Source: a virus. Taken from it: a stretch of DNA of 44,383 nucleotides. Shown in pieces: positions 1 to 44,383 of the stretch. The position numbers and the translations under genes were made by a program. The DNA is taken from positions 1 to 44,383 of IMG/VR virus record IMGVR_UViG_3300018074_000006; one strand, 5' to 3'. Positions within the stretch are counted from its first letter, which is position 1. Every line of letters starts with the position of its first letter. The notes under the pieces were generated by a model, which saw only the letters and a program-made list of their open reading frames with translations, had not been told where the DNA came from and did no database searches.

Positions 1-33
1 CACTTCGCGCGGTTGGCCTCCAGGCGGTACTCC
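1..33. repeat. Left copy of 33-bp near-identical terminal repeat
   Basis: Matches bases 44351-44383 at 30 of 33 positions (mismatches at offsets 7, 16 and 25). It encodes EYRLEANRAK on the minus strand, against EYLLEVNREKC at the other end. It lies exactly at the window edge, so it is either an assembly overlap containing variants or a real 11-residue tandem duplication if the genome is circular. Confidence 0.8.
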
Positions 34-686
34 GGCACCTGTTCGGGCGTCGCGCCCTGGGCGCGGTAGCGCGCGCCGATGCGGAACAGTTCGTCATCGC
101 GCCGGCCCTCGGGGATCATGCCGTCCCCGCCCTCGCCGCGCGCGCGTGTCTTGGCCGCGTGCGACGCCTCCAGGATCGCCTCCACCCACTCGCCGGGGAG
201 GTCCGCGATCGGTGCGGGGCCCTGGAACAGCCACTGGCCCTGTGAGTTCCGCGACGGTGGCGCGACCACGAACCCGCCCTTGCCGCGCCAGTCCACACCG
301 TCGAAGCCCTCCGCACTCGCGCGGATGCTGGCCTGTTCCAGACGGTCGGTCAGCTTGAAGTAGAAGTGCAGGCCGCCCGACGCCGTGGTCACGGTCAGCG
401 TCTCGGGGAGGTCGCCGAGGACAGCGCGAAGCGCCTCCATCGTCTCCATCCCGCGCGCGCCCTTCTTGCAATCCACGTCCAGCACGAACAGGCGCGACGG
501 TCCGGTGGCAAGCCCGATCAGCGCCGTGGGGTGAGATTCCCACCACGCCGCGATCGTCTCCAGGTTCGTGGTCGCTGACGTGGGCTTGCCGGGGCCCCAC
601 GGATACAGCGGCTTCTTGTCCCACGAGACGGGGAACACGTACCGGCCGCGCTTCGCGTGCTCCAGTGCGGCGGACTTCAAATCCAC
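1..686 (-). CDS. Prim-pol/helicase, N-terminal primase-polymerase part (runs off left edge)
   Basis: N-terminal 228 residues of a replicative primase-polymerase. The archaeo-eukaryotic primase (prim-pol) fold is shown by the metal-binding pair D70/D72 in FVLDVDCKKG, SGGLHFYF near residue 103-110 (catalytic His) and VDWRGKGGFVVAPPS at 131-145. A PriCT-like linker (GRRDDEL...) follows and runs off the edge. GTG at 686 is chosen because it overlaps the helicase stop by 10 bases and the family motif ALxHAxRGxYVFPV begins right after it. The frame continues exactly into the gene entering at base 44383, so together they form one protein of about 725 residues that would synthesise primers and unwind DNA. 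Prim-pol is well supported; the join is inferred. Confidence 0.85.
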   Translation of the reverse strand, partial: MDLKSAALEHAKRGRYVFPVSWDKKPLYPWGPGKPTSATTNLETIAAWWESHPTALIGLATGPSRLFVLDVDCKKGARGMETMEALRAVLGDLPETLTVTTASGGLHFYFKLTDRLEQASIRASAEGFDGVDWRGKGGFVVAPPSRNSQGQWLFQGPAPIADLPGEWVEAILEASHAAKTRARGEGGDGMIPEGRRDDELFRIGARYRAQGATPEQVPEYRLEANRAK

Positions 687-2116
687 TTCGCGATCTCCTT
701 ACTGGTCACGGCGTCGGCCAGGGTCCGCTTCGACTTCAACGCGTCCAGGATTGCAGAGTCTACCGTGTCCGGTGTCACGAGGTCAACGTAAGTAACCGCG
801 AACCGCTGCCCGATGCGATGCGCGCGCGCCTCGGATTGCTCGCGGATGCCCAGGTCCCAGGTGTTCGCGAAGTACACCACGCACGTGGCCGCCGTCAAGG
901 TGATTCCCACGCCGCCCGTCTGTTGGGTGCCGACGATGAAACGCACCTTCGGGTCAGATTGAAAATCGTTCACAGCGTCGGCCCGCTCCTCGGGTGACAC
1001 GTCTCCGTGTAGCTGCCGCGTGCAGCCGCGACCATGCGCGGCTTCCAGCGCCGCCGCGATGCGCGCCACGTCCCGACGGAACGGGGCCCATACAATGGAC
1101 TTCGCGTCGCCCGTCTCCTCGATCACGTCCAGGAGCGCATCCAGGCGGCCCGATGGAATCTCCTGGACTTCGCCGTCGTCGGTCGGCACCGCACCGCACA
1201 GGATTTGCTGCAAGCGAAGGATGCGCGTAAGCACGTTCTGGGCCGTGATGGTTCCGCCCGTCAAGTCCGCGATGAAGTCCTTTCGCATCGCGGTGTAAAC
1301 GGACTTCTGTTCCGGTGTCATGGCCACGTGCCGGATGGTGTACAGCTTTTCCGGCAGCGTGAGACACTCGGACTTCAGGACGCGCGTGGAGAACGCGCCC
1401 AGGATTCGGTTCAGCCCGTCCAGGTTGCGGAACCCCTCCACCGACAGAAACGCCCGCCCGCCGATGCGCTGCTCGCGCAGCACCGCGTAGCGCGCACGGA
1501 AGGACCAGAACGACGTGTCCCCGAGGATGCCGTGGCGGAGGAACTCACACTGGCCCCACAGGTCCAGCGGGTCCTTGGTCACCGGCGTGCCCGTCAGGAT
1601 GCGGCGGAACTTCGCGAGTGGTGCCAGCTTCAGCGCCACCTTGGTCCGCTTCGCGCGGGGGTTCTTGATGGTGTTCGACTCGTCCACGGCCCAGTACACG
1701 CGCCGCTTGCGGAGGAACTTCTCCACCGCCTCCGCGCCCGGCTTGGTCACGAGCGCGTCCACGTTCACGACGAACACCGCGAGGCCCTGGAACGACAGGA
1801 GCCGGTCCCAAGACACGTCCCACGCGCCGCGCTGATCCGACGCTGGGACCCACAGCGTGACGTGGCGCGGGATGCGATCTGGCAGGTGGGCGGGAACCTC
1901 GTTCTGGGACCAGTTCCGACACACCGTCTTGGGTGCCACGACGAGGAGCGCGTCCACTTCGCCCTTCTCGTACAGGCCGGCCACGTTGTCCAGGACCACC
2001 TTGGACTTGCCCGTCCCCATCTCCATCAGGTAGGCCCAGGCAGGCTCGCGCCAGGAGCGCCGGAGCGCGTCCACTTGGTGCTGGTACGGGGTGGTCTTGT
2101 ACACGTAACTACCCAC
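677..2116 (-). CDS. SNF2/SWI2-type superfamily 2 helicase
   Basis: 479-residue DNA-dependent ATPase or helicase, likely used in replication or recombination. Visible motifs are a Q-like YQHQVDALRR at 11-20, Walker A MGTGKSK at 33-39, a DEAH-type box VDESNTIKN, motif III LTGTPV, and the C-terminal GVGITLTAA and ARAHRIGQ boxes typical of SNF2 proteins. Start is GTG at 2116, overlapping the end of the upstream nuclease gene by 8 bases. The length is ordinary for compact phage members that lack extra chromatin domains. It lies between a PD-(D/E)XK nuclease and the prim-pol gene, so it belongs to the DNA-processing block. Confidence 0.92.
   Translation of the reverse strand: MGSYVYKTTPYQHQVDALRRSWREPAWAYLMEMGTGKSKVVLDNVAGLYEKGEVDALLVVAPKTVCRNWSQNEVPAHLPDRIPRHVTLWVPASDQRGAWDVSWDRLLSFQGLAVFVVNVDALVTKPGAEAVEKFLRKRRVYWAVDESNTIKNPRAKRTKVALKLAPLAKFRRILTGTPVTKDPLDLWGQCEFLRHGILGDTSFWSFRARYAVLREQRIGGRAFLSVEGFRNLDGLNRILGAFSTRVLKSECLTLPEKLYTIRHVAMTPEQKSVYTAMRKDFIADLTGGTITAQNVLTRILRLQQILCGAVPTDDGEVQEIPSGRLDALLDVIEETGDAKSIVWAPFRRDVARIAAALEAAHGRGCTRQLHGDVSPEERADAVNDFQSDPKVRFIVGTQQTGGVGITLTAATCVVYFANTWDLGIREQSEARAHRIGQRFAVTYVDLVTPDTVDSAILDALKSKRTLADAVTSKEIAKWI
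757..786 (-). promoter_or_regulatory. Possible sigma-70-like promoter for prim-pol gene
   Basis: On the minus strand TTGACC (786-781) and TAGACT (762-757) are separated by 18 bases, inside the 3' end of the helicase gene and about 70 bases before the prim-pol start. The boxes fit a sigma-70 pattern, but they also encode conserved helicase residues (VDLVTPDTVDS), so this may be coincidence. Confidence 0.3.
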
Positions 2117-2570
2117 GAGCGTGTCCCTCCGTACACTTGCAGGTGTCGGGGCAGCCGCCCCAGGTCACTCGCTCCAGGAGCGCGTCCCAGTCGATCGGCG
2201 CGGGGAGGACGAGTTCGGCCGGTAGCATCCCCATGCCCTGGCCGGCTAGCTTCATGGACTGGTCGCCGCGGTACAGCCACGCGTTCGCGCGGCCCTTCAC
2301 CAGCTTGCCGATCAGGACGAACGCGTTTTGTTTCGCGCCCCACTGACGCATAAGCCAGTGAGGTTGTCCCGGCTGAAACTTCACCTGCCAGCCCGTCGCC
2401 ACCTTCATCTCCAGCCAGAAGTCGAACGACGCCCAGCGCGCGAACACGTCGGGGACGCTGCGCGTGGTGGTGCCGGACTCGATTCGATACCAGTCGAGAG
2501 CGTGGCCCGCGCGCCCGGCCGCCTCGCGCAGTCCCTTGTGGGCCAGCATGGTGAACGCCGATTCCTTCAA
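2109..2570 (-). CDS. PD-(D/E)XK (VRR-NUC/resolvase-like) endonuclease
   Basis: 153-residue putative nuclease. The signature is RIESGTTTRSVPDVF, then FWLEMKV (the E-x-K catalytic strand) and FQPGQPHWL, the usual order in phage VRR-NUC or Holliday-junction-type nucleases. The start is taken as TTG at 2570, whose TTGA overlaps the previous stop; an internal ATG nine codons on is the alternative. Position directly before the helicase suggests work on branched or linear DNA during replication or recombination. The C-terminus has a small Cys cluster (CPDTCKC). Family assignment is good, exact substrate unknown. Confidence 0.75.
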   Translation of the reverse strand: MKESAFTMLAHKGLREAAGRAGHALDWYRIESGTTTRSVPDVFARWASFDFWLEMKVATGWQVKFQPGQPHWLMRQWGAKQNAFVLIGKLVKGRANAWLYRGDQSMKLAGQGMGMLPAELVLPAPIDWDALLERVTWGGCPDTCKCTEGHARG

Positions 2571-2839
2571 GACAGTTTCCCCGCCTTCACGTCGGCCTCG
2601 CTGCGCGCGCACACGCCGGGGCACTTCAAGCACGCGCGACGCTGGGCCACCACGTCGTGGAGGTCCTCCAGTACGTCGGACTCCGCGAGCCGGGACCGCT
2701 TGCCCTCGCGGACGCGCGCGCTGATCTTCCCGCCGCCCACGCGTTTCTCCTCGTCGCACCGCTCCGGGAGAATATACGCCGCGAACTGGGTGCAGTAGAA
2801 CAGGACGCGCTCGTGGACGGTGATGGTGCGCGGCTTCAC
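2567..2839 (-). CDS. Small Cys-containing protein of unknown function
   Basis: 90 residues if the GTG at 2839 is used, with GGGG upstream as a weak ribosome-binding site; no ATG is available in the conserved part. The C-terminal RRACLKCPGVCARSE holds three closely spaced Cys residues and another Cys pair lies near residues 16 and 28, so a zinc-stabilised or Fe-S fold is conceivable. It is coupled by overlap to the nuclease gene downstream, which suggests a nucleic-acid role. I do not recognise the family. Confidence 0.6.
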   Translation of the reverse strand: MKPRTITVHERVLFYCTQFAAYILPERCDEEKRVGGGKISARVREGKRSRLAESDVLEDLHDVVAQRRACLKCPGVCARSEADVKAGKLS

Positions 2840-2847
2840 GTCGGCCC

Positions 2848-3258
2848 CTAGTTCAGGATGCCGAACGAGGCGAGATGAATCACGAGCCGCGGGAACCATC
2901 CAGCGTAATGCGTGATGGTCGCCAGCTTGGTGGAGGTCGCCTCGGGCGCGGCCTTCTGGAGACGCTGGAGCCGATACGCGCGACACGTCTCCGTGATGGT
3001 CGCGAGCCCAGCACCGGCTACTCCGATTTGGCCGGACACGCCAGTAGCGTCACCGCACGGTGACGCTACAGCCTCGCTGGCGCTGGACGACGGAGGCGCG
3101 GACTCGGCGTGTTTGGTCGCGTAGTCATCGGCGGAATACGCCTCGGCGTACACCTCGGCCTCGGGCGTGGGTTCGGGCTCCTCGTCCGGCCACCACGTGG
3201 CGAGGGCCGGCGTCGGCAGGGCGAGGAACAGGAGACACAGAAACGTGTACAGCTTCAT
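2848..3258 (-). CDS. Exported protein with signal peptide, unknown function
   Basis: 136 residues starting at an ATG with a strong site (GGAGG, 5 bases before it). The first 20 residues (MKLYTFLCLLFLALPTPALA) form a classical Sec signal peptide with an Ala-x-Ala cleavage site. The mature part is acidic and Pro/Ser-rich, with two Cys (CGD, ETCRAY) that could form a disulfide. It follows the SPFH gene by 13 bases. An exported protein inside the replication block is odd and suggests envelope remodelling or superinfection control, but nothing in the sequence proves it. Confidence 0.7.
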   Translation of the reverse strand: MKLYTFLCLLFLALPTPALATWWPDEEPEPTPEAEVYAEAYSADDYATKHAESAPPSSSASEAVASPCGDATGVSGQIGVAGAGLATITETCRAYRLQRLQKAAPEATSTKLATITHYAGWFPRLVIHLASFGILN

Positions 3259-3271
3259 GGGAACCTCCAGT

Positions 3272-3850
3272 TTATACGATGAAGTCGCCGGGAAGATCGT
3301 TCGCGGCGGAGCGCCCGGTGATGAGACGGAGTGTCGGCGCGGTGGTAAAAGTGACGAACCCCACGCGCCGGATCTTCACGCCCCACCCGTGCATTCGCGC
3401 CTTGCCCAGCTTGGCCACGGCCTCGGTCCAGTCGGGCCGCGCCATCTCGGCCAGCGTCGCGGCGCGCGCGAGTTCGGCCGCAGCCACTCGGCACGTGTCG
3501 CCCACGGTGGGCTTGAGTTCGTCGTTCACGTTCTGGAAGTACCAGTCCAGCCGCTCGATTTGCGTCTGGACGCCCAGGGTGAACGTCACGTCCTGGCCGT
3601 CGGTGGTCCGCACCGTCTGGGGCTCCGTCTCGAACACCTCCACGTTGCACTCTCTCGCGATGATGCGGCCCGCGAACGGAACGGACCAGTGCACGCCGGT
3701 CCCGCGGATGCCGTTGGTGCCATCGCACAGGAGCACCACGCGCCCGAACAGTAGCTTGACGCCCTGTTCCCACGGGTCCAGGACAGTGAACGGCCACAGC
3801 GTGCGGACGTGCTCCAGAAGCTCGCGGAGGAGGTCGGCCAGCGTCGTCAT
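3272..3850 (-). CDS. SPFH/band 7 domain protein
   Basis: 192 residues resembling the SPFH (stomatin/prohibitin/flotillin) core: PWEQGVKLLFGRV near 26-38, GTGVHWSVPF, TEPQTVRTTDGQDVTF, a QTQIERLDWYFQNV segment and the late WGVKIRRVGF. SPFH proteins build ring-like membrane scaffolds and often control proteases. This one lacks a clear transmembrane anchor (only LWPF near residue 18) and the long C-terminal coiled coil, so it is a minimal form. Its ATG overlaps the stop of the HTH-phosphoesterase gene (ATGA), so the two are translationally coupled. Family call is fairly sure, role unknown. Confidence 0.75.
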   Translation of the reverse strand: MTTLADLLRELLEHVRTLWPFTVLDPWEQGVKLLFGRVVLLCDGTNGIRGTGVHWSVPFAGRIIARECNVEVFETEPQTVRTTDGQDVTFTLGVQTQIERLDWYFQNVNDELKPTVGDTCRVAAAELARAATLAEMARPDWTEAVAKLGKARMHGWGVKIRRVGFVTFTTAPTLRLITGRSAANDLPGDFIV

Positions 3851-5076
3851 TTCTTGGCCTTGTCCACCAGGATGGGGTTCAGGTTCGAGACGATCCGGTG
3901 CTTGGCGTCGATCACGAACGACGCCTGGAGGGGCTGTTCGAACCCGAAGCCGCCGCGGTCCGCGTACCCGTTCCAGCCGATCAGCGAGCCGTTGCCCACG
4001 CGCGTGCGGCCGGGATCGTACTGGTGAAAGTGGCCGTGGCAGTACACCAGGATGCGCGGACCGGACAGCGCCTCGCGGCCCATGCGCCGATTGAACGGGA
4101 CGGAGATGCCGCCGACGCCGCCGCCGGACTTCACGCCGTCGCCGTGCGAGAACCGCGCCACCTCGCCGTACACGGTCAGGTCATTGTAGTACCCTTCCCC
4201 CAGCTGGAACGTCACGCGGGGCTCGTCCGCGAACCGGGCAGCCAGCTGTTTATACAGCGCGAACTCGTACGAGTTTCGGAACCCGCCAGCGGAGTGCATC
4301 TTCGCGGTGCTGCGCCCGTGATTTCCGTTGGACGTGGGGATGACGAGCCGGGCCAAGTCCCCGTGCGCCAGGAGGAACCGGATTCCCTTCTCCAGGAGGT
4401 CGTAGGCCAGCGCCATCTCCTCCAGCGGGGTCAGGTAGTTCTCGGACACGTACTCCTCGTGTATCCAGCCGGTGCACAGGTCGCCGCCGATCCACAGGAC
4501 CGCGGTGTCGATCGACCACGCGGAGCGCGCCGCTTGCATCATGGTCAGGTTGGACCGGAAGAATTGCTCCGCGCGCACCGTCGCGATGGCGGGGGTGTAC
4601 TCGTTCCGCCAGCCTACTTCCGACGCGCGCACGCGCTCGCCCACGTGCCAGTCGCTGGCCAGCATGAAATAGGTGGCCTCTGGCAGCCCGCCCTTGCGCG
4701 CGGTCACCTTGATTTCTGCCGAGGCGCGGCCGGCCAGCGCCGTGGCCGCCTCCAGCCGCGCCTCGGCCACGGTCGCGCGCTCCTCCGCGTCGGCCAGTTC
4801 GTTCTTCAGGACCTTGCGCTCCGCCGCCGCCTTCACGCGCACCCGCTCCGCTGCGATCGACGCGCGCGCGTCGGTGTCGGGATCACGCGCCGCGCCCTTC
4901 ACGCCCAGGGCTGCGCGGAACTCGTCCATGCCGCCGAACGCGTAGTGAACGGAGCCGGGCTTTACGCCGGTCAGCCGCTGAAGCTGGTTCGCTGTGAACG
5001 TGATTCCGTGCGCCGCGATGGCGCGCGCGCCGGCCTCCAGTAGCTGGGCGCGGGACTTCTTCGGGGCGTGCTTCAA
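3847..5076 (-). CDS. TetR-like HTH / coiled-coil / calcineurin-like metallophosphoesterase fusion
   Basis: 409 residues. Residues 10-58 look like a TetR-type N-terminal helix-turn-helix (LLEAGARAIAAHG then TANQLQRLTGVKPGSVHYAF). Residues 70-120 are a charged Ala/Glu/Arg coiled coil. From 135 on there is a complete metallophosphoesterase core: SDWH 141-144, GGDL 197-200, GNHG 251-254, SHGDG around H311 and CHGHFH 346-351. All expected metal ligands are present. Start is a TTG with GGAGG six bases upstream, directly after the polymerase stop. The enzyme could be a nuclease (Mre11-like) or a nucleotide phosphodiesterase; the HTH suggests DNA binding. Confidence 0.8.
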   Translation of the reverse strand: MKHAPKKSRAQLLEAGARAIAAHGITFTANQLQRLTGVKPGSVHYAFGGMDEFRAALGVKGAARDPDTDARASIAAERVRVKAAAERKVLKNELADAEERATVAEARLEAATALAGRASAEIKVTARKGGLPEATYFMLASDWHVGERVRASEVGWRNEYTPAIATVRAEQFFRSNLTMMQAARSAWSIDTAVLWIGGDLCTGWIHEEYVSENYLTPLEEMALAYDLLEKGIRFLLAHGDLARLVIPTSNGNHGRSTAKMHSAGGFRNSYEFALYKQLAARFADEPRVTFQLGEGYYNDLTVYGEVARFSHGDGVKSGGGVGGISVPFNRRMGREALSGPRILVYCHGHFHQYDPGRTRVGNGSLIGWNGYADRGGFGFEQPLQASFVIDAKHRIVSNLNPILVDKAKK

Positions 5077-5086
5077 GGGGGCCTCC

Positions 5087-7009
5087 TTACTTTGCGTCGC
5101 GCCAGTTAGCGCCGGTCCCAGAGTCTACCACGATCGGGCACCGCAGGGACACGGCGTCGCGGACCACGTTTGCAATCTCCGCGCCCGCCTCGGGCGACGC
5201 CACGCTGGAGTCGATTTCGTCGTGAACCTGTAGGAGCGTGTTCCGGTAGCCCGCGCGCCACAGGTCGCGCATCGCCAGCTTTATCCAGTCGGCCGCGCTG
5301 CCCTGAATGAGTCGGTTCATGGCGCGGTACGTGAACGCGCGGCGCAGCGGTTGACCGGGCCACCGACGCTGTGCGGCAGCGTGACCGAACACCGGCTCCG
5401 GCCGGTCCTCGGGTTTTCCACGGAAGTGAACGTCCGGTTCCCAGAAGGGGAATCGCGCGCGCCGCCCGTACAGCGTGGTGATGAAGCCGCGCTCCTGGGC
5501 CTTCGCGTTGCACAGCTTCGACAGCCCGCGCACGAACGGGATTCGGGCGTGGTACTTTTCGATGACCGCCACCGCCTCGTCGTAGGGGATGCCCAGCGAC
5601 GCCGCCAGCTTCTTCACGCCCATCTCGTACGCCAGCCCGAGATTGATGGGCTTCGCTTGCTTGCGCGTTATGCCCACCATGTTCGCCACGATCAGGTGCC
5701 AGTCCGCTTTCGCGCCGCCCTTGGCGAACTCCTCGGCCGCCTCCTTCGCCATCGGCAGCGACGAGCGGATGGCGTAGTGGACCGTGAGGCGCGGCTCCTG
5801 TTGCGACACGTCCGCGGAGTGGAACAGGTCGCCGTCCTCGGGCAGGTACAGCGCGCGGATCTCCTTTCCCAGGTCGCTGCGCTCGCTCGCCTGTTGGGTG
5901 TTCGGCGACGTACACGAGAAGCGCCCGGTGACGGTGCCGGCTTCGCGATCGTCGCGGCGCAGCGGGTTCAGTTCGGGGAAGATGCGGTCCCCGTGGATCG
6001 CGTTCAGGATGCCGCCCTCTATCCCGAGCGTGCGCGCCGTGTTCGCCGCGCGCCACTCGCGCAGCGTCGTGAAGAACGGGTGCGGGTGCGCCTCCATCCA
6101 CGCCTTGGTGAACGAGCCCCGCCCCGCCTTGGTGCGCGGGTACGCGATCCCGAGCCGGTCACACACCTGCCCGATGGCCTTGGTGCCGCGCGCCGAGACG
6201 ATCGTGGCCCCGTACTCGAACCGAAGCCGCTTCTGGAGGGTGCGCTCGCGCTGGTCCACGCGGTGCCAGAGTCTCTCCGCGCCCTCCACGTCCACGCGGA
6301 TGCCACGCGAACGCATGGAGGTCAGCATCGGGAGGAGGTCGCACTCCAGGCGGTACAGCTTGGTGAGGCCCTGCTCCTCCAGGCGCGAAGCCTGCCACGC
6401 GTGCAGCGCGCGGGTGGCGGCTATGTCGCCCTCGCCGTAGGGGCCCACGTCGCGCGAGTGATAACGCCACAGGTTCGCGCGGGCCAGCCGGAGCCGGGCC
6501 TCGTCGGTCAGCGCCTTGCGGGTCCGGGCCTCCTCGGCCGCGAACAGCCCGAGGCGATCGGCGGCGGCCAGGAGGAGTTCGGGCCGCTTGCCCGCCACGC
6601 CCGCGCGCGCGGCGCACGCGTCCAGGCTGTAGCTGGGCTGATACTCGTTCAGGAGCGCCGCGCCCGCGATGGTGTCCTCCATCTCGCCCGCGAACTCTAC
6701 GCCCTCCGTGGTGGCCCACCCCAGGTCATAGAGGCCGTTATGGAACACCCACCGCCGGGGCTCGCGCGCGGTGTCGCGCAGCCAGGAGAACACGGAGCCG
6801 GGGTCCACGTTGCCGCCGCCCGCGTGGCGGACGGGGAAGTACCACTCGCGGTCCGCGGTGCCGATGCACACGCCGACCACCTCGCCGCCCCGCCAGGGCC
6901 AGCCCGCGCCGGCCTCGGCGGCCAGCCCCTCGTCCCGTGTCTCTAGGTCCACGTAGAGGAGCGGCACGCCGCCGAGGTTGGGCAGCGACTTGGGGGGAGT
7001 CCAGGACAC
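5087..7009 (-). CDS. Family A DNA polymerase (PolA-like) with 3'-5' exonuclease
   Basis: 640-residue replicative polymerase. The proofreading domain shows YVDLETRDEG (Exo I), VFHNGLYDLGW (Exo II) and YGEGDIAATRAL (Exo III). Polymerase motifs follow in order: ADVSQQEPRL (A), RKQAKPINLGLAYEMG (B, with the Lys and Tyr of the O-helix) and LQVHDEID (C). There is no 5'-3' exonuclease domain, as usual for phage polymerases. GTG at 7009 is chosen because upstream codons read as non-coding and it sits just after the stop of the small membrane gene. It likely replicates the phage genome with the prim-pol/helicase, SSB-like protein and SF2 helicase. Confidence 0.95.
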   Translation of the reverse strand: MSWTPPKSLPNLGGVPLLYVDLETRDEGLAAEAGAGWPWRGGEVVGVCIGTADREWYFPVRHAGGGNVDPGSVFSWLRDTAREPRRWVFHNGLYDLGWATTEGVEFAGEMEDTIAGAALLNEYQPSYSLDACAARAGVAGKRPELLLAAADRLGLFAAEEARTRKALTDEARLRLARANLWRYHSRDVGPYGEGDIAATRALHAWQASRLEEQGLTKLYRLECDLLPMLTSMRSRGIRVDVEGAERLWHRVDQRERTLQKRLRFEYGATIVSARGTKAIGQVCDRLGIAYPRTKAGRGSFTKAWMEAHPHPFFTTLREWRAANTARTLGIEGGILNAIHGDRIFPELNPLRRDDREAGTVTGRFSCTSPNTQQASERSDLGKEIRALYLPEDGDLFHSADVSQQEPRLTVHYAIRSSLPMAKEAAEEFAKGGAKADWHLIVANMVGITRKQAKPINLGLAYEMGVKKLAASLGIPYDEAVAVIEKYHARIPFVRGLSKLCNAKAQERGFITTLYGRRARFPFWEPDVHFRGKPEDRPEPVFGHAAAQRRWPGQPLRRAFTYRAMNRLIQGSAADWIKLAMRDLWRAGYRNTLLQVHDEIDSSVASPEAGAEIANVVRDAVSLRCPIVVDSGTGANWRDAK

Positions 7010-7014
7010 CCCGG

Positions 7015-7194
7015 CTAGTCGCGCGTCATGGCGTACAGCGCGAAGATGCCGCCCAGCCCGGCCACCGGGTAGGGGTGGGCCACGAACGCGCCCCACACGC
7101 CCGCCCAGAGGCCGCCAGCGATCCACAGGGCGAAGGCCGCCCCCGTGCAGCCAGCCAGGAACCCGACCACGCCCGCGATCAGCCGGGCGATCAT
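7015..7194 (-). CDS. Small double-spanning membrane protein
   Basis: 59 residues with two hydrophobic helices: LIAGVVGFLAGCTGAAFALWIAG and a later GLGGIFALYAM, joined by a Trp-rich loop. The ATG overlaps the kinase stop (ATGA), so translation is coupled. Location between nucleotide metabolism and polymerase genes gives no functional hint. Too short for the usual gene-length filters, but the overlap on one side and the 5-base gap to the polymerase start on the other support a real gene. Confidence 0.65.
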   Translation of the reverse strand: MIARLIAGVVGFLAGCTGAAFALWIAGGLWAGVWGAFVAHPYPVAGLGGIFALYAMTRD

Positions 7195-7757
7195 CGGGTG
7201 GGCTCCATGCCGAAGGCGTGGAGGAACGCCCGCGCGCCGCCGTACAGGAGGGGCAGCTGGCCGTGGGGTGCGGACAGAACCGCGTCCACTTCCAGCGTGT
7301 CCACCAGGGCCTCGGACGCGTGGCCCGTCTGGTCGGTGCCGGGGCCGTCGGACTTCACGAGGCGCAGCACCACGCCGCCCGTCTGGCGGATGGCGTCGCA
7401 CTCGTTCGGGAACCGCACGTCCGTGAACACCACCACGTTCTCGGGCAGCCGGCGAGCGGTGACCATCGCGCGCTTGACCCAAAATTCCGGGTCCACCGCA
7501 CGGAACCCCTCGGTTCCGATCAGCTGGAGGACCTCCCGCGGGGTGCGCGCCTTGCCGTCGGCCCCGGTCCATCGGTGGTCCGGCGTCTCCTTGCCGGCGA
7601 GCGTGTTCACCTGCTCGTCGGTCAGGTCGAACATTTCCATGCACAGCCGCTTCAGCGGCGACGCGAACGAGAGAAGCGCCGCGCCGTACTCGCGCCGGAT
7701 CATCTCACCCACGGAGTCCTTGCCGCTTCCAGCGCGGCCCGTCAGTCCTACGATCAT
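7191..7757 (-). CDS. Deoxynucleoside monophosphate kinase
   Basis: 188-residue P-loop kinase. GLTGRAGSGKDSVG at 4-17 is the Walker A loop seen in phage dNMP kinases, and VVFTDVRFPNECDAI matches the conserved DVRFxNE signature of the T4 gp1-like family. It would phosphorylate dNMPs to dNDPs to feed replication. The ATG overlaps the stop of the HD-domain gene (ATGA); the next gene overlaps its own stop the same way. Paired with an HD nucleotidase, it points to phage control of the nucleotide pool. Confidence 0.88.
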   Translation of the reverse strand: MIVGLTGRAGSGKDSVGEMIRREYGAALLSFASPLKRLCMEMFDLTDEQVNTLAGKETPDHRWTGADGKARTPREVLQLIGTEGFRAVDPEFWVKRAMVTARRLPENVVVFTDVRFPNECDAIRQTGGVVLRLVKSDGPGTDQTGHASEALVDTLEVDAVLSAPHGQLPLLYGGARAFLHAFGMEPTR

Positions 7758-8377
7758 CGCCCCATCTCCCGTTCCTTGACGGCCGCCAGCTGGACGGCCA
7801 AGTGTTTGTCGGTCCCCACCGCCACCGTGACGGCACGTTCCAGTTCGCGGTGCACGTTCCGGGCCACCTCGATCCAGGCCCAGGTGTTCTCCGTGGCCAG
7901 CTTGCCGAGCCGCTCCGCGAACCCGAGCGAACCCAGACAGAAGGTCCGCAGGAAGTCCGAGTTCCCCAGGCGGATTTCGTCGTACGAGTAGAACAGGAAT
8001 TCCAGTTCGTCGCACGCGCCCATGAGGCGGGCCGTCGGTTCCAGAAGCGAGCGTGCCGCCCAAAGTCCCAGGCGTTCGTCCACCTCGGCCTCGGCCGCGT
8101 CCAGCGCCGCCTTCAGCGCGGGGCTGCGCCGCTTCGCCGGGGCCGGCGTGTCGCCCACGTCGAACTCCGCGAGGTCATGCTCCAGCGCCGCCAGGATCAG
8201 CGTCTCCGGGGTCAGCGTCTCGCCGTACGCGTCGCGGAAGATCGCCACCGCGAGCATGGCCACGCCGTGCGAATGCTCGCCCACCGACTGGGGGCGGAGC
8301 ACGCGGTGGGCGTGGTAGCGGGTGAGAGTCGCGCCGCGCCGCAGTCGGTCCAGGCGCGCGTGGTCCGTGTGCTTCAT
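7754..8377 (-). CDS. HD-domain phosphohydrolase (YfbR-like 5'-deoxynucleotidase)
   Basis: 207 residues with the metal-binding pattern of YfbR-type nucleotidases: RPQSVGEHSHGVAML (H35), the LEHDLAEFDVGDTPAP box with HD at 67-68, and a later CDELEFLFY Asp. Such enzymes remove phosphate from dNMPs. The ATG has GGAGG six bases upstream and lies just after a strong terminator, so a promoter or read-through must supply this block. It is translationally coupled to the dNMP kinase. Fold assignment is firm; substrate is inferred. Confidence 0.88.
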   Translation of the reverse strand: MKHTDHARLDRLRRGATLTRYHAHRVLRPQSVGEHSHGVAMLAVAIFRDAYGETLTPETLILAALEHDLAEFDVGDTPAPAKRRSPALKAALDAAEAEVDERLGLWAARSLLEPTARLMGACDELEFLFYSYDEIRLGNSDFLRTFCLGSLGFAERLGKLATENTWAWIEVARNVHRELERAVTVAVGTDKHLAVQLAAVKEREMGR

Positions 8378-8397
8378 GCGTCCCTCCGGGAAGAAAG

Positions 8398-8424
8398 GCC
8401 GGGGGCTGACGGCCAGCCCCCGGC
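8398..8424 (-). terminator. Rho-independent terminator after the SSB-like gene
   Basis: Perfect 10-bp GC stem (8398-8407 with 8415-8424), 7-base loop, followed on the minus strand by CCTTTCTTCC. It sits 6 bases after the stop of the SSB-like gene and before the HD gene. Confidence 0.7.
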
Positions 8425-8429
8425 GGGTA

Positions 8430-9362
8430 CTAGTACACGTCGCCGTCGGCGTCGGTGCTCGAACCCTGCGGGGCTTCGAAGCCCGCGCCCGCGCCCGGCG
8501 TGCCGGCCGACTGCTCGTCCACCGGAGCGTGGGCCTTCACGGTCCCGGCCTTGATGGACGCCGCGAACGTGTGCGCCTGTTCGACCAGCCCGGCCTCGTT
8601 CATCGCCGGCTTGGTGCTGTTGGCGATCTCCACGCCGAACCAGCGGCCCTTATCGTTCGACTCGGCGACCGTCTGGAGGGTGTACACGTACGCGAAGATG
8701 GGCGGAATGAACGGGCCCTGGGACCCCTCCATCCGCTGGCCTTGCATCATGGTCAGCCAGCGACGCGCCTTCTTCAGCTGCGTGCCCTTCAGCGAGAACT
8801 GGAACGGCTGCCAGCCGTTCTCCGTGCGAACGAGCACGAAGAACTGCGCCGTGTTCTGGATCTCGTTCCCGTTGGGCAGCATGTCCTTGCGGCCCTTGCG
8901 CGTGGTCTTGGACAGGATCGGGGCGTCCGGGGCGTGGATCGCCACGAACCCGCCGCCCTGTTCGCGCGGCTTCCATTCGATGAACCGGCGCTGGTAGTAG
9001 CAAGGCACCACCTCCACGCCGTCCTCGCCGCCCCACAGTTCCTTGGTGGAGGTCGCGAAGAAGTCACCCGCCGCCGCGTTCGGCACCGTGCCGACCTGGG
9101 GCGAGTTCGACTGGAGCACGTCCAGGAACGGGATCGCGTAGTCCTCCGCGCCCGCCTCCTCCAGGCCGAAGCCCGACAGGCTTTCGAACTTCTGAAGGAT
9201 CGCGGGCAGGTTGGACCCCGCCTTGACCTTGGCCACGGCCTTGGTCTTGGGCTCCGCCGCCGTCTCGGCCGCGGGGGCCTCCTCGCGCGCGATCGGGGCC
9301 GGTGCCTCGGCGGCCTTCGCCGGGGCTTGCTTCGGGGGCGTGGGCGGTATTGCCTTCGCCAT
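8430..9362 (-). CDS. Putative single-stranded DNA-binding protein
   Basis: 310 residues. After an Ala/Pro-rich N-terminal tail of about 50 residues comes a pattern I know from phage proteins often annotated as SSB-like: EDYAIPFLDVLQSNSPQ, VEVVPCYYQRRFIEWKPRE, and FSLKGTQLKKARRWLTMM. The acidic C-terminus ends DADGDVY, like the protein-interaction tail of SSBs. ATG at 9362 has AAGGAG upstream. It neighbours a coiled-coil partner upstream and is closed by a terminator, as expected for an abundant product. SSB function is inferred from family resemblance. Confidence 0.7.
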   Translation of the reverse strand: MAKAIPPTPPKQAPAKAAEAPAPIAREEAPAAETAAEPKTKAVAKVKAGSNLPAILQKFESLSGFGLEEAGAEDYAIPFLDVLQSNSPQVGTVPNAAAGDFFATSTKELWGGEDGVEVVPCYYQRRFIEWKPREQGGGFVAIHAPDAPILSKTTRKGRKDMLPNGNEIQNTAQFFVLVRTENGWQPFQFSLKGTQLKKARRWLTMMQGQRMEGSQGPFIPPIFAYVYTLQTVAESNDKGRWFGVEIANSTKPAMNEAGLVEQAHTFAASIKAGTVKAHAPVDEQSAGTPGAGAGFEAPQGSSTDADGDVY

Positions 9363-9368
9363 GTTGCG

Positions 9369-10019
9369 CTACTCCTTGCCCCGCGGAGCCTTCAGCTTCG
9401 CGCGGCGGTATTCGGCGACCTTGAACAGTGCGAGCGGAATCGGAGCGCCGTTCTCCGTTTGCTCCTTCAGGAAGGACTTCAGCGTCGCGGGGTGCACGCC
9501 CTCGGTTTGCTTGAAGTCTACACCGATTTGGGTCAGGGCCTCGCCGATCTTCTCGGCCTGGACGCGCTGACCGCGGGCCAGCTTGACCCCGATCTCCACC
9601 TTGACGATGCCGTCGTGGCCGTTCTCGTCCAGCCACGCCAGTGCCGCGTTTACACGCTGGGCGTGGGCGGCCTCCGTCTCGTCCTTGCCCTTGCCCAGGC
9701 TGCCCGTGATTTCCTTCTGGACGGACACCTTCATCCCCTCGCTGGTGGTGAACTCGGCCACGCCGGCCTCGTCCATCGCCGCGGGGATCAGGTTCTCCAC
9801 GAGGTCGCGCAGCTTGGTGGACGCCTGGGCCTGGGCGTCGGACAGCTTCTCCAGCTGCGCCTCCAGCTGGCCGGCGCGGGTCACCATCTCGGACAGGCCG
9901 GCCAGGATGCCGTCGCCTGGGGCTGCGGCGGTGCTCGCCTTGGCTGCGCTCTCCAGGATGGCGAACGCGGTGTCCACGGTCGGGCCGGCAGGGGCCGGCT
10001 TGGGGAAGGGCTTGGCCAT
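9369..10019 (-). CDS. Replication-associated coiled-coil protein, unknown function
   Basis: 216 residues. Residues 45-75 form a coiled coil (LEAQLEKLSDAQAQASTKL). The middle has DLVENLIPAAMDEAG..FTTSEGMKVSVQKEI and AALAWLDENGHDGIVKVEI, and the end has VHPATLKSFLKEQTENG. This order recalls a phage family commonly found beside SSB-like genes and left as hypothetical. The ATG has GAGGAG eight bases upstream and is the first gene after the 10.0-10.3 kb non-coding stretch, so it probably heads the replication operon. Confidence 0.7.
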   Translation of the reverse strand: MAKPFPKPAPAGPTVDTAFAILESAAKASTAAAPGDGILAGLSEMVTRAGQLEAQLEKLSDAQAQASTKLRDLVENLIPAAMDEAGVAEFTTSEGMKVSVQKEITGSLGKGKDETEAAHAQRVNAALAWLDENGHDGIVKVEIGVKLARGQRVQAEKIGEALTQIGVDFKQTEGVHPATLKSFLKEQTENGAPIPLALFKVAEYRRAKLKAPRGKE

Positions 10020-10329
10020 TCGTGTCTCCTCGGGGTGAAGGGTGCGCCCCTGTTCGTTCGCGCCGGCCACTGGTCGGGCATCCCGGAACTTCTCACCGTC
10101 AGCGCGGGGCCACGCTGGACGCGCCGGGGGATTGCAGAATCCGTGCCGTGATGCACGGCCGCGAAAAGGGTCACCTTGCCGTGGATCGTCACCTCGGAAC
10201 GTGTCCCCGGTCACGCGGGGCTGGCATGGGGCGTGCAGTACCTGGGGCTGTCCGAACACAAGACCGCGGCACAGGGCGAACGCCAGTAGTGATTGAAAGC
10301 CGCGGGTACAGTCACCGGATGGAAAGCGA
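10020..10329. other. 310-bp non-coding stretch heading the replication operon
   Basis: It lies between the lysis terminator and the coiled-coil gene. Open frames here have Arg-rich, non-family-like translations and lack good ribosome-binding sites, so I call none. Because a terminator isolates it from upstream, a promoter for the replication block is expected here; I see no clear -35/-10 pair. Confidence 0.5.
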
Positions 10330-10365
10330 ACGGCCCCGGCGGAACTCCTTGCCCGCCGGGGCCGT
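10330..10365 (-). terminator. Terminator at the end of the lysis cassette
   Basis: Perfect 13-bp stem (10330-10342 with 10353-10365), 10-base loop, followed on the minus strand by TCGCTTTCC. It lies 7 bases after the last lysis-region stop. Confidence 0.75.
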
Positions 10366-10372
10366 CGTTCGT

Positions 10373-10621
10373 TCAGGGCTCGCGCGCCTCGGACTTCGGA
10401 TCGGGCTTGGGGTGGACGATCCACGCCTCGGACTCGGGGCAGCGCACGAACACCCACGTGCGCCCGTTCTCGTCCACGCGTTCGCCCACCGGGTAGCACG
10501 TGCCGAGTTCGCGGGGCTGATCGACGGCCGCCACTTTGTGCGGATGGTCGATCGCACCGAACGCCGCGGCGCATGGCACCACGACGAGAGCGAGCGCGAG
10601 CGCGACCAGGGCGTCCTTCAC
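10373..10621 (-). CDS. Small exported protein in lysis cassette
   Basis: 82 residues from a GTG that overlaps the previous stop (GTGA). The N-terminus MKDALVALALALVVVPCAAAFG is a signal peptide or membrane anchor. The rest has two Cys (LGTCYPVG and VRCPES), possibly a disulfide in the periplasm, and a Pro-rich end. As the last gene of the lysis block it may be a spanin-like or accessory lysis component, though no coiled coil is visible. Function not recognised. Confidence 0.6.
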   Translation of the reverse strand: MKDALVALALALVVVPCAAAFGAIDHPHKVAAVDQPRELGTCYPVGERVDENGRTWVFVRCPESEAWIVHPKPDPKSEAREP

Positions 10622-10827
10622 TGAGAACCCAGCGCGTGCCGGGCGCGCTCCAGGCGGGCCTCCAGGTCGGCCCACTCCTCGGGCGAGGGGTCCCGGTTCT
10701 GTTCCACCATCTCGCGCACCTTGGCGTTCAGCGTCTGCACCTCGGCCACCATCTCGGGGGCGTGGCGCAGTCCGAAGGCCAGGAGGTCCAGCACGCGAAG
10801 GATCAGGAGCACCATTTCGGGGGTCAT
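10618..10827 (-). CDS. Small membrane-anchored coiled-coil protein (possible inner-membrane spanin)
   Basis: 69 residues. An N-terminal hydrophobic helix (MVLLILRVLDLLAFGL) is followed by a charged helical segment (VQTLNAKVREMVEQNRD...LEARLERARHAL). This layout, next to a lipoprotein gene, resembles an inner-membrane spanin paired with an outer-membrane one. The start codon overlaps the lipoprotein stop (ATGA). The protein is shorter than typical i-spanins, so the assignment is tentative. Confidence 0.55.
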   Translation of the reverse strand: MTPEMVLLILRVLDLLAFGLRHAPEMVAEVQTLNAKVREMVEQNRDPSPEEWADLEARLERARHALGSQ

Positions 10828-11234
10828 GGCGTGGCCTCCGCGGGTGCGCCCATGTACTCCGGGGGCTCCGCGCCCTGGAGGATCAGGCCCCGCATTTCGT
10901 CAGCGAGCGCGGTCAGCACGTCGGCGGCCAGGGCCATCTTGCCCTCGTCGCCGGTGGCGATCGCCAGCTTGGCGAACCGCAGCGCCTCGCGCGCGCGCCG
11001 GTCCACCGACACCATCGCCTCCACGATCGCGGGCTCCGCGTTCGGGCTGTTCGCGTACGCGCCGGCCGCCTCCACCACGATGGTGTACGTGGACATGGCC
11101 GCGTACAGCTTTTGACCGGGCGTCTGGGCCGTGCGGAATGCCGTGCACCCCGAGAGCGTGGCGACGAGCGCCGCCAGCGCGAACACGGAGAGCACGAACG
11201 CGACGCTGCGCGCGAGTTCCTGGCGAAGGGTCAT
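10824..11234 (-). CDS. Lipoprotein in lysis cassette (possible outer-membrane spanin)
   Basis: 136 residues with a lipoprotein signal: basic start MTLRQELARS, hydrophobic VAFVLSVFALAALVATL, then lipobox LSGC with the Cys at about residue 30. The mature part is mainly helical (IVEAMVSVDRRAREALRFAKLAI). It is encoded between the holin-like gene and the membrane coiled-coil gene, which fits an outer-membrane spanin. It is longer than most o-spanins, so another surface role is possible. Confidence 0.65.
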   Translation of the reverse strand: MTLRQELARSVAFVLSVFALAALVATLSGCTAFRTAQTPGQKLYAAMSTYTIVVEAAGAYANSPNAEPAIVEAMVSVDRRAREALRFAKLAIATGDEGKMALAADVLTALADEMRGLILQGAEPPEYMGAPAEATP

Positions 11235-11236
11235 GG

Positions 11237-11443
11237 TCACGCCTTGGGGACGTTGCGACCGTAGAACCCGGACAGCACGTTCACGATCCGGCCGAAGCCC
11301 GCCGCGAACTTGTCGTCCACCTCGAACGGGGTCAGCGCCGCGAGATGCGTCAGGCCGCCCGACACCGCGAGCGCGCCCACCACGATCTCCGCCGCGTTGG
11401 CCGAGAACCAGCCCAGAACCGCGAGAACGTCGAAGCCTTCCAT
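11237..11443 (-). CDS. Holin-like small membrane protein
   Basis: 68 residues. One clear hydrophobic helix (AAEIVVGALAVSGGLTHLAAL) is followed by a TPFEVDDKFAAGFGRIVNVLSGFYGRN tail. Similar small proteins, with TP..DDK and a short amphipathic end, are common next to phage endolysins. It probably sits in the inner membrane and aids endolysin release. ATG with AGGAGG upstream, 10 bases after the endolysin stop. Holin function is inferred from size and context. Confidence 0.6.
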   Translation of the reverse strand: MEGFDVLAVLGWFSANAAEIVVGALAVSGGLTHLAALTPFEVDDKFAAGFGRIVNVLSGFYGRNVPKA

Positions 11444-11452
11444 GCGTTCCTC

Positions 11453-11860
11453 CTATGGGTCGATCAGTTCGAAGTGTACCATATCGCGGAACTTCTCGTC
11501 CGTCGTGTCCCAATCGCCATCCCAGTCCCCGCCCCACCGCAGCCGCACGCCTTGGTCGAAGGCCACGCCCATGACGAACCCGGCGAACAGCGCGAACCGT
11601 TCGAAGTTCCGCGGGGTGCTACTCCAGTCGATCGGGTACGGGGCCGCGTCCACCGCGCGCGAGGGCGTGGCGTTGTGCTTGCCGTGGGGATAGTGCAGCT
11701 TCGACGCGCCCGCGGTGAAGGCCGCCTCCTGGGCCTCGCGCCCGCGGTGCCCCTCCAGGATCTTGCAGTCCACGCGCCGGATCACGTCCAGAAACACGCG
11801 CACCAGCCGCGGGTCGGCGGTGGACAGCGCGGCGCGGGATGATGCGGAGAAGAACGGCAT
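11453..11860 (-). CDS. Endolysin, M15-family peptidase
   Basis: 135-residue peptidoglycan peptidase of the L-alanyl-D-glutamate / D,D-carboxypeptidase type. Visible motifs are VDCKILEGHRGREAQ at 30-44, HGKHNATPSRAVDAAPYPIDW at 59-79 with Zn ligands H62 and D71, LRWGGDWDGDW at 107-117, and DMVHFEL at 126-132 with the last ligand H129. It matches the compact phage form with no separate wall-binding domain or signal peptide, so it needs a holin to reach its substrate. ATG at 11860 follows the previous stop by 1 base. Confidence 0.93.
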   Translation of the reverse strand: MPFFSASSRAALSTADPRLVRVFLDVIRRVDCKILEGHRGREAQEAAFTAGASKLHYPHGKHNATPSRAVDAAPYPIDWSSTPRNFERFALFAGFVMGVAFDQGVRLRWGGDWDGDWDTTDEKFRDMVHFELIDP

Positions 11861-11861
11861 G

Positions 11862-12668
11862 TCAGTCCGTGACCGTTCGCAGGGACCGGAACAGCCCGGT
11901 GACACCGAACCCCGGCGTGGTCGGCGTGTTCGTGAGTTCGGCCGCACAGCTGGCGTAGCCGAAGTCCGAGTCCGCATCCCCGGAGATGGTGACGTGGAGC
12001 CGAACGTACCGCTTCGCCCCCGTGCCGTTGGCGTAGTAGCCGATGCGGCGGACCACGTTGGGCTCCGCCGAGGTCCACGTGAGGGTGGACTCCAGCGCGT
12101 CCAGAAGTGAGTCGGGCACCGCCGAGGAGTCGGACAGGTTCGACGCGTTGCCGTACTCCACCTGCACCACCGCGGTCCAGGGGCCCACTCCGCTGGCCAA
12201 GCCCACGGCGATGGGGAAATCCACGAACGTGAACCCGTTCGAGTCCACAATTTGGCTGGTGTAGTCGCCGAGGATGAAGCGAGACGTGGCGTCCAGGCAT
12301 CGCCGCACCGTCGGGGCCGTGCGCGGCAGCGTCGCCGTTGGCGTGATGGTCACGCGCACGTACCGCTTCCCGGAGCGCGCGCGATACCCGACGCGTCCCA
12401 CTTGGTTCGCCGCGTTTACCAGCGCCCCGGCCTCGGTCTTGTACAGGAGCGTGTCGGGAACGTCGGCCATGTCGGACCCGTCCGCTTGGTCGCCGTGCTG
12501 AATCAGAATCGGAGCGATTGCCCCCGTGACCCACGCGCCGCCGTAGGTCAGGAACTCCACCGCGTCGTACCCGATCAGGTCAAGGACTGCCGACGTGACG
12601 GATTCTCCGTCCAGCGATCTCGGGCCGATGACCACCTGGGGGCGAGAGAATGCCAGAGGGTCAGTCAC
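11862..12668 (-). CDS. Tandem double-domain virion-associated protein, paralogue B
   Basis: 268 residues made of two copies of one domain of about 125 residues. Each copy has GY/GF-F..FP, a V..V.YG/HGD..NLSD motif, VPD(T/S)LL, VGRVGY or RRIGY, and KRYVR(V/L). It is about 60% identical by eye to the next upstream gene and shares the domain with the gene right after the capsid gene. The GTG start overlaps the upstream stop (GTGA). At the end of the tail module it may decorate the tail tip or baseplate; a beta-sandwich fold is likely. No enzymatic motif is seen. Confidence 0.7.
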   Translation of the reverse strand: MTDPLAFSRPQVVIGPRSLDGESVTSAVLDLIGYDAVEFLTYGGAWVTGAIAPILIQHGDQADGSDMADVPDTLLYKTEAGALVNAANQVGRVGYRARSGKRYVRVTITPTATLPRTAPTVRRCLDATSRFILGDYTSQIVDSNGFTFVDFPIAVGLASGVGPWTAVVQVEYGNASNLSDSSAVPDSLLDALESTLTWTSAEPNVVRRIGYYANGTGAKRYVRLHVTISGDADSDFGYASCAAELTNTPTTPGFGVTGLFRSLRTVTD

Positions 12669-13486
12669 AGCGCGCCGTCGATCGTGCGGGCCGAGTAGAA
12701 CAGCCCGAGCACGGAAAAGCCCGCGGTCAGCGGGACGTTGGAAAGTTCGGCGACGGCGGAAAACTCCGCGGTCATTGTTCCGTTGCCGTTCGACTGAGGG
12801 AACCGCAGCCGAACGTACCGCTTGGCCAGGGGTGCGCCCGCATAGTAGCCGATGCGGCGGACCACGTTGGACGTGGTGCCGTTGAACATGGCGGTGGACT
12901 CCAGCGCGTCCAGGAGCGCGTCGGGCACAGCCGCAGCGTCAGACAGATTGGACTGGTCGCCGTACTGCACTTCTGGGGTGATGGACCACTTCGCGCCCAA
13001 GCCGGTGCCGACGGCGATCGGGAAGGAACAGAACGTGTACCCGAGGGTGTCCACGATTTCCGAGAACACCTGGGACGTGGACAGGACCCACAGCTGGGGA
13101 TCGTAACAGCGCCGGATCACGGGGGCGAACCCCGACAGCATCCCGGTCGGCGTGATGGTCACGCGCACGTACCGCTTCCCGGTTCCGATGCGGTAGCCGA
13201 TTTGCCCCACCTCGTTCGCCGCGTCCACCGTGGCGTTCGGGCCCACGCGATGGATCAGCACCGCGTCCGGGACCGGCACCGCGTCCGACAGGTTCGACTG
13301 TTCGCCGTGTTCGATCAGCACGGACACGCCTCCGCCAATGGTCCAGGCCCCGCCGGTGCAAAGGAACTCCACGGACTCGTACCCCCGCACGTCCAGGATG
13401 GACGAGGCGATGGCCGAATTTCCGTCCAGGGGCCGGGGCGGGATGACCACCTGAGGGCGGATGCGCGACAGGCCGCTACCGGGCAC
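12665..13486 (-). CDS. Tandem double-domain virion-associated protein, paralogue A
   Basis: 273 residues, two copies of the same domain as its downstream neighbour: RPQVVIPPRPLDG lead-in, GEQSNLSDAVPVPDAVL, GKRYVRVTITPT, then YGDQSNLSDAAAVPDALLDALES and LAKRYVRLRF. Both tandem genes open with RPQVVI.PR.LDG, so they arose by duplication. The start is a GTG at 13486 with GAGG upstream, overlapping the previous gene by 11 bases. Possibly surface-exposed structural proteins; the capsid-side relative suggests a decoration role. Confidence 0.7.
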   Translation of the reverse strand: MPGSGLSRIRPQVVIPPRPLDGNSAIASSILDVRGYESVEFLCTGGAWTIGGGVSVLIEHGEQSNLSDAVPVPDAVLIHRVGPNATVDAANEVGQIGYRIGTGKRYVRVTITPTGMLSGFAPVIRRCYDPQLWVLSTSQVFSEIVDTLGYTFCSFPIAVGTGLGAKWSITPEVQYGDQSNLSDAAAVPDALLDALESTAMFNGTTSNVVRRIGYYAGAPLAKRYVRLRFPQSNGNGTMTAEFSAVAELSNVPLTAGFSVLGLFYSARTIDGAL

Positions 13487-14021
13487 GGCCGCTACCTCGA
13501 ACAGGAGGAGCGCCCGGCGCGGGCGCAGCGGGAGGAGCGGCGGGAAGTGGCGCGGGCACTCGGATGCGGTCCTCCTCGGAAACGTCGGGGGACGGGGCCT
13601 CGCTGCGCTCGTCGTGTTCCGGGTCTTGGTCGAACATGGCCAGGGCCACGGCCTCCATGAACGCCCGCTTGGCCGGCGCGGTGGCGGCCTCGAACTGGGC
13701 GACGGCCGCCGTCATGCGCGCGCCCTCACCCAGCCGGCCGGGAAACAGCTTCAGGTTCTCGGTCACGTGGCGGACCTTCTCGCGCTCCGCCTCCAGGTTG
13801 TCCTGGAGGTCCTTGGCTGCCGCGCGCACGCGCTCCAGAATGTCGCCGCGGAATCCCGTTCGGGCGTACCACTCCACGTCAAGCCCGGCCTCCGCGCAGC
13901 GGAGGAGGTTCTCGCGCGTCCATTCCATACCGCGGGGAAAGGTCGCCTCGAACACCAGGACCTGGGGTTCGCAGGCTTTCCGCACCTTTCGCAGGTGCTC
14001 CGCCGTCAGGGTGAAGGGCAT
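13476..14021 (-). CDS. Hypothetical tail-region protein
   Basis: 181 residues. The N-terminal half looks folded and charged (LTAEHLRKVRKACEPQVLVF; WYARTGFRGDILERV), the middle is a coiled coil (DLQDNLEAEREKVRHVTENL), and the C-terminal 40 residues are Pro/Ala-rich and probably disordered. It sits between the Gp80-like fibre gene and the decoration-domain paralogues. It could be a tail-assembly or fibre-attachment factor. Not recognised. Confidence 0.6.
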   Translation of the reverse strand: MPFTLTAEHLRKVRKACEPQVLVFEATFPRGMEWTRENLLRCAEAGLDVEWYARTGFRGDILERVRAAAKDLQDNLEAEREKVRHVTENLKLFPGRLGEGARMTAAVAQFEAATAPAKRAFMEAVALAMFDQDPEHDERSEAPSPDVSEEDRIRVPAPLPAAPPAAPAPGAPPVRGSGRAR

Positions 14022-14031
14022 GGGTTCCGCC

Positions 14032-14430
14032 TCAGTTCAGCGTGATGGTGAAGTCCCCGGCCACGAACTTGGCCTCTCCGCCGGTGTTCACCGTGCGCGG
14101 GGTGGTCAGCGCGCCGTGGAACAGGAGGTTCCCCGAGGTCGAGGCGTCGAAGATGCCCACGTGGGTGATGGTGCCCCAGTTCGCGCTCGCGGTCGGGAAC
14201 GTAATGTCCGCCGTGTTCTCCGCGTCGCCGGCCACCACGGTCCACCCGTCGGTCACGGTCACGCGGGCGTAGGAGCCCGTCGCCACTTCCGTGCCGCCAC
14301 CCGCGTCCGAGGGCGCAGCCGTGAACAGCGCGACGTAGACGGACGTGATGACCGCCCAATCCGCGTCCGCCTGGGAATTGAGGATGCGGTTCAGGATCTT
14401 GGCCTCGGCGTAGTTCGACAGTGCGGCCAT
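14032..14430 (-). CDS. Phage tail fibre protein, Gp80-like
   Basis: 132 residues matching a widespread small phage structural family: MAALSNYAEAKILNRIL start, VYVALFTAAPSDAGGGTEV, GSYARVTV, NTADITFPTASANWGTITHVGIFD, GNLLFHGALTTPRTVNTGG and a final GDFTITLN. The ATG with AAGGAG upstream is chosen because the family begins with this sequence; a longer upstream frame is non-coding. It likely forms or attaches to fibres of the tail tip. Family match by memory of the consensus, not by search. Confidence 0.8.
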   Translation of the reverse strand: MAALSNYAEAKILNRILNSQADADWAVITSVYVALFTAAPSDAGGGTEVATGSYARVTVTDGWTVVAGDAENTADITFPTASANWGTITHVGIFDASTSGNLLFHGALTTPRTVNTGGEAKFVAGDFTITLN

Positions 14431-14481
14431 GTTCTCTGGATCTCCTTGCGGGGGTCGCCCGCTAGATGGGAAGTCCCGGCC

Positions 14482-14511
14482 AGGATACCACACCCCGGCC
14501 GGCTGGGGAAA
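14482..14511 (-). promoter_or_regulatory. Possible promoter before the Gp80-like fibre gene
   Basis: Extended -10-like TGGTATCCT on the minus strand (TATCCT at 14487-14482) with TTTCCC 18 bases upstream, in the 84-base gap between the LamG gene and the fibre gene. The same TTTCCC-18-TAxxCT layout precedes the probable small terminase gene. Weak evidence. Confidence 0.25.
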
Positions 14512-14514
14512 GTC

Positions 14515-16023
14515 TCACGGCCCGTCCGCCGTGTCTATGTCGGCGGAGGACACGCCCGAGCCGCCCGTCATGGCCACCGCGTTGGACACCCCGAAGTCGA
14601 ACAGGTGGTCCAGGGCGTTGGTGGTCTTGAACAGCGAGGGCGAGGGCACGCCCAACAGCCACCACCGGACGAGCCCCGCGATCGTGGACCCCACGTTGTT
14701 CGCGCTCCGCTTGTGCAGGTGCGCGCGCGGGAGGGCGAGTTCGGCAAGCTGGCCCACGGAGAGCACGCTGGACCACAGGGCCACCTCGCGCACGCGTCCG
14801 TCGAAGAAGTTCGCGCCGGTAATGTCCGCGCCGATCGCGACAGCGCGCGAGGCTGCCGCCTGGGTGCCCGTGCCGTCCGTCGTCAGTGTGTCCGGTGCTA
14901 CCTCGTCGCCGGCCGCGTCGTACAGCTTCAGCGTGTCCGCCGATCCGTCGAACACGAGCGTGTAGGTGGACCACTGGCCCGACGGCAGCGCGCTGTCCCA
15001 CTGGTAGTCTTTGATGGTGCCGCTGGTGGAGTTCCCGATCAGCACGCGCAGCGGATCGTTCGCCACGGTCCCCAGTTTGGACAGCTTGATTTCGGAATCC
15101 GTCGAAGCTGCCGGCTTGAAGTGGAGGAACACCTCGTCCGCGGTGTCTCGGTCACTGTAGACAGAGAACTTCAGGCTCCAGGCGTTCGCGATTCCCACCG
15201 CCACGTTACCCGTCGATCGCATGTATTCGCTGGACCCGTCGAAGTCCAGCGAGTGATTCCGGCTCGTGAGATACGGCAAGTCGTCCAGGTCCGTGGTCAG
15301 GTCCGCGTCAGCCATGCCCGCCGCGTTCGCGGAAACGTCCACGCCCGCGCCCGCCAAGTCGTCGCACACGTACGTGGTCCCGGACTGGGGCGAGACGTTC
15401 TGGAGTGGCCGCCAGTAGTGGACAAGGTTCGCGCTGCTCGCGTAGTCCAGCCAGTCCCCGCGCACGTCGCGCAGAATGTTGTTCGGGTCGGTCAGCGCCG
15501 CCTTCTCGTTCGCGGTCAGCGTCTCGTTCCAGGCGGCGGTTCCCAGCCACAGGATACTGGCGTCGGCCGCGGCCTGACTGCCGCCAATGTACACGCCGCG
15601 GTTCGTGTTCGTCATCGTGACCGCGTTGTCCACGTTCAGCGTCGTGGCCGTGATGGCTGCGCCGTTCACGTACAGGACGAGGTTGGTTCCGTCCCAGGAG
15701 AGCGCGACCGAATACCACGTGTGTATGTTGAAGTCCACCAAGTACGTGTATTGCTTGGTGGTGATGCCGCCCGAGCCCATGACCAGCGCCACGAGTGACG
15801 CGACGCTGGACCCGATATGGAGGCTGATTTGATTCGGGTTCGTCGCGCCCGTTCGGAAGTTGAACACGCCTCCGCCGCCGGACAGTGACTTGGCGTAGTA
15901 CCACGTGGCCACGGTCCAGTTCGCCCCGAGCCCCAGGTCCTGACTCGTGGTGTTCTGGAGACGTTCGGACGAGCCGCTGAAGTCAAGCATTCGGCGCGCG
16001 GACTGTTCGAGTTTTGCCGGCAT
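14515..16023 (-). CDS. Double LamG/concanavalin-like receptor-binding protein
   Basis: 502 residues with two lectin-like (LamG-type jelly-roll) domains. The first (about 10-195) shows MLDFSGSSERLQ, WTVATWYYAK, WYSVALSWDGTNLVLYVNG and GVYIGGSQ. The second (about 265-430) repeats this as SLDFDGSSEYMR, WSLKFSVYS, WSTYTLVFDGSADTLKLYD and RAVAIGADITG, followed by AALWSS-type helices. Such domains bind sugars, so this is a candidate adhesin at the tail tip. ATG with AAGGGG upstream, 10 bases after the tail-tip gene. The C-terminal 70 residues are low-similarity and may attach to the next protein. Confidence 0.75.
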   Translation of the reverse strand: MPAKLEQSARRMLDFSGSSERLQNTTSQDLGLGANWTVATWYYAKSLSGGGGVFNFRTGATNPNQISLHIGSSVASLVALVMGSGGITTKQYTYLVDFNIHTWYSVALSWDGTNLVLYVNGAAITATTLNVDNAVTMTNTNRGVYIGGSQAAADASILWLGTAAWNETLTANEKAALTDPNNILRDVRGDWLDYASSANLVHYWRPLQNVSPQSGTTYVCDDLAGAGVDVSANAAGMADADLTTDLDDLPYLTSRNHSLDFDGSSEYMRSTGNVAVGIANAWSLKFSVYSDRDTADEVFLHFKPAASTDSEIKLSKLGTVANDPLRVLIGNSTSGTIKDYQWDSALPSGQWSTYTLVFDGSADTLKLYDAAGDEVAPDTLTTDGTGTQAAASRAVAIGADITGANFFDGRVREVALWSSVLSVGQLAELALPRAHLHKRSANNVGSTIAGLVRWWLLGVPSPSLFKTTNALDHLFDFGVSNAVAMTGGSGVSSADIDTADGP

Positions 16024-16032
16024 GGTGTCCCC

Positions 16033-18864
16033 TTAGATGGTGGCCGTGGCGATCAGCGCCGCTTGCATTTCCACGGGGCCCGTGTAGGTCAGGTCAGGCG
16101 CGAGCGTGGCCGTGGCGATCAGCGCCGCGTGCTCGTACGATACCACGAGGTCCGCGTCCAGGTCCGCGTCCGCCAAGAGCGCCGCCAGGATTTCGTACGA
16201 CACCGCGAGCGCGGCCTCCAGCAACGCCTCCGCCTCGAACAGCGCCTCCAGGACCGGCTCCTCGATCAGAACCTGGGCCGTCATAAACAGGACGAGCGAG
16301 GCCATGCCCGTGTCGGGCGAGCGCGCCACGGAGAGAACGCGCGCGTTCCACACCTCGTCCGGGGCCCACGGCAGTCCGGCCAGCGTCACGAGGTCGCCCG
16401 GCTCCAGCGCGTAGGCTTGCGTCCACGGAACGTCCGTCAGTCCCCACACGCGCGACGCGCGGATGGCCTCCGTGGCGAAGTAGCCCATGACGTTCTGCGC
16501 CGTCGGCGTGTCGCGGATCGTGGCGAAGGCGAACGGTTCCTGATCGCGCCGGCCATAGACAGCTTCAGCTGCGAACAGGTCCGAGCCCGACGGGGAGGAG
16601 AGCGCGTTCGACACGCGGTCCGCGCGCAGCGTGGAGCGGAACGCGTCAGGCGCGGACGTGTCGCCCACCGACGGGTCCCAGTTATACAGCGAGCGGAACC
16701 GCGTCTTGATGGAGTCGGGGTCCCGGCTTTTCTCCTCCAGTTCCTTGTACTGGTCCACGACGAGGAACGGAGTTCCCCACGTGAAGTCCGCGAACGACGT
16801 GAACAGCCGCCACGTGGTGGACGCCGCCTCCTCGCCGCGCTGAATGTTGCCGCGCGATTCCCAGGCCATCCGCGTGGCGACCTGGGGGAACGTCGTCCCG
16901 AGCGCGCGCGCGTCGCACGCGTGCACGTTGGGCGAGAGGTTCGCCAGTGCCTCGTCGAACGTCTCCTGATCCACCGCGCCGTGTCCCTCGCCGCAGAACT
17001 CGGCTATGAAGTGGCGGAGTATGTCGGGCATCGTCTCCAGGATTTCACCGTCGGCCACGGAGTACGCGCTGTCCGCGGCCATCGCGCCGTCCACGTCCGC
17101 GTACACGCGCAGCGAGAACGGTTCCGACGAACCCAGGCCCTCGCCGCTGATTTGCACCTCGCTGCCCGCGTCGCCGGCCACTTCAATGTCCGTCGTCACC
17201 TGCCCGATGGCGTAGCCAGCCATTCGACGCGACACGTAGAACGCCATTCCCGACGGTGGCGAGCCCGCGCCCGCGATCTTCGCGATTTGCACAATGTCCT
17301 TCGCCATGTTGCCGACGTACACCCCGGTGGCCGCCGTCGTCATCAGCGCGGAAATGTCCACGTCCTCCTCGAACTCCGCGAGCGAGCCGCCGGCCGGGAC
17401 GGTGTAGGGTCCGAGGACAATGCACGTGGGATAGGTCCCCGCCGCGCGTTCGGCCACGAGGAGAGTTTCGTGGGTGCCGCTGCCGTGGCCGATGACCAGG
17501 AAGAATTCGAAGTCACTCCCCGACGTGTTCAGAATGGGACCGTTCGCCAAGTCACCGGCCACCGTGATGACGGCCGAGGTTGGCTGAAGTCCGGGCTGGT
17601 CGAACTCGTCGTCTGCCGGCGGAGCGAACCCGGTCACGCCGGACTCCGTGGTCTGGGACGCGCCGCTCCAGCCGGCGAGCGCCTGAATCCATCCCGCGAT
17701 GGGGAGGTCCGCATCGGGGCCGCCCTTGGACACGTAGCTGAATGTTTCAATGGTGGTCTGCTGATTCACGGACGGCTGTTGAGTGACTGCCGCCGCGTTC
17801 TGAACGGAGTTCAGCAAGTCCTCCATTTGCGCCGCGGTGAGTCGCACCGTCGCCACCGTCTCGCCGTCGGGCCCCTCGCCCGCGTGCGATGGCGTTTTGG
17901 TAAAGCCCGAGGTCAGTCGCATTATCTTGCCGTTCGACTTGCGAACGTAGACGTTGCCGATGGCATTGACCGGGTGACCCGCCACGGTGAACGTGGACGC
18001 CTGGACCTCCACCACCTGCGAGCCCGCCGGGTGGTCCGCCGGTTCCGTGTCGAAGGACACGCTGTTAGTTCCGCGCGTGAGTCCGTTCAGCGTGCCGGCC
18101 GCGTCGTTCTTCGACGAGTACGTGATGCGCTCGCCGTTCACCCACACGACGCCCGACGAGGAGAAGCGTTCGCAGTCGGTCACGTCCGCCGTGGTGGCCG
18201 CTGCCGCGAGCGCGGAGGCCAGCGTCGTCTCGCCGCCCACGTTCGTGCCCACGGCCTGAACGCGCTTCATCCGCCCATACACGAGCGGCAGCCGGATGCC
18301 CAGGTCGCGGGGGTCCACGAGAAGTCCGTCCGCGTAAAGCCAGTTCGGCGTCGGCGTCTCGCTCAGGAACTGAAGGCCGATCGTGTCGGACGTGGCGCGC
18401 ACCAGTTCGCGCTGTTCGCCTCGGTACACCACCGTGTGTTCGTCGCCTTCGAAGTCGGTCAGGTCCGTGGTGGAGTGGCCCACGGGGAGGAACAGTTCCG
18501 ACACCTCCAGCGTGGCGCGGAACAGGTTGTTCTGGCGCAGCACCTGGATGAACGGTTCCTCTCCGATCTCCCGCGGAATGTTGGCCAGGATCGTCTCGAA
18601 CGTCTCGGCCATCGTCGCGCCGAAGTCCTGAAGATGCGACATGGCCTTGGCGTCCGGGCCGGTGCGCGTCCGAAGGAGCGGCAGGAACTCGCGAACGGTG
18701 CCGGTGTTTCCGTAGTCATACCGTCGGAAACGGTCCGAGAAGTAGAACACCGACTGTATGTCCCCGTCATCGCGGTTCGTGTATGTCGTCAGGACGTACA
18801 GGTCCACGCGAGTGACTCCCACTCGCGAGGACAGCGCGGCCTGTGACGGAACTTGGACTCTCAC
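16033..18864 (-). CDS. Tail tip / tail-associated structural protein
   Basis: 943 residues, the longest protein here. The start (VDLYVLTTYTNRDDGDIQSVFYFSDRF) and the central VYGRMKRVQAVG, VWVNGERITYSSKN and ALEPGDLVTLAG segments recall tail-tip hub proteins of siphophages. The last 60 residues are a hydrophobic/acidic repeat region (EALFEAEALLEAALAV, LLADADLDADLVV, AALIATATLAPD). GTG overlaps the distal-tail stop (GTGA). By order after the distal tail protein it should form the tip or central fibre hub. Function from position, moderate confidence. Confidence 0.7.
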   Translation of the reverse strand: MRVQVPSQAALSSRVGVTRVDLYVLTTYTNRDDGDIQSVFYFSDRFRRYDYGNTGTVREFLPLLRTRTGPDAKAMSHLQDFGATMAETFETILANIPREIGEEPFIQVLRQNNLFRATLEVSELFLPVGHSTTDLTDFEGDEHTVVYRGEQRELVRATSDTIGLQFLSETPTPNWLYADGLLVDPRDLGIRLPLVYGRMKRVQAVGTNVGGETTLASALAAAATTADVTDCERFSSSGVVWVNGERITYSSKNDAAGTLNGLTRGTNSVSFDTEPADHPAGSQVVEVQASTFTVAGHPVNAIGNVYVRKSNGKIMRLTSGFTKTPSHAGEGPDGETVATVRLTAAQMEDLLNSVQNAAAVTQQPSVNQQTTIETFSYVSKGGPDADLPIAGWIQALAGWSGASQTTESGVTGFAPPADDEFDQPGLQPTSAVITVAGDLANGPILNTSGSDFEFFLVIGHGSGTHETLLVAERAAGTYPTCIVLGPYTVPAGGSLAEFEEDVDISALMTTAATGVYVGNMAKDIVQIAKIAGAGSPPSGMAFYVSRRMAGYAIGQVTTDIEVAGDAGSEVQISGEGLGSSEPFSLRVYADVDGAMAADSAYSVADGEILETMPDILRHFIAEFCGEGHGAVDQETFDEALANLSPNVHACDARALGTTFPQVATRMAWESRGNIQRGEEAASTTWRLFTSFADFTWGTPFLVVDQYKELEEKSRDPDSIKTRFRSLYNWDPSVGDTSAPDAFRSTLRADRVSNALSSPSGSDLFAAEAVYGRRDQEPFAFATIRDTPTAQNVMGYFATEAIRASRVWGLTDVPWTQAYALEPGDLVTLAGLPWAPDEVWNARVLSVARSPDTGMASLVLFMTAQVLIEEPVLEALFEAEALLEAALAVSYEILAALLADADLDADLVVSYEHAALIATATLAPDLTYTGPVEMQAALIATATI

Positions 18865-19640
18865 GCCAGCGATTCCCGCATGGCGATCGCGATGCGATAT
18901 GATTCTCCGGTGGCCCGCGGGTTCGGCCGGTCCTGGGAAACGGAGAGCGGCCCGGCCAGTCGCACCATCATCGGCAGGCTGGTGTCGTTCGTGCGATCCA
19001 GGTAGAACGCGAACGAGCCGTCATCCGTCGCCGCCAGGAGGAGTTCGAACAGCGCGAGGTCCGAACCCGTCAGCCGGTTGTAGGTGTACGCGAGTTCCCG
19101 CCGCTGCTCGCCCAGCCGGTTCCCGTACTCCTCGCCGGAGCGCAGCGTCGTCACGTTCACGTTCACGCCCGGCGCATCCACCCACTGGGGAGTCGGCCCG
19201 CGCGAGGTCGTTTCCGAGTTCGTGATGTACAGTTCGGTCAGGGTCCACAGGCCCGCGTCCACGATGCGGAGCCGCAGGTATCGCTCGCCGCTAGGGGTGA
19301 AGGCGAGGTCCTGGAGTCCCGTTCCTGAAAACGTGTCGGTGCCCAGCGTCGTGGCGGTGGCGAAGTCGTCGGCGTCGTCCTCCTCGATTACCCACGTCGC
19401 GCCGTCCAGCGTGTGGCCGGCGGGGATGATCGCGCGCGAGTAGGACTCCGGGATGATGCCCAGGTCCACCGCGATGAAGTGGTCCGCCGCGGACACGTCG
19501 AACCGGAACGGCCGCGCGATCAGCCCGTCCCCGAGTCGGGACTGCGGCGTTTCCGCGTCGGCCCCGGAAACGGTCACGTTCTCGTCGCCACGATCGCGGA
19601 GGGCGTGCGCCACCATGTAGCGGGGATTTCGGTAGGCCAT
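18861..19640 (-). CDS. Distal tail protein-like, with discoidin-like beta domain
   Basis: 259 residues. The first half reads as a galactose-binding-like beta sandwich (FRFDVSAADHFIAVDLGIIP, GHTLDGATWVI, SGERYLRLRIVDAGLWTLTELYIT). The second half has the TLRSGEEYGNRLGEQRRELAYTYN pattern of distal-tail proteins that link the tube to the tip. It follows the tape measure by 3 bases and is coupled to the tail-tip gene. It probably forms a ring at the tail end. Confidence 0.65.
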   Translation of the reverse strand: MAYRNPRYMVAHALRDRGDENVTVSGADAETPQSRLGDGLIARPFRFDVSAADHFIAVDLGIIPESYSRAIIPAGHTLDGATWVIEEDDADDFATATTLGTDTFSGTGLQDLAFTPSGERYLRLRIVDAGLWTLTELYITNSETTSRGPTPQWVDAPGVNVNVTTLRSGEEYGNRLGEQRRELAYTYNRLTGSDLALFELLLAATDDGSFAFYLDRTNDTSLPMMVRLAGPLSVSQDRPNPRATGESYRIAIAMRESLA

Positions 19641-19643
19641 GTC

Positions 19644-21350
19644 TTAGCGTCCTCTCAGGCTGCGGGTTCCGCCGCCCATTGGGCCCATCGCTGCGCGGCT
19701 GCCGATCCCCGCCGTGGACCCGCCCACTTCGGGGCCCGTGCCCTCGGCCGCGCGCGCCGCGTCCAGCTTGCGTTTCAGCGCGGACTCCGCGCCCAGGCCG
19801 CCGATGGAGATTCCGCCGGTGCTGGTGAAGCTGGACGCGAACGGCCCGAGCGCGCGGAGCGCCGCGAGATTGTCCTCCGCGATTTGCACGTCCGTCCGCG
19901 CGTCGTCGCTGCGGGCGCTGGTCACCTGCCGGATGCCGGCCGCCGCCGAGTTCGCGCTTTCCGCGAGGTTGTCATAGCCCTCCGCCGCCGCGTCCAGCGT
20001 GGCCGCGTGCGCCTCGGCCGCGTCGTCCTCGTCCTGGAAGGACTTGGCCAGCGCCTCCTGGGCTGCGATCATCTCGTCCGAGTTCGACTTGATGCGCGCG
20101 GCGGACTGCGCCGCAGCGTCGCCCAGCGCCAGGAGTTTCTCGTTCGCCGCGGCCACGGCAGACGCGTAGTCCTGGGCCGTCACGGCTCCGGTCAGGAACT
20201 CCGCACGGATCAGCGCCAGGGACTCGCGGACCTTCGACGCCTCGCCCGCATTGAACGCGCGGGTTTTCACGCCCAGCGAGTCGAACGCGGACGCCAGGGC
20301 GGTGGTGCTTTCCGCCGCCGCCTGGGCCGCCTGGGCCGCCGCCTTGTCCGCCTCGGCCTTAGCCAGGGCCGCAGCTGTACCCGACGCGCGCGCACGCGCG
20401 AGCCGCGTCTCCGCGTCCAGGAGCGCGACCTGGGCCTTTTGAAGGCTCGTCGCACCCGTCACCGCCTCGTCGAAGAAGTCGGACAGCGGGTTCGCGAACT
20501 GGCCGGCCGCGGCCAGCTGCGCCTGGGCCACCGCCACCGCTTGCTGCGCGGAGGCGAGTTCCCGCGCGCGGCCCGCCGCCGTGTCCAGGTTCGTGGAGTT
20601 CTCGGCCATCTTGTCGGTCCAGAACTGGGTGGCGTCCTTCAACGCCGAGAGTACGCCCACGCTCCGGTTCCCGTCGGCGATGAACCGCCCCAGCTGTTCC
20701 TGGAAATCGCCGAACGTGTTTCGCAGCTGGGACATTTGACCATTGAACGTCTCGGCCGCGGCCACCGCCTGCCCGCCGAACTGCCGCTGGATCGCCTCCA
20801 GGGTGGCCGCGAACTTCTCGCCCTTGGTGGCGTTCTCGTCAATGATGATGCCGTAGCGCGACAGCGCCGCGGTGTTACCGGCCGCCGCCTTGCCGACCAG
20901 GAGGAACGCGGAGTTCAGGTCCTGGCCCGTCGCTGCCGCGAGGTCCACCGCCGCCTGGGTGCCAGCCTTCAACGCGTCGGTGTTCTTGGTGTAGGCCGCC
21001 AGGAGCGCCTGCCCGGAAATGATCGCATCGTCCTCGAACGCGGTGGTGCGCTGGAGTTCGGCGGCCTGATCCTTCAGCGCGGCGGCCACGTCCGCAGCCG
21101 CGGGGCCGAGGCTCCGCAGCGCGGTGTCCAGGCGCTGGGACGCGGCCTCCGCGTCGGCAAACGCCTTGATGGAGTCGCCGAACACACCGACCACGGAACG
21201 GAACACGTTCACGAGGTCGCCCGCGGTCACCACGAGGCGCGACTTGATTTCCGCGCCGAGGCTCGCGAAGGAGAGCGCCGCCCGCTTCGCAACGGGGGAC
21301 GCCTCGTCCTTGAGGGTGACTCGCCCTCGGACTTCGAAGTCCGACGCCAT
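19644..21350 (-). CDS. Tape measure protein
   Basis: 568 residues, mostly helical and Ala-rich, with long coiled-coil stretches (AVAQAQLAAAGQ, RLARARASGTAAALAKAEADKAAAQAAQ). The N-terminus contains RLDTALRSLGP...ISGQALLAAYTKN..ALKAGTQAAVDLAAATGQD, typical of the TMP core. No hydrophobic membrane domain and no lysozyme or peptidase insert are visible. At about 1.5 angstrom per residue it predicts a tail near 85 nm. The ATG has GAGGAGG upstream and lies only 15 bases after the tail tube gene. Confidence 0.85.
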   Translation of the reverse strand: MASDFEVRGRVTLKDEASPVAKRAALSFASLGAEIKSRLVVTAGDLVNVFRSVVGVFGDSIKAFADAEAASQRLDTALRSLGPAAADVAAALKDQAAELQRTTAFEDDAIISGQALLAAYTKNTDALKAGTQAAVDLAAATGQDLNSAFLLVGKAAAGNTAALSRYGIIIDENATKGEKFAATLEAIQRQFGGQAVAAAETFNGQMSQLRNTFGDFQEQLGRFIADGNRSVGVLSALKDATQFWTDKMAENSTNLDTAAGRARELASAQQAVAVAQAQLAAAGQFANPLSDFFDEAVTGATSLQKAQVALLDAETRLARARASGTAAALAKAEADKAAAQAAQAAAESTTALASAFDSLGVKTRAFNAGEASKVRESLALIRAEFLTGAVTAQDYASAVAAANEKLLALGDAAAQSAARIKSNSDEMIAAQEALAKSFQDEDDAAEAHAATLDAAAEGYDNLAESANSAAAGIRQVTSARSDDARTDVQIAEDNLAALRALGPFASSFTSTGGISIGGLGAESALKRKLDAARAAEGTGPEVGGSTAGIGSRAAMGPMGGGTRSLRGR

Positions 21351-21365
21351 GCTGTCCTCCTCGGG

Positions 21366-22412
21366 TTACTTGGACGACAGGAGGAACTCGTCGTTCCCGG
21401 CACCGTCGGCGGTGGCGTAGCCCTCCAGCGCGTACACGATGCGGCCGGCCTGTTCGACCACGCCCACCTTGGTGAAGTTCATGTTCCGCATGGTGAACTG
21501 GAGCGCGTTGGCCACACCCGTGACGACGTGGACGCCCAGCGTGAACTGGAAGTCCTCGAACGATCCGGTGCGGATCAGGTTCTGGTAGTCCTGATCCGTG
21601 TCGGAACTGTCCACGTAGAAGTTCCCCGCCCAGCTGACGGTGCGGCCCGTCTGCTCGTTCACGATCCCCTCGGGGGCGTTGCTGTCCGGGAACTCGTCGA
21701 TGGCCGGCTCCAGGGTCAGCGTGCCCTCCAGGTAGCCGCGCGTTACCGCGCCGATGCTGGCCGCCGCGGCCTTCAGGACCGGGGCCACCGTGTCCTCCTG
21801 GACGCCGTAGTCCACCGACGTGGGGAACGTGTCGCTGGAGTCCAGGATGATGGAGCCGCACGCGACGGTGAACGTGGCCACGGCCACCTCGCCCGGCGTG
21901 AACTTGTACTCCACTTTGGACACCTTGCAGTCTTGCAGGGTGTAGCTGATCGCGCCGCGCCACACCTTGAACGTGAGGAACGGAGCGGTGCCGCTGAACG
22001 CGTACGGCGTGTCTCCGGTTCCCGGCGTGCCTTGCGTCAAGCCGAACGAGGAGAACAGGGCCACGAACGCGTCGGGCAGGTTGTAGTCGCCCGCGGACGG
22101 CGTGCCGTCCAGCGCGAGCCCGCCGCCCTTCACCGTCACGTCGAAGGAGAACTCGCTCACCGACGAGCGGAGGAACGAGCCCACCGATTTCGAGAACGTG
22201 CCCGTGAAGTCCTCGCCGGGCTCCTCGATCCGTTCGAAGTCCAGCGCCAGCGACTCGTCGCGGATCAGGATTCCCAGCGCCTCGTTCGCGGACAGGCCCG
22301 CGCCGTCGTCGTCGTTCGCCACGATGGTGGCGGCCTGCACGTCGGCGTTCACGGTGCCCTCGGCTACCTGTGCACCCACGACGATGGCGATTTGGTCGGT
22401 GACTTTTGCCAC
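21366..22412 (-). CDS. Major tail (tube) protein
   Basis: 348 residues, mostly beta-strand, with DVTVKGGGLALDGTPSAGDYNLPDAFVALFSSFGL, LTFKVWRGAISYTLQDCKVSKVEY and FTPGEVAVATFTVACGS. The late part (WAGNFYVDSSDTDQDYQNLIRTG) resembles an Ig-like or tube C-terminal segment. Location between terminator candidates and the tape measure fits a tube subunit. GTG with AGGAGG upstream. No -1 frameshift gene follows. Confidence 0.75.
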   Translation of the reverse strand: MAKVTDQIAIVVGAQVAEGTVNADVQAATIVANDDDGAGLSANEALGILIRDESLALDFERIEEPGEDFTGTFSKSVGSFLRSSVSEFSFDVTVKGGGLALDGTPSAGDYNLPDAFVALFSSFGLTQGTPGTGDTPYAFSGTAPFLTFKVWRGAISYTLQDCKVSKVEYKFTPGEVAVATFTVACGSIILDSSDTFPTSVDYGVQEDTVAPVLKAAAASIGAVTRGYLEGTLTLEPAIDEFPDSNAPEGIVNEQTGRTVSWAGNFYVDSSDTDQDYQNLIRTGSFEDFQFTLGVHVVTGVANALQFTMRNMNFTKVGVVEQAGRIVYALEGYATADGAGNDEFLLSSK

Positions 22413-22425
22413 GCTGAAGTTCCTC

Positions 22426-22926
22426 CTACTCGCCCGCTGGGCGAATGGTCACGGTCACGGTTACCAGGAAGGATACCACGTTTCCGATGCGCTGAACACC
22501 GGAACCCACGGGCTCCTCGTCTACGTGGAACGCCTCGTCCAGGTCGCGCCACCATTGGGGCTCGATCAGCGTCAACAGCGCGACTTGCATTCCGTACTGG
22601 GTCCAGGCTTGCTCGGACTCGTCGGGGGTCAGGTGGTAGTGCACGAACACCCGCGCCGTGACGGCCGGGAAATAGTTCACGTTCGCGTCGGGCACCAGCG
22701 ACTGGGGCAGCGTGAACGCCTGGACCTGGAAGTGCGCCGCACCGGCCGGTACCTGGAGGTTCCGCACGTCGAAGTCCGACGCCATGCGCTCCGGGGCGTA
22801 GCCCTCCAGGAGGTCCTCCAGCCCCGCGACGATCGCCGCCGCGAACCGGGACGCGACGTTGCCCACGTGCAAGTCCGCCGTCAGCGTGGCCTCGGCCGCG
22901 AGTAGCGCCTCCATGAGTTCAGGCAT
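22426..22926 (-). CDS. Putative tail terminator or minor tail protein
   Basis: 166 residues. FPAVTARVFVHYHLTPDESEQAW and TLIEPQWWRDLDEAFHVDEEPVG suggest an alpha/beta protein of the tail-terminator type. A late strand VVSFLVTVTVTIRP closes it. It sits directly before the tail tube gene, where terminators usually occur, but the upstream gene also fits that role. ATG with GGAGGG upstream. Confidence 0.55.
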   Translation of the reverse strand: MPELMEALLAAEATLTADLHVGNVASRFAAAIVAGLEDLLEGYAPERMASDFDVRNLQVPAGAAHFQVQAFTLPQSLVPDANVNYFPAVTARVFVHYHLTPDESEQAWTQYGMQVALLTLIEPQWWRDLDEAFHVDEEPVGSGVQRIGNVVSFLVTVTVTIRPAGE

Positions 22927-22929
22927 GGT

Positions 22930-23349
22930 TCAGCCCTCCACCTTGAAAGTCTGGAACTGGATCACGAGGACGCGCCGGCCCTCCACGGTGGACTGGTTCT
23001 CCAGGATGCCCGAGTCCGTCAGCCGGAACCGAACGACGCGCCCGCCCAGGGTCACGTCCGCGTTCACCTCCTCCAGGATCGCGTCGCGGAACGTCGCGAG
23101 CGTGGCCTGGGTGGTGTCCGCCCACAGTTCGAACTGGTACGTGGTGGTGACTTCGGTTTGCCCGAAGTCGATCGGGTTGTCCGTGCTGCGCGGGTTGTAC
23201 AGGAGCGCGTGCGGGAGTTCCGCCGTCTCGAACTTCGACGGGTCGCGGAACGCCTTCTCCTCGCCGAAGGTACCCGCGGGCAGGGCTCCGTCCATCGCGC
23301 TCCGAACCAGCGCCAGGATGGCGTCGCCTTCGGTGGACCACACACTCAC
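22930..23349 (-). CDS. Putative minor tail protein / head-tail joining component
   Basis: 139 residues from a GTG that overlaps the upstream stop (GTGA). WSTEGDAILALVRSAMDGALP begins a helical region, and TTTYQFELWADTTQATLATFRDAILEEV and RRVLVIQFQTFKVEG are strands typical of small tail-joining proteins. Order (adaptor, gp10-like, this, next) matches tail-completion or terminator positions in HK97-like modules. Exact role unresolved. Confidence 0.55.
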   Translation of the reverse strand: MSVWSTEGDAILALVRSAMDGALPAGTFGEEKAFRDPSKFETAELPHALLYNPRSTDNPIDFGQTEVTTTYQFELWADTTQATLATFRDAILEEVNADVTLGGRVVRFRLTDSGILENQSTVEGRRVLVIQFQTFKVEG

Positions 23350-23816
23350 AGCCCGGCCTCCGTGACGATCTCCTCCAGGATGGTGGGCGCGAAGTTCGGA
23401 GCCTCGTCCTCCAGGGCGGGACCGATGAACGGCCGCGCCGGGATGGTCACCTCGCGCGCGGAGCGCAGCGGCGGCTGGCCGTTCACGCCCGTGCCCCACA
23501 CCATGCGGCCCTCGCCCTTCGCGCGGATCGTCGCGCCGAACTCATGGACCGCGCCATACGGCAGCGGCGTGCCCACGTCCACGTAGTTCGGGAGTCCTGC
23601 TCGGTCCACCACGACGCTGCGCGCGAGCGTGCCCGTGGCGCGGCCCAGCTTGCTGGGTCGCGGGCCCGAGAGGTAGTCCCGGCGCGCGGTGCCTTGCACC
23701 AGCCGGCCGCACGCCAGCAAGCCCTTGCTGATCGCGCGCTCCGGGTTCGCCAGCACCGCGAGCGCGCGCTGAAGGTCCGGGTTCGGGGTGAACTCCACCT
23801 GTACGTCGAAGGGCAC
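23346..23816 (-). CDS. HK97 gp10-like tail completion / virion morphogenesis protein
   Basis: 156 residues. GRLVQGTARRDYLSGPRPSKLGRATGTLARSV is the hallmark of the gp10/virion-morphogenesis family, followed by YGAVHEFGATI and TIPARPFIGPALEDEAP. These proteins attach or complete the tail at the portal vertex. GTG at 23816, four bases after the adaptor stop. Family call is strong. Confidence 0.85.
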   Translation of the reverse strand: MPFDVQVEFTPNPDLQRALAVLANPERAISKGLLACGRLVQGTARRDYLSGPRPSKLGRATGTLARSVVVDRAGLPNYVDVGTPLPYGAVHEFGATIRAKGEGRMVWGTGVNGQPPLRSAREVTIPARPFIGPALEDEAPNFAPTILEEIVTEAGL

Positions 23817-23819
23817 GGG

Positions 23820-24629
23820 TCACCCCAGGCCGCGGAGCCGGAACGTATCCAGCACCGCCAGCACGCCGGGGGCCCACTCCTGGACCACGTACGTGGAGCG
23901 CACGCCGCCGGGGACTTCTTGTCCCGCGTCGCCCAGGCGTCCGCCCTTGCCCCAGTTCAGCCACTCGTACGCCGCCTGTTTGGCGAGCGCCGTCACCAGG
24001 GCGGGCTCGTTCACGGCCGAGTTCCACAGCGCCACCACGCGCGCGGGGCTGGGCAGAGGGATGCCGCCGGCCAGGGTGGTGACTCCCGAGTCGGGGTCCG
24101 TTTCGATCGTGCCGCTGGGCTCGAATGGGCCCACGAGGCGGAAGGTTCCGGTCCCGGCGTCGGTCAGGTTCACCGGCGTGCCGGCCAGCGCGTCGGCCGC
24201 GCTCGCGGCCAGCTTCACCGTGTCCGCGTCCACGCGGATGGCCCAATAGTTCGCCGTCGCGGTCAGGCCCGCGGGCAGCGTGCCCTGGGTGTAAACGCGG
24301 AGCGGCCCGTCGCCCGTGGCGAACCGATGCTCCTCGCACGCGATGGAGTCCGCGCCGTGGGTCACGTCGCTGGGCGAGAAGATGAAGCCCAGGTCCCCGA
24401 AGGTGACGAGCGCGCGGCCCACGACGGGGCGCACCGGAAGCACGATCGCGCCGCGGCCCGGCTGGAGGCGCTCGTTCTTCACGTACCACGTGGACGAGAA
24501 CGCGGCCCGGCCGCAGTAGCGCGCGGCGGCTTGCTCCACGGCGAGCGCGACCACGGCCAGCTTCGCGTCGTCGTCGGTGCCGACGATTCCCGCGTAGGAC
24601 TTCACGTCGGCGGTGGTCAGGATCGGCAT
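23820..24629 (-). CDS. Head-tail adaptor (gp6-like connector)
   Basis: 269 residues. The N-terminus (LTTADVKSYAGIVGTDDDAKLAVVALAVEQAAARY) and the C-terminal helix (PALVTALAKQAAYEWLNWGKGG) match HK97 gp6-type connector rings. Between them is a long beta insertion with DGPLRVYTQGTLPAGLTATANYWAI and TDAGTGTFRLVG, making it longer than the roughly 100-residue minimal form. It would form the ring under the portal. Confidence 0.8.
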   Translation of the reverse strand: MPILTTADVKSYAGIVGTDDDAKLAVVALAVEQAAARYCGRAAFSSTWYVKNERLQPGRGAIVLPVRPVVGRALVTFGDLGFIFSPSDVTHGADSIACEEHRFATGDGPLRVYTQGTLPAGLTATANYWAIRVDADTVKLAASAADALAGTPVNLTDAGTGTFRLVGPFEPSGTIETDPDSGVTTLAGGIPLPSPARVVALWNSAVNEPALVTALAKQAAYEWLNWGKGGRLGDAGQEVPGGVRSTYVVQEWAPGVLAVLDTFRLRGLG

Positions 24630-24632
24630 GGG

Positions 24633-24896
24633 TTACCCCTTACGGGCGCGGGCGCGCGCGTCGCGCGCGGGCGGGAGGATCTCCAGGACGGCCAGCTTTT
24701 GGCCATGCCCCGCGACCTCGCGCCGCAGTTCCTTGTAGTCCTCGCGCATCCCGGTCACTTCGCTGGTCAGCGCGGCGATGGTCGCCACGAGGGCGGCCGT
24801 CGTCGTCTCCACCTTGTGGGTGACACCCTTGGCGATGCGGCGAATGCACTCCACCGCGAAGCCTACCAGTACGGTGCCACCTGCGAGAAGTTCCAC
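24633..24896 (-). CDS. Small membrane-anchored coiled-coil protein in head module
   Basis: 87 residues from the GTG preceded by GGAGG at seven bases; an ATG 21 bases upstream is a fair alternative. MELLAGGTVLVGFAVECI is a short hydrophobic helix, followed by THKVETTTAALVATIAALTSEVTGMREDYKELRREVAGH, a coiled coil, and a basic tail (ARDARARARKG). Hydrophobic N-terminal genes inside head modules are uncommon. Function unknown. Confidence 0.5.
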   Translation of the reverse strand: MELLAGGTVLVGFAVECIRRIAKGVTHKVETTTAALVATIAALTSEVTGMREDYKELRREVAGHGQKLAVLEILPPARDARARARKG

Positions 24897-24930
24897 GGTG
24901 TCGCCTCCGGGAAGCATGGGCGACTCCAGC

Positions 24931-24958
24931 CCCCGGCCTGGATCACTCCAGGCCGGGG
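24931..24958. terminator. Strong hairpin between decoration-like gene and downstream genes
   Basis: Perfect 12-bp stem (24931-24942 with 24947-24958) and 4-base loop. There is no T-run on the minus strand, so it may be a transcript-stabilising or partial-termination hairpin that lowers expression past the abundant head proteins. Confidence 0.55.
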
Positions 24959-24972
24959 TCAGGGGTTGGGGA

Positions 24973-25431
24973 TCAGGCGTCCGACTGCGAGATGGTCGGG
25001 ACGCGCGTGGCCTTCGACAGGATGCACAGCACCGCGATGGGGCTGTTTCCCAAGTCGGCCGTGGTCGTCGGCGTGATGGTCAGGCGCGAGTAGCGCCCGC
25101 ACGCGCTGACCATCACGCCGATTTTGCGGACGCCCAGGTCGTCGCCGAACTGGAACGCGGCCTGGACCTCGGTTCCGATCAGCTTGGCGTCGGGGATGGC
25201 CACGTTGTCCGAGAGGTTCGTGGTGCCGGACGACGTGTTCCCGTCCTCCACCAGGACGCTGTACACCGCGTCGGCGTCGGTGAGCGCGCCCAGGAGGATC
25301 ACGTACTCGCAGGCGTCGAAGCCTCGCATGTCCACCGTGTTGCAGACGAGGGCCGTTGTGCCCAAGTTCGCGTTCGCTGCCGGCGGAAGCACGTTCAGCA
25401 TCTTGGTCGTGTTGTGCAGGTCGTTCGTCAC
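24973..25431 (-). CDS. Candidate capsid decoration protein (single domain)
   Basis: 152 residues with one copy of the domain found twice in each of two tail-end genes: MRGFDACEYVILLGALTD, VYSVLVEDGNTSSGTTNLSDNVAIPDAKLIG, RKIGVMVSACGRYSRLTITPT. It lies immediately after the major capsid gene and between two strong hairpins, where small head proteins produced in high amounts usually lie. GTG with AAGGAGG at nine bases. A decoration or head-stabilising role is inferred from position; the domain itself I do not know by name. Confidence 0.65.
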   Translation of the reverse strand: MTNDLHNTTKMLNVLPPAANANLGTTALVCNTVDMRGFDACEYVILLGALTDADAVYSVLVEDGNTSSGTTNLSDNVAIPDAKLIGTEVQAAFQFGDDLGVRKIGVMVSACGRYSRLTITPTTTADLGNSPIAVLCILSKATRVPTISQSDA

Positions 25432-25466
25432 GAGAGGTTCCCTCCTTGGGGGTTCGGAAGTTCAGT

Positions 25467-25498
25467 CCGGGCCCACCATCATCCGACGGTGGGCCCGG
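25467..25498 (-). terminator. Hairpin after the major capsid gene
   Basis: Perfect 11-bp stem (25467-25477 with 25488-25498), 10-base loop, placed 8 bases after the capsid stop. No T-run follows on the minus strand; partial termination or mRNA 3'-end protection is likely. Confidence 0.6.
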
Positions 25499-25505
25499 TC
25501 AGGGA

Positions 25506-26726
25506 TCAGGTCTTGTTCGTCAGGGTCTTGATGGCTTCGAAGTGCACCACGTCGCCGCCCACCCGCTTGACGGAGTAGAAGCCCACGTAGCCCTTGTTCG
25601 TCACCTCGTCGCGAATCACGCGGATGCCCGCCCGGTCCACGATCTTGTACCCCGTACGGAAGTTTCCGTACAGGATCGGCACAGTGGCCGCCGCCGCCGC
25701 GATCTCCGCGAGGTCCGCGTGGAGCGTGTAGGGCTTGTCCAGGAGGAGCGAGGGGACGCCCGCCTGAAGGCCCGGCTGCCACACGTAGTTCGCCGTGGTG
25801 GAGTTCACCACCAGCTTGCGGATCGCGGTCATGGTCGCGCGGGTGAACATCCAGGACGCGCCGTTCTGGTACGGCTCCTTCAGGAGGCCCTGAAGCGAAA
25901 TCAGGTCGTTCGCCGCCAGCGCGTTGCTGGTCGCGATCTCCTGGGTGGCGATGAACGCGCCGTCCCCGCCGTCCGTGGTCGGGTACGTGACGATGCCTCG
26001 CGGGCGCTTCACGCCGTTGCCCGAGATGAACGCCGTGTTCTCCAGGATGCTGAACTCCGCGGCGATTTCGCCGGCCAGCCAGCCCTCCACGTCCACCACC
26101 GCGTCGGCGAGGAACGAGGCCGGGGCTTCCGGGTACGCGTACATTTCGCGGGCGACGATCTCCCACTCCCCGAGGGTCGGCGTGCCGGTGGCGGCGCGCG
26201 TGTCGGCCTCGCCCACCCATCCGCCGGTGCTCGCGCGCGAGACGCGGCGGCGGCCCTTCATGCTGGCCTCGCCGATCGTCTGGACCGTGGCCACCTGCCG
26301 CATCGGCGAGGTTTCCACGAAGTCCTGGCGGAACTGCGGGTCCGTTTCGAAGGACACCCAGAAGCCGCCCTCCGGGCCCGAGAGGCCCGACATGGCCTTG
26401 AACTGCGCCTGGGCCTCCTTGAGGCCGGCCGCGTTGTTCGTGCGGAGGTAGTTCGCGAACGCGGCTTTGTAGCCCGCGCGTCCCTCGTCGGCGTTCGGCT
26501 GCGCGTCGCGCGCTTCCTTCGCCGCGACGATCAGGCGCTCCACCTTGGACTTCTTCTCGTCCAGGTCGTTCAGCGCCGCGTCGATCTTGGCGAGCTTCTC
26601 CTTGACCTCGCCCGACACCCACGCCTGACCGTTGGCCTTGGCGTCTGCCACTTCCTTGGCGTGCGTGGTCTTGAACTCCTGGAACGCCTTGCCCAGGTCG
26701 TCGCAAACTTTCTTCAGCTCGTCCAC
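25506..26726 (-). CDS. Major capsid protein, HK97 fold
   Basis: 406 residues. The first 100 residues are charged and helical (VKEKLAKIDAALNDLDEKKSKVERL), the delta/scaffold domain normally removed by the protease. The mature part has GFWVSFETDPQFRQDFVETSPMRQVATVQ, GGWVGEADTRAATGTPTLGEWEI, YPEAPASFLADAVVDVEGWLA and GYKIVDRAGIRVIRDEV, all typical of HK97-type capsids. GTG start with GGAGAG upstream, overlapping the protease gene by 13 bases. It may have its own promoter and is followed by a hairpin, consistent with high expression. Confidence 0.95.
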   Translation of the reverse strand: MDELKKVCDDLGKAFQEFKTTHAKEVADAKANGQAWVSGEVKEKLAKIDAALNDLDEKKSKVERLIVAAKEARDAQPNADEGRAGYKAAFANYLRTNNAAGLKEAQAQFKAMSGLSGPEGGFWVSFETDPQFRQDFVETSPMRQVATVQTIGEASMKGRRRVSRASTGGWVGEADTRAATGTPTLGEWEIVAREMYAYPEAPASFLADAVVDVEGWLAGEIAAEFSILENTAFISGNGVKRPRGIVTYPTTDGGDGAFIATQEIATSNALAANDLISLQGLLKEPYQNGASWMFTRATMTAIRKLVVNSTTANYVWQPGLQAGVPSLLLDKPYTLHADLAEIAAAAATVPILYGNFRTGYKIVDRAGIRVIRDEVTNKGYVGFYSVKRVGGDVVHFEAIKTLTNKT

Positions 26727-27358
26727 GTCATGCTCTCCTTGAGGGTTCGCAGCAACGCCGCGGCCTCGGTTGAATCGTTCTCCGTGTGAGATTGTACACC
26801 GGGGAACGCGAAGGCTGCAAGTTCCTTCGCGAACTCGGGGTGAAGTGCTCGGCCTTCCACCAGCGCGGCGGTGAGTTCGTCCAGGTTCCCGAACGCCTCG
26901 CGCAGCGCCTTGACCGCCGTAACGGTCGCCAGCTGGTTCATGCCGAACGGCACCAGCGACACCTCCAGGAGGTCCGCCGTCTTGATGGTGCGAATTCCCG
27001 TCTTGCCGTCGCGCGGCGCATCGGTCGCCACGTAGCCGATCGACATGGCGCGGACCGCGCCGGCCTTCACGAGGGCCATTCCCTCGCGCGCCAGCTGAAC
27101 GTCGTTCACGAGCGGAAAGCCCAGCGTGTGGAGGCCCTTCTCGTCCTCCTCCACCGTGGCCGTACCGATGGGCTGGTCATGCCGCCAGAACAGCGGGACC
27201 TTTCCCTTCTGGGCCTTCACGGACTTGCGGAACGCGCCCTTCTGGATCACGTCGCCGCCCAGGTCCACGTTCCCGAAGATGGACGCGTAGCCTTCGAAGG
27301 TTCCGGCCTCGCTGTCCGCCTCCTTCAGGTCCCACGCCACCGTCTTGCGTTCGATCAT
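26714..27358 (-). CDS. HK97-type prohead protease (S78 family)
   Basis: 214 residues. TFEGYASIFGNVDLGGDVIQKGAF, then FWRHDQPIG (catalytic His) and GAVRAMSIGYVA (catalytic Ser), then LEVSLVPFGMN are the classic U35/S78 motifs. It cleaves the capsid delta domain during maturation. ATG at 27358 is chosen; a GTG five codons upstream is possible. A TACACT box lies 6 bases before the ATG with no Shine-Dalgarno, suggesting a leaderless message. The C-terminus is disordered and Ser/Thr-rich. Confidence 0.92.
   Translation of the reverse strand: MIERKTVAWDLKEADSEAGTFEGYASIFGNVDLGGDVIQKGAFRKSVKAQKGKVPLFWRHDQPIGTATVEEDEKGLHTLGFPLVNDVQLAREGMALVKAGAVRAMSIGYVATDAPRDGKTGIRTIKTADLLEVSLVPFGMNQLATVTAVKALREAFGNLDELTAALVEGRALHPEFAKELAAFAFPGVQSHTENDSTEAAALLRTLKESMTWTS
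26791..26820 (-). promoter_or_regulatory. Candidate promoter for the major capsid gene
   Basis: On the minus strand TTGCAG (26820-26815) and TACAAT (26796-26791) are separated by 18 bases, inside the 3' end of the protease gene and about 65 bases before the capsid start. This is the best sigma-70-like pair I see in the late region. Confidence 0.45.
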
Positions 27359-27374
27359 GCGGAGAGTGTACACC

Positions 27375-28091
27375 CTAGGGGCGGGCGTAGTCCAGAGTAC
27401 ACCGACAGTTCACCACCTCGGACGCCGGGCCGTTCGGGTCCAGCGGGTACAGCATGGGTGCGCCGCGCACGTCGAACAGGTCGCCCATCTCGCGCGTCTG
27501 GCCTTCCAGGCCGGGCTCGCTCGGGTGCCGCTCGCCGCCGTCGTTCGCGGTCAGCCACACCTTCACCAGCCGGATGCCGGACTCGCGCGCCGCGAGATGA
27601 TCGCCCGCGGACGTGGCCATGCCCACCTCGGTCCGCGCGATCGCGAAGGAGCGCGGCTTCGCGGAGTCGGTCAGCGTGGATTCGATCGCGCGGGCGATCT
27701 CCTTGACCACCTGCCCCTCGGCGATCGCGCGCGACACGATGCCGCGGATGCGCTCCTCCGTGGAGGAATTGATGGCCACCACCTGCCGCGCCGCGTGAGC
27801 CTGGGCGAATCGCAGGACCTGGGGCTCCACGAACCGGGGCGTGATGCCCAGGAGTTCGAACCGCATGGCCGCGGATGCGTTCGAGCCGGCGACGTACGAG
27901 ACGCGGAGTTCGTTCTGAAGCGTGGGCGTGTCCAGGCGGATGCGCGCGGCGACGCCCTGAAGCCCGGCCACGCCGTAGCTGGTCGCCGCTTTGCCCGCCT
28001 GGGCGCGGAGGAACTGGGACATGCGCGGGCCCAGGCGGCGCTCGAACTGCGCGCGCATCATGGACACGAGCCGGAACGTCGGGGCCGGCAT
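27375..28091 (-). CDS. Mu gpF-like minor head / head morphogenesis protein
   Basis: 238 residues. The C-terminal half carries the SPP1 gp7/Mu F signature: RSFAIARTEVGMATSAGDHL, VKVWLTANDGGERHPSEPGLEGQTREM, and the final SEVVNCRCTLDY. The N-terminal half is helical with LRFAQAHAARQVVAINSSTEERIRGIVSRAIAEG. These proteins associate with the portal and help assemble or deliver DNA. ATG with AAGGAC upstream, 3 bases after the portal stop. Confidence 0.88.
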   Translation of the reverse strand: MPAPTFRLVSMMRAQFERRLGPRMSQFLRAQAGKAATSYGVAGLQGVAARIRLDTPTLQNELRVSYVAGSNASAAMRFELLGITPRFVEPQVLRFAQAHAARQVVAINSSTEERIRGIVSRAIAEGQVVKEIARAIESTLTDSAKPRSFAIARTEVGMATSAGDHLAARESGIRLVKVWLTANDGGERHPSEPGLEGQTREMGDLFDVRGAPMLYPLDPNGPASEVVNCRCTLDYARP

Positions 28092-28094
28092 GGG

Positions 28095-29384
28095 TTACAG
28101 TCCTTCGGGGTCGGGTTCCACGTCCACGGGTTGCTGCGAGACGCTGACCGCGCCCAGCGGGATGCGCGAGAAGCTGGTCAGGATTTGGTCCGCCTCGGGC
28201 TCGGGCCGCTCGTCCAGGCCCGTCTCGGCGCGCATCTCGTTTATGGTCAGCCAGTCGCTGCCCTTCACGCGATCCCAGACGCGCTCGCGCCGGAGCGCGA
28301 GGGCCGGGACCTGATCCAGGTTGGGGCGGATTTCGATTTGCCCGGAGTACCGGGGGCCCAGCCACTGGGCGATCTCCTCCACGACGGAACCCAGGAGCGG
28401 CAGGATCGTGTTTTCCCACAGCGCCAGCCGGGCCTCGCGCTGATTGCTGAACGTATTGTCCCCCGGAATTCCGAGGAGCATGGGCGGGAAGCCCAGCGCG
28501 TTCACGGCGTCGCGTGCCGCCGCCGCCTTGCCGCCGCTCCAGTCCATCTCCACCGGGGACCACCCCGTGGACTGGTACTTCAGGCCGCCCTCCAGGACGA
28601 TCGGCCGGCGCGCGTTCTTGGGGCCGCTCGCGATTTCGTCCAGCATGACCTTGAGGGCCTCGCGCTCCGGGTCGGTCAGGCTGGCGTCGCCCTCCTTGCC
28701 GCGGTCCACGAGGAACACGCCGGGCGGCACCGCGCCGTTTCGGATGGACTGCGCGTTCCACTCGTCCGCGAGGTTGTGACGGTCGATCGCGCTCCGGCCG
28801 GGGATCAGCGGCGAGAGGCCGCGGGACTTGTCCATCGGGTTGAAGGTCTTGACCTGGAGAATGGCCGGCGTCACGTCGTCCGGGAACACCTTCCACGTTC
28901 GGGTCCCGGTCCCGTCCGCGTTCGGAATGTAGACGAACACCAGGGCCGCGCCCTCGTTCTTCACCTCCACGCGATCCGGCCGCAGGTTCTGGAGCGCGAG
29001 CGGTTCGCCGCCCGGCTCCGCGTCGATTGCGTAGAAGAACTGATTTCCGTCCAGCTGGAAGTAGGACAGCGCCTCCTCCATGAACACCGGCCGCGACTGC
29101 CGCGGGTTGGGCTTGCGGAGGAGTTTCGCCAGCGGGTGGTCCTTCTGTTTCTCTCCGTTCACGTACACGTCCAGCGGCACCGACGCGCCGCCGCGCGCGA
29201 TCTCCGTCAGCGCGCGGTACACGCACACGTTCTGCTCGAACCCGCCCTTGGCCAGGGACGCGTAGCTGCGGCCCACTCGGTCGCCCACCTCGTGGCCTTG
29301 CATGAGGGCCCGCATTGTCTCGGGAGTCAGGGAGGCTTTCCGCGCAAAGATCGCGCGGGCGAGGGTGCGGAGGTATCCGGCCAT
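28095..29384 (-). CDS. Portal protein, HK97 family
   Basis: 429 residues. SYASLAKGGFEQNVCVYRALTEIARGGASVPLDVY, HPLAKLLRKPNPRQSRPVFMEEALSYFQLDGNQFFY and the WNAQSIRNGAVPPGVF segment are typical of HK97 portals; the C-terminus has SDWLTINEMRAETGLDERPEPEADQIL. Twelve copies would form the DNA channel. ATG lies 6 bases after TAGACT on the minus strand, with no Shine-Dalgarno site, so the message may start at or next to the ATG. Confidence 0.94.
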   Translation of the reverse strand: MAGYLRTLARAIFARKASLTPETMRALMQGHEVGDRVGRSYASLAKGGFEQNVCVYRALTEIARGGASVPLDVYVNGEKQKDHPLAKLLRKPNPRQSRPVFMEEALSYFQLDGNQFFYAIDAEPGGEPLALQNLRPDRVEVKNEGAALVFVYIPNADGTGTRTWKVFPDDVTPAILQVKTFNPMDKSRGLSPLIPGRSAIDRHNLADEWNAQSIRNGAVPPGVFLVDRGKEGDASLTDPEREALKVMLDEIASGPKNARRPIVLEGGLKYQSTGWSPVEMDWSGGKAAAARDAVNALGFPPMLLGIPGDNTFSNQREARLALWENTILPLLGSVVEEIAQWLGPRYSGQIEIRPNLDQVPALALRRERVWDRVKGSDWLTINEMRAETGLDERPEPEADQILTSFSRIPLGAVSVSQQPVDVEPDPEGL

Positions 29385-29411
29385 CCCGAGAGTCTACCAC
29401 GCCCGACTGGG

Positions 29412-30776
29412 CTACGTCACCCGGAACCGCCGCATGGCGCGCTGCGCCAGCTTGGTCAGCACCCACACGAGCGCGTCCGCACGGTTGGGGGAACCGACGC
29501 CTTCCCACGACAGCGGGGTGAACCGGACCAGTTCGTCCTCCAGCTTGTCGTAGTTCCCCACGTGGTGGACGCGCCGCTGCTCGTACAGCGCGAGGATGGG
29601 CTCCGCGCGCACGTGCTTGCCGCGCGAGGCGGACACGTCCTCGTAAGGGACGTTCGGGTCCACGTTTCGAATCGTCGCCTGCACCATGTCCCCGCCGTAG
29701 TTCCGTTCTCCGAAGATCCGGTCCGCCTCGGTCGCGTAGTACAGCCGGCAGGACGCGGACCCCCAGCCCTCGGGCGAGTAGTTCCCCGAGGAGTCGCCGA
29801 TCACGTAGTAGTGCGGCGAGTGGCCGCCCTTCTTGCACGGGCAGTTCTGGACGACGCCGGCCGCCACTATGCCCTGCTCGTCGCCGCCGCCCGAGGGATC
29901 GACGCCCACGCCCACGCGCTCCATCTTGACGCCGATCGGCACCACGTACAGGCGCATTTCGTCGATCATCTCCAGCGAGACGATGGAGCCCTCCACGTCC
30001 TCCAGGAGTTCGCCCTCCTGTTCCTGGCGGCCCAGCCGGGTGCCGCCGAACTTCCGGTCCATGTCCGCGAGGTACGACGCCGAGAGGTTCGCCGCGTTGT
30101 CCCGCTGCCGGCCACGTGTGACCACGACGCCGCGCTCCGCGAGTAGCGCGCGCATCTCGCGCGTGGGCCGCGGGGTGGTGGCGACCACGATTTGCGGGGC
30201 CACGCCGTCCATCTCCAGGCGACAGCCCAGCCGCAGGTGGTCCCACGCCGTGCCGCCGTCCGCGGCCTTCACCGCTTTCCAGGTGGCGAACTCGTCGGCC
30301 AGGGCCCAGTGATGGTTCGGCCCGCGGAACTGGTCGGGCTCGTCGGACGAGTACGTGTGCGCCGTCGTTCCGTTCGCCCAGCGTAGCTCGCGCGTGCTCG
30401 GGGTGTACACCACCGGGTTCCAGGGCTTCGCCGTCGCGAGGATGCCGGACACGCCCTTGACCACGGTGTCGCGCACGTCCGCGACCGTGCGCGCGGCGAG
30501 ACAGCCGTGGGAACCCGGAAGGTCCCACGCCTTTTGGTGTACCCACTCGGACGCCGTTCGGTTCTTCCCCCAGCCGCGGCCGGCCTGGAGAACCCACACG
30601 GTCCAGTCGCCCAGCGGGGCGTGCTGCTCGGGCCGCGCCCAGAAGGTCCACGACGCGAGCGCGGCCCAGCGCGCGCCCTCGCCGAACGCCTCCTCCAGCG
30701 CGTCCATCCACTCGGCCACGCCGTCGGGACCGAACCGGGCCAGCCACTCGGCCGGCGATGGAACGCGCGCGGTCAA
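29412..30776 (-). CDS. Terminase large subunit
   Basis: 454-residue DNA-packaging motor. Walker A is QAGRGWGKNRT (Asn where Thr/Ser is usual after Lys), Walker B is HWALADEFATW, and the coupling TTPRPTREM follows. The RuvC-like nuclease shows GVDPSGGGDEQG, VIGDSSGNYSPEGW and NRADALVWVLTKL. The start is taken as TTG at 30776, whose TTGA overlaps the previous stop; the conserved PSPAEWLARFGPDG follows at once, and no other start upstream reads as coding. It works with the small subunit and portal. Confidence 0.93.
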   Translation of the reverse strand: MTARVPSPAEWLARFGPDGVAEWMDALEEAFGEGARWAALASWTFWARPEQHAPLGDWTVWVLQAGRGWGKNRTASEWVHQKAWDLPGSHGCLAARTVADVRDTVVKGVSGILATAKPWNPVVYTPSTRELRWANGTTAHTYSSDEPDQFRGPNHHWALADEFATWKAVKAADGGTAWDHLRLGCRLEMDGVAPQIVVATTPRPTREMRALLAERGVVVTRGRQRDNAANLSASYLADMDRKFGGTRLGRQEQEGELLEDVEGSIVSLEMIDEMRLYVVPIGVKMERVGVGVDPSGGGDEQGIVAAGVVQNCPCKKGGHSPHYYVIGDSSGNYSPEGWGSASCRLYYATEADRIFGERNYGGDMVQATIRNVDPNVPYEDVSASRGKHVRAEPILALYEQRRVHHVGNYDKLEDELVRFTPLSWEGVGSPNRADALVWVLTKLAQRAMRRFRVT

Positions 30777-31225
30777 CCGCCGTACCAGAAGCCGGGCCCG
30801 TAGCCGTACGCTTCGGTGGGGATTTCGACGCCGGCCACCGCGTCGGGCGGACTGACCATCGCGCGCGCAGCGGCGGCGGCCTTCGCCTCCTCGTGTTTGC
30901 GCTGGGCCTCGGCGGCCTTGTCCTCGGCGGCCTGCTCGGCCTCGGGGCTCCGCGTCTCCAGGAGGTAGCAGAGGACGGAGACTTTGCACCGGATCAGGTC
31001 GCCCTCCACCTCCACGTCCAGGGGCCCATTGATTCCCGCGGCGTTCGCGCCGGCCTGGGCCGTGCGCTCGCGGATCACGCGCAGCACGCGGGGGATCAGG
31101 TCCGCGCGCTCGCTCCAGGGGATGGTGAAATCCAGCTGTTCGAGGGGCAGATGGGCGAGGATCGCGCGCCCGCCGGTATACGGCCACGTCGTTTGGTACA
31201 CGTCCACTTCACTCGGCAGCGCCAT
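30773..31225 (-). CDS. Hypothetical protein between terminase genes
   Basis: 150 residues from an ATG inside the end of the upstream gene (17-base overlap). The first half looks like an alpha/beta fold (TTWPYTGGRAILAHLPLEQLDFTIPWSERADLIPRVLRVIRER...VEVEGDLIRCKVSVLCYLL) and the second is a charged coiled coil (SPEAEQAAEDKAAEAQRKHEEAKAAAAARA) with a Gly/Tyr end. Being wedged between the terminase subunits suggests a packaging or head role. Not recognised. Confidence 0.6.
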   Translation of the reverse strand: MALPSEVDVYQTTWPYTGGRAILAHLPLEQLDFTIPWSERADLIPRVLRVIRERTAQAGANAAGINGPLDVEVEGDLIRCKVSVLCYLLETRSPEAEQAAEDKAAEAQRKHEEAKAAAAARAMVSPPDAVAGVEIPTEAYGYGPGFWYGG

Positions 31226-31646
31226 GTCCGCACCAGGGGCAGGCTTCATCCGGCAGCCGGGCCTGCACCTTCTTGACCAGCGCCGCGAGCGCGCGCTCCG
31301 CCGTCTCCACGTGCACGGGCTTGATGGCCGCGTTGTCCTGATCTTCTACGGGCTTCGCCGCCAGGAGGGACTCCAGCCGGAGGAACAGGGCCTGGGCCTG
31401 GGTGTCGCCGTCGCTGGCCTGTTTCAGGATGCGCTGGACGACGGGGGCTAGGTCCTCCTGGGACAGGCCGGCGAACACTCGCGAGAGGGACCGGCCCACC
31501 TTCACCTCGGGGTCCTCCGGGGCGGAACTCAAGTCCTCTCCGTCCGGTGCCGATGGGAAGGGTTCCGCGCGCGGGGGCGCGGGCTCGGGCGCGCTCGCGC
31601 GCGAGCGCGCGGGGGCGTCCTTCTTCGCGGGCTTCCACTTGGCCAT
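31209..31646 (-). CDS. Probable terminase small subunit
   Basis: 145 residues. After a Lys/Pro/Ala-rich N-terminal tail of about 50 residues, VKVGRSLSRVFAGLSQEDLAPVVQRILKQASDGDTQAQALFLRL matches the helical core seen in many small terminases that recognise the packaging site. The C-terminus ends in a CPWCGHG motif. First gene after a strong terminator and before the large subunit. TACACT lies 8 bases before the ATG and no Shine-Dalgarno is visible, so this could be a leaderless late message. Confidence 0.6.
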   Translation of the reverse strand: MAKWKPAKKDAPARSRASAPEPAPPRAEPFPSAPDGEDLSSAPEDPEVKVGRSLSRVFAGLSQEDLAPVVQRILKQASDGDTQAQALFLRLESLLAAKPVEDQDNAAIKPVHVETAERALAALVKKVQARLPDEACPWCGHGAAE

Positions 31647-31685
31647 ACGCGCACAGTGTAACCCGGCGCGACTGCAAAGGGAAAG

Positions 31686-31719
31686 CCCCCGGACCGTGGA
31701 GGGGGCCACGATCCGGGGG
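31686..31719 (-). terminator. Terminator before the late structural operon
   Basis: 14-bp stem with one mismatch (31686-31699 with 31706-31719), 6-base loop, followed on the minus strand by CTTTCCCTTTG. It separates the small-gene block from packaging genes, so late genes need their own promoter. Confidence 0.75.
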
Positions 31720-31769
31720 CACCCGCGCGCCGGGAAGGAGTTACCAGCGCGCGGGCGTTCAGTAGTTCG

Positions 31770-32015
31770 CTAGTAGTTCACGCCCACCCGGAACAGCCGG
31801 GGCTCCTCGGGGATCTCCTCCACCGGCGGGGCGCTCGCGTACAGCGCGGCCCGGAGGTCGCACAGCGCCGTCTCGTGGGCTTGGTCCGCGGCGTCGATCG
31901 CCTTGACCGATGCCAGGGGGCGGCCCTTCGCCAGCGCGTCGCGCGCCTCCTGGGCTCGGATGAACGTGCGTCCGCAGCGGTTCAGGGCCTCTACCACCTT
32001 CGGGTCGGGTTCCAT
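31770..32015 (-). CDS. Small hypothetical helical protein
   Basis: 81 residues, mainly helical: PKVVEALNRCGRTFIRAQEARDALAKG, then AIDAADQAHETALCDLRAALYAS, and a short RLFRVGVNY end. Two Cys residues are too far apart to suggest a zinc site. The ATG lies 1 base after the stop of the zinc-ribbon gene, and a terminator follows. It is the last gene of the small-gene block. Not recognised. Confidence 0.6.
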   Translation of the reverse strand: MEPDPKVVEALNRCGRTFIRAQEARDALAKGRPLASVKAIDAADQAHETALCDLRAALYASAPPVEEIPEEPRLFRVGVNY

Positions 32016-32210
32016 CTAGCTCTCCTTCGCGGCCTTGGCCGCCTTGAACTTCTCGCAATCGCAGGGCGTTCCAAAGTCGCCCTCAATGCACACGTGCGGG
32101 CGCTCCGCCGTGTGATGACCCAGCGTGTGGCCGCACTTGCACAAACGGTCAAAGCCCCGCAGGGCGTACCGTCCGTCTGTCTCCCGCGGCGTCGTGGTGT
32201 CCTTGGTCAT
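32016..32210 (-). CDS. Small zinc-ribbon-like protein
   Basis: 64 residues. DRLCKCGHTLGHH and later HVCIEGDFGTPCDCEKF give two Cys/His clusters that could bind one or two zinc ions. Basic C-terminus (KAAKAAKES). Its ATG follows the 30-bp start-associated element by 6 bases with no Shine-Dalgarno between, so the transcript may be leaderless. Could be a nucleic-acid-binding or host-modulating protein. Confidence 0.65.
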   Translation of the reverse strand: MTKDTTTPRETDGRYALRGFDRLCKCGHTLGHHTAERPHVCIEGDFGTPCDCEKFKAAKAAKES

Positions 32211-32216
32211 GCTTCA

Positions 32217-32246
32217 CGTATCGGCGAACGGCCTGGGGACTTTAGC
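32217..32246 (-). promoter_or_regulatory. Start-associated 30-bp element, copy 1
   Basis: Minus-strand GCTAAAGTCC, 12 variable bases, CCGATACG. Part of it forms the 3' arm of a perfect 10-bp hairpin (32230-32239 with 32256-32265) just after the upstream stop. The downstream ATG is 6 bases past GATACG. Confidence 0.7.
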
Positions 32247-32271
32247 TTCCCAAAATCCCCAGGCCGGGCCT

Positions 32272-32544
32272 TCACTTGCGCGCGTTCCTGTGCGCCGCCA
32301 CGCTGACCGCGTGGGCCAGGGTCTTGGCGCGCTCGCGCGCGAACTTCGCTTTCAGGCTGGGCTTCAGGACTTCCACGTCCTGGGCCCGCAGCGTCTCCAC
32401 GTGGCCGCGGTCATTCTCCACCGCCACGTAGGTCCCGAGCGCGTCCAGCACCGTGGCCCAGCCCTTATAGGGCGCGCGCGGGGCGCGCGGGTGGGCGCGC
32501 ACGTAGCACCTCACCACCAGTCCGTTCCCGTTTCGGTCCTTCAT
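32272..32544 (-). CDS. Small hypothetical beta-rich protein
   Basis: 90 residues. KDRNGNGLVVRCYVRAHP, YKGWATVLDALGTYVAVEND and VETLRAQDVEVLKP read as an SH3-like small barrel, followed by a basic helix (KAKFARERAKTLAHAVSVAAHRNARK) that could touch nucleic acid. ATG is 2 bases after the upstream stop. Not recognised. Confidence 0.6.
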   Translation of the reverse strand: MKDRNGNGLVVRCYVRAHPRAPRAPYKGWATVLDALGTYVAVENDRGHVETLRAQDVEVLKPSLKAKFARERAKTLAHAVSVAAHRNARK

Positions 32545-32546
32545 GG

Positions 32547-32774
32547 CTAGGTGTCCTCGCCCTGATACGGGTCCGCGGAAATGGTCACCACCTTGCGCTC
32601 CACCAGCTTGTGGAGGAACGCGCCGCAGCCGGCGCGCTGCGCGCTGCGCTCGCCCTCGGTCAGGGTCAACCCAGTGCGGGCCGTGTGCCACGCCTCGGCC
32701 TCCTCGGCGGCCTCGGTCGCCAGCCGCGTCCAGTCGTACGGCACCTTGCCACTCGGTCGGATCTTCTCGCCCAT
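32547..32774 (-). CDS. Small hypothetical protein
   Basis: 75 residues with AAEEAEAWHTARTGLTLTEGERSAQRAGCGAFLHKLVERKVVTI, a helical body with a single Cys. ATG has GAAGGAGA upstream, after the second copy of the 30-bp element. Function not recognised. Confidence 0.6.
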   Translation of the reverse strand: MGEKIRPSGKVPYDWTRLATEAAEEAEAWHTARTGLTLTEGERSAQRAGCGAFLHKLVERKVVTISADPYQGEDT

Positions 32775-32803
32775 CTCGCTCTCCTTCTTGCCCCTCGCTG
32801 GAA

Positions 32804-32833
32804 CGTATCGGCGTTTACACGGGGGACTTTAGC
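32804..32833 (-). promoter_or_regulatory. Start-associated 30-bp element, copy 2
   Basis: Identical over all 30 bases to the copy at 34535-34564, including the variable middle (CGTGTAAACG). A GGGG just upstream can pair with its CCCC. About 29 bases separate GATACG from the downstream ATG, with a Shine-Dalgarno between. Confidence 0.75.
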
Positions 32834-32862
32834 CCCGCGGAATCGTGAGTCCTGGCGCGGAC

Positions 32863-33042
32863 TTATGGCGTTCCCAGGTCCTCGGTCACGATGCGCCGGG
32901 CCTCGGCCTCCGTGGTCGCGGTCCCCACCTGAACGCCGCCGGTGCTGATCCGCCACACGCCCCCGGCCGGGCCGGGCGGGGTGATGGTCCACCCGCGGAG
33001 CCGGATCGGCTGCGGCTCGGGCGCGAGAGGCCGGCGCTTCAC
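32863..33042 (-). CDS. Small hypothetical protein (59 residues)
   Basis: Starts at a GTG overlapping the upstream stop (GTGA). The sequence (RLRGWTITPPGPAGGVWRIS then GVQVGTATTEAEARRIVTEDLG) looks like a three-stranded sheet with a helix, as in small DUF-type phage proteins. Translational coupling and the sensible fold support it. Function unknown. Confidence 0.6.
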   Translation of the reverse strand: MKRRPLAPEPQPIRLRGWTITPPGPAGGVWRISTGGVQVGTATTEAEARRIVTEDLGTP

Positions 33043-33260
33043 GAGAGGAACTCCCGCAGCTTCGCGTCGGCCGCGCGCTCCAGGAACGCGCCCAGAAAGG
33101 ACTTCGCGAACGTCGCGCCCGTCGGCAGCGCGCCGCCGGCCGTGATGCCGGTCACCTCGGCCAGGAACGCGCGGCCCGCGTCGGTACGCGCCTCCACGGA
33201 GAACTCCGTGGCCGAGAACTTCAAGCCGCCCGTGATTTCCAGGTCCACCGTGTTCGCCAT
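33039..33260 (-). CDS. Small hypothetical protein
   Basis: 73 residues. ATG at 33260 is preferred over one 24 bases upstream because AAGGAG lies 7 bases before it. MANTVDLEITGGLKFSATEFSVEARTD suggests strands; FAKSFLGAFLERAADAKL is a helix. Coupled to the 59-residue gene. Not recognised. Confidence 0.6.
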   Translation of the reverse strand: MANTVDLEITGGLKFSATEFSVEARTDAGRAFLAEVTGITAGGALPTGATFAKSFLGAFLERAADAKLREFLS

Positions 33261-33291
33261 GTCCGTCTCCTTCGCGTCCCTCATGCTAGGC

Positions 33292-33321
33292 TTTACGGCG
33301 AAGCCGCCGCAGAACTTTAGC
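33292..33321 (-). promoter_or_regulatory. Start-associated element, degenerate copy
   Basis: Minus strand keeps GCTAAAGT at the 5' end and CCGTAAAG instead of CCGATACG at the fixed 30-base distance, upstream of the 73-residue gene. A weakened copy. Confidence 0.4.
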
Positions 33322-33350
33322 CCGCCAGTTTCGTGAGTGATTCCGCAGAG

Positions 33351-33743
33351 TTAGCGGTCGAAGGGTGCCACCCGCATCCGCTCGATTTCCTCGGCCCCCA
33401 TCCCGGCGGCCTGGAGTTCCTTCGCGTACTCGTTCCACGCCTGGAGGAGCGCGCGCCCGCGAGGGCGGCCCATGTTCGCGGTGGCGTCCTGGGCGCGGAG
33501 GCTGAAGAAGTGCGGCACCGCTGCGCGCCAGGACTGGAACTCGCGGCGGGCCTGGACTTCTCGTTCGTAGTCCATGCTCGGGTCCGTGGCCGGCCGCTCC
33601 GCCTGCCAGCGGATGGAGCCGGTGGAGCCGGGCTCCGGCGGCCGGTGCCACACGTGCCCGTGGGCTTCCAGCGCGCGCTGGAGTTCCAGGATTTCCTCCA
33701 GGGTCAGCGCGTCCAGGTTCGAGTAGTCGGTGGGGATGGCCAC
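33351..33743 (-). CDS. Hypothetical protein
   Basis: 130 residues from a GTG one base after the upstream stop. LDALTLEEILELQRALEAHGHVWHR is an amphipathic start, the middle is charged (MDYEREVQARREFQSWRAAVPHFF), and LLQAWNEYAKELQAAGMGAEEIERM resembles a small helical bundle. An internal ATG (MDYEREV) is an alternative start. Not recognised. Confidence 0.6.
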   Translation of the reverse strand: MAIPTDYSNLDALTLEEILELQRALEAHGHVWHRPPEPGSTGSIRWQAERPATDPSMDYEREVQARREFQSWRAAVPHFFSLRAQDATANMGRPRGRALLQAWNEYAKELQAAGMGAEEIERMRVAPFDR

Positions 33744-33744
33744 G

Positions 33745-33993
33745 CTACACCCGCGCCCGGTGCGCGCGCTCGTTCTTGCGGCGGGTCCGGCGGCCCACGA
33801 GTTCCCGGCGGAGGACGCTGATCTCGTCGCGGTAGTAGCCGCCCCGGCCGCCACCGTCGGCGCGGTCCAGGCCGTCCGCCGAGTCCAGGCCCTTCTGGTA
33901 GCCCAGGATCGCGTAGTGGATTTCCGCGTCGGTCAGCGTGCGGGCCTTGGCCTCCGCCGCCGTCCAGTCGATCTTTGCGTCCGCTTCCGCCAT
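33745..33993 (-). CDS. Small hypothetical basic-tailed protein
   Basis: 82 residues. IDWTAAEAKARTLTDAEIHYAILGYQKGLD is helical and the C-terminus is strongly basic (LRRELVGRRTRRKNERAHRARV), suggesting nucleic-acid contact. ATG has AAGGAGA upstream, after a copy of the 30-bp element. Function unknown. Confidence 0.6.
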   Translation of the reverse strand: MAEADAKIDWTAAEAKARTLTDAEIHYAILGYQKGLDSADGLDRADGGGRGGYYRDEISVLRRELVGRRTRRKNERAHRARV

Positions 33994-34017
33994 CTCGTTC
34001 TCCTTCCCTCGGGTGTT

Positions 34018-34047
34018 CGTATCGGTCGCGCGCCGGGGGACTTTAGC
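34018..34047 (-). promoter_or_regulatory. Start-associated 30-bp element, copy 3
   Basis: GCTAAAGTCC, 12 variable bases, CCGATACG on the minus strand. The TAA in the element is also the stop codon of the upstream gene. A Shine-Dalgarno and ATG follow about 25 bases on. Confidence 0.7.
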
Positions 34048-34252
34048 GGGGGCGGTTGCCCGCAGCCACGTCAGCCGCCTGCGCCGCGTCGGCCTCTAGG
34101 TGGGTGTCGAACATGCCCAGCGACACGGAGCCCACGTTCACGCCGTTCTCGCGGACGGCGCGGCGGAGTTCGAAGCCGCAGGCCACGCCGCAGTCGGTCA
34201 CCGGCACCACCATGTAGTCCGCCGGCTTCTTGGTAGCCTTCTTCTTGCCCAT
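34043..34252 (-). CDS. Small hypothetical protein
   Basis: 69 residues. Basic start (GKKKATKKPAD), then YMVVPVTDCGVACGFELRRAVRENGVNVGSVSLGMFDTHLEADAAQ, which reads as an alpha/beta mini-fold with a C-x4-C pair. ATG with AAGGAG upstream, 23 bases after a copy of the 30-bp element. Its stop lies in the next element. Not recognised. Confidence 0.6.
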   Translation of the reverse strand: MGKKKATKKPADYMVVPVTDCGVACGFELRRAVRENGVNVGSVSLGMFDTHLEADAAQAADVAAGNRPR

Positions 34253-34275
34253 CGCTGTCTCCTTCCCCCGGTTCT

Positions 34276-34305
34276 CGTATCGGCCGCTCGGGCCAGGACT
34301 TTAGC
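34276..34305 (-). promoter_or_regulatory. Start-associated 30-bp element, copy 4
   Basis: GCTAAAGTCC, 12 variable bases, CCGATACG. GCCGCT at the edge can pair with AGCGGC inside it. The TAA serves as the upstream gene's stop. Next ATG is about 23 bases away with AAGGAG. Confidence 0.7.
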
Positions 34306-34528
34306 GGCTGCCCGCCACGTGCCACGCCACGGACATGACCAGTTCGCCCTTGGTCATGCTGACGGCCAGGGGCAGCCGGCCGGTCAGGGCGCGGAACACG
34401 ATGGCGCGGGCCTGTCCGATCGGGCAGCGCACCGTGCGCGCCAGGAACCCCGCGGCGCGGTTCGCCGCTGCGCCCGTCACGTTCTCGCCCACCCAGCCCT
34501 TGACCATTTCGACCGTCTTAGCATCCAT
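34301..34528 (-). CDS. Small hypothetical helical protein
   Basis: 75 residues. VKGWVGENVTGAAANRAAGFLARTVRCPIGQARAIVFRALTG looks like an amphipathic helical domain with one Cys. The ATG follows GATACG of the 30-bp element by 6 bases and has no Shine-Dalgarno, so the message may be leaderless. Not recognised. Confidence 0.6.
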   Translation of the reverse strand: MDAKTVEMVKGWVGENVTGAAANRAAGFLARTVRCPIGQARAIVFRALTGRLPLAVSMTKGELVMSVAWHVAGSR

Positions 34529-34534
34529 GTCCCA

Positions 34535-34564
34535 CGTATCGGCGTTTACACGGGGGACTTTAGC
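34535..34564 (-). promoter_or_regulatory. Start-associated 30-bp element, copy 5
   Basis: Identical over 30 bases to the copy at 32804-32833. The TAA inside is the stop of the coiled-coil gene. ATG lies 6 bases past GATACG. Confidence 0.75.
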
Positions 34565-35198
34565 CCGCCCATACCCCGAGGAAAAACGCGACGATGGCCG
34601 CGCACGTGCAGAACAGGGCCACGTCCAGGCCGGAGAAGATCGGGCCCCGGCGGCGCTCGCCGCCCGTGCGTCGGTCGAACGTGATGCCCAGCGTGGGGTG
34701 GACCGGGAATCCGCCGCGCGTGTTCAGCGGCTCCGCCGGCATGGGCCGGGCGGGGTGGCGGTAGGGGGCGAACATACCGGCGTACAGGTCCCGCTTGATA
34801 CGTGCTTTGAACTCGGCCACGTCGGTGCGGAGCGCGTCGAAGTCCCGGCGCTCGGAGTCGAACCCGGACTGGGTGCTGTGCTCGTGTTCGTGGAGGCGGC
34901 GCTCCAGGCCGGTGAACTTCTCGGCGGCCTTGTCCAGGCGCGCGTGCGCGCGGGTCGCCTCCAGCTTGGCGGTGTTCGACGTGCGCGCCATCTCCAGCAT
35001 GGAGACGCCCCGGCGCTGGTCGCGCTCGCGCTCCAGGGTGGCGAGCCGGCCACACTGACTGTCCGCGCGTGCGCGCGTCTCGTCCCGCAGCGATTCCAGG
35101 GCGGCCAGGGCGGCCTCGCCCATCGCGTTGGTGGATTCTTCCAGGCCGGTGACCGGGTGCTTCAGGTCCACGAGTAGCTGGCGGGGCGTGCGGATCAT
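34560..35198 (-). CDS. Coiled-coil protein with C-terminal membrane anchor
   Basis: 212 residues. The first 140 are mostly coiled coil (AALAALESLRDETRARADSQCGRLATLERERDQ; EARLDK-like repeats through KFTGLERRLHEHE). After a linker with HPTLGITFDRRTGGERRRG comes a hydrophobic tail (GLDVALFCTCAAIVAFFLGVWAG) that would insert C-terminally in the membrane. Starts with ATGA overlap. This tail-anchored layout suggests a membrane-docked scaffold, perhaps for host takeover or superinfection exclusion. Not recognised. Confidence 0.65.
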   Translation of the reverse strand: MIRTPRQLLVDLKHPVTGLEESTNAMGEAALAALESLRDETRARADSQCGRLATLERERDQRRGVSMLEMARTSNTAKLEATRAHARLDKAAEKFTGLERRLHEHEHSTQSGFDSERRDFDALRTDVAEFKARIKRDLYAGMFAPYRHPARPMPAEPLNTRGGFPVHPTLGITFDRRTGGERRRGPIFSGLDVALFCTCAAIVAFFLGVWAG

Positions 35199-35380
35199 GG
35201 CGTCAGGTCCTCCAGGAGGCGCGCGGCCTCCTTCTCGTTCAGGGTGTCGTCCTTCGGCGGGGCCTCGGCCATGAGGGCCCGGTGTCTGGCCGCGTGCTCG
35301 CGGCTCCAGGCCCGATGGCGGGGCGTCGCCCGCAGGGCCTCCAGCTTGTACTTGTCGGCGGATCGGGGTGCGTTCTTCAT
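35195..35380 (-). CDS. Small charged protein at start of minus-strand block
   Basis: 61 residues: KNAPRSADKYKLEALRATPRHRAWSREHAARHRALMAEAPP, then acidic TLNEKEAARLLEDL. ATG at 35380 has AGAAGGA upstream; the longer upstream frame crosses the hairpins and does not look coding. It overlaps the coiled-coil gene start (ATGA). It resembles a small HNH-free, His/Arg-rich nucleic-acid-binding peptide, but no family is recognised. Confidence 0.55.
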   Translation of the reverse strand: MKNAPRSADKYKLEALRATPRHRAWSREHAARHRALMAEAPPKDDTLNEKEAARLLEDLTP

Positions 35381-35490
35381 CGCGCGGTCCTTCTTGATGC
35401 CTTGCGCCAGGGTCGGCCGTCGGCGGGCTGGGGTCGGTGCAAACGACGTGCCGCGAGGATTTGCCGGTGGACGTTTACACGGGGAGGGGG

Positions 35491-35526
35491 AAAAGTGGGT
35501 CGGGGTGCGCGAGTCACCCGACCCAC
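35491..35526 (-). terminator. Terminator or attenuator in the divergent region
   Basis: 12-bp stem with one bulge (35495-35507 with 35515-35526) followed on the minus strand by TTTTCCCCC. It lies between the divergent region and the first leftward gene, so it can attenuate leftward transcription. Confidence 0.6.
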
Positions 35527-35619
35527 CCTGGGGGGAGGGCCTTTCGCTGGGTTCCCCTTTTGCGTACCCCCTGCGTATTACTTGCCCATGCGTCTCCGTC
35601 GATATTTGCACACCCCCGG

Positions 35620-35655
35620 CCCACCCCCCACGCTGCCCGAAACGTGGGGGGTGGG
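35620..35655. repeat. Perfect 13-bp inverted repeat (G/C-tract hairpin)
   Basis: Arms at 35620-35632 and 35643-35655 with a 10-base spacer; one arm is a C-rich tract and the other a G-rich tract. No T-run follows on either strand, so it could be a protein-binding site or part of an origin rather than a terminator. Confidence 0.6.
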
Positions 35656-35915
35656 CAGGTGCGAAAAAGTTGCCGTGATGTTTAGGTCACACCCTAGGTA
35701 TGGTCTGGAGTCGGTGGCCACGGACCGAGTTTCACGTTCCGCCCTTCTTCTACGTGTAAACACCCACCCCCTGCCCCCATGTAGTAACCCAGTGCAGAAT
35801 GGCCATACGTGCAGGGGATGGCGTAAGCCCAGGTACAGCTGCACGATTCACTGGATTCCGACCTAGCCTCAATGTAGAAATGTAGAACGCTCCTCTATGT
35901 GCTCCCCATATAATG

Positions 35916-35937
35916 CTACTTGCATACTACTTGCATA
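35916..35937. repeat. Tandem 11-bp repeat CTACTTGCATA x2
   Basis: Two exact adjacent copies, about one helical turn each, directly after TATAAT and within the most AT-rich part of the window. They may act as an operator or origin iteron. Confidence 0.65.
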
Positions 35938-35968
35938 TTACTATGTTCTTATTAGAGGGATCTTCTTT

Positions 35969-35984
35969 CTACACTACTACACTA
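35969..35984. repeat. Tandem 8-bp repeat CTACACTA x2
   Basis: Two exact adjacent copies just downstream of the 11-bp repeats; each contains a TACACT hexamer like those seen before several minus-strand starts. Confidence 0.5.
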
Positions 35985-36127
35985 CGAAAGAGTTTCCACA
36001 GCATCCACAAGGGCTTACGTCCACGTCCCTTTATACACCTGCCCTTCATCGTTATGCACCATTGTACACGGCACGGTCCCTGCACAGTCCTCCACGGACC
36101 CCACTTCCACCCCTCCAGGAGGCCCCC

Positions 36128-36628
36128 TTGACCGATCCCACGAACCCCGAGAACTGCCCCGTGTGCGGCCTACCCCGAGTCGCCGAAAAGGGGCAGTACG
36201 CGTGCCCAGGCTGCACCATCGCCCCGCCCTCCACGAACGTCCCCCGCTACACCCACAAGGAGGTCCGCCCCGAGGCCCCACCAGGAGACGCCCAGGCGGA
36301 CCCCCACCCCAAGGACCCGACCTCGCGCCCCTACGCCAAGGCCGTCCAGACGTTCCTGGACTGGCGCAATCTCCAGGCCCAGGCCGCCCATGCGGACCAC
36401 CACCACGTGGCCGCCGAGGTGCGCGTGGTGGCCCTTCGCGCCGTGCGTCCCTGGGATGCCGATTCCTTGGCCCGCGCCGAACTGGTCCTGAAGCAAGCCC
36501 GCGGCACCGCGCGCGTCATGGCGGACCTCTGCGCCTCGGCCCGCAGCGAGGTCCTGGAGGCGAACACCGCCCTGACCATCGCCCTGATCCGAGCGGAAAA
36601 CGGTTCCACTCCAGAGGGCAACGCGTGA
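36128..36628 (+). CDS. Zinc-ribbon protein, first gene of the rightward operon
   Basis: 166 residues from a TTG with AGGAGG five bases upstream; a longer in-frame extension crosses the regulatory region and is not used. The N-terminus has a zinc ribbon (NCPVCGLPR..YACPGCTIA). The rest is disordered and Pro/Asp-rich, then helical (YAKAVQTFLDWRNLQAQAA; LARAELVLKQARGTARVMADLCASA). It may be an early DNA-binding regulator. Its start context is identical over 15 bases to that of the HTH-phosphoesterase gene. Confidence 0.65.
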   Translation: MTDPTNPENCPVCGLPRVAEKGQYACPGCTIAPPSTNVPRYTHKEVRPEAPPGDAQADPHPKDPTSRPYAKAVQTFLDWRNLQAQAAHADHHHVAAEVRVVALRAVRPWDADSLARAELVLKQARGTARVMADLCASARSEVLEANTALTIALIRAENGSTPEGNA

Positions 36629-36730
36629 CCCAAAAGCACCCCTCCGTGACCCTGCCCGAGCCCGTGTAAACGCCCCAGCTGATCCGTGCCCTGGCACGCT
36701 GTCTGCACCACCCGAGCCCAGGACGCTGCC

Positions 36731-36760
36731 GTTCAAGTCCCCTCGGGCGCTGCCGATACG
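36731..36760 (+). promoter_or_regulatory. Start-associated 30-bp element, plus-strand copy
   Basis: GTTCAAGTCC, 12 variable bases, CCGATACG, here on the plus strand, with the same total length as the minus-strand copies. It overlaps a perfect 11-bp hairpin (36738-36748 with 36763-36773). A Shine-Dalgarno and ATG follow at 36800. Confidence 0.7.
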
Positions 36761-36799
36761 GTGCCCGAGGGGATCACACGGAGCGAAGGAGAACGCGCG

Positions 36800-37315
36800 A
36801 TGAAACTGTCCGACCTGACCGTGGGCGAGCGATACGCCTTCAAGACCCGCGGCGGCACTTACCTGGGCCGCCTCACCGGAGTGCGCCAGCCGTACAAGCG
36901 AACGTCCTACCGCGGCGCGGGCACGTTCCTGGGCTACTCCGTGGAACAGAACGACGGGTGCACGTTCACGGACGTGCGCTCCGTCTCCGCCGTGGCCAGC
37001 GACGAACCCTTGGGCGCGTACCTGAAGGACGCCACCGTCACCGTCGGGTGCGTGCTGTCCCCGGAGGCCGCCGCCGTGTCCAAGAATCGTCTGGCCCAGG
37101 CCGACTATGAGGCCCGCCGCTTCGCAGAGGATCGCGCCGTGAAGCTGGCTGAGGCACTCACCCAGGCCACCGGCCAAACGTGCCGCGTGGCGAGCCCTGG
37201 GAACTATCCCGGCGCGCGGTACGACATGGTGGCCAATCCGATGACCCTGGCCCAGTCCCTGCTCGCCACGATCGACGCCGCCGGCCCGTTGGCCGACGTG
37301 CACAAGGAGAACTGA
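36800..37315 (+). CDS. Hypothetical protein, GERYxF-family paralogue 1
   Basis: 171 residues. The N-terminus MKLSDLTVGERYAFKTRGGTY closely mirrors the start of a gene 0.7 kb downstream (KAKDLKIGERYVFR). A beta-rich barrel seems likely for the first 90 residues; the remainder is helical (LAQADYEARRFAEDRAVKLAEALTQATG). ATG with GAAGGAGA upstream, downstream of the 30-bp element. Function unknown. Confidence 0.6.
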   Translation: MKLSDLTVGERYAFKTRGGTYLGRLTGVRQPYKRTSYRGAGTFLGYSVEQNDGCTFTDVRSVSAVASDEPLGAYLKDATVTVGCVLSPEAAAVSKNRLAQADYEARRFAEDRAVKLAEALTQATGQTCRVASPGNYPGARYDMVANPMTLAQSLLATIDAAGPLADVHKEN

Positions 37316-37317
37316 CC

Positions 37318-37521
37318 ATGAAGGAACTGGAGACGATCCGAGCCGCCCTCACCAAGCGCCTGGAGACGTGCGAGGGGGACCTCCTCACGACGCTGCGGGC
37401 GAATAACTACAGCGGCGAGGCGCACCAGTGCAAGGCCGCCCTGGAGAAGGTCCAGCTGGCGTTCCGCGACCTGTCCGTGTTCGAGCGCGCCGTGAATTCG
37501 ACCATTGGGTGGCCCTCGTGA
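37318..37521 (+). CDS. Small helical protein
   Basis: 67 residues: KELETIRAALTKRLETCEGDLLTTLRANNYSGEAHQCKAALEKVQLAFRDLSVFERAV, two helices in a hairpin. ATG has AAGGAG upstream. It sits between the two GERYxF paralogues and is coupled to the second (GTGA overlap). Not recognised. Confidence 0.6.
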   Translation: MKELETIRAALTKRLETCEGDLLTTLRANNYSGEAHQCKAALEKVQLAFRDLSVFERAVNSTIGWPS

Positions 37522-37985
37522 AGGCCAAGGACCTGAAAATCGGCGAGCGGTACGTGTTCCGAGGCCGCTGGAGCCCCCGCTACTCCGGCCGGCTCGTGTC
37601 CGTCGGGCACGCGATGACCGAAAAACAACACTCCTGGAGCGCGCCCTACGTCACGGACAAGAACGGCCACCGATTCGAGGACCTGAAGGGCCTGGAACGC
37701 TGGGACGCATCGGGTAGCGTTCCGGTGTCCATCATCGTCCGCTCGCGCGACGTGCAGGCCACGGAGGCCGACCACGAGCGCCTGGAGGCCGAGAACCGCG
37801 TCATTCCGAACGCGATCCAGGCGCGCACCGCGGCCCACGCCGCGACCGTGGCGCTGGTCGGGCTGGCCCTGGGCATGGAGGACTTCGGCCGCGTCGTCCG
37901 CCCCTACGGCGACGGGATCATGGTGGAGGCCGCCGCCGTGGATGCCCTCCTGGCCAGCCTGGGGATCGAAAAGGTGACCCCATGA
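37518..37985 (+). CDS. Hypothetical protein, GERYxF-family paralogue 2
   Basis: 155 residues from a GTG overlapping the previous stop. MKAKDLKIGERYVFRGRWSPRYSGRLVSV matches the N-terminus of the gene at 36800. Middle: YVTDKNGHRFEDLKGLERWD; the C-terminal half is helical (AIQARTAAHAATVALVGLALG; VEAAAVDALLASLGI). Possibly an SH3-like fold plus helices. Function unknown. Confidence 0.6.
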   Translation: MKAKDLKIGERYVFRGRWSPRYSGRLVSVGHAMTEKQHSWSAPYVTDKNGHRFEDLKGLERWDASGSVPVSIIVRSRDVQATEADHERLEAENRVIPNAIQARTAAHAATVALVGLALGMEDFGRVVRPYGDGIMVEAAAVDALLASLGIEKVTP

Positions 37986-38128
37986 CCACCCGCATGATCC
38001 GCTGCCGGTGCCGCAGCTGCGGCTACACCGCGCGCACCACGCGCAAGTGGCTGACCCTGCACGGGGCCCCGCTGTGCCCTCGGCACAAGGTTCGCATGTC
38101 GGTGCAGCGGAAGGAGAGCACGCGATGA
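37982..38128 (+). CDS. 48-residue stand-alone zinc ribbon related to SprT tail
   Basis: Reads MTTRMIRCRCRSCGYTARTTRKW..., with C-x-C-x2-C near residues 8-13 and a C-x-x-x-H pair (LCPRHK) near 32-36. It repeats the CGYxARTTxKWL motif seen in the C-terminal zinc ribbon of the next gene. Overlaps both neighbours by 4 bases (ATGA, then ATGATGA), so it is very likely translated. It may bind DNA or pair with the protease. Confidence 0.7.
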   Translation: MTTRMIRCRCRSCGYTARTTRKWLTLHGAPLCPRHKVRMSVQRKESTR

Positions 38129-39138
38129 TGAACACACGCGAGGAGTGGCTGGTCGCTGCCGCGGACCTTCTCCGCGTCCATATCGAAGCCCAGGCCGGCC
38201 GCGAACTGCCGCCCGTTTCGGTGACGTGCGGGTGGCCGTCCACCGGCGGCACCGCGCGCACGCGCCGAGTCATCGGCCAGTGCTGGGACGCCGATTGCAG
38301 CGCCGACGGGAAACACGCCATCTTCATCTCGCCGGTCCTGGAGGCCGCGGGCGAGATGGGGGCCCTGGCGACGCTGACCCACGAACTGGTCCACGCGCTC
38401 GTGGGCGTGGAGGCCAAGCACAAGGGCCCGTTTGCCAAGGCGGCGCGCGCCGTCGGGCTCCTGGGCAAGCCCACCGCGACCACCGCCGGCCCCACGCTCC
38501 AGGACCTGTTCGCGACCATCCAGGGGAAGCTGGGCGAGTACCCGCACGGAGCCTTGACGCCCAAGCAAAAGGAGAAGCCCCAGGGGACCCGGATGCTGAA
38601 GATGGAGTGCGGCACGTGCGGCTACGTCGCCCGGACCACCAAGAAGTGGCTGGAGGCCGCGGGGCCGCTCCGCTGCCCGTGCGATCCGAACGTCCCCATG
38701 ACCGTGGAGGAGCCGGACACCGATCCCGACGCGGACCCGGACGAGCCCACGCCCGAGTACACGCGCGAGCCCGAGCGCCCCGAGGTCTACGTGGACCCGG
38801 CCGAGTTCGAGGACCGCGGGCTGGCCGCGCCTGTGCGCGACGCGGAGCACGCGGAGGCCCTCCTGATCCTGAAGGCTGCCGAGGCCGAGGACGCCGAGGC
38901 CGAGGACGCCGAGGAGGAGGAGGTCCCGGCCTGCTCGAACTGCGGCCACGAGGCCCTCCACGGCAAGAACTCCGGGTGTCTCATCATCGGGTGCACTTGC
39001 CAGGGCGAGGCTGCCCAGTTTCTAGGCACTCCAGCAAAGGCTTGCTGGGCGTGCGATCGTGACCTGGACCCTGCCGTGATGGAAAACGGCGACGCCTGCC
39101 CCAGCTGCGGCGCGGCTTGCGTTGGAATGGAGGACTGA
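38125..39138 (+). CDS. SprT-like metalloprotease with extra zinc ribbons
   Basis: 337 residues. THELVHALVGVE at 85-96 is the HExxH zinc-protease motif, with a third His in EAKHKGPF at 99. SprT/Spartan proteases digest proteins cross-linked to DNA. Residues about 158-185 are the usual C-terminal ribbon (CGTCGYVARTTKKWL...CPCD). Then follow an acidic, Pro-rich linker (residues about 190-260) and two further Cys-rich segments (ACSNCGHEALHG...CTC; CWACDRDLD...CPSCGAAC). The extra ribbons make it unusually long. ATG with AAGGAG upstream. Confidence 0.82.
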   Translation: MMNTREEWLVAAADLLRVHIEAQAGRELPPVSVTCGWPSTGGTARTRRVIGQCWDADCSADGKHAIFISPVLEAAGEMGALATLTHELVHALVGVEAKHKGPFAKAARAVGLLGKPTATTAGPTLQDLFATIQGKLGEYPHGALTPKQKEKPQGTRMLKMECGTCGYVARTTKKWLEAAGPLRCPCDPNVPMTVEEPDTDPDADPDEPTPEYTREPERPEVYVDPAEFEDRGLAAPVRDAEHAEALLILKAAEAEDAEAEDAEEEEVPACSNCGHEALHGKNSGCLIIGCTCQGEAAQFLGTPAKACWACDRDLDPAVMENGDACPSCGAACVGMED

Positions 39139-39141
39139 CCG

Positions 39142-39582
39142 ATGAAGCCCAAGAAACGCAACGCACTCCTGACCCTGGCGCTGGCCGATTTCCCGGCGAG
39201 CGATAACCGGGAGGGCCGGTTCGTGCAGGGCGGCCAGGGCGTGTTCGTCCTGGCCGGCGACGAGGTGGACCCCAGCGGCCACTACGGCCCCCGCGAGGTG
39301 TTCACGGGGGTGGTGTCGCACCACCTGGACACGAACAGCGAGGGGAACCCCAAGCTGGGGTTCGAGGAGTCCTGGACGCCGGCCGACGAACTGAACCCCT
39401 CGCTGGTCCTGTTCAAGGCCCCGTGCGGGATGCTGTTCGCGCCCTCGTGTGTGCACGCGCACCTGGAGGCGCGCGGCTACATGAACCGCGACGCCGAGGA
39501 CCGGATCATCCCGTACCCGTTCGACTGCGAGGCCCTGGACCTCCTGGCGTCGGTCATGGCCGAGTACGGCTGGGGCTCGTGA
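39142..39582 (+). CDS. Hypothetical protein
   Basis: 146 residues. Beta-rich start (ALLTLALADFPASDNREGRFVQGGQGVFVLAGDEVD), a VFTGVVSHHLDTN strand, and a C-terminal part with FKAPCGMLFAPSCVHAHLEARGY then PYPFDCEALDLLASVMAEY. Three Cys and several His could bind a metal. ATG lies 3 bases after the SprT-like gene stop. Not recognised. Confidence 0.6.
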   Translation: MKPKKRNALLTLALADFPASDNREGRFVQGGQGVFVLAGDEVDPSGHYGPREVFTGVVSHHLDTNSEGNPKLGFEESWTPADELNPSLVLFKAPCGMLFAPSCVHAHLEARGYMNRDAEDRIIPYPFDCEALDLLASVMAEYGWGS

Positions 39583-39701
39583 ACCCGCTGCGCTGGCCCT
39601 TCTGGCTGATCGGGTTCCTCTTTGGCTGGTACATACGCGGATGCGTCTGGGTTGGCCAGGCGATCACGGCCGGCGGCAAGGCGTCCGGGGCCCTGAAGTG
39701 A
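39579..39701 (+). CDS. 40-residue single-pass membrane protein
   Basis: GTG overlapping the previous stop. MNPLRWPFWLIGFLFGWYIRGCVWVGQAITAGGKASG carries one Trp/Phe-rich transmembrane helix of about 20 residues. Both ends overlap neighbours by 4 bases, which supports translation. Unknown function. Confidence 0.6.
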   Translation: MNPLRWPFWLIGFLFGWYIRGCVWVGQAITAGGKASGALK

Positions 39702-39898
39702 AGCCCGCCCTGGGCAGCGTTTACACCGGGATGGGCCTGGACGGCAAGCCGCATCAGGGCACCCTCGTGGCGATGCTTCGGGGCATGGATTGTGCATGGG
39801 GCAAGGCCGCAGCCCCGCCCGTGTGGGCGGTGCTCGAAAGCCCGGCCGGACAGTTCGCGGTGGACCGCGCGTCCCTGCGGAAGGAGAACGACACGTGA
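39698..39898 (+). CDS. Small hypothetical beta-rich protein
   Basis: 66 residues from a GTG overlapping the previous stop. VYTGMGLDGKPHQGTLVAMLRG and PPVWAVLESPAGQFAVDRASLRKE look like a small beta fold. Its last codons contain AAGGAG that serves the next gene. Not recognised. Confidence 0.55.
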   Translation: MKPALGSVYTGMGLDGKPHQGTLVAMLRGMDCAWGKAAAPPVWAVLESPAGQFAVDRASLRKENDT

Positions 39899-40461
39899 CC
39901 GAAGATCAGAACCCCGCCCAGGACGCTGCCGTGGAGCCCCAGGGCCTGCCGGACAACGTGGTCAGCATGTCGGCCCACGTCGTCGCCCGATCGGGCCTCC
40001 TGAAGCCGCCCACGGAGCCGGAGCCCGTCCAGGAGCCGGCCGAGGACGCCCAGGACTCGAACGAGGCCCAGCCCACGCGCCCCACGCTGCGCGCGCTGAC
40101 GCCGCCCGAGGTCGCCGCGCTCGTGGCCCAGTGCACGCGCTCCGGCTCCGCCCGGACCCGCCGCGCCTCGGCGCGCACCCTGGGCAAGCAAGTGGCGGAC
40201 CTCCAGAACGCGCTCCTGAACTTCCGGGCCGCCGTCCAGCGCGGGCTGGCGAACATGGTCAGCGTTCAGGACGCCGCCCTGGCGGTGCTCCGCGTGGCGA
40301 ACCCACAAGGAGGCGAAGGCGTCCCCCACACGCTGGGCGAGATGCGCGTCATGGCCGAGGTGAAGGCGCAGCTGGCGCTGCCGCCCGAGGTCGAAGCGGA
40401 GGACGAGACGCCCGCCGAGGACGCGACCATGAACCCGGTTTGCGGGACCCCGCAGCCATGA
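39895..40461 (+). CDS. Hypothetical helical protein with disordered tails
   Basis: 188 residues from a GTG overlapping the previous stop, with AAGGAG upstream. The first 60 residues are Pro/Glu-rich and disordered. The core (LTPPEVAALVAQCTRSGSARTRRASARTLGKQVADLQNALLNFRAAVQRGLANMV) is helical. The C-terminus is acidic. Possibly a partner of the exonuclease downstream. Not recognised. Confidence 0.6.
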   Translation: MTEDQNPAQDAAVEPQGLPDNVVSMSAHVVARSGLLKPPTEPEPVQEPAEDAQDSNEAQPTRPTLRALTPPEVAALVAQCTRSGSARTRRASARTLGKQVADLQNALLNFRAAVQRGLANMVSVQDAALAVLRVANPQGGEGVPHTLGEMRVMAEVKAQLALPPEVEAEDETPAEDATMNPVCGTPQP

Positions 40462-41081
40462 GTTCCGACGGCACGCTGCCCAATGCCCTGACGAAAGCCC
40501 CGCCCCCGGCCCCGGTCCAGGTGATGCTGGACCTGGAGACGCTGGGCACCGCCCCCGGCTGCGCCATCGTGGCCATCGGCGCGGTGCACTTCGCGCCCGA
40601 GGGCCCCGGTTCCATCATCCGGGGCCAGTTCGAGCGCCGGGTGTCCACGCTGTCCAATGCCCGCGCCGGCCTCACGATCGACGGCAAGACGCTGGAGTGG
40701 TGGATGGAGCAATCCCACGAGGCCATCGCCGCGACCTTCCACGGCGAGCGCGTCTCCGTGTTCGACGCCCTGGCGCACTTCGCGCGCTGGGTGCGGGAAC
40801 TCGGCCCGCCGGACGCGCCGCTCCGCCTCTGGGCGAAGTCGCCGACGTTTGACTGGGCGATCCTGGAGGCCGCGTTCCTCAAGACGGCCACCCCGATCCC
40901 CTGGGGCTTTCGGGACTTCCGGGACCAGCGCACGCTGGAGGACGTGGCCGCACAGGCCGGCTACGCCATGCCCGAGACGCTGCCCACGACGGCCCACAGC
41001 GCGCTGTCCGATGCCTACGCCCAGGCGTACAACGTGGCGAAGCGCCTCCTGTACCTCCGGTCAAAGCGCCCCCAGGAATGA
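40458..41081 (+). CDS. DnaQ-like 3'-5' exonuclease
   Basis: 207 residues of the DEDD superfamily. VMLDLETLGTAPGCAIVAIGAVHF at 22-45 gives D25 and E27, LWAKSPTFDWAILEAAF carries the second Asp, and TAHSALSDAYAQA gives the final His/Asp pair (DEDDh type). Similar stand-alone phage enzymes degrade DNA or RNA ends (DexA-like). ATG overlaps the previous stop. Helical insertions such as EWWMEQSHEAI match the phage family. Confidence 0.85.
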   Translation: MSSDGTLPNALTKAPPPAPVQVMLDLETLGTAPGCAIVAIGAVHFAPEGPGSIIRGQFERRVSTLSNARAGLTIDGKTLEWWMEQSHEAIAATFHGERVSVFDALAHFARWVRELGPPDAPLRLWAKSPTFDWAILEAAFLKTATPIPWGFRDFRDQRTLEDVAAQAGYAMPETLPTTAHSALSDAYAQAYNVAKRLLYLRSKRPQE

Positions 41082-41455
41082 CCTTCGACGGGCTCCAGTT
41101 CGTGCGCGGCAGCCTCCGCGGAACTCGGGTCCATCTCCAGGTCCGCGGGGATGGCTGGGTGTTCGCCCCGGCGCTGTGCTCCACCGCGCCGGGGTTCACC
41201 GGACGCGGGTGGGAATGCCTGGACCGCCAGGGGTTCCCCACCGCGTTCCTTTGCGCCAAGTGCGTGAAGATGGCCGAGGCCCGCGCCGCGCGCGCCGACA
41301 AGCTGTCCAGCCAATCCCTGCACGCGCTCCGGGAGAAGTGCGTCCGCCAGGGGCAGCTAGCGCCGCGGTCCAAGAACCGGACGGCCGCCGTGCGCGAGGC
41401 GGACGCCGAGGCCCGCTGGAATCAGCGCCGGCTGTCCGGGCACACGTCCCGGTAG
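41078..41455 (+). CDS. Small Cys-containing hypothetical protein
   Basis: 125 residues, ATG overlapping the exonuclease stop. VHLQVRGDGWVFAPALCSTA, RGWECLDRQG and AFLCAKCVKM contain four Cys that could bind zinc, followed by basic helices (ALREKCVRQG; NQRRLSGHTSR). It is the last gene of the rightward operon and overlaps the convergent nuclease gene by 34 bases. Not recognised. Confidence 0.6.
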   Translation: MTFDGLQFVRGSLRGTRVHLQVRGDGWVFAPALCSTAPGFTGRGWECLDRQGFPTAFLCAKCVKMAEARAARADKLSSQSLHALREKCVRQGQLAPRSKNRTAAVREADAEARWNQRRLSGHTSR

Positions 41456-42234
41456 TCGCACCAGCCGCACAGCGGCGACGGCCGCGCCGGCCAAGCCTGT
41501 TCCGTGGTCTTGTGCTCGCGCGCCTGCCGGCGGTACGTGCGGATGGCCTTGGCGACGATACCCGCGACCTTGGCCTCCAGCGCCTCGCGCTGTTCCTTGG
41601 TGCGGGTGCTGTGCACCGTCGTCCCCGTCGCCACGAACTCCCACGTGAGGGTCACGTCCGCCGCGTCGTACGTCTGGCGGAGCCCGAGTTCGTACAGCCC
41701 CAGCTGGGTGTCCGCGTTGGCCTCGGCCTGGGACTTCGGCCGCGCGCTGGTCTTGAAGTCCGAGACGCGGAACGTGCCCGCGTCGTCGGTGGACAGGTGG
41801 TCCACGTAGCCCATGAACGAGTGACCGCCCACGCTGAAGTACAGCGGGACCTCCAGGCCGATCACGCGCGCGTTCGGGTGGTGGGCCTGGAGGGGGACGA
41901 CGCGCGCGAGGTGCCGGACGCACCGCTCGCCGATCTCCAGGTAGTCGGCCACCTTCATGCCGCGCTTGGCGACGTGCAGGCCGGCCGCCGGCATGTTCTC
42001 CGTCCACTCGCGGCGGAACACCCCGAGCATGGCCTCCACCGTCGGCACCGCGTGATGGAGCGCCCAGTGATGCTCCGCGCGCTCCGCGATCGCGTGCACG
42101 CGGGTGCCCATGAACGCCTCCACGCCTCGGGGCAGCTTCGACTTCAGGCGCTGTGCGTAGCGGTAGCCGAACTGCCGGGGGCACTTCTCCACCGTCTCGA
42201 CCTGGGACGCGCTGAACACGTGGCCGTCTCTCAC
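41422..42234 (-). CDS. RecB/Cas4-like PD-(D/E)XK exonuclease
   Basis: 270 residues. The RecB-family layout is FSASQVETVEKCPRQFGYRY near the start (C18), MGTRVHAIAE with the conserved His, a GYVDHL Asp, RVSDFKTSARPK (the D-x-K catalytic strand), and the TQLGLYEL Q-x3-Y motif. The C-terminal CGWCDYRDVCP with C18 forms a 4Fe-4S-type Cys set, as in Cas4 and AddB. It likely resects DNA ends in recombination. GTG start overlaps the upstream membrane gene, and its end overlaps the convergent operon. Confidence 0.85.
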   Translation of the reverse strand: MRDGHVFSASQVETVEKCPRQFGYRYAQRLKSKLPRGVEAFMGTRVHAIAERAEHHWALHHAVPTVEAMLGVFRREWTENMPAAGLHVAKRGMKVADYLEIGERCVRHLARVVPLQAHHPNARVIGLEVPLYFSVGGHSFMGYVDHLSTDDAGTFRVSDFKTSARPKSQAEANADTQLGLYELGLRQTYDAADVTLTWEFVATGTTVHSTRTKEQREALEAKVAGIVAKAIRTYRRQAREHKTTEQAWPARPSPLCGWCDYRDVCPDSRR

Positions 42235-42374
42235 TTCATGCTCCAGGCCAGCCCCACGTTCGCGAGAACGTAGCCGGCGAAAATGACCGCGTTCGGGTAG
42301 CGGCCCGCCAGGACCTCGGCGACGGCCGCGCCGGTGTACAGCACCGACACGATGGCGACCAGCCAGAGGCCCAC
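42231..42374 (-). CDS. 47-residue membrane protein
   Basis: Starts at a GTG that shares a base with the upstream stop (TAGTG). Two hydrophobic helices: GLWLVAIVSVLYTGAAVAEVLAG and VIFAGYVLANVGLAW. Coupled to the nuclease gene by overlap. Function unknown; could be a membrane-active early protein. Confidence 0.55.
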   Translation of the reverse strand: MGLWLVAIVSVLYTGAAVAEVLAGRYPNAVIFAGYVLANVGLAWSMK

Positions 42375-42445
42375 TAGCTGGCCAGCCACAGGCACGCCAG
42401 GACGAACAGGCCGAAGGCGAGGAGGATCAGGTCCAGCGGGTTCAC
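42374..42445 (-). CDS. Possible 23-residue transmembrane peptide
   Basis: A GTG frame (PLDLILLAFGLFVLACLW) coding for one membrane helix, directly preceding the 47-residue gene and overlapping it by one base. It has no good Shine-Dalgarno site; a hairpin precedes it. Real translation is uncertain. Confidence 0.35.
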   Translation of the reverse strand: MNPLDLILLAFGLFVLACLWLAS

Positions 42446-42446
42446 A

Positions 42447-42474
42447 GGGCCCGGACCTTGCAGGTTCCGGGCCC
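42447..42474. repeat. Hairpin in the 78-bp divergent gap
   Basis: Nine-bp perfect stem (42447-42455 with 42466-42474) between the start of the minus-strand membrane peptide and the plus-strand exported protein. Could be a regulatory site for both; no T-run for termination. Confidence 0.5.
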
Positions 42475-42523
42475 ACTCAAGTCCGCCCCGGAGGATGCCG
42501 AGGAGTCGGGCAAGGAGTCCATC

Positions 42524-42895
42524 ATGCGAAACTTTTTCCTGTTCGTGGTACTGATCGGCCTCGCGGGTAGCGCCGCGGGGGAGGACCTGTCCGCCCGGCT
42601 CGCCGCGCTCCAGAACCAGCCCCGGCCCAGCGAGTCCGGCAAGCTGCCCACCATCGTGGTGGTGCCCGGCCTGGACGCGCCCCCGGCGTACGTGCCGGCC
42701 CGCCCCGAACCCTACCGCCTGGACGACGCCCTGGAGCGCCAGCGCCGTTTCGACGCCGAGGACGCCGCAGAGGCTAACCGCGAGGCGCGCGCCGAGGCGG
42801 AGGACACGTTCGGCAAGCTGACCGTGGGGCCAGGGTCGGAACTGTCCCGGTTCGACCAGTACGGGGTTCGGCGCACGCATCGCAGCCGCCGCTAG
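42524..42895 (+). CDS. Exported protein with signal peptide
   Basis: 123 residues. MRNFFLFVVLIGLAGSAAGED is a signal peptide with an Ala/Gly cleavage area. The mature protein has PTIVVVPGLDAPPAYVPARPEPYRL and a charged helix (ALERQRRFDAEDAAEANREARAEAEDTF). ATG with AAGGAG upstream. It is an isolated plus-strand gene that converges on, and overlaps by 4 bases, the prim-pol/helicase gene. A second exported protein lies at 2.8-3.3 kb; no shared motif is evident. Function unknown. Confidence 0.65.
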   Translation: MRNFFLFVVLIGLAGSAAGEDLSARLAALQNQPRPSESGKLPTIVVVPGLDAPPAYVPARPEPYRLDDALERQRRFDAEDAAEANREARAEAEDTFGKLTVGPGSELSRFDQYGVRRTHRSRR

Positions 42896-44383
42896 TTCAG
42901 CGTCCGGTCTAGCGGGTCCACGCCGTCGTCGTCGCATCCGGCAATCTCCTTGCCGGCGAAGGACAGCCGCGCGCCCTGCCAGGAGTTCCCCCGCGCCGTG
43001 CGCGGCAGCTGGACGAGCCCCAGCTGTTTCAGGAGTTCCGCTCGGTTCTTCATGCCGATGGGCTTGCGGTTCTCGCGGCGGGTCCAGTTCGTGATAGCGG
43101 AGCGGAGCGCGTCGCCGGCCACGGTGAAGCCCTCGCCCATCTCCAGGCACTCCTGGGCGAACTCATGCATGGGGTTCGACTCGTCGCGCTCGCGCTCGCG
43201 GTGCCGGCGCATCTCCGCCGTTTCCAGGAGGCCGCGCTCGCGGTACGCGATGAAGCCCTCCACCACCCACGCCCAAACGCCGTCCAGGTTGAACCGATCG
43301 CCCAGGCGCGGGTCCTGCTCGTCCTCGGGGATCGACTGGGTGAACCCGACAATTCGGAGCCGCCGCCACGTGGCGTCATCCGTGGCGTGGATCATGGGGA
43401 GTTCGTTCCCGGTGAACAGTAGCTTCCCCTCGGGCGCGAACGTGAACTGGTGGCCAAACTTCGGGGTGGCTGTCATGGGGTCGCCGCCGGTCCACCGCTT
43501 GATGGTAGCCGCCTCGAACGTCTTGCCACGGGGGATCTCCGGGATGATGACCAGCCGCGCGCCGCGCAGCGCCGCCAGCTGGGGCGTGTTCTTCCCGCCG
43601 CCGTCGGCCGGCGCGAACGCGCCCAGGTCGCCGGTGACGCTGTACGTGCCGAACACCTTGGCCAGCGTATTGATGGTCAGCGACTTGCCCGAGTCCTTCG
43701 GACCGTGGACGACGTGGAGCACCTTCTCCTTTTGGCCGGGCTCCAGCGCGTAGCCGATGGCACGCTGGAAGTAGTCTCGCGCCTCGGGGTCGGGTAGCAC
43801 GCGCTCCAGGTGCTGTTCCCACACCGGACAGTGTTCGGGCTTCCCACTCGCGCCGCCGATCTTGGTCAGAAGGTCGGCCGGGCTGTGCGCGTGGAACTCG
43901 ATTTCCCCCGACGCTGGGTCCACCACGAGCGTGGACTCCGCCATGTTCCAGGTGTAGGGGTCGCGGTCCAGGTCGGCCACGCCGACGCCGAGGAGGTCCG
44001 GCTGCGCCGCACAGTCCGCCATCGCGCGAGCGCGCCCCACGGCCTCGCTGGCCACGGCGTGCTTCACCACGGCTTTGCGTTTCTCCTCGTCGCCGATGGA
44101 GACGGCCTCCAGCCGCATGTTCCGCGTCAGTTCCTGGGCCCACCCGAGCGGCGCGCGCGTGTGCGCCAGCTGCCACGCGCGCCCGTCGTACTCGTACCAT
44201 GCATTTAGTTCGCCGACGTACACAGCCCGGTGTTTCAGCATCTCCGCGAGGCGCTGCCCGTTGCCTTGGTCGGTCAGCATCTCCGTCGGGTCGTACTTGG
44301 ACGCGCTCTCCGCGATCTTCTCCACCTGCCCCGGCAGTAGTGGCGGCTTGCACTTCTCGCGGTTGACCTCCAGGAGGTACTCC
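42892..44383 (-). CDS. Prim-pol/helicase, C-terminal SF3 (D5-like) helicase part (runs off right edge)
   Basis: 496 complete residues plus the broken first codon. It opens with EYLLEVNREKCKPPLLPGQVEKIAESASKYDP, the end of a PriCT domain that normally links prim-pol to helicase. A D5-N-like region (WAQELTRNMRLEAV) is followed by SF3 motifs: Walker A GPKDSGKS, Walker B LVIIPEIP, and LLFTGNELP (motif C), then an Arg-rich lid DATWRRLRIVGF. It unwinds DNA ahead of the family A polymerase. In-frame with the N-terminal part at 1-686 if the genome is circular. Confidence 0.9.
   Translation of the reverse strand, partial: EYLLEVNREKCKPPLLPGQVEKIAESASKYDPTEMLTDQGNGQRLAEMLKHRAVYVGELNAWYEYDGRAWQLAHTRAPLGWAQELTRNMRLEAVSIGDEEKRKAVVKHAVASEAVGRARAMADCAAQPDLLGVGVADLDRDPYTWNMAESTLVVDPASGEIEFHAHSPADLLTKIGGASGKPEHCPVWEQHLERVLPDPEARDYFQRAIGYALEPGQKEKVLHVVHGPKDSGKSLTINTLAKVFGTYSVTGDLGAFAPADGGGKNTPQLAALRGARLVIIPEIPRGKTFEAATIKRWTGGDPMTATPKFGHQFTFAPEGKLLFTGNELPMIHATDDATWRRLRIVGFTQSIPEDEQDPRLGDRFNLDGVWAWVVEGFIAYRERGLLETAEMRRHRERERDESNPMHEFAQECLEMGEGFTVAGDALRSAITNWTRRENRKPIGMKNRAELLKQLGLVQLPRTARGNSWQGARLSFAGKEIAGCDDDGVDPLDRTLN
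44351..44383. repeat. Right copy of 33-bp near-identical terminal repeat
   Basis: Mate of bases 1-33 with three differences. Its translation (EYLLEVNREKC) fits the conserved PriCT motif better than the left copy does. Confidence 0.8.

Follow-up and report, generated by a model that had tools for sequence, protein, structure and literature searches.

Predicted sigma-28-type promoters in front of small orphan genes on a phage contig

The DNA analyzed here (hereafter, the window) is a virus record of 44,383 bases, possibly incomplete, with a GC content of 0.69. Its left part contains leftward genes for a helicase, an exonuclease and a DNA polymerase; genes for the baseplate and tail, which match Pam3-like proteins, come next, and those for the head, portal and terminase after them. 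A run of small leftward genes upstream of the terminase genes contains five minus-strand copies of a 30-bp element; a sixth copy, on the plus strand, is separated from them by a divergent region of lower GC content (positions 35381-36127, GC 0.58). None of the five small leftward genes directly behind the elements has a Pfam match, and no tRNA genes were found in the window. Inside the divergent region, positions 35616-35659 form an inverted repeat, its 17-base arms being 94% complementary and separated by a gap of 10 bases, and TACTTGC words, possibly iterons, are repeated between positions 35577 and 35945.

The preliminary description of this DNA reported the six copies as directional, start-associated sequences with conserved ends and a variable middle, and this account stands in all its main points. 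All six are present with no mismatches to the pattern GYTMAAGTCC-N12-CCGATACG, whereas only 0.13 matches are expected from shuffles even when up to 3 mismatches are allowed. Scanning the window with a matrix built from the copies themselves gave scores of 28.8-32.9 for the six, compared with 19.4 for the next-best site and 20.4 for the best of 8 Markov shuffles, and in an unbiased 8-mer count GCTAAAGT was the top over-represented word in the window. The copies at 32804 and 34535 are identical across all 30 bases. Every copy points at a downstream start codon (ATG at 32210, 32774, 33993, 34252, 34528 and 36800) located 6 to about 39 bases away. At 32210 and 34528, the ATG lies exactly 6 bases beyond GATACG and no Shine-Dalgarno sequence is present; the other four genes have one of the GGAG type. 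Stop codons of upstream genes are embedded in the element as had been claimed: the TAA of the genes ending at 34560, 34301 and 34043 is the TAA of the TAAAG block, so that in three copies a single TAA doubles as stop codon and as part of the -35 block discussed below. The degenerate seventh copy, at 33321-33291 on the minus strand, has one extra spacer base and CCGTAAAG at its far end; it is suitably located in front of gene 33039-33284, but its score of 16.2 falls within the shuffle range, so that only its position speaks for it. A plus-strand near-match at 31527, which faces against the genes and also scores inside the shuffle range, was rejected. Elsewhere in the window, at 42475-42505 on the plus strand, a weak ACTCAAGTCC-N13-GCCGAGGAG site with a shuffle-level score precedes an ORF with MRNFFLFVVLIG.

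Table 1. Predicted promoters and the genes behind them in the window
Feature	Position	Strand	Remarks
Sigma-28-type promoter (predicted)	32217..32246	-	TAAA 32244-32241, GCCGATAC 32225-32218; for gene 32016-32210
Small gene, 64 aa, no Pfam match	32016..32210	-	ATG 6 bases after GATACG; predicted near-leaderless
Sigma-28-type promoter (predicted)	32804..32833	-	For gene 32547-32774; GTGTAAAC in spacer
Small gene, 75 aa, no Pfam match; Shine-Dalgarno present	32547..32774	-	
Degenerate copy, TAAA-N16-GCCGTAAA	33291..33321	-	Before gene 33039-33284; position only
Sigma-28-type promoter (predicted)	34018..34047	-	For gene 33745-33993; TAA = stop of gene 34043-34252
Small gene, 82 aa, no Pfam match	33745..33993	-	
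Sigma-28-type promoter (predicted)	34276..34305	-	For gene 34043-34252; TAA = stop of gene 34301-34528
Small gene, 69 aa, no Pfam match	34043..34252	-	
Sigma-28-type promoter (predicted)	34535..34564	-	For gene 34301-34528; TAA = stop of gene 34560-35198; GTGTAAAC in spacer
Small gene, 75 aa, no Pfam match	34301..34528	-	ATG 6 bases after GATACG; predicted near-leaderless
Sigma-28-type promoter (predicted), variant -35 TCAAG	36731..36760	+	For gene 36800-37315
Gene, 171 aa, no Pfam match	36800..37315	+	Early gene of rightward arm

The element was initially taken to resemble a promoter with -35 and -10 boxes 17 bases apart. The two blocks do lie near the places proposed for them, but the class of promoter had been missed: the arrangement TAAA-N15-GCCGATAC is the sigma-28 (FliA/SigD/WhiG) architecture. 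The consensus of the flagellar sigma-28 is TAAAGTTT-n11-GCCGATAA (PMC2859248), and all six copies fit TAAA-N15-GCCGATAA at 10-11 of the 12 positions. The deviations from the consensus are the last base of the -10 block, which is C instead of A, and the end of the -35 block, which is CC instead of TT. A search rule published for Rubrobacter looks near start codons for TAAA and GCCGATAA, tolerating up to two mismatches, and 12 of the 20 sites so identified had mapped starts (PMC8325347); each of the six copies has no more than two mismatches under this rule, a spacing of exactly 15 and a location within 200 bp upstream of a same-strand start codon. When the spacing was varied in a scan of the window, six sites were detected at 15 (0.2 expected), two at 16 and at most one elsewhere, and a tighter motif yielded six sites at spacing 15 and none at any other spacing from 8 to 22. 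Among a panel of sigma factor consensuses compared with shuffled copies, sigma-28 reached z-scores of 5.4-5.8, against at most 1.0 for the other classes, the consensuses of which were taken from general knowledge. Because these copies played no part in deriving the sigma-28 consensus, the match amounts to an independent identification. The copies match the sigma-70 consensus (TTGACA-N17-TATAAT) no better than shuffled copies do, and a sigma-70 scan of positions 31700-37300 detected no promoters of that class.

The six elements are probably sigma-28 (flagellar/WhiG) promoters, most likely read by FliA or WhiG of the host. The host sigma-28 appears the likeliest reader because no sigma factor was seen in the window, where searches for Sigma70_r2, Sigma70_r4 and FliA_WhiG returned no match even at E 10. 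Polymerase and portal queries gave no relative in the bacterial genome collection, and phage isolates match only at about 30-45%, pointing to mixed hosts. From the sequence we infer promoter activity, sigma factor, start sites and leaderless translation according to the following scheme. RNA polymerase with a sigma-28-family factor would bind TAAA (-35) and GCCGATAC (-10), 15 bases apart, and transcription would start about 6-7 bases beyond the -10 block, in agreement with the sigma-28-dependent aer promoter of E. coli, at which the start has been mapped 6 bp downstream of the -10 octamer (PMC2859248). Each promoter would serve one small gene or a pair of them in the stretch from the divergent regulatory region to the terminase genes, and the promoter at 36731 would drive gene 36800 on the other strand. 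Two of the transcripts, those of the genes starting at 32210 and 34528, which share identical geometry, would start no more than about two bases from the ATG, resulting in leaderless or nearly leaderless translation, and the remaining transcripts would have short leaders with Shine-Dalgarno sequences. The putative phage promoters share with bacterial FliA/SigD/WhiG promoters the -35 TAAAG, the -10 CCGATA, the spacing of exactly 15 and the predicted start distance, but differ from them in being repeated gene by gene in front of small orphan genes on a phage, in the variants TAAAGTCC and GCCGATAC, in the two predicted near-leaderless cases and, in three copies, in the sharing of the -35 TAA with upstream stop codons.

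A search of related phages for the pattern, as suggested in the preliminary description, recovered the spacing and the blocks in a single relative (L051), but not in more distant ones. L051 is an 11.4-kb contig with a capsid protein and a terminase that are 59% and 70% identical, respectively, to those of the window, and carries GCTAAAGTCCTCCCCCGACCGACCGATA (GCTAAAGTCC-N12-CCGATA) 10 bases before an ATG. This element occupies the same region as in the window, with the homologue of gene 33039 on one side and the terminase genes on the other, and the TAA stop codon of the upstream gene again overlaps the -35 block. The gene behind it has no homologue in the window, so that the element has been retained in front of a different gene. 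L007, a tape-measure relative recovered from the same sample, has no element in its 18.7 kb, and about 80 further portal relatives produced only scattered matches and no element; several weak sites in three of these (L114, L108 and L105) were rejected as scattered matches without promoter-like context.

A separate word, GTGTAAAC (GTTTACAC), often CGTGTAAACG, occurs nine times in the window, compared with 0.2 expected (1293+, 9655-, 24289+, 32820-, 34551-, 35480-, 35754+, 36664+ and 39726-). It is located both within and between genes, with two copies in spacers of sigma-28-type promoters, and is frequent in the relatives as well (236-, 4156- and 5068- in L051; 1835- and 4107- in L007). This word may act as a dispersed, stoperator-like binding site for a regulator.

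Among 2.9 million viral contigs, the exact pattern TAAAGTCC-N12-CCGATAC gave 33 hits, one in each contig, which by a rough estimate is about the chance level, and GCTAAAGTCC-N12-CCGATA gave 21 hits, about 15 of them distinct and about 5 promoter-like by eye. Two phage contigs, G009 and G018, were found only through the motif and showed no protein kinship to the window in the comparisons run; each was chosen for one match, so it is the further sites that count as evidence. In G009 (L146, IMGVR_UViG_3300017963_000451), TAAAG-N15/16-CCGATA sites overlap a promoter of the TTGACA-N17-TATAAT type gene by gene (2229-, 4015-, 6725-, 7338-, 10535-, 11039+ and 11476+), most of them before a Shine-Dalgarno sequence and an ATG. 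In G018 (L185 and L186, IMGVR_UViG_3300006162_000015), three exact TAAAGT...CCGATA sites each precede a Shine-Dalgarno sequence and an ATG, and TATAAT or TATAAC directly follows two of the three. The sites of both contigs could be dual sigma-28/sigma-70 promoters or, alternatively, an operator resembling sigma-28 sites. Two other contigs have a single GCTAAAGTCC-N12-CCGATACACCGGTCGGAGGTTAGCTATG site each (L033, 8446-8473; L043, 2957-2984), and in L033 the TAA is once more the stop codon of the upstream gene.

Two of the copies in the window coincide with dyads. The 5' part of copy 32217, including its -35 block, forms the 3' arm of a hairpin of 17 bp at about 32229-32266 (z -6.2) behind the upstream gene, perhaps the end structure of the preceding transcript. 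In copy 36731, it is the -10 block that occupies the loop of a dyad of 16 bp (z -3.5), which may be a site for a regulator. The RNA-structure and terminator readings were dropped because the other four copies have no notable folding (z between -1.25 and 0.73 against shuffles).

Phages usually use the housekeeping sigma factor or bring their own. The same promoters might be read by a phage-encoded sigma-28-like factor or polymerase adaptor, either too diverged for detection or encoded outside the contig, and the possible incompleteness of the contig, the small orphan genes without assignments and the existence of phages that encode sigma factors or their analogs (PMC9429907) are compatible with such a reader. 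We nevertheless regard it as unlikely, given that the domain searches came back empty and that the close fit to the cellular consensus requires no phage factor. The array resembles phage-encoded sigma systems in that phage genes would be switched on via a sigma factor of non-housekeeping specificity, but those systems use phage-encoded factors; in the window no sigma factor was found, and the elements have the specificity of the flagellar sigma of bacteria. A fixed spacing around a freely varying middle would also suit a protein that binds two half sites, and the 30-bp element could in principle be an operator or stoperator bound by a phage regulator and not itself a promoter; the overlap of the same two blocks with sigma-70 promoters in G009, as expected of an operator, and the dyad around copy 36731 are in line with this. 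However, the blocks lack symmetry, keep the same orientation toward the gene and lie a short way upstream of a start codon in every case; in addition, the elements of the window are accompanied by no sigma-70 promoter and the sigma-28 match would have to be a coincidence, all of which makes an operator quite improbable.

The likeness to the start-associated sequences (SAS) of mycobacteriophages, also pointed out initially, holds as a concept but not in sequence, judging from a by-eye comparison with the quoted consensus. The SAS of cluster K mycobacteriophages, a 13-bp GGGATAGGAGCCC found 3-9 bp from start codons, is presumed to act in translation, and the ESAS, which has 17-bp inverted repeats, is reported to hold putative promoters (PMC3203893, PMC11373665). 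Like the window element, these are repeated directional sequences before many small phage genes, but they do not have the TAAA and GCCGATA blocks, whereas the window element is a two-block sequence of 30 bp that lies 6 to about 39 bases from the start codon; on this comparison, membership in the SAS was rejected. A translation-start or RNA-structure element (SAS, terminator or leader hairpin) is very improbable, since the start-codon association and the two hairpins are set against four copies that do not fold notably, a variable distance to the ATG, two genes lacking any Shine-Dalgarno sequence and a sequence unlike GGGATAGGAGCCC.

Returning to the sigma-28-class promoters, a possible, if doubtful, generalization is that phages couple the expression of small genes to host motility or differentiation via per-gene sigma-28 promoters that arose repeatedly, as pure sites in the lineage of the window and nested with sigma-70 promoters in G009 and G018, where either polymerase would start the same gene. 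The promoter class is known; as far as the open literature searched shows, a phage array of sigma-28 promoters is apparently undescribed, no paper on such an array having been found there, with most subscription journals outside the search. An array of flagellar-sigma promoters on a phage that brings no sigma factor would imply that motile or differentiating cells are the only, or the best, setting for the expression of a set of phage genes, and the infection strategy would be linked to the c-di-GMP/anti-sigma control of the host. The array would also supply a sequence rule for finding such phages and a hint that the host is a bacterium with FliA or WhiG.
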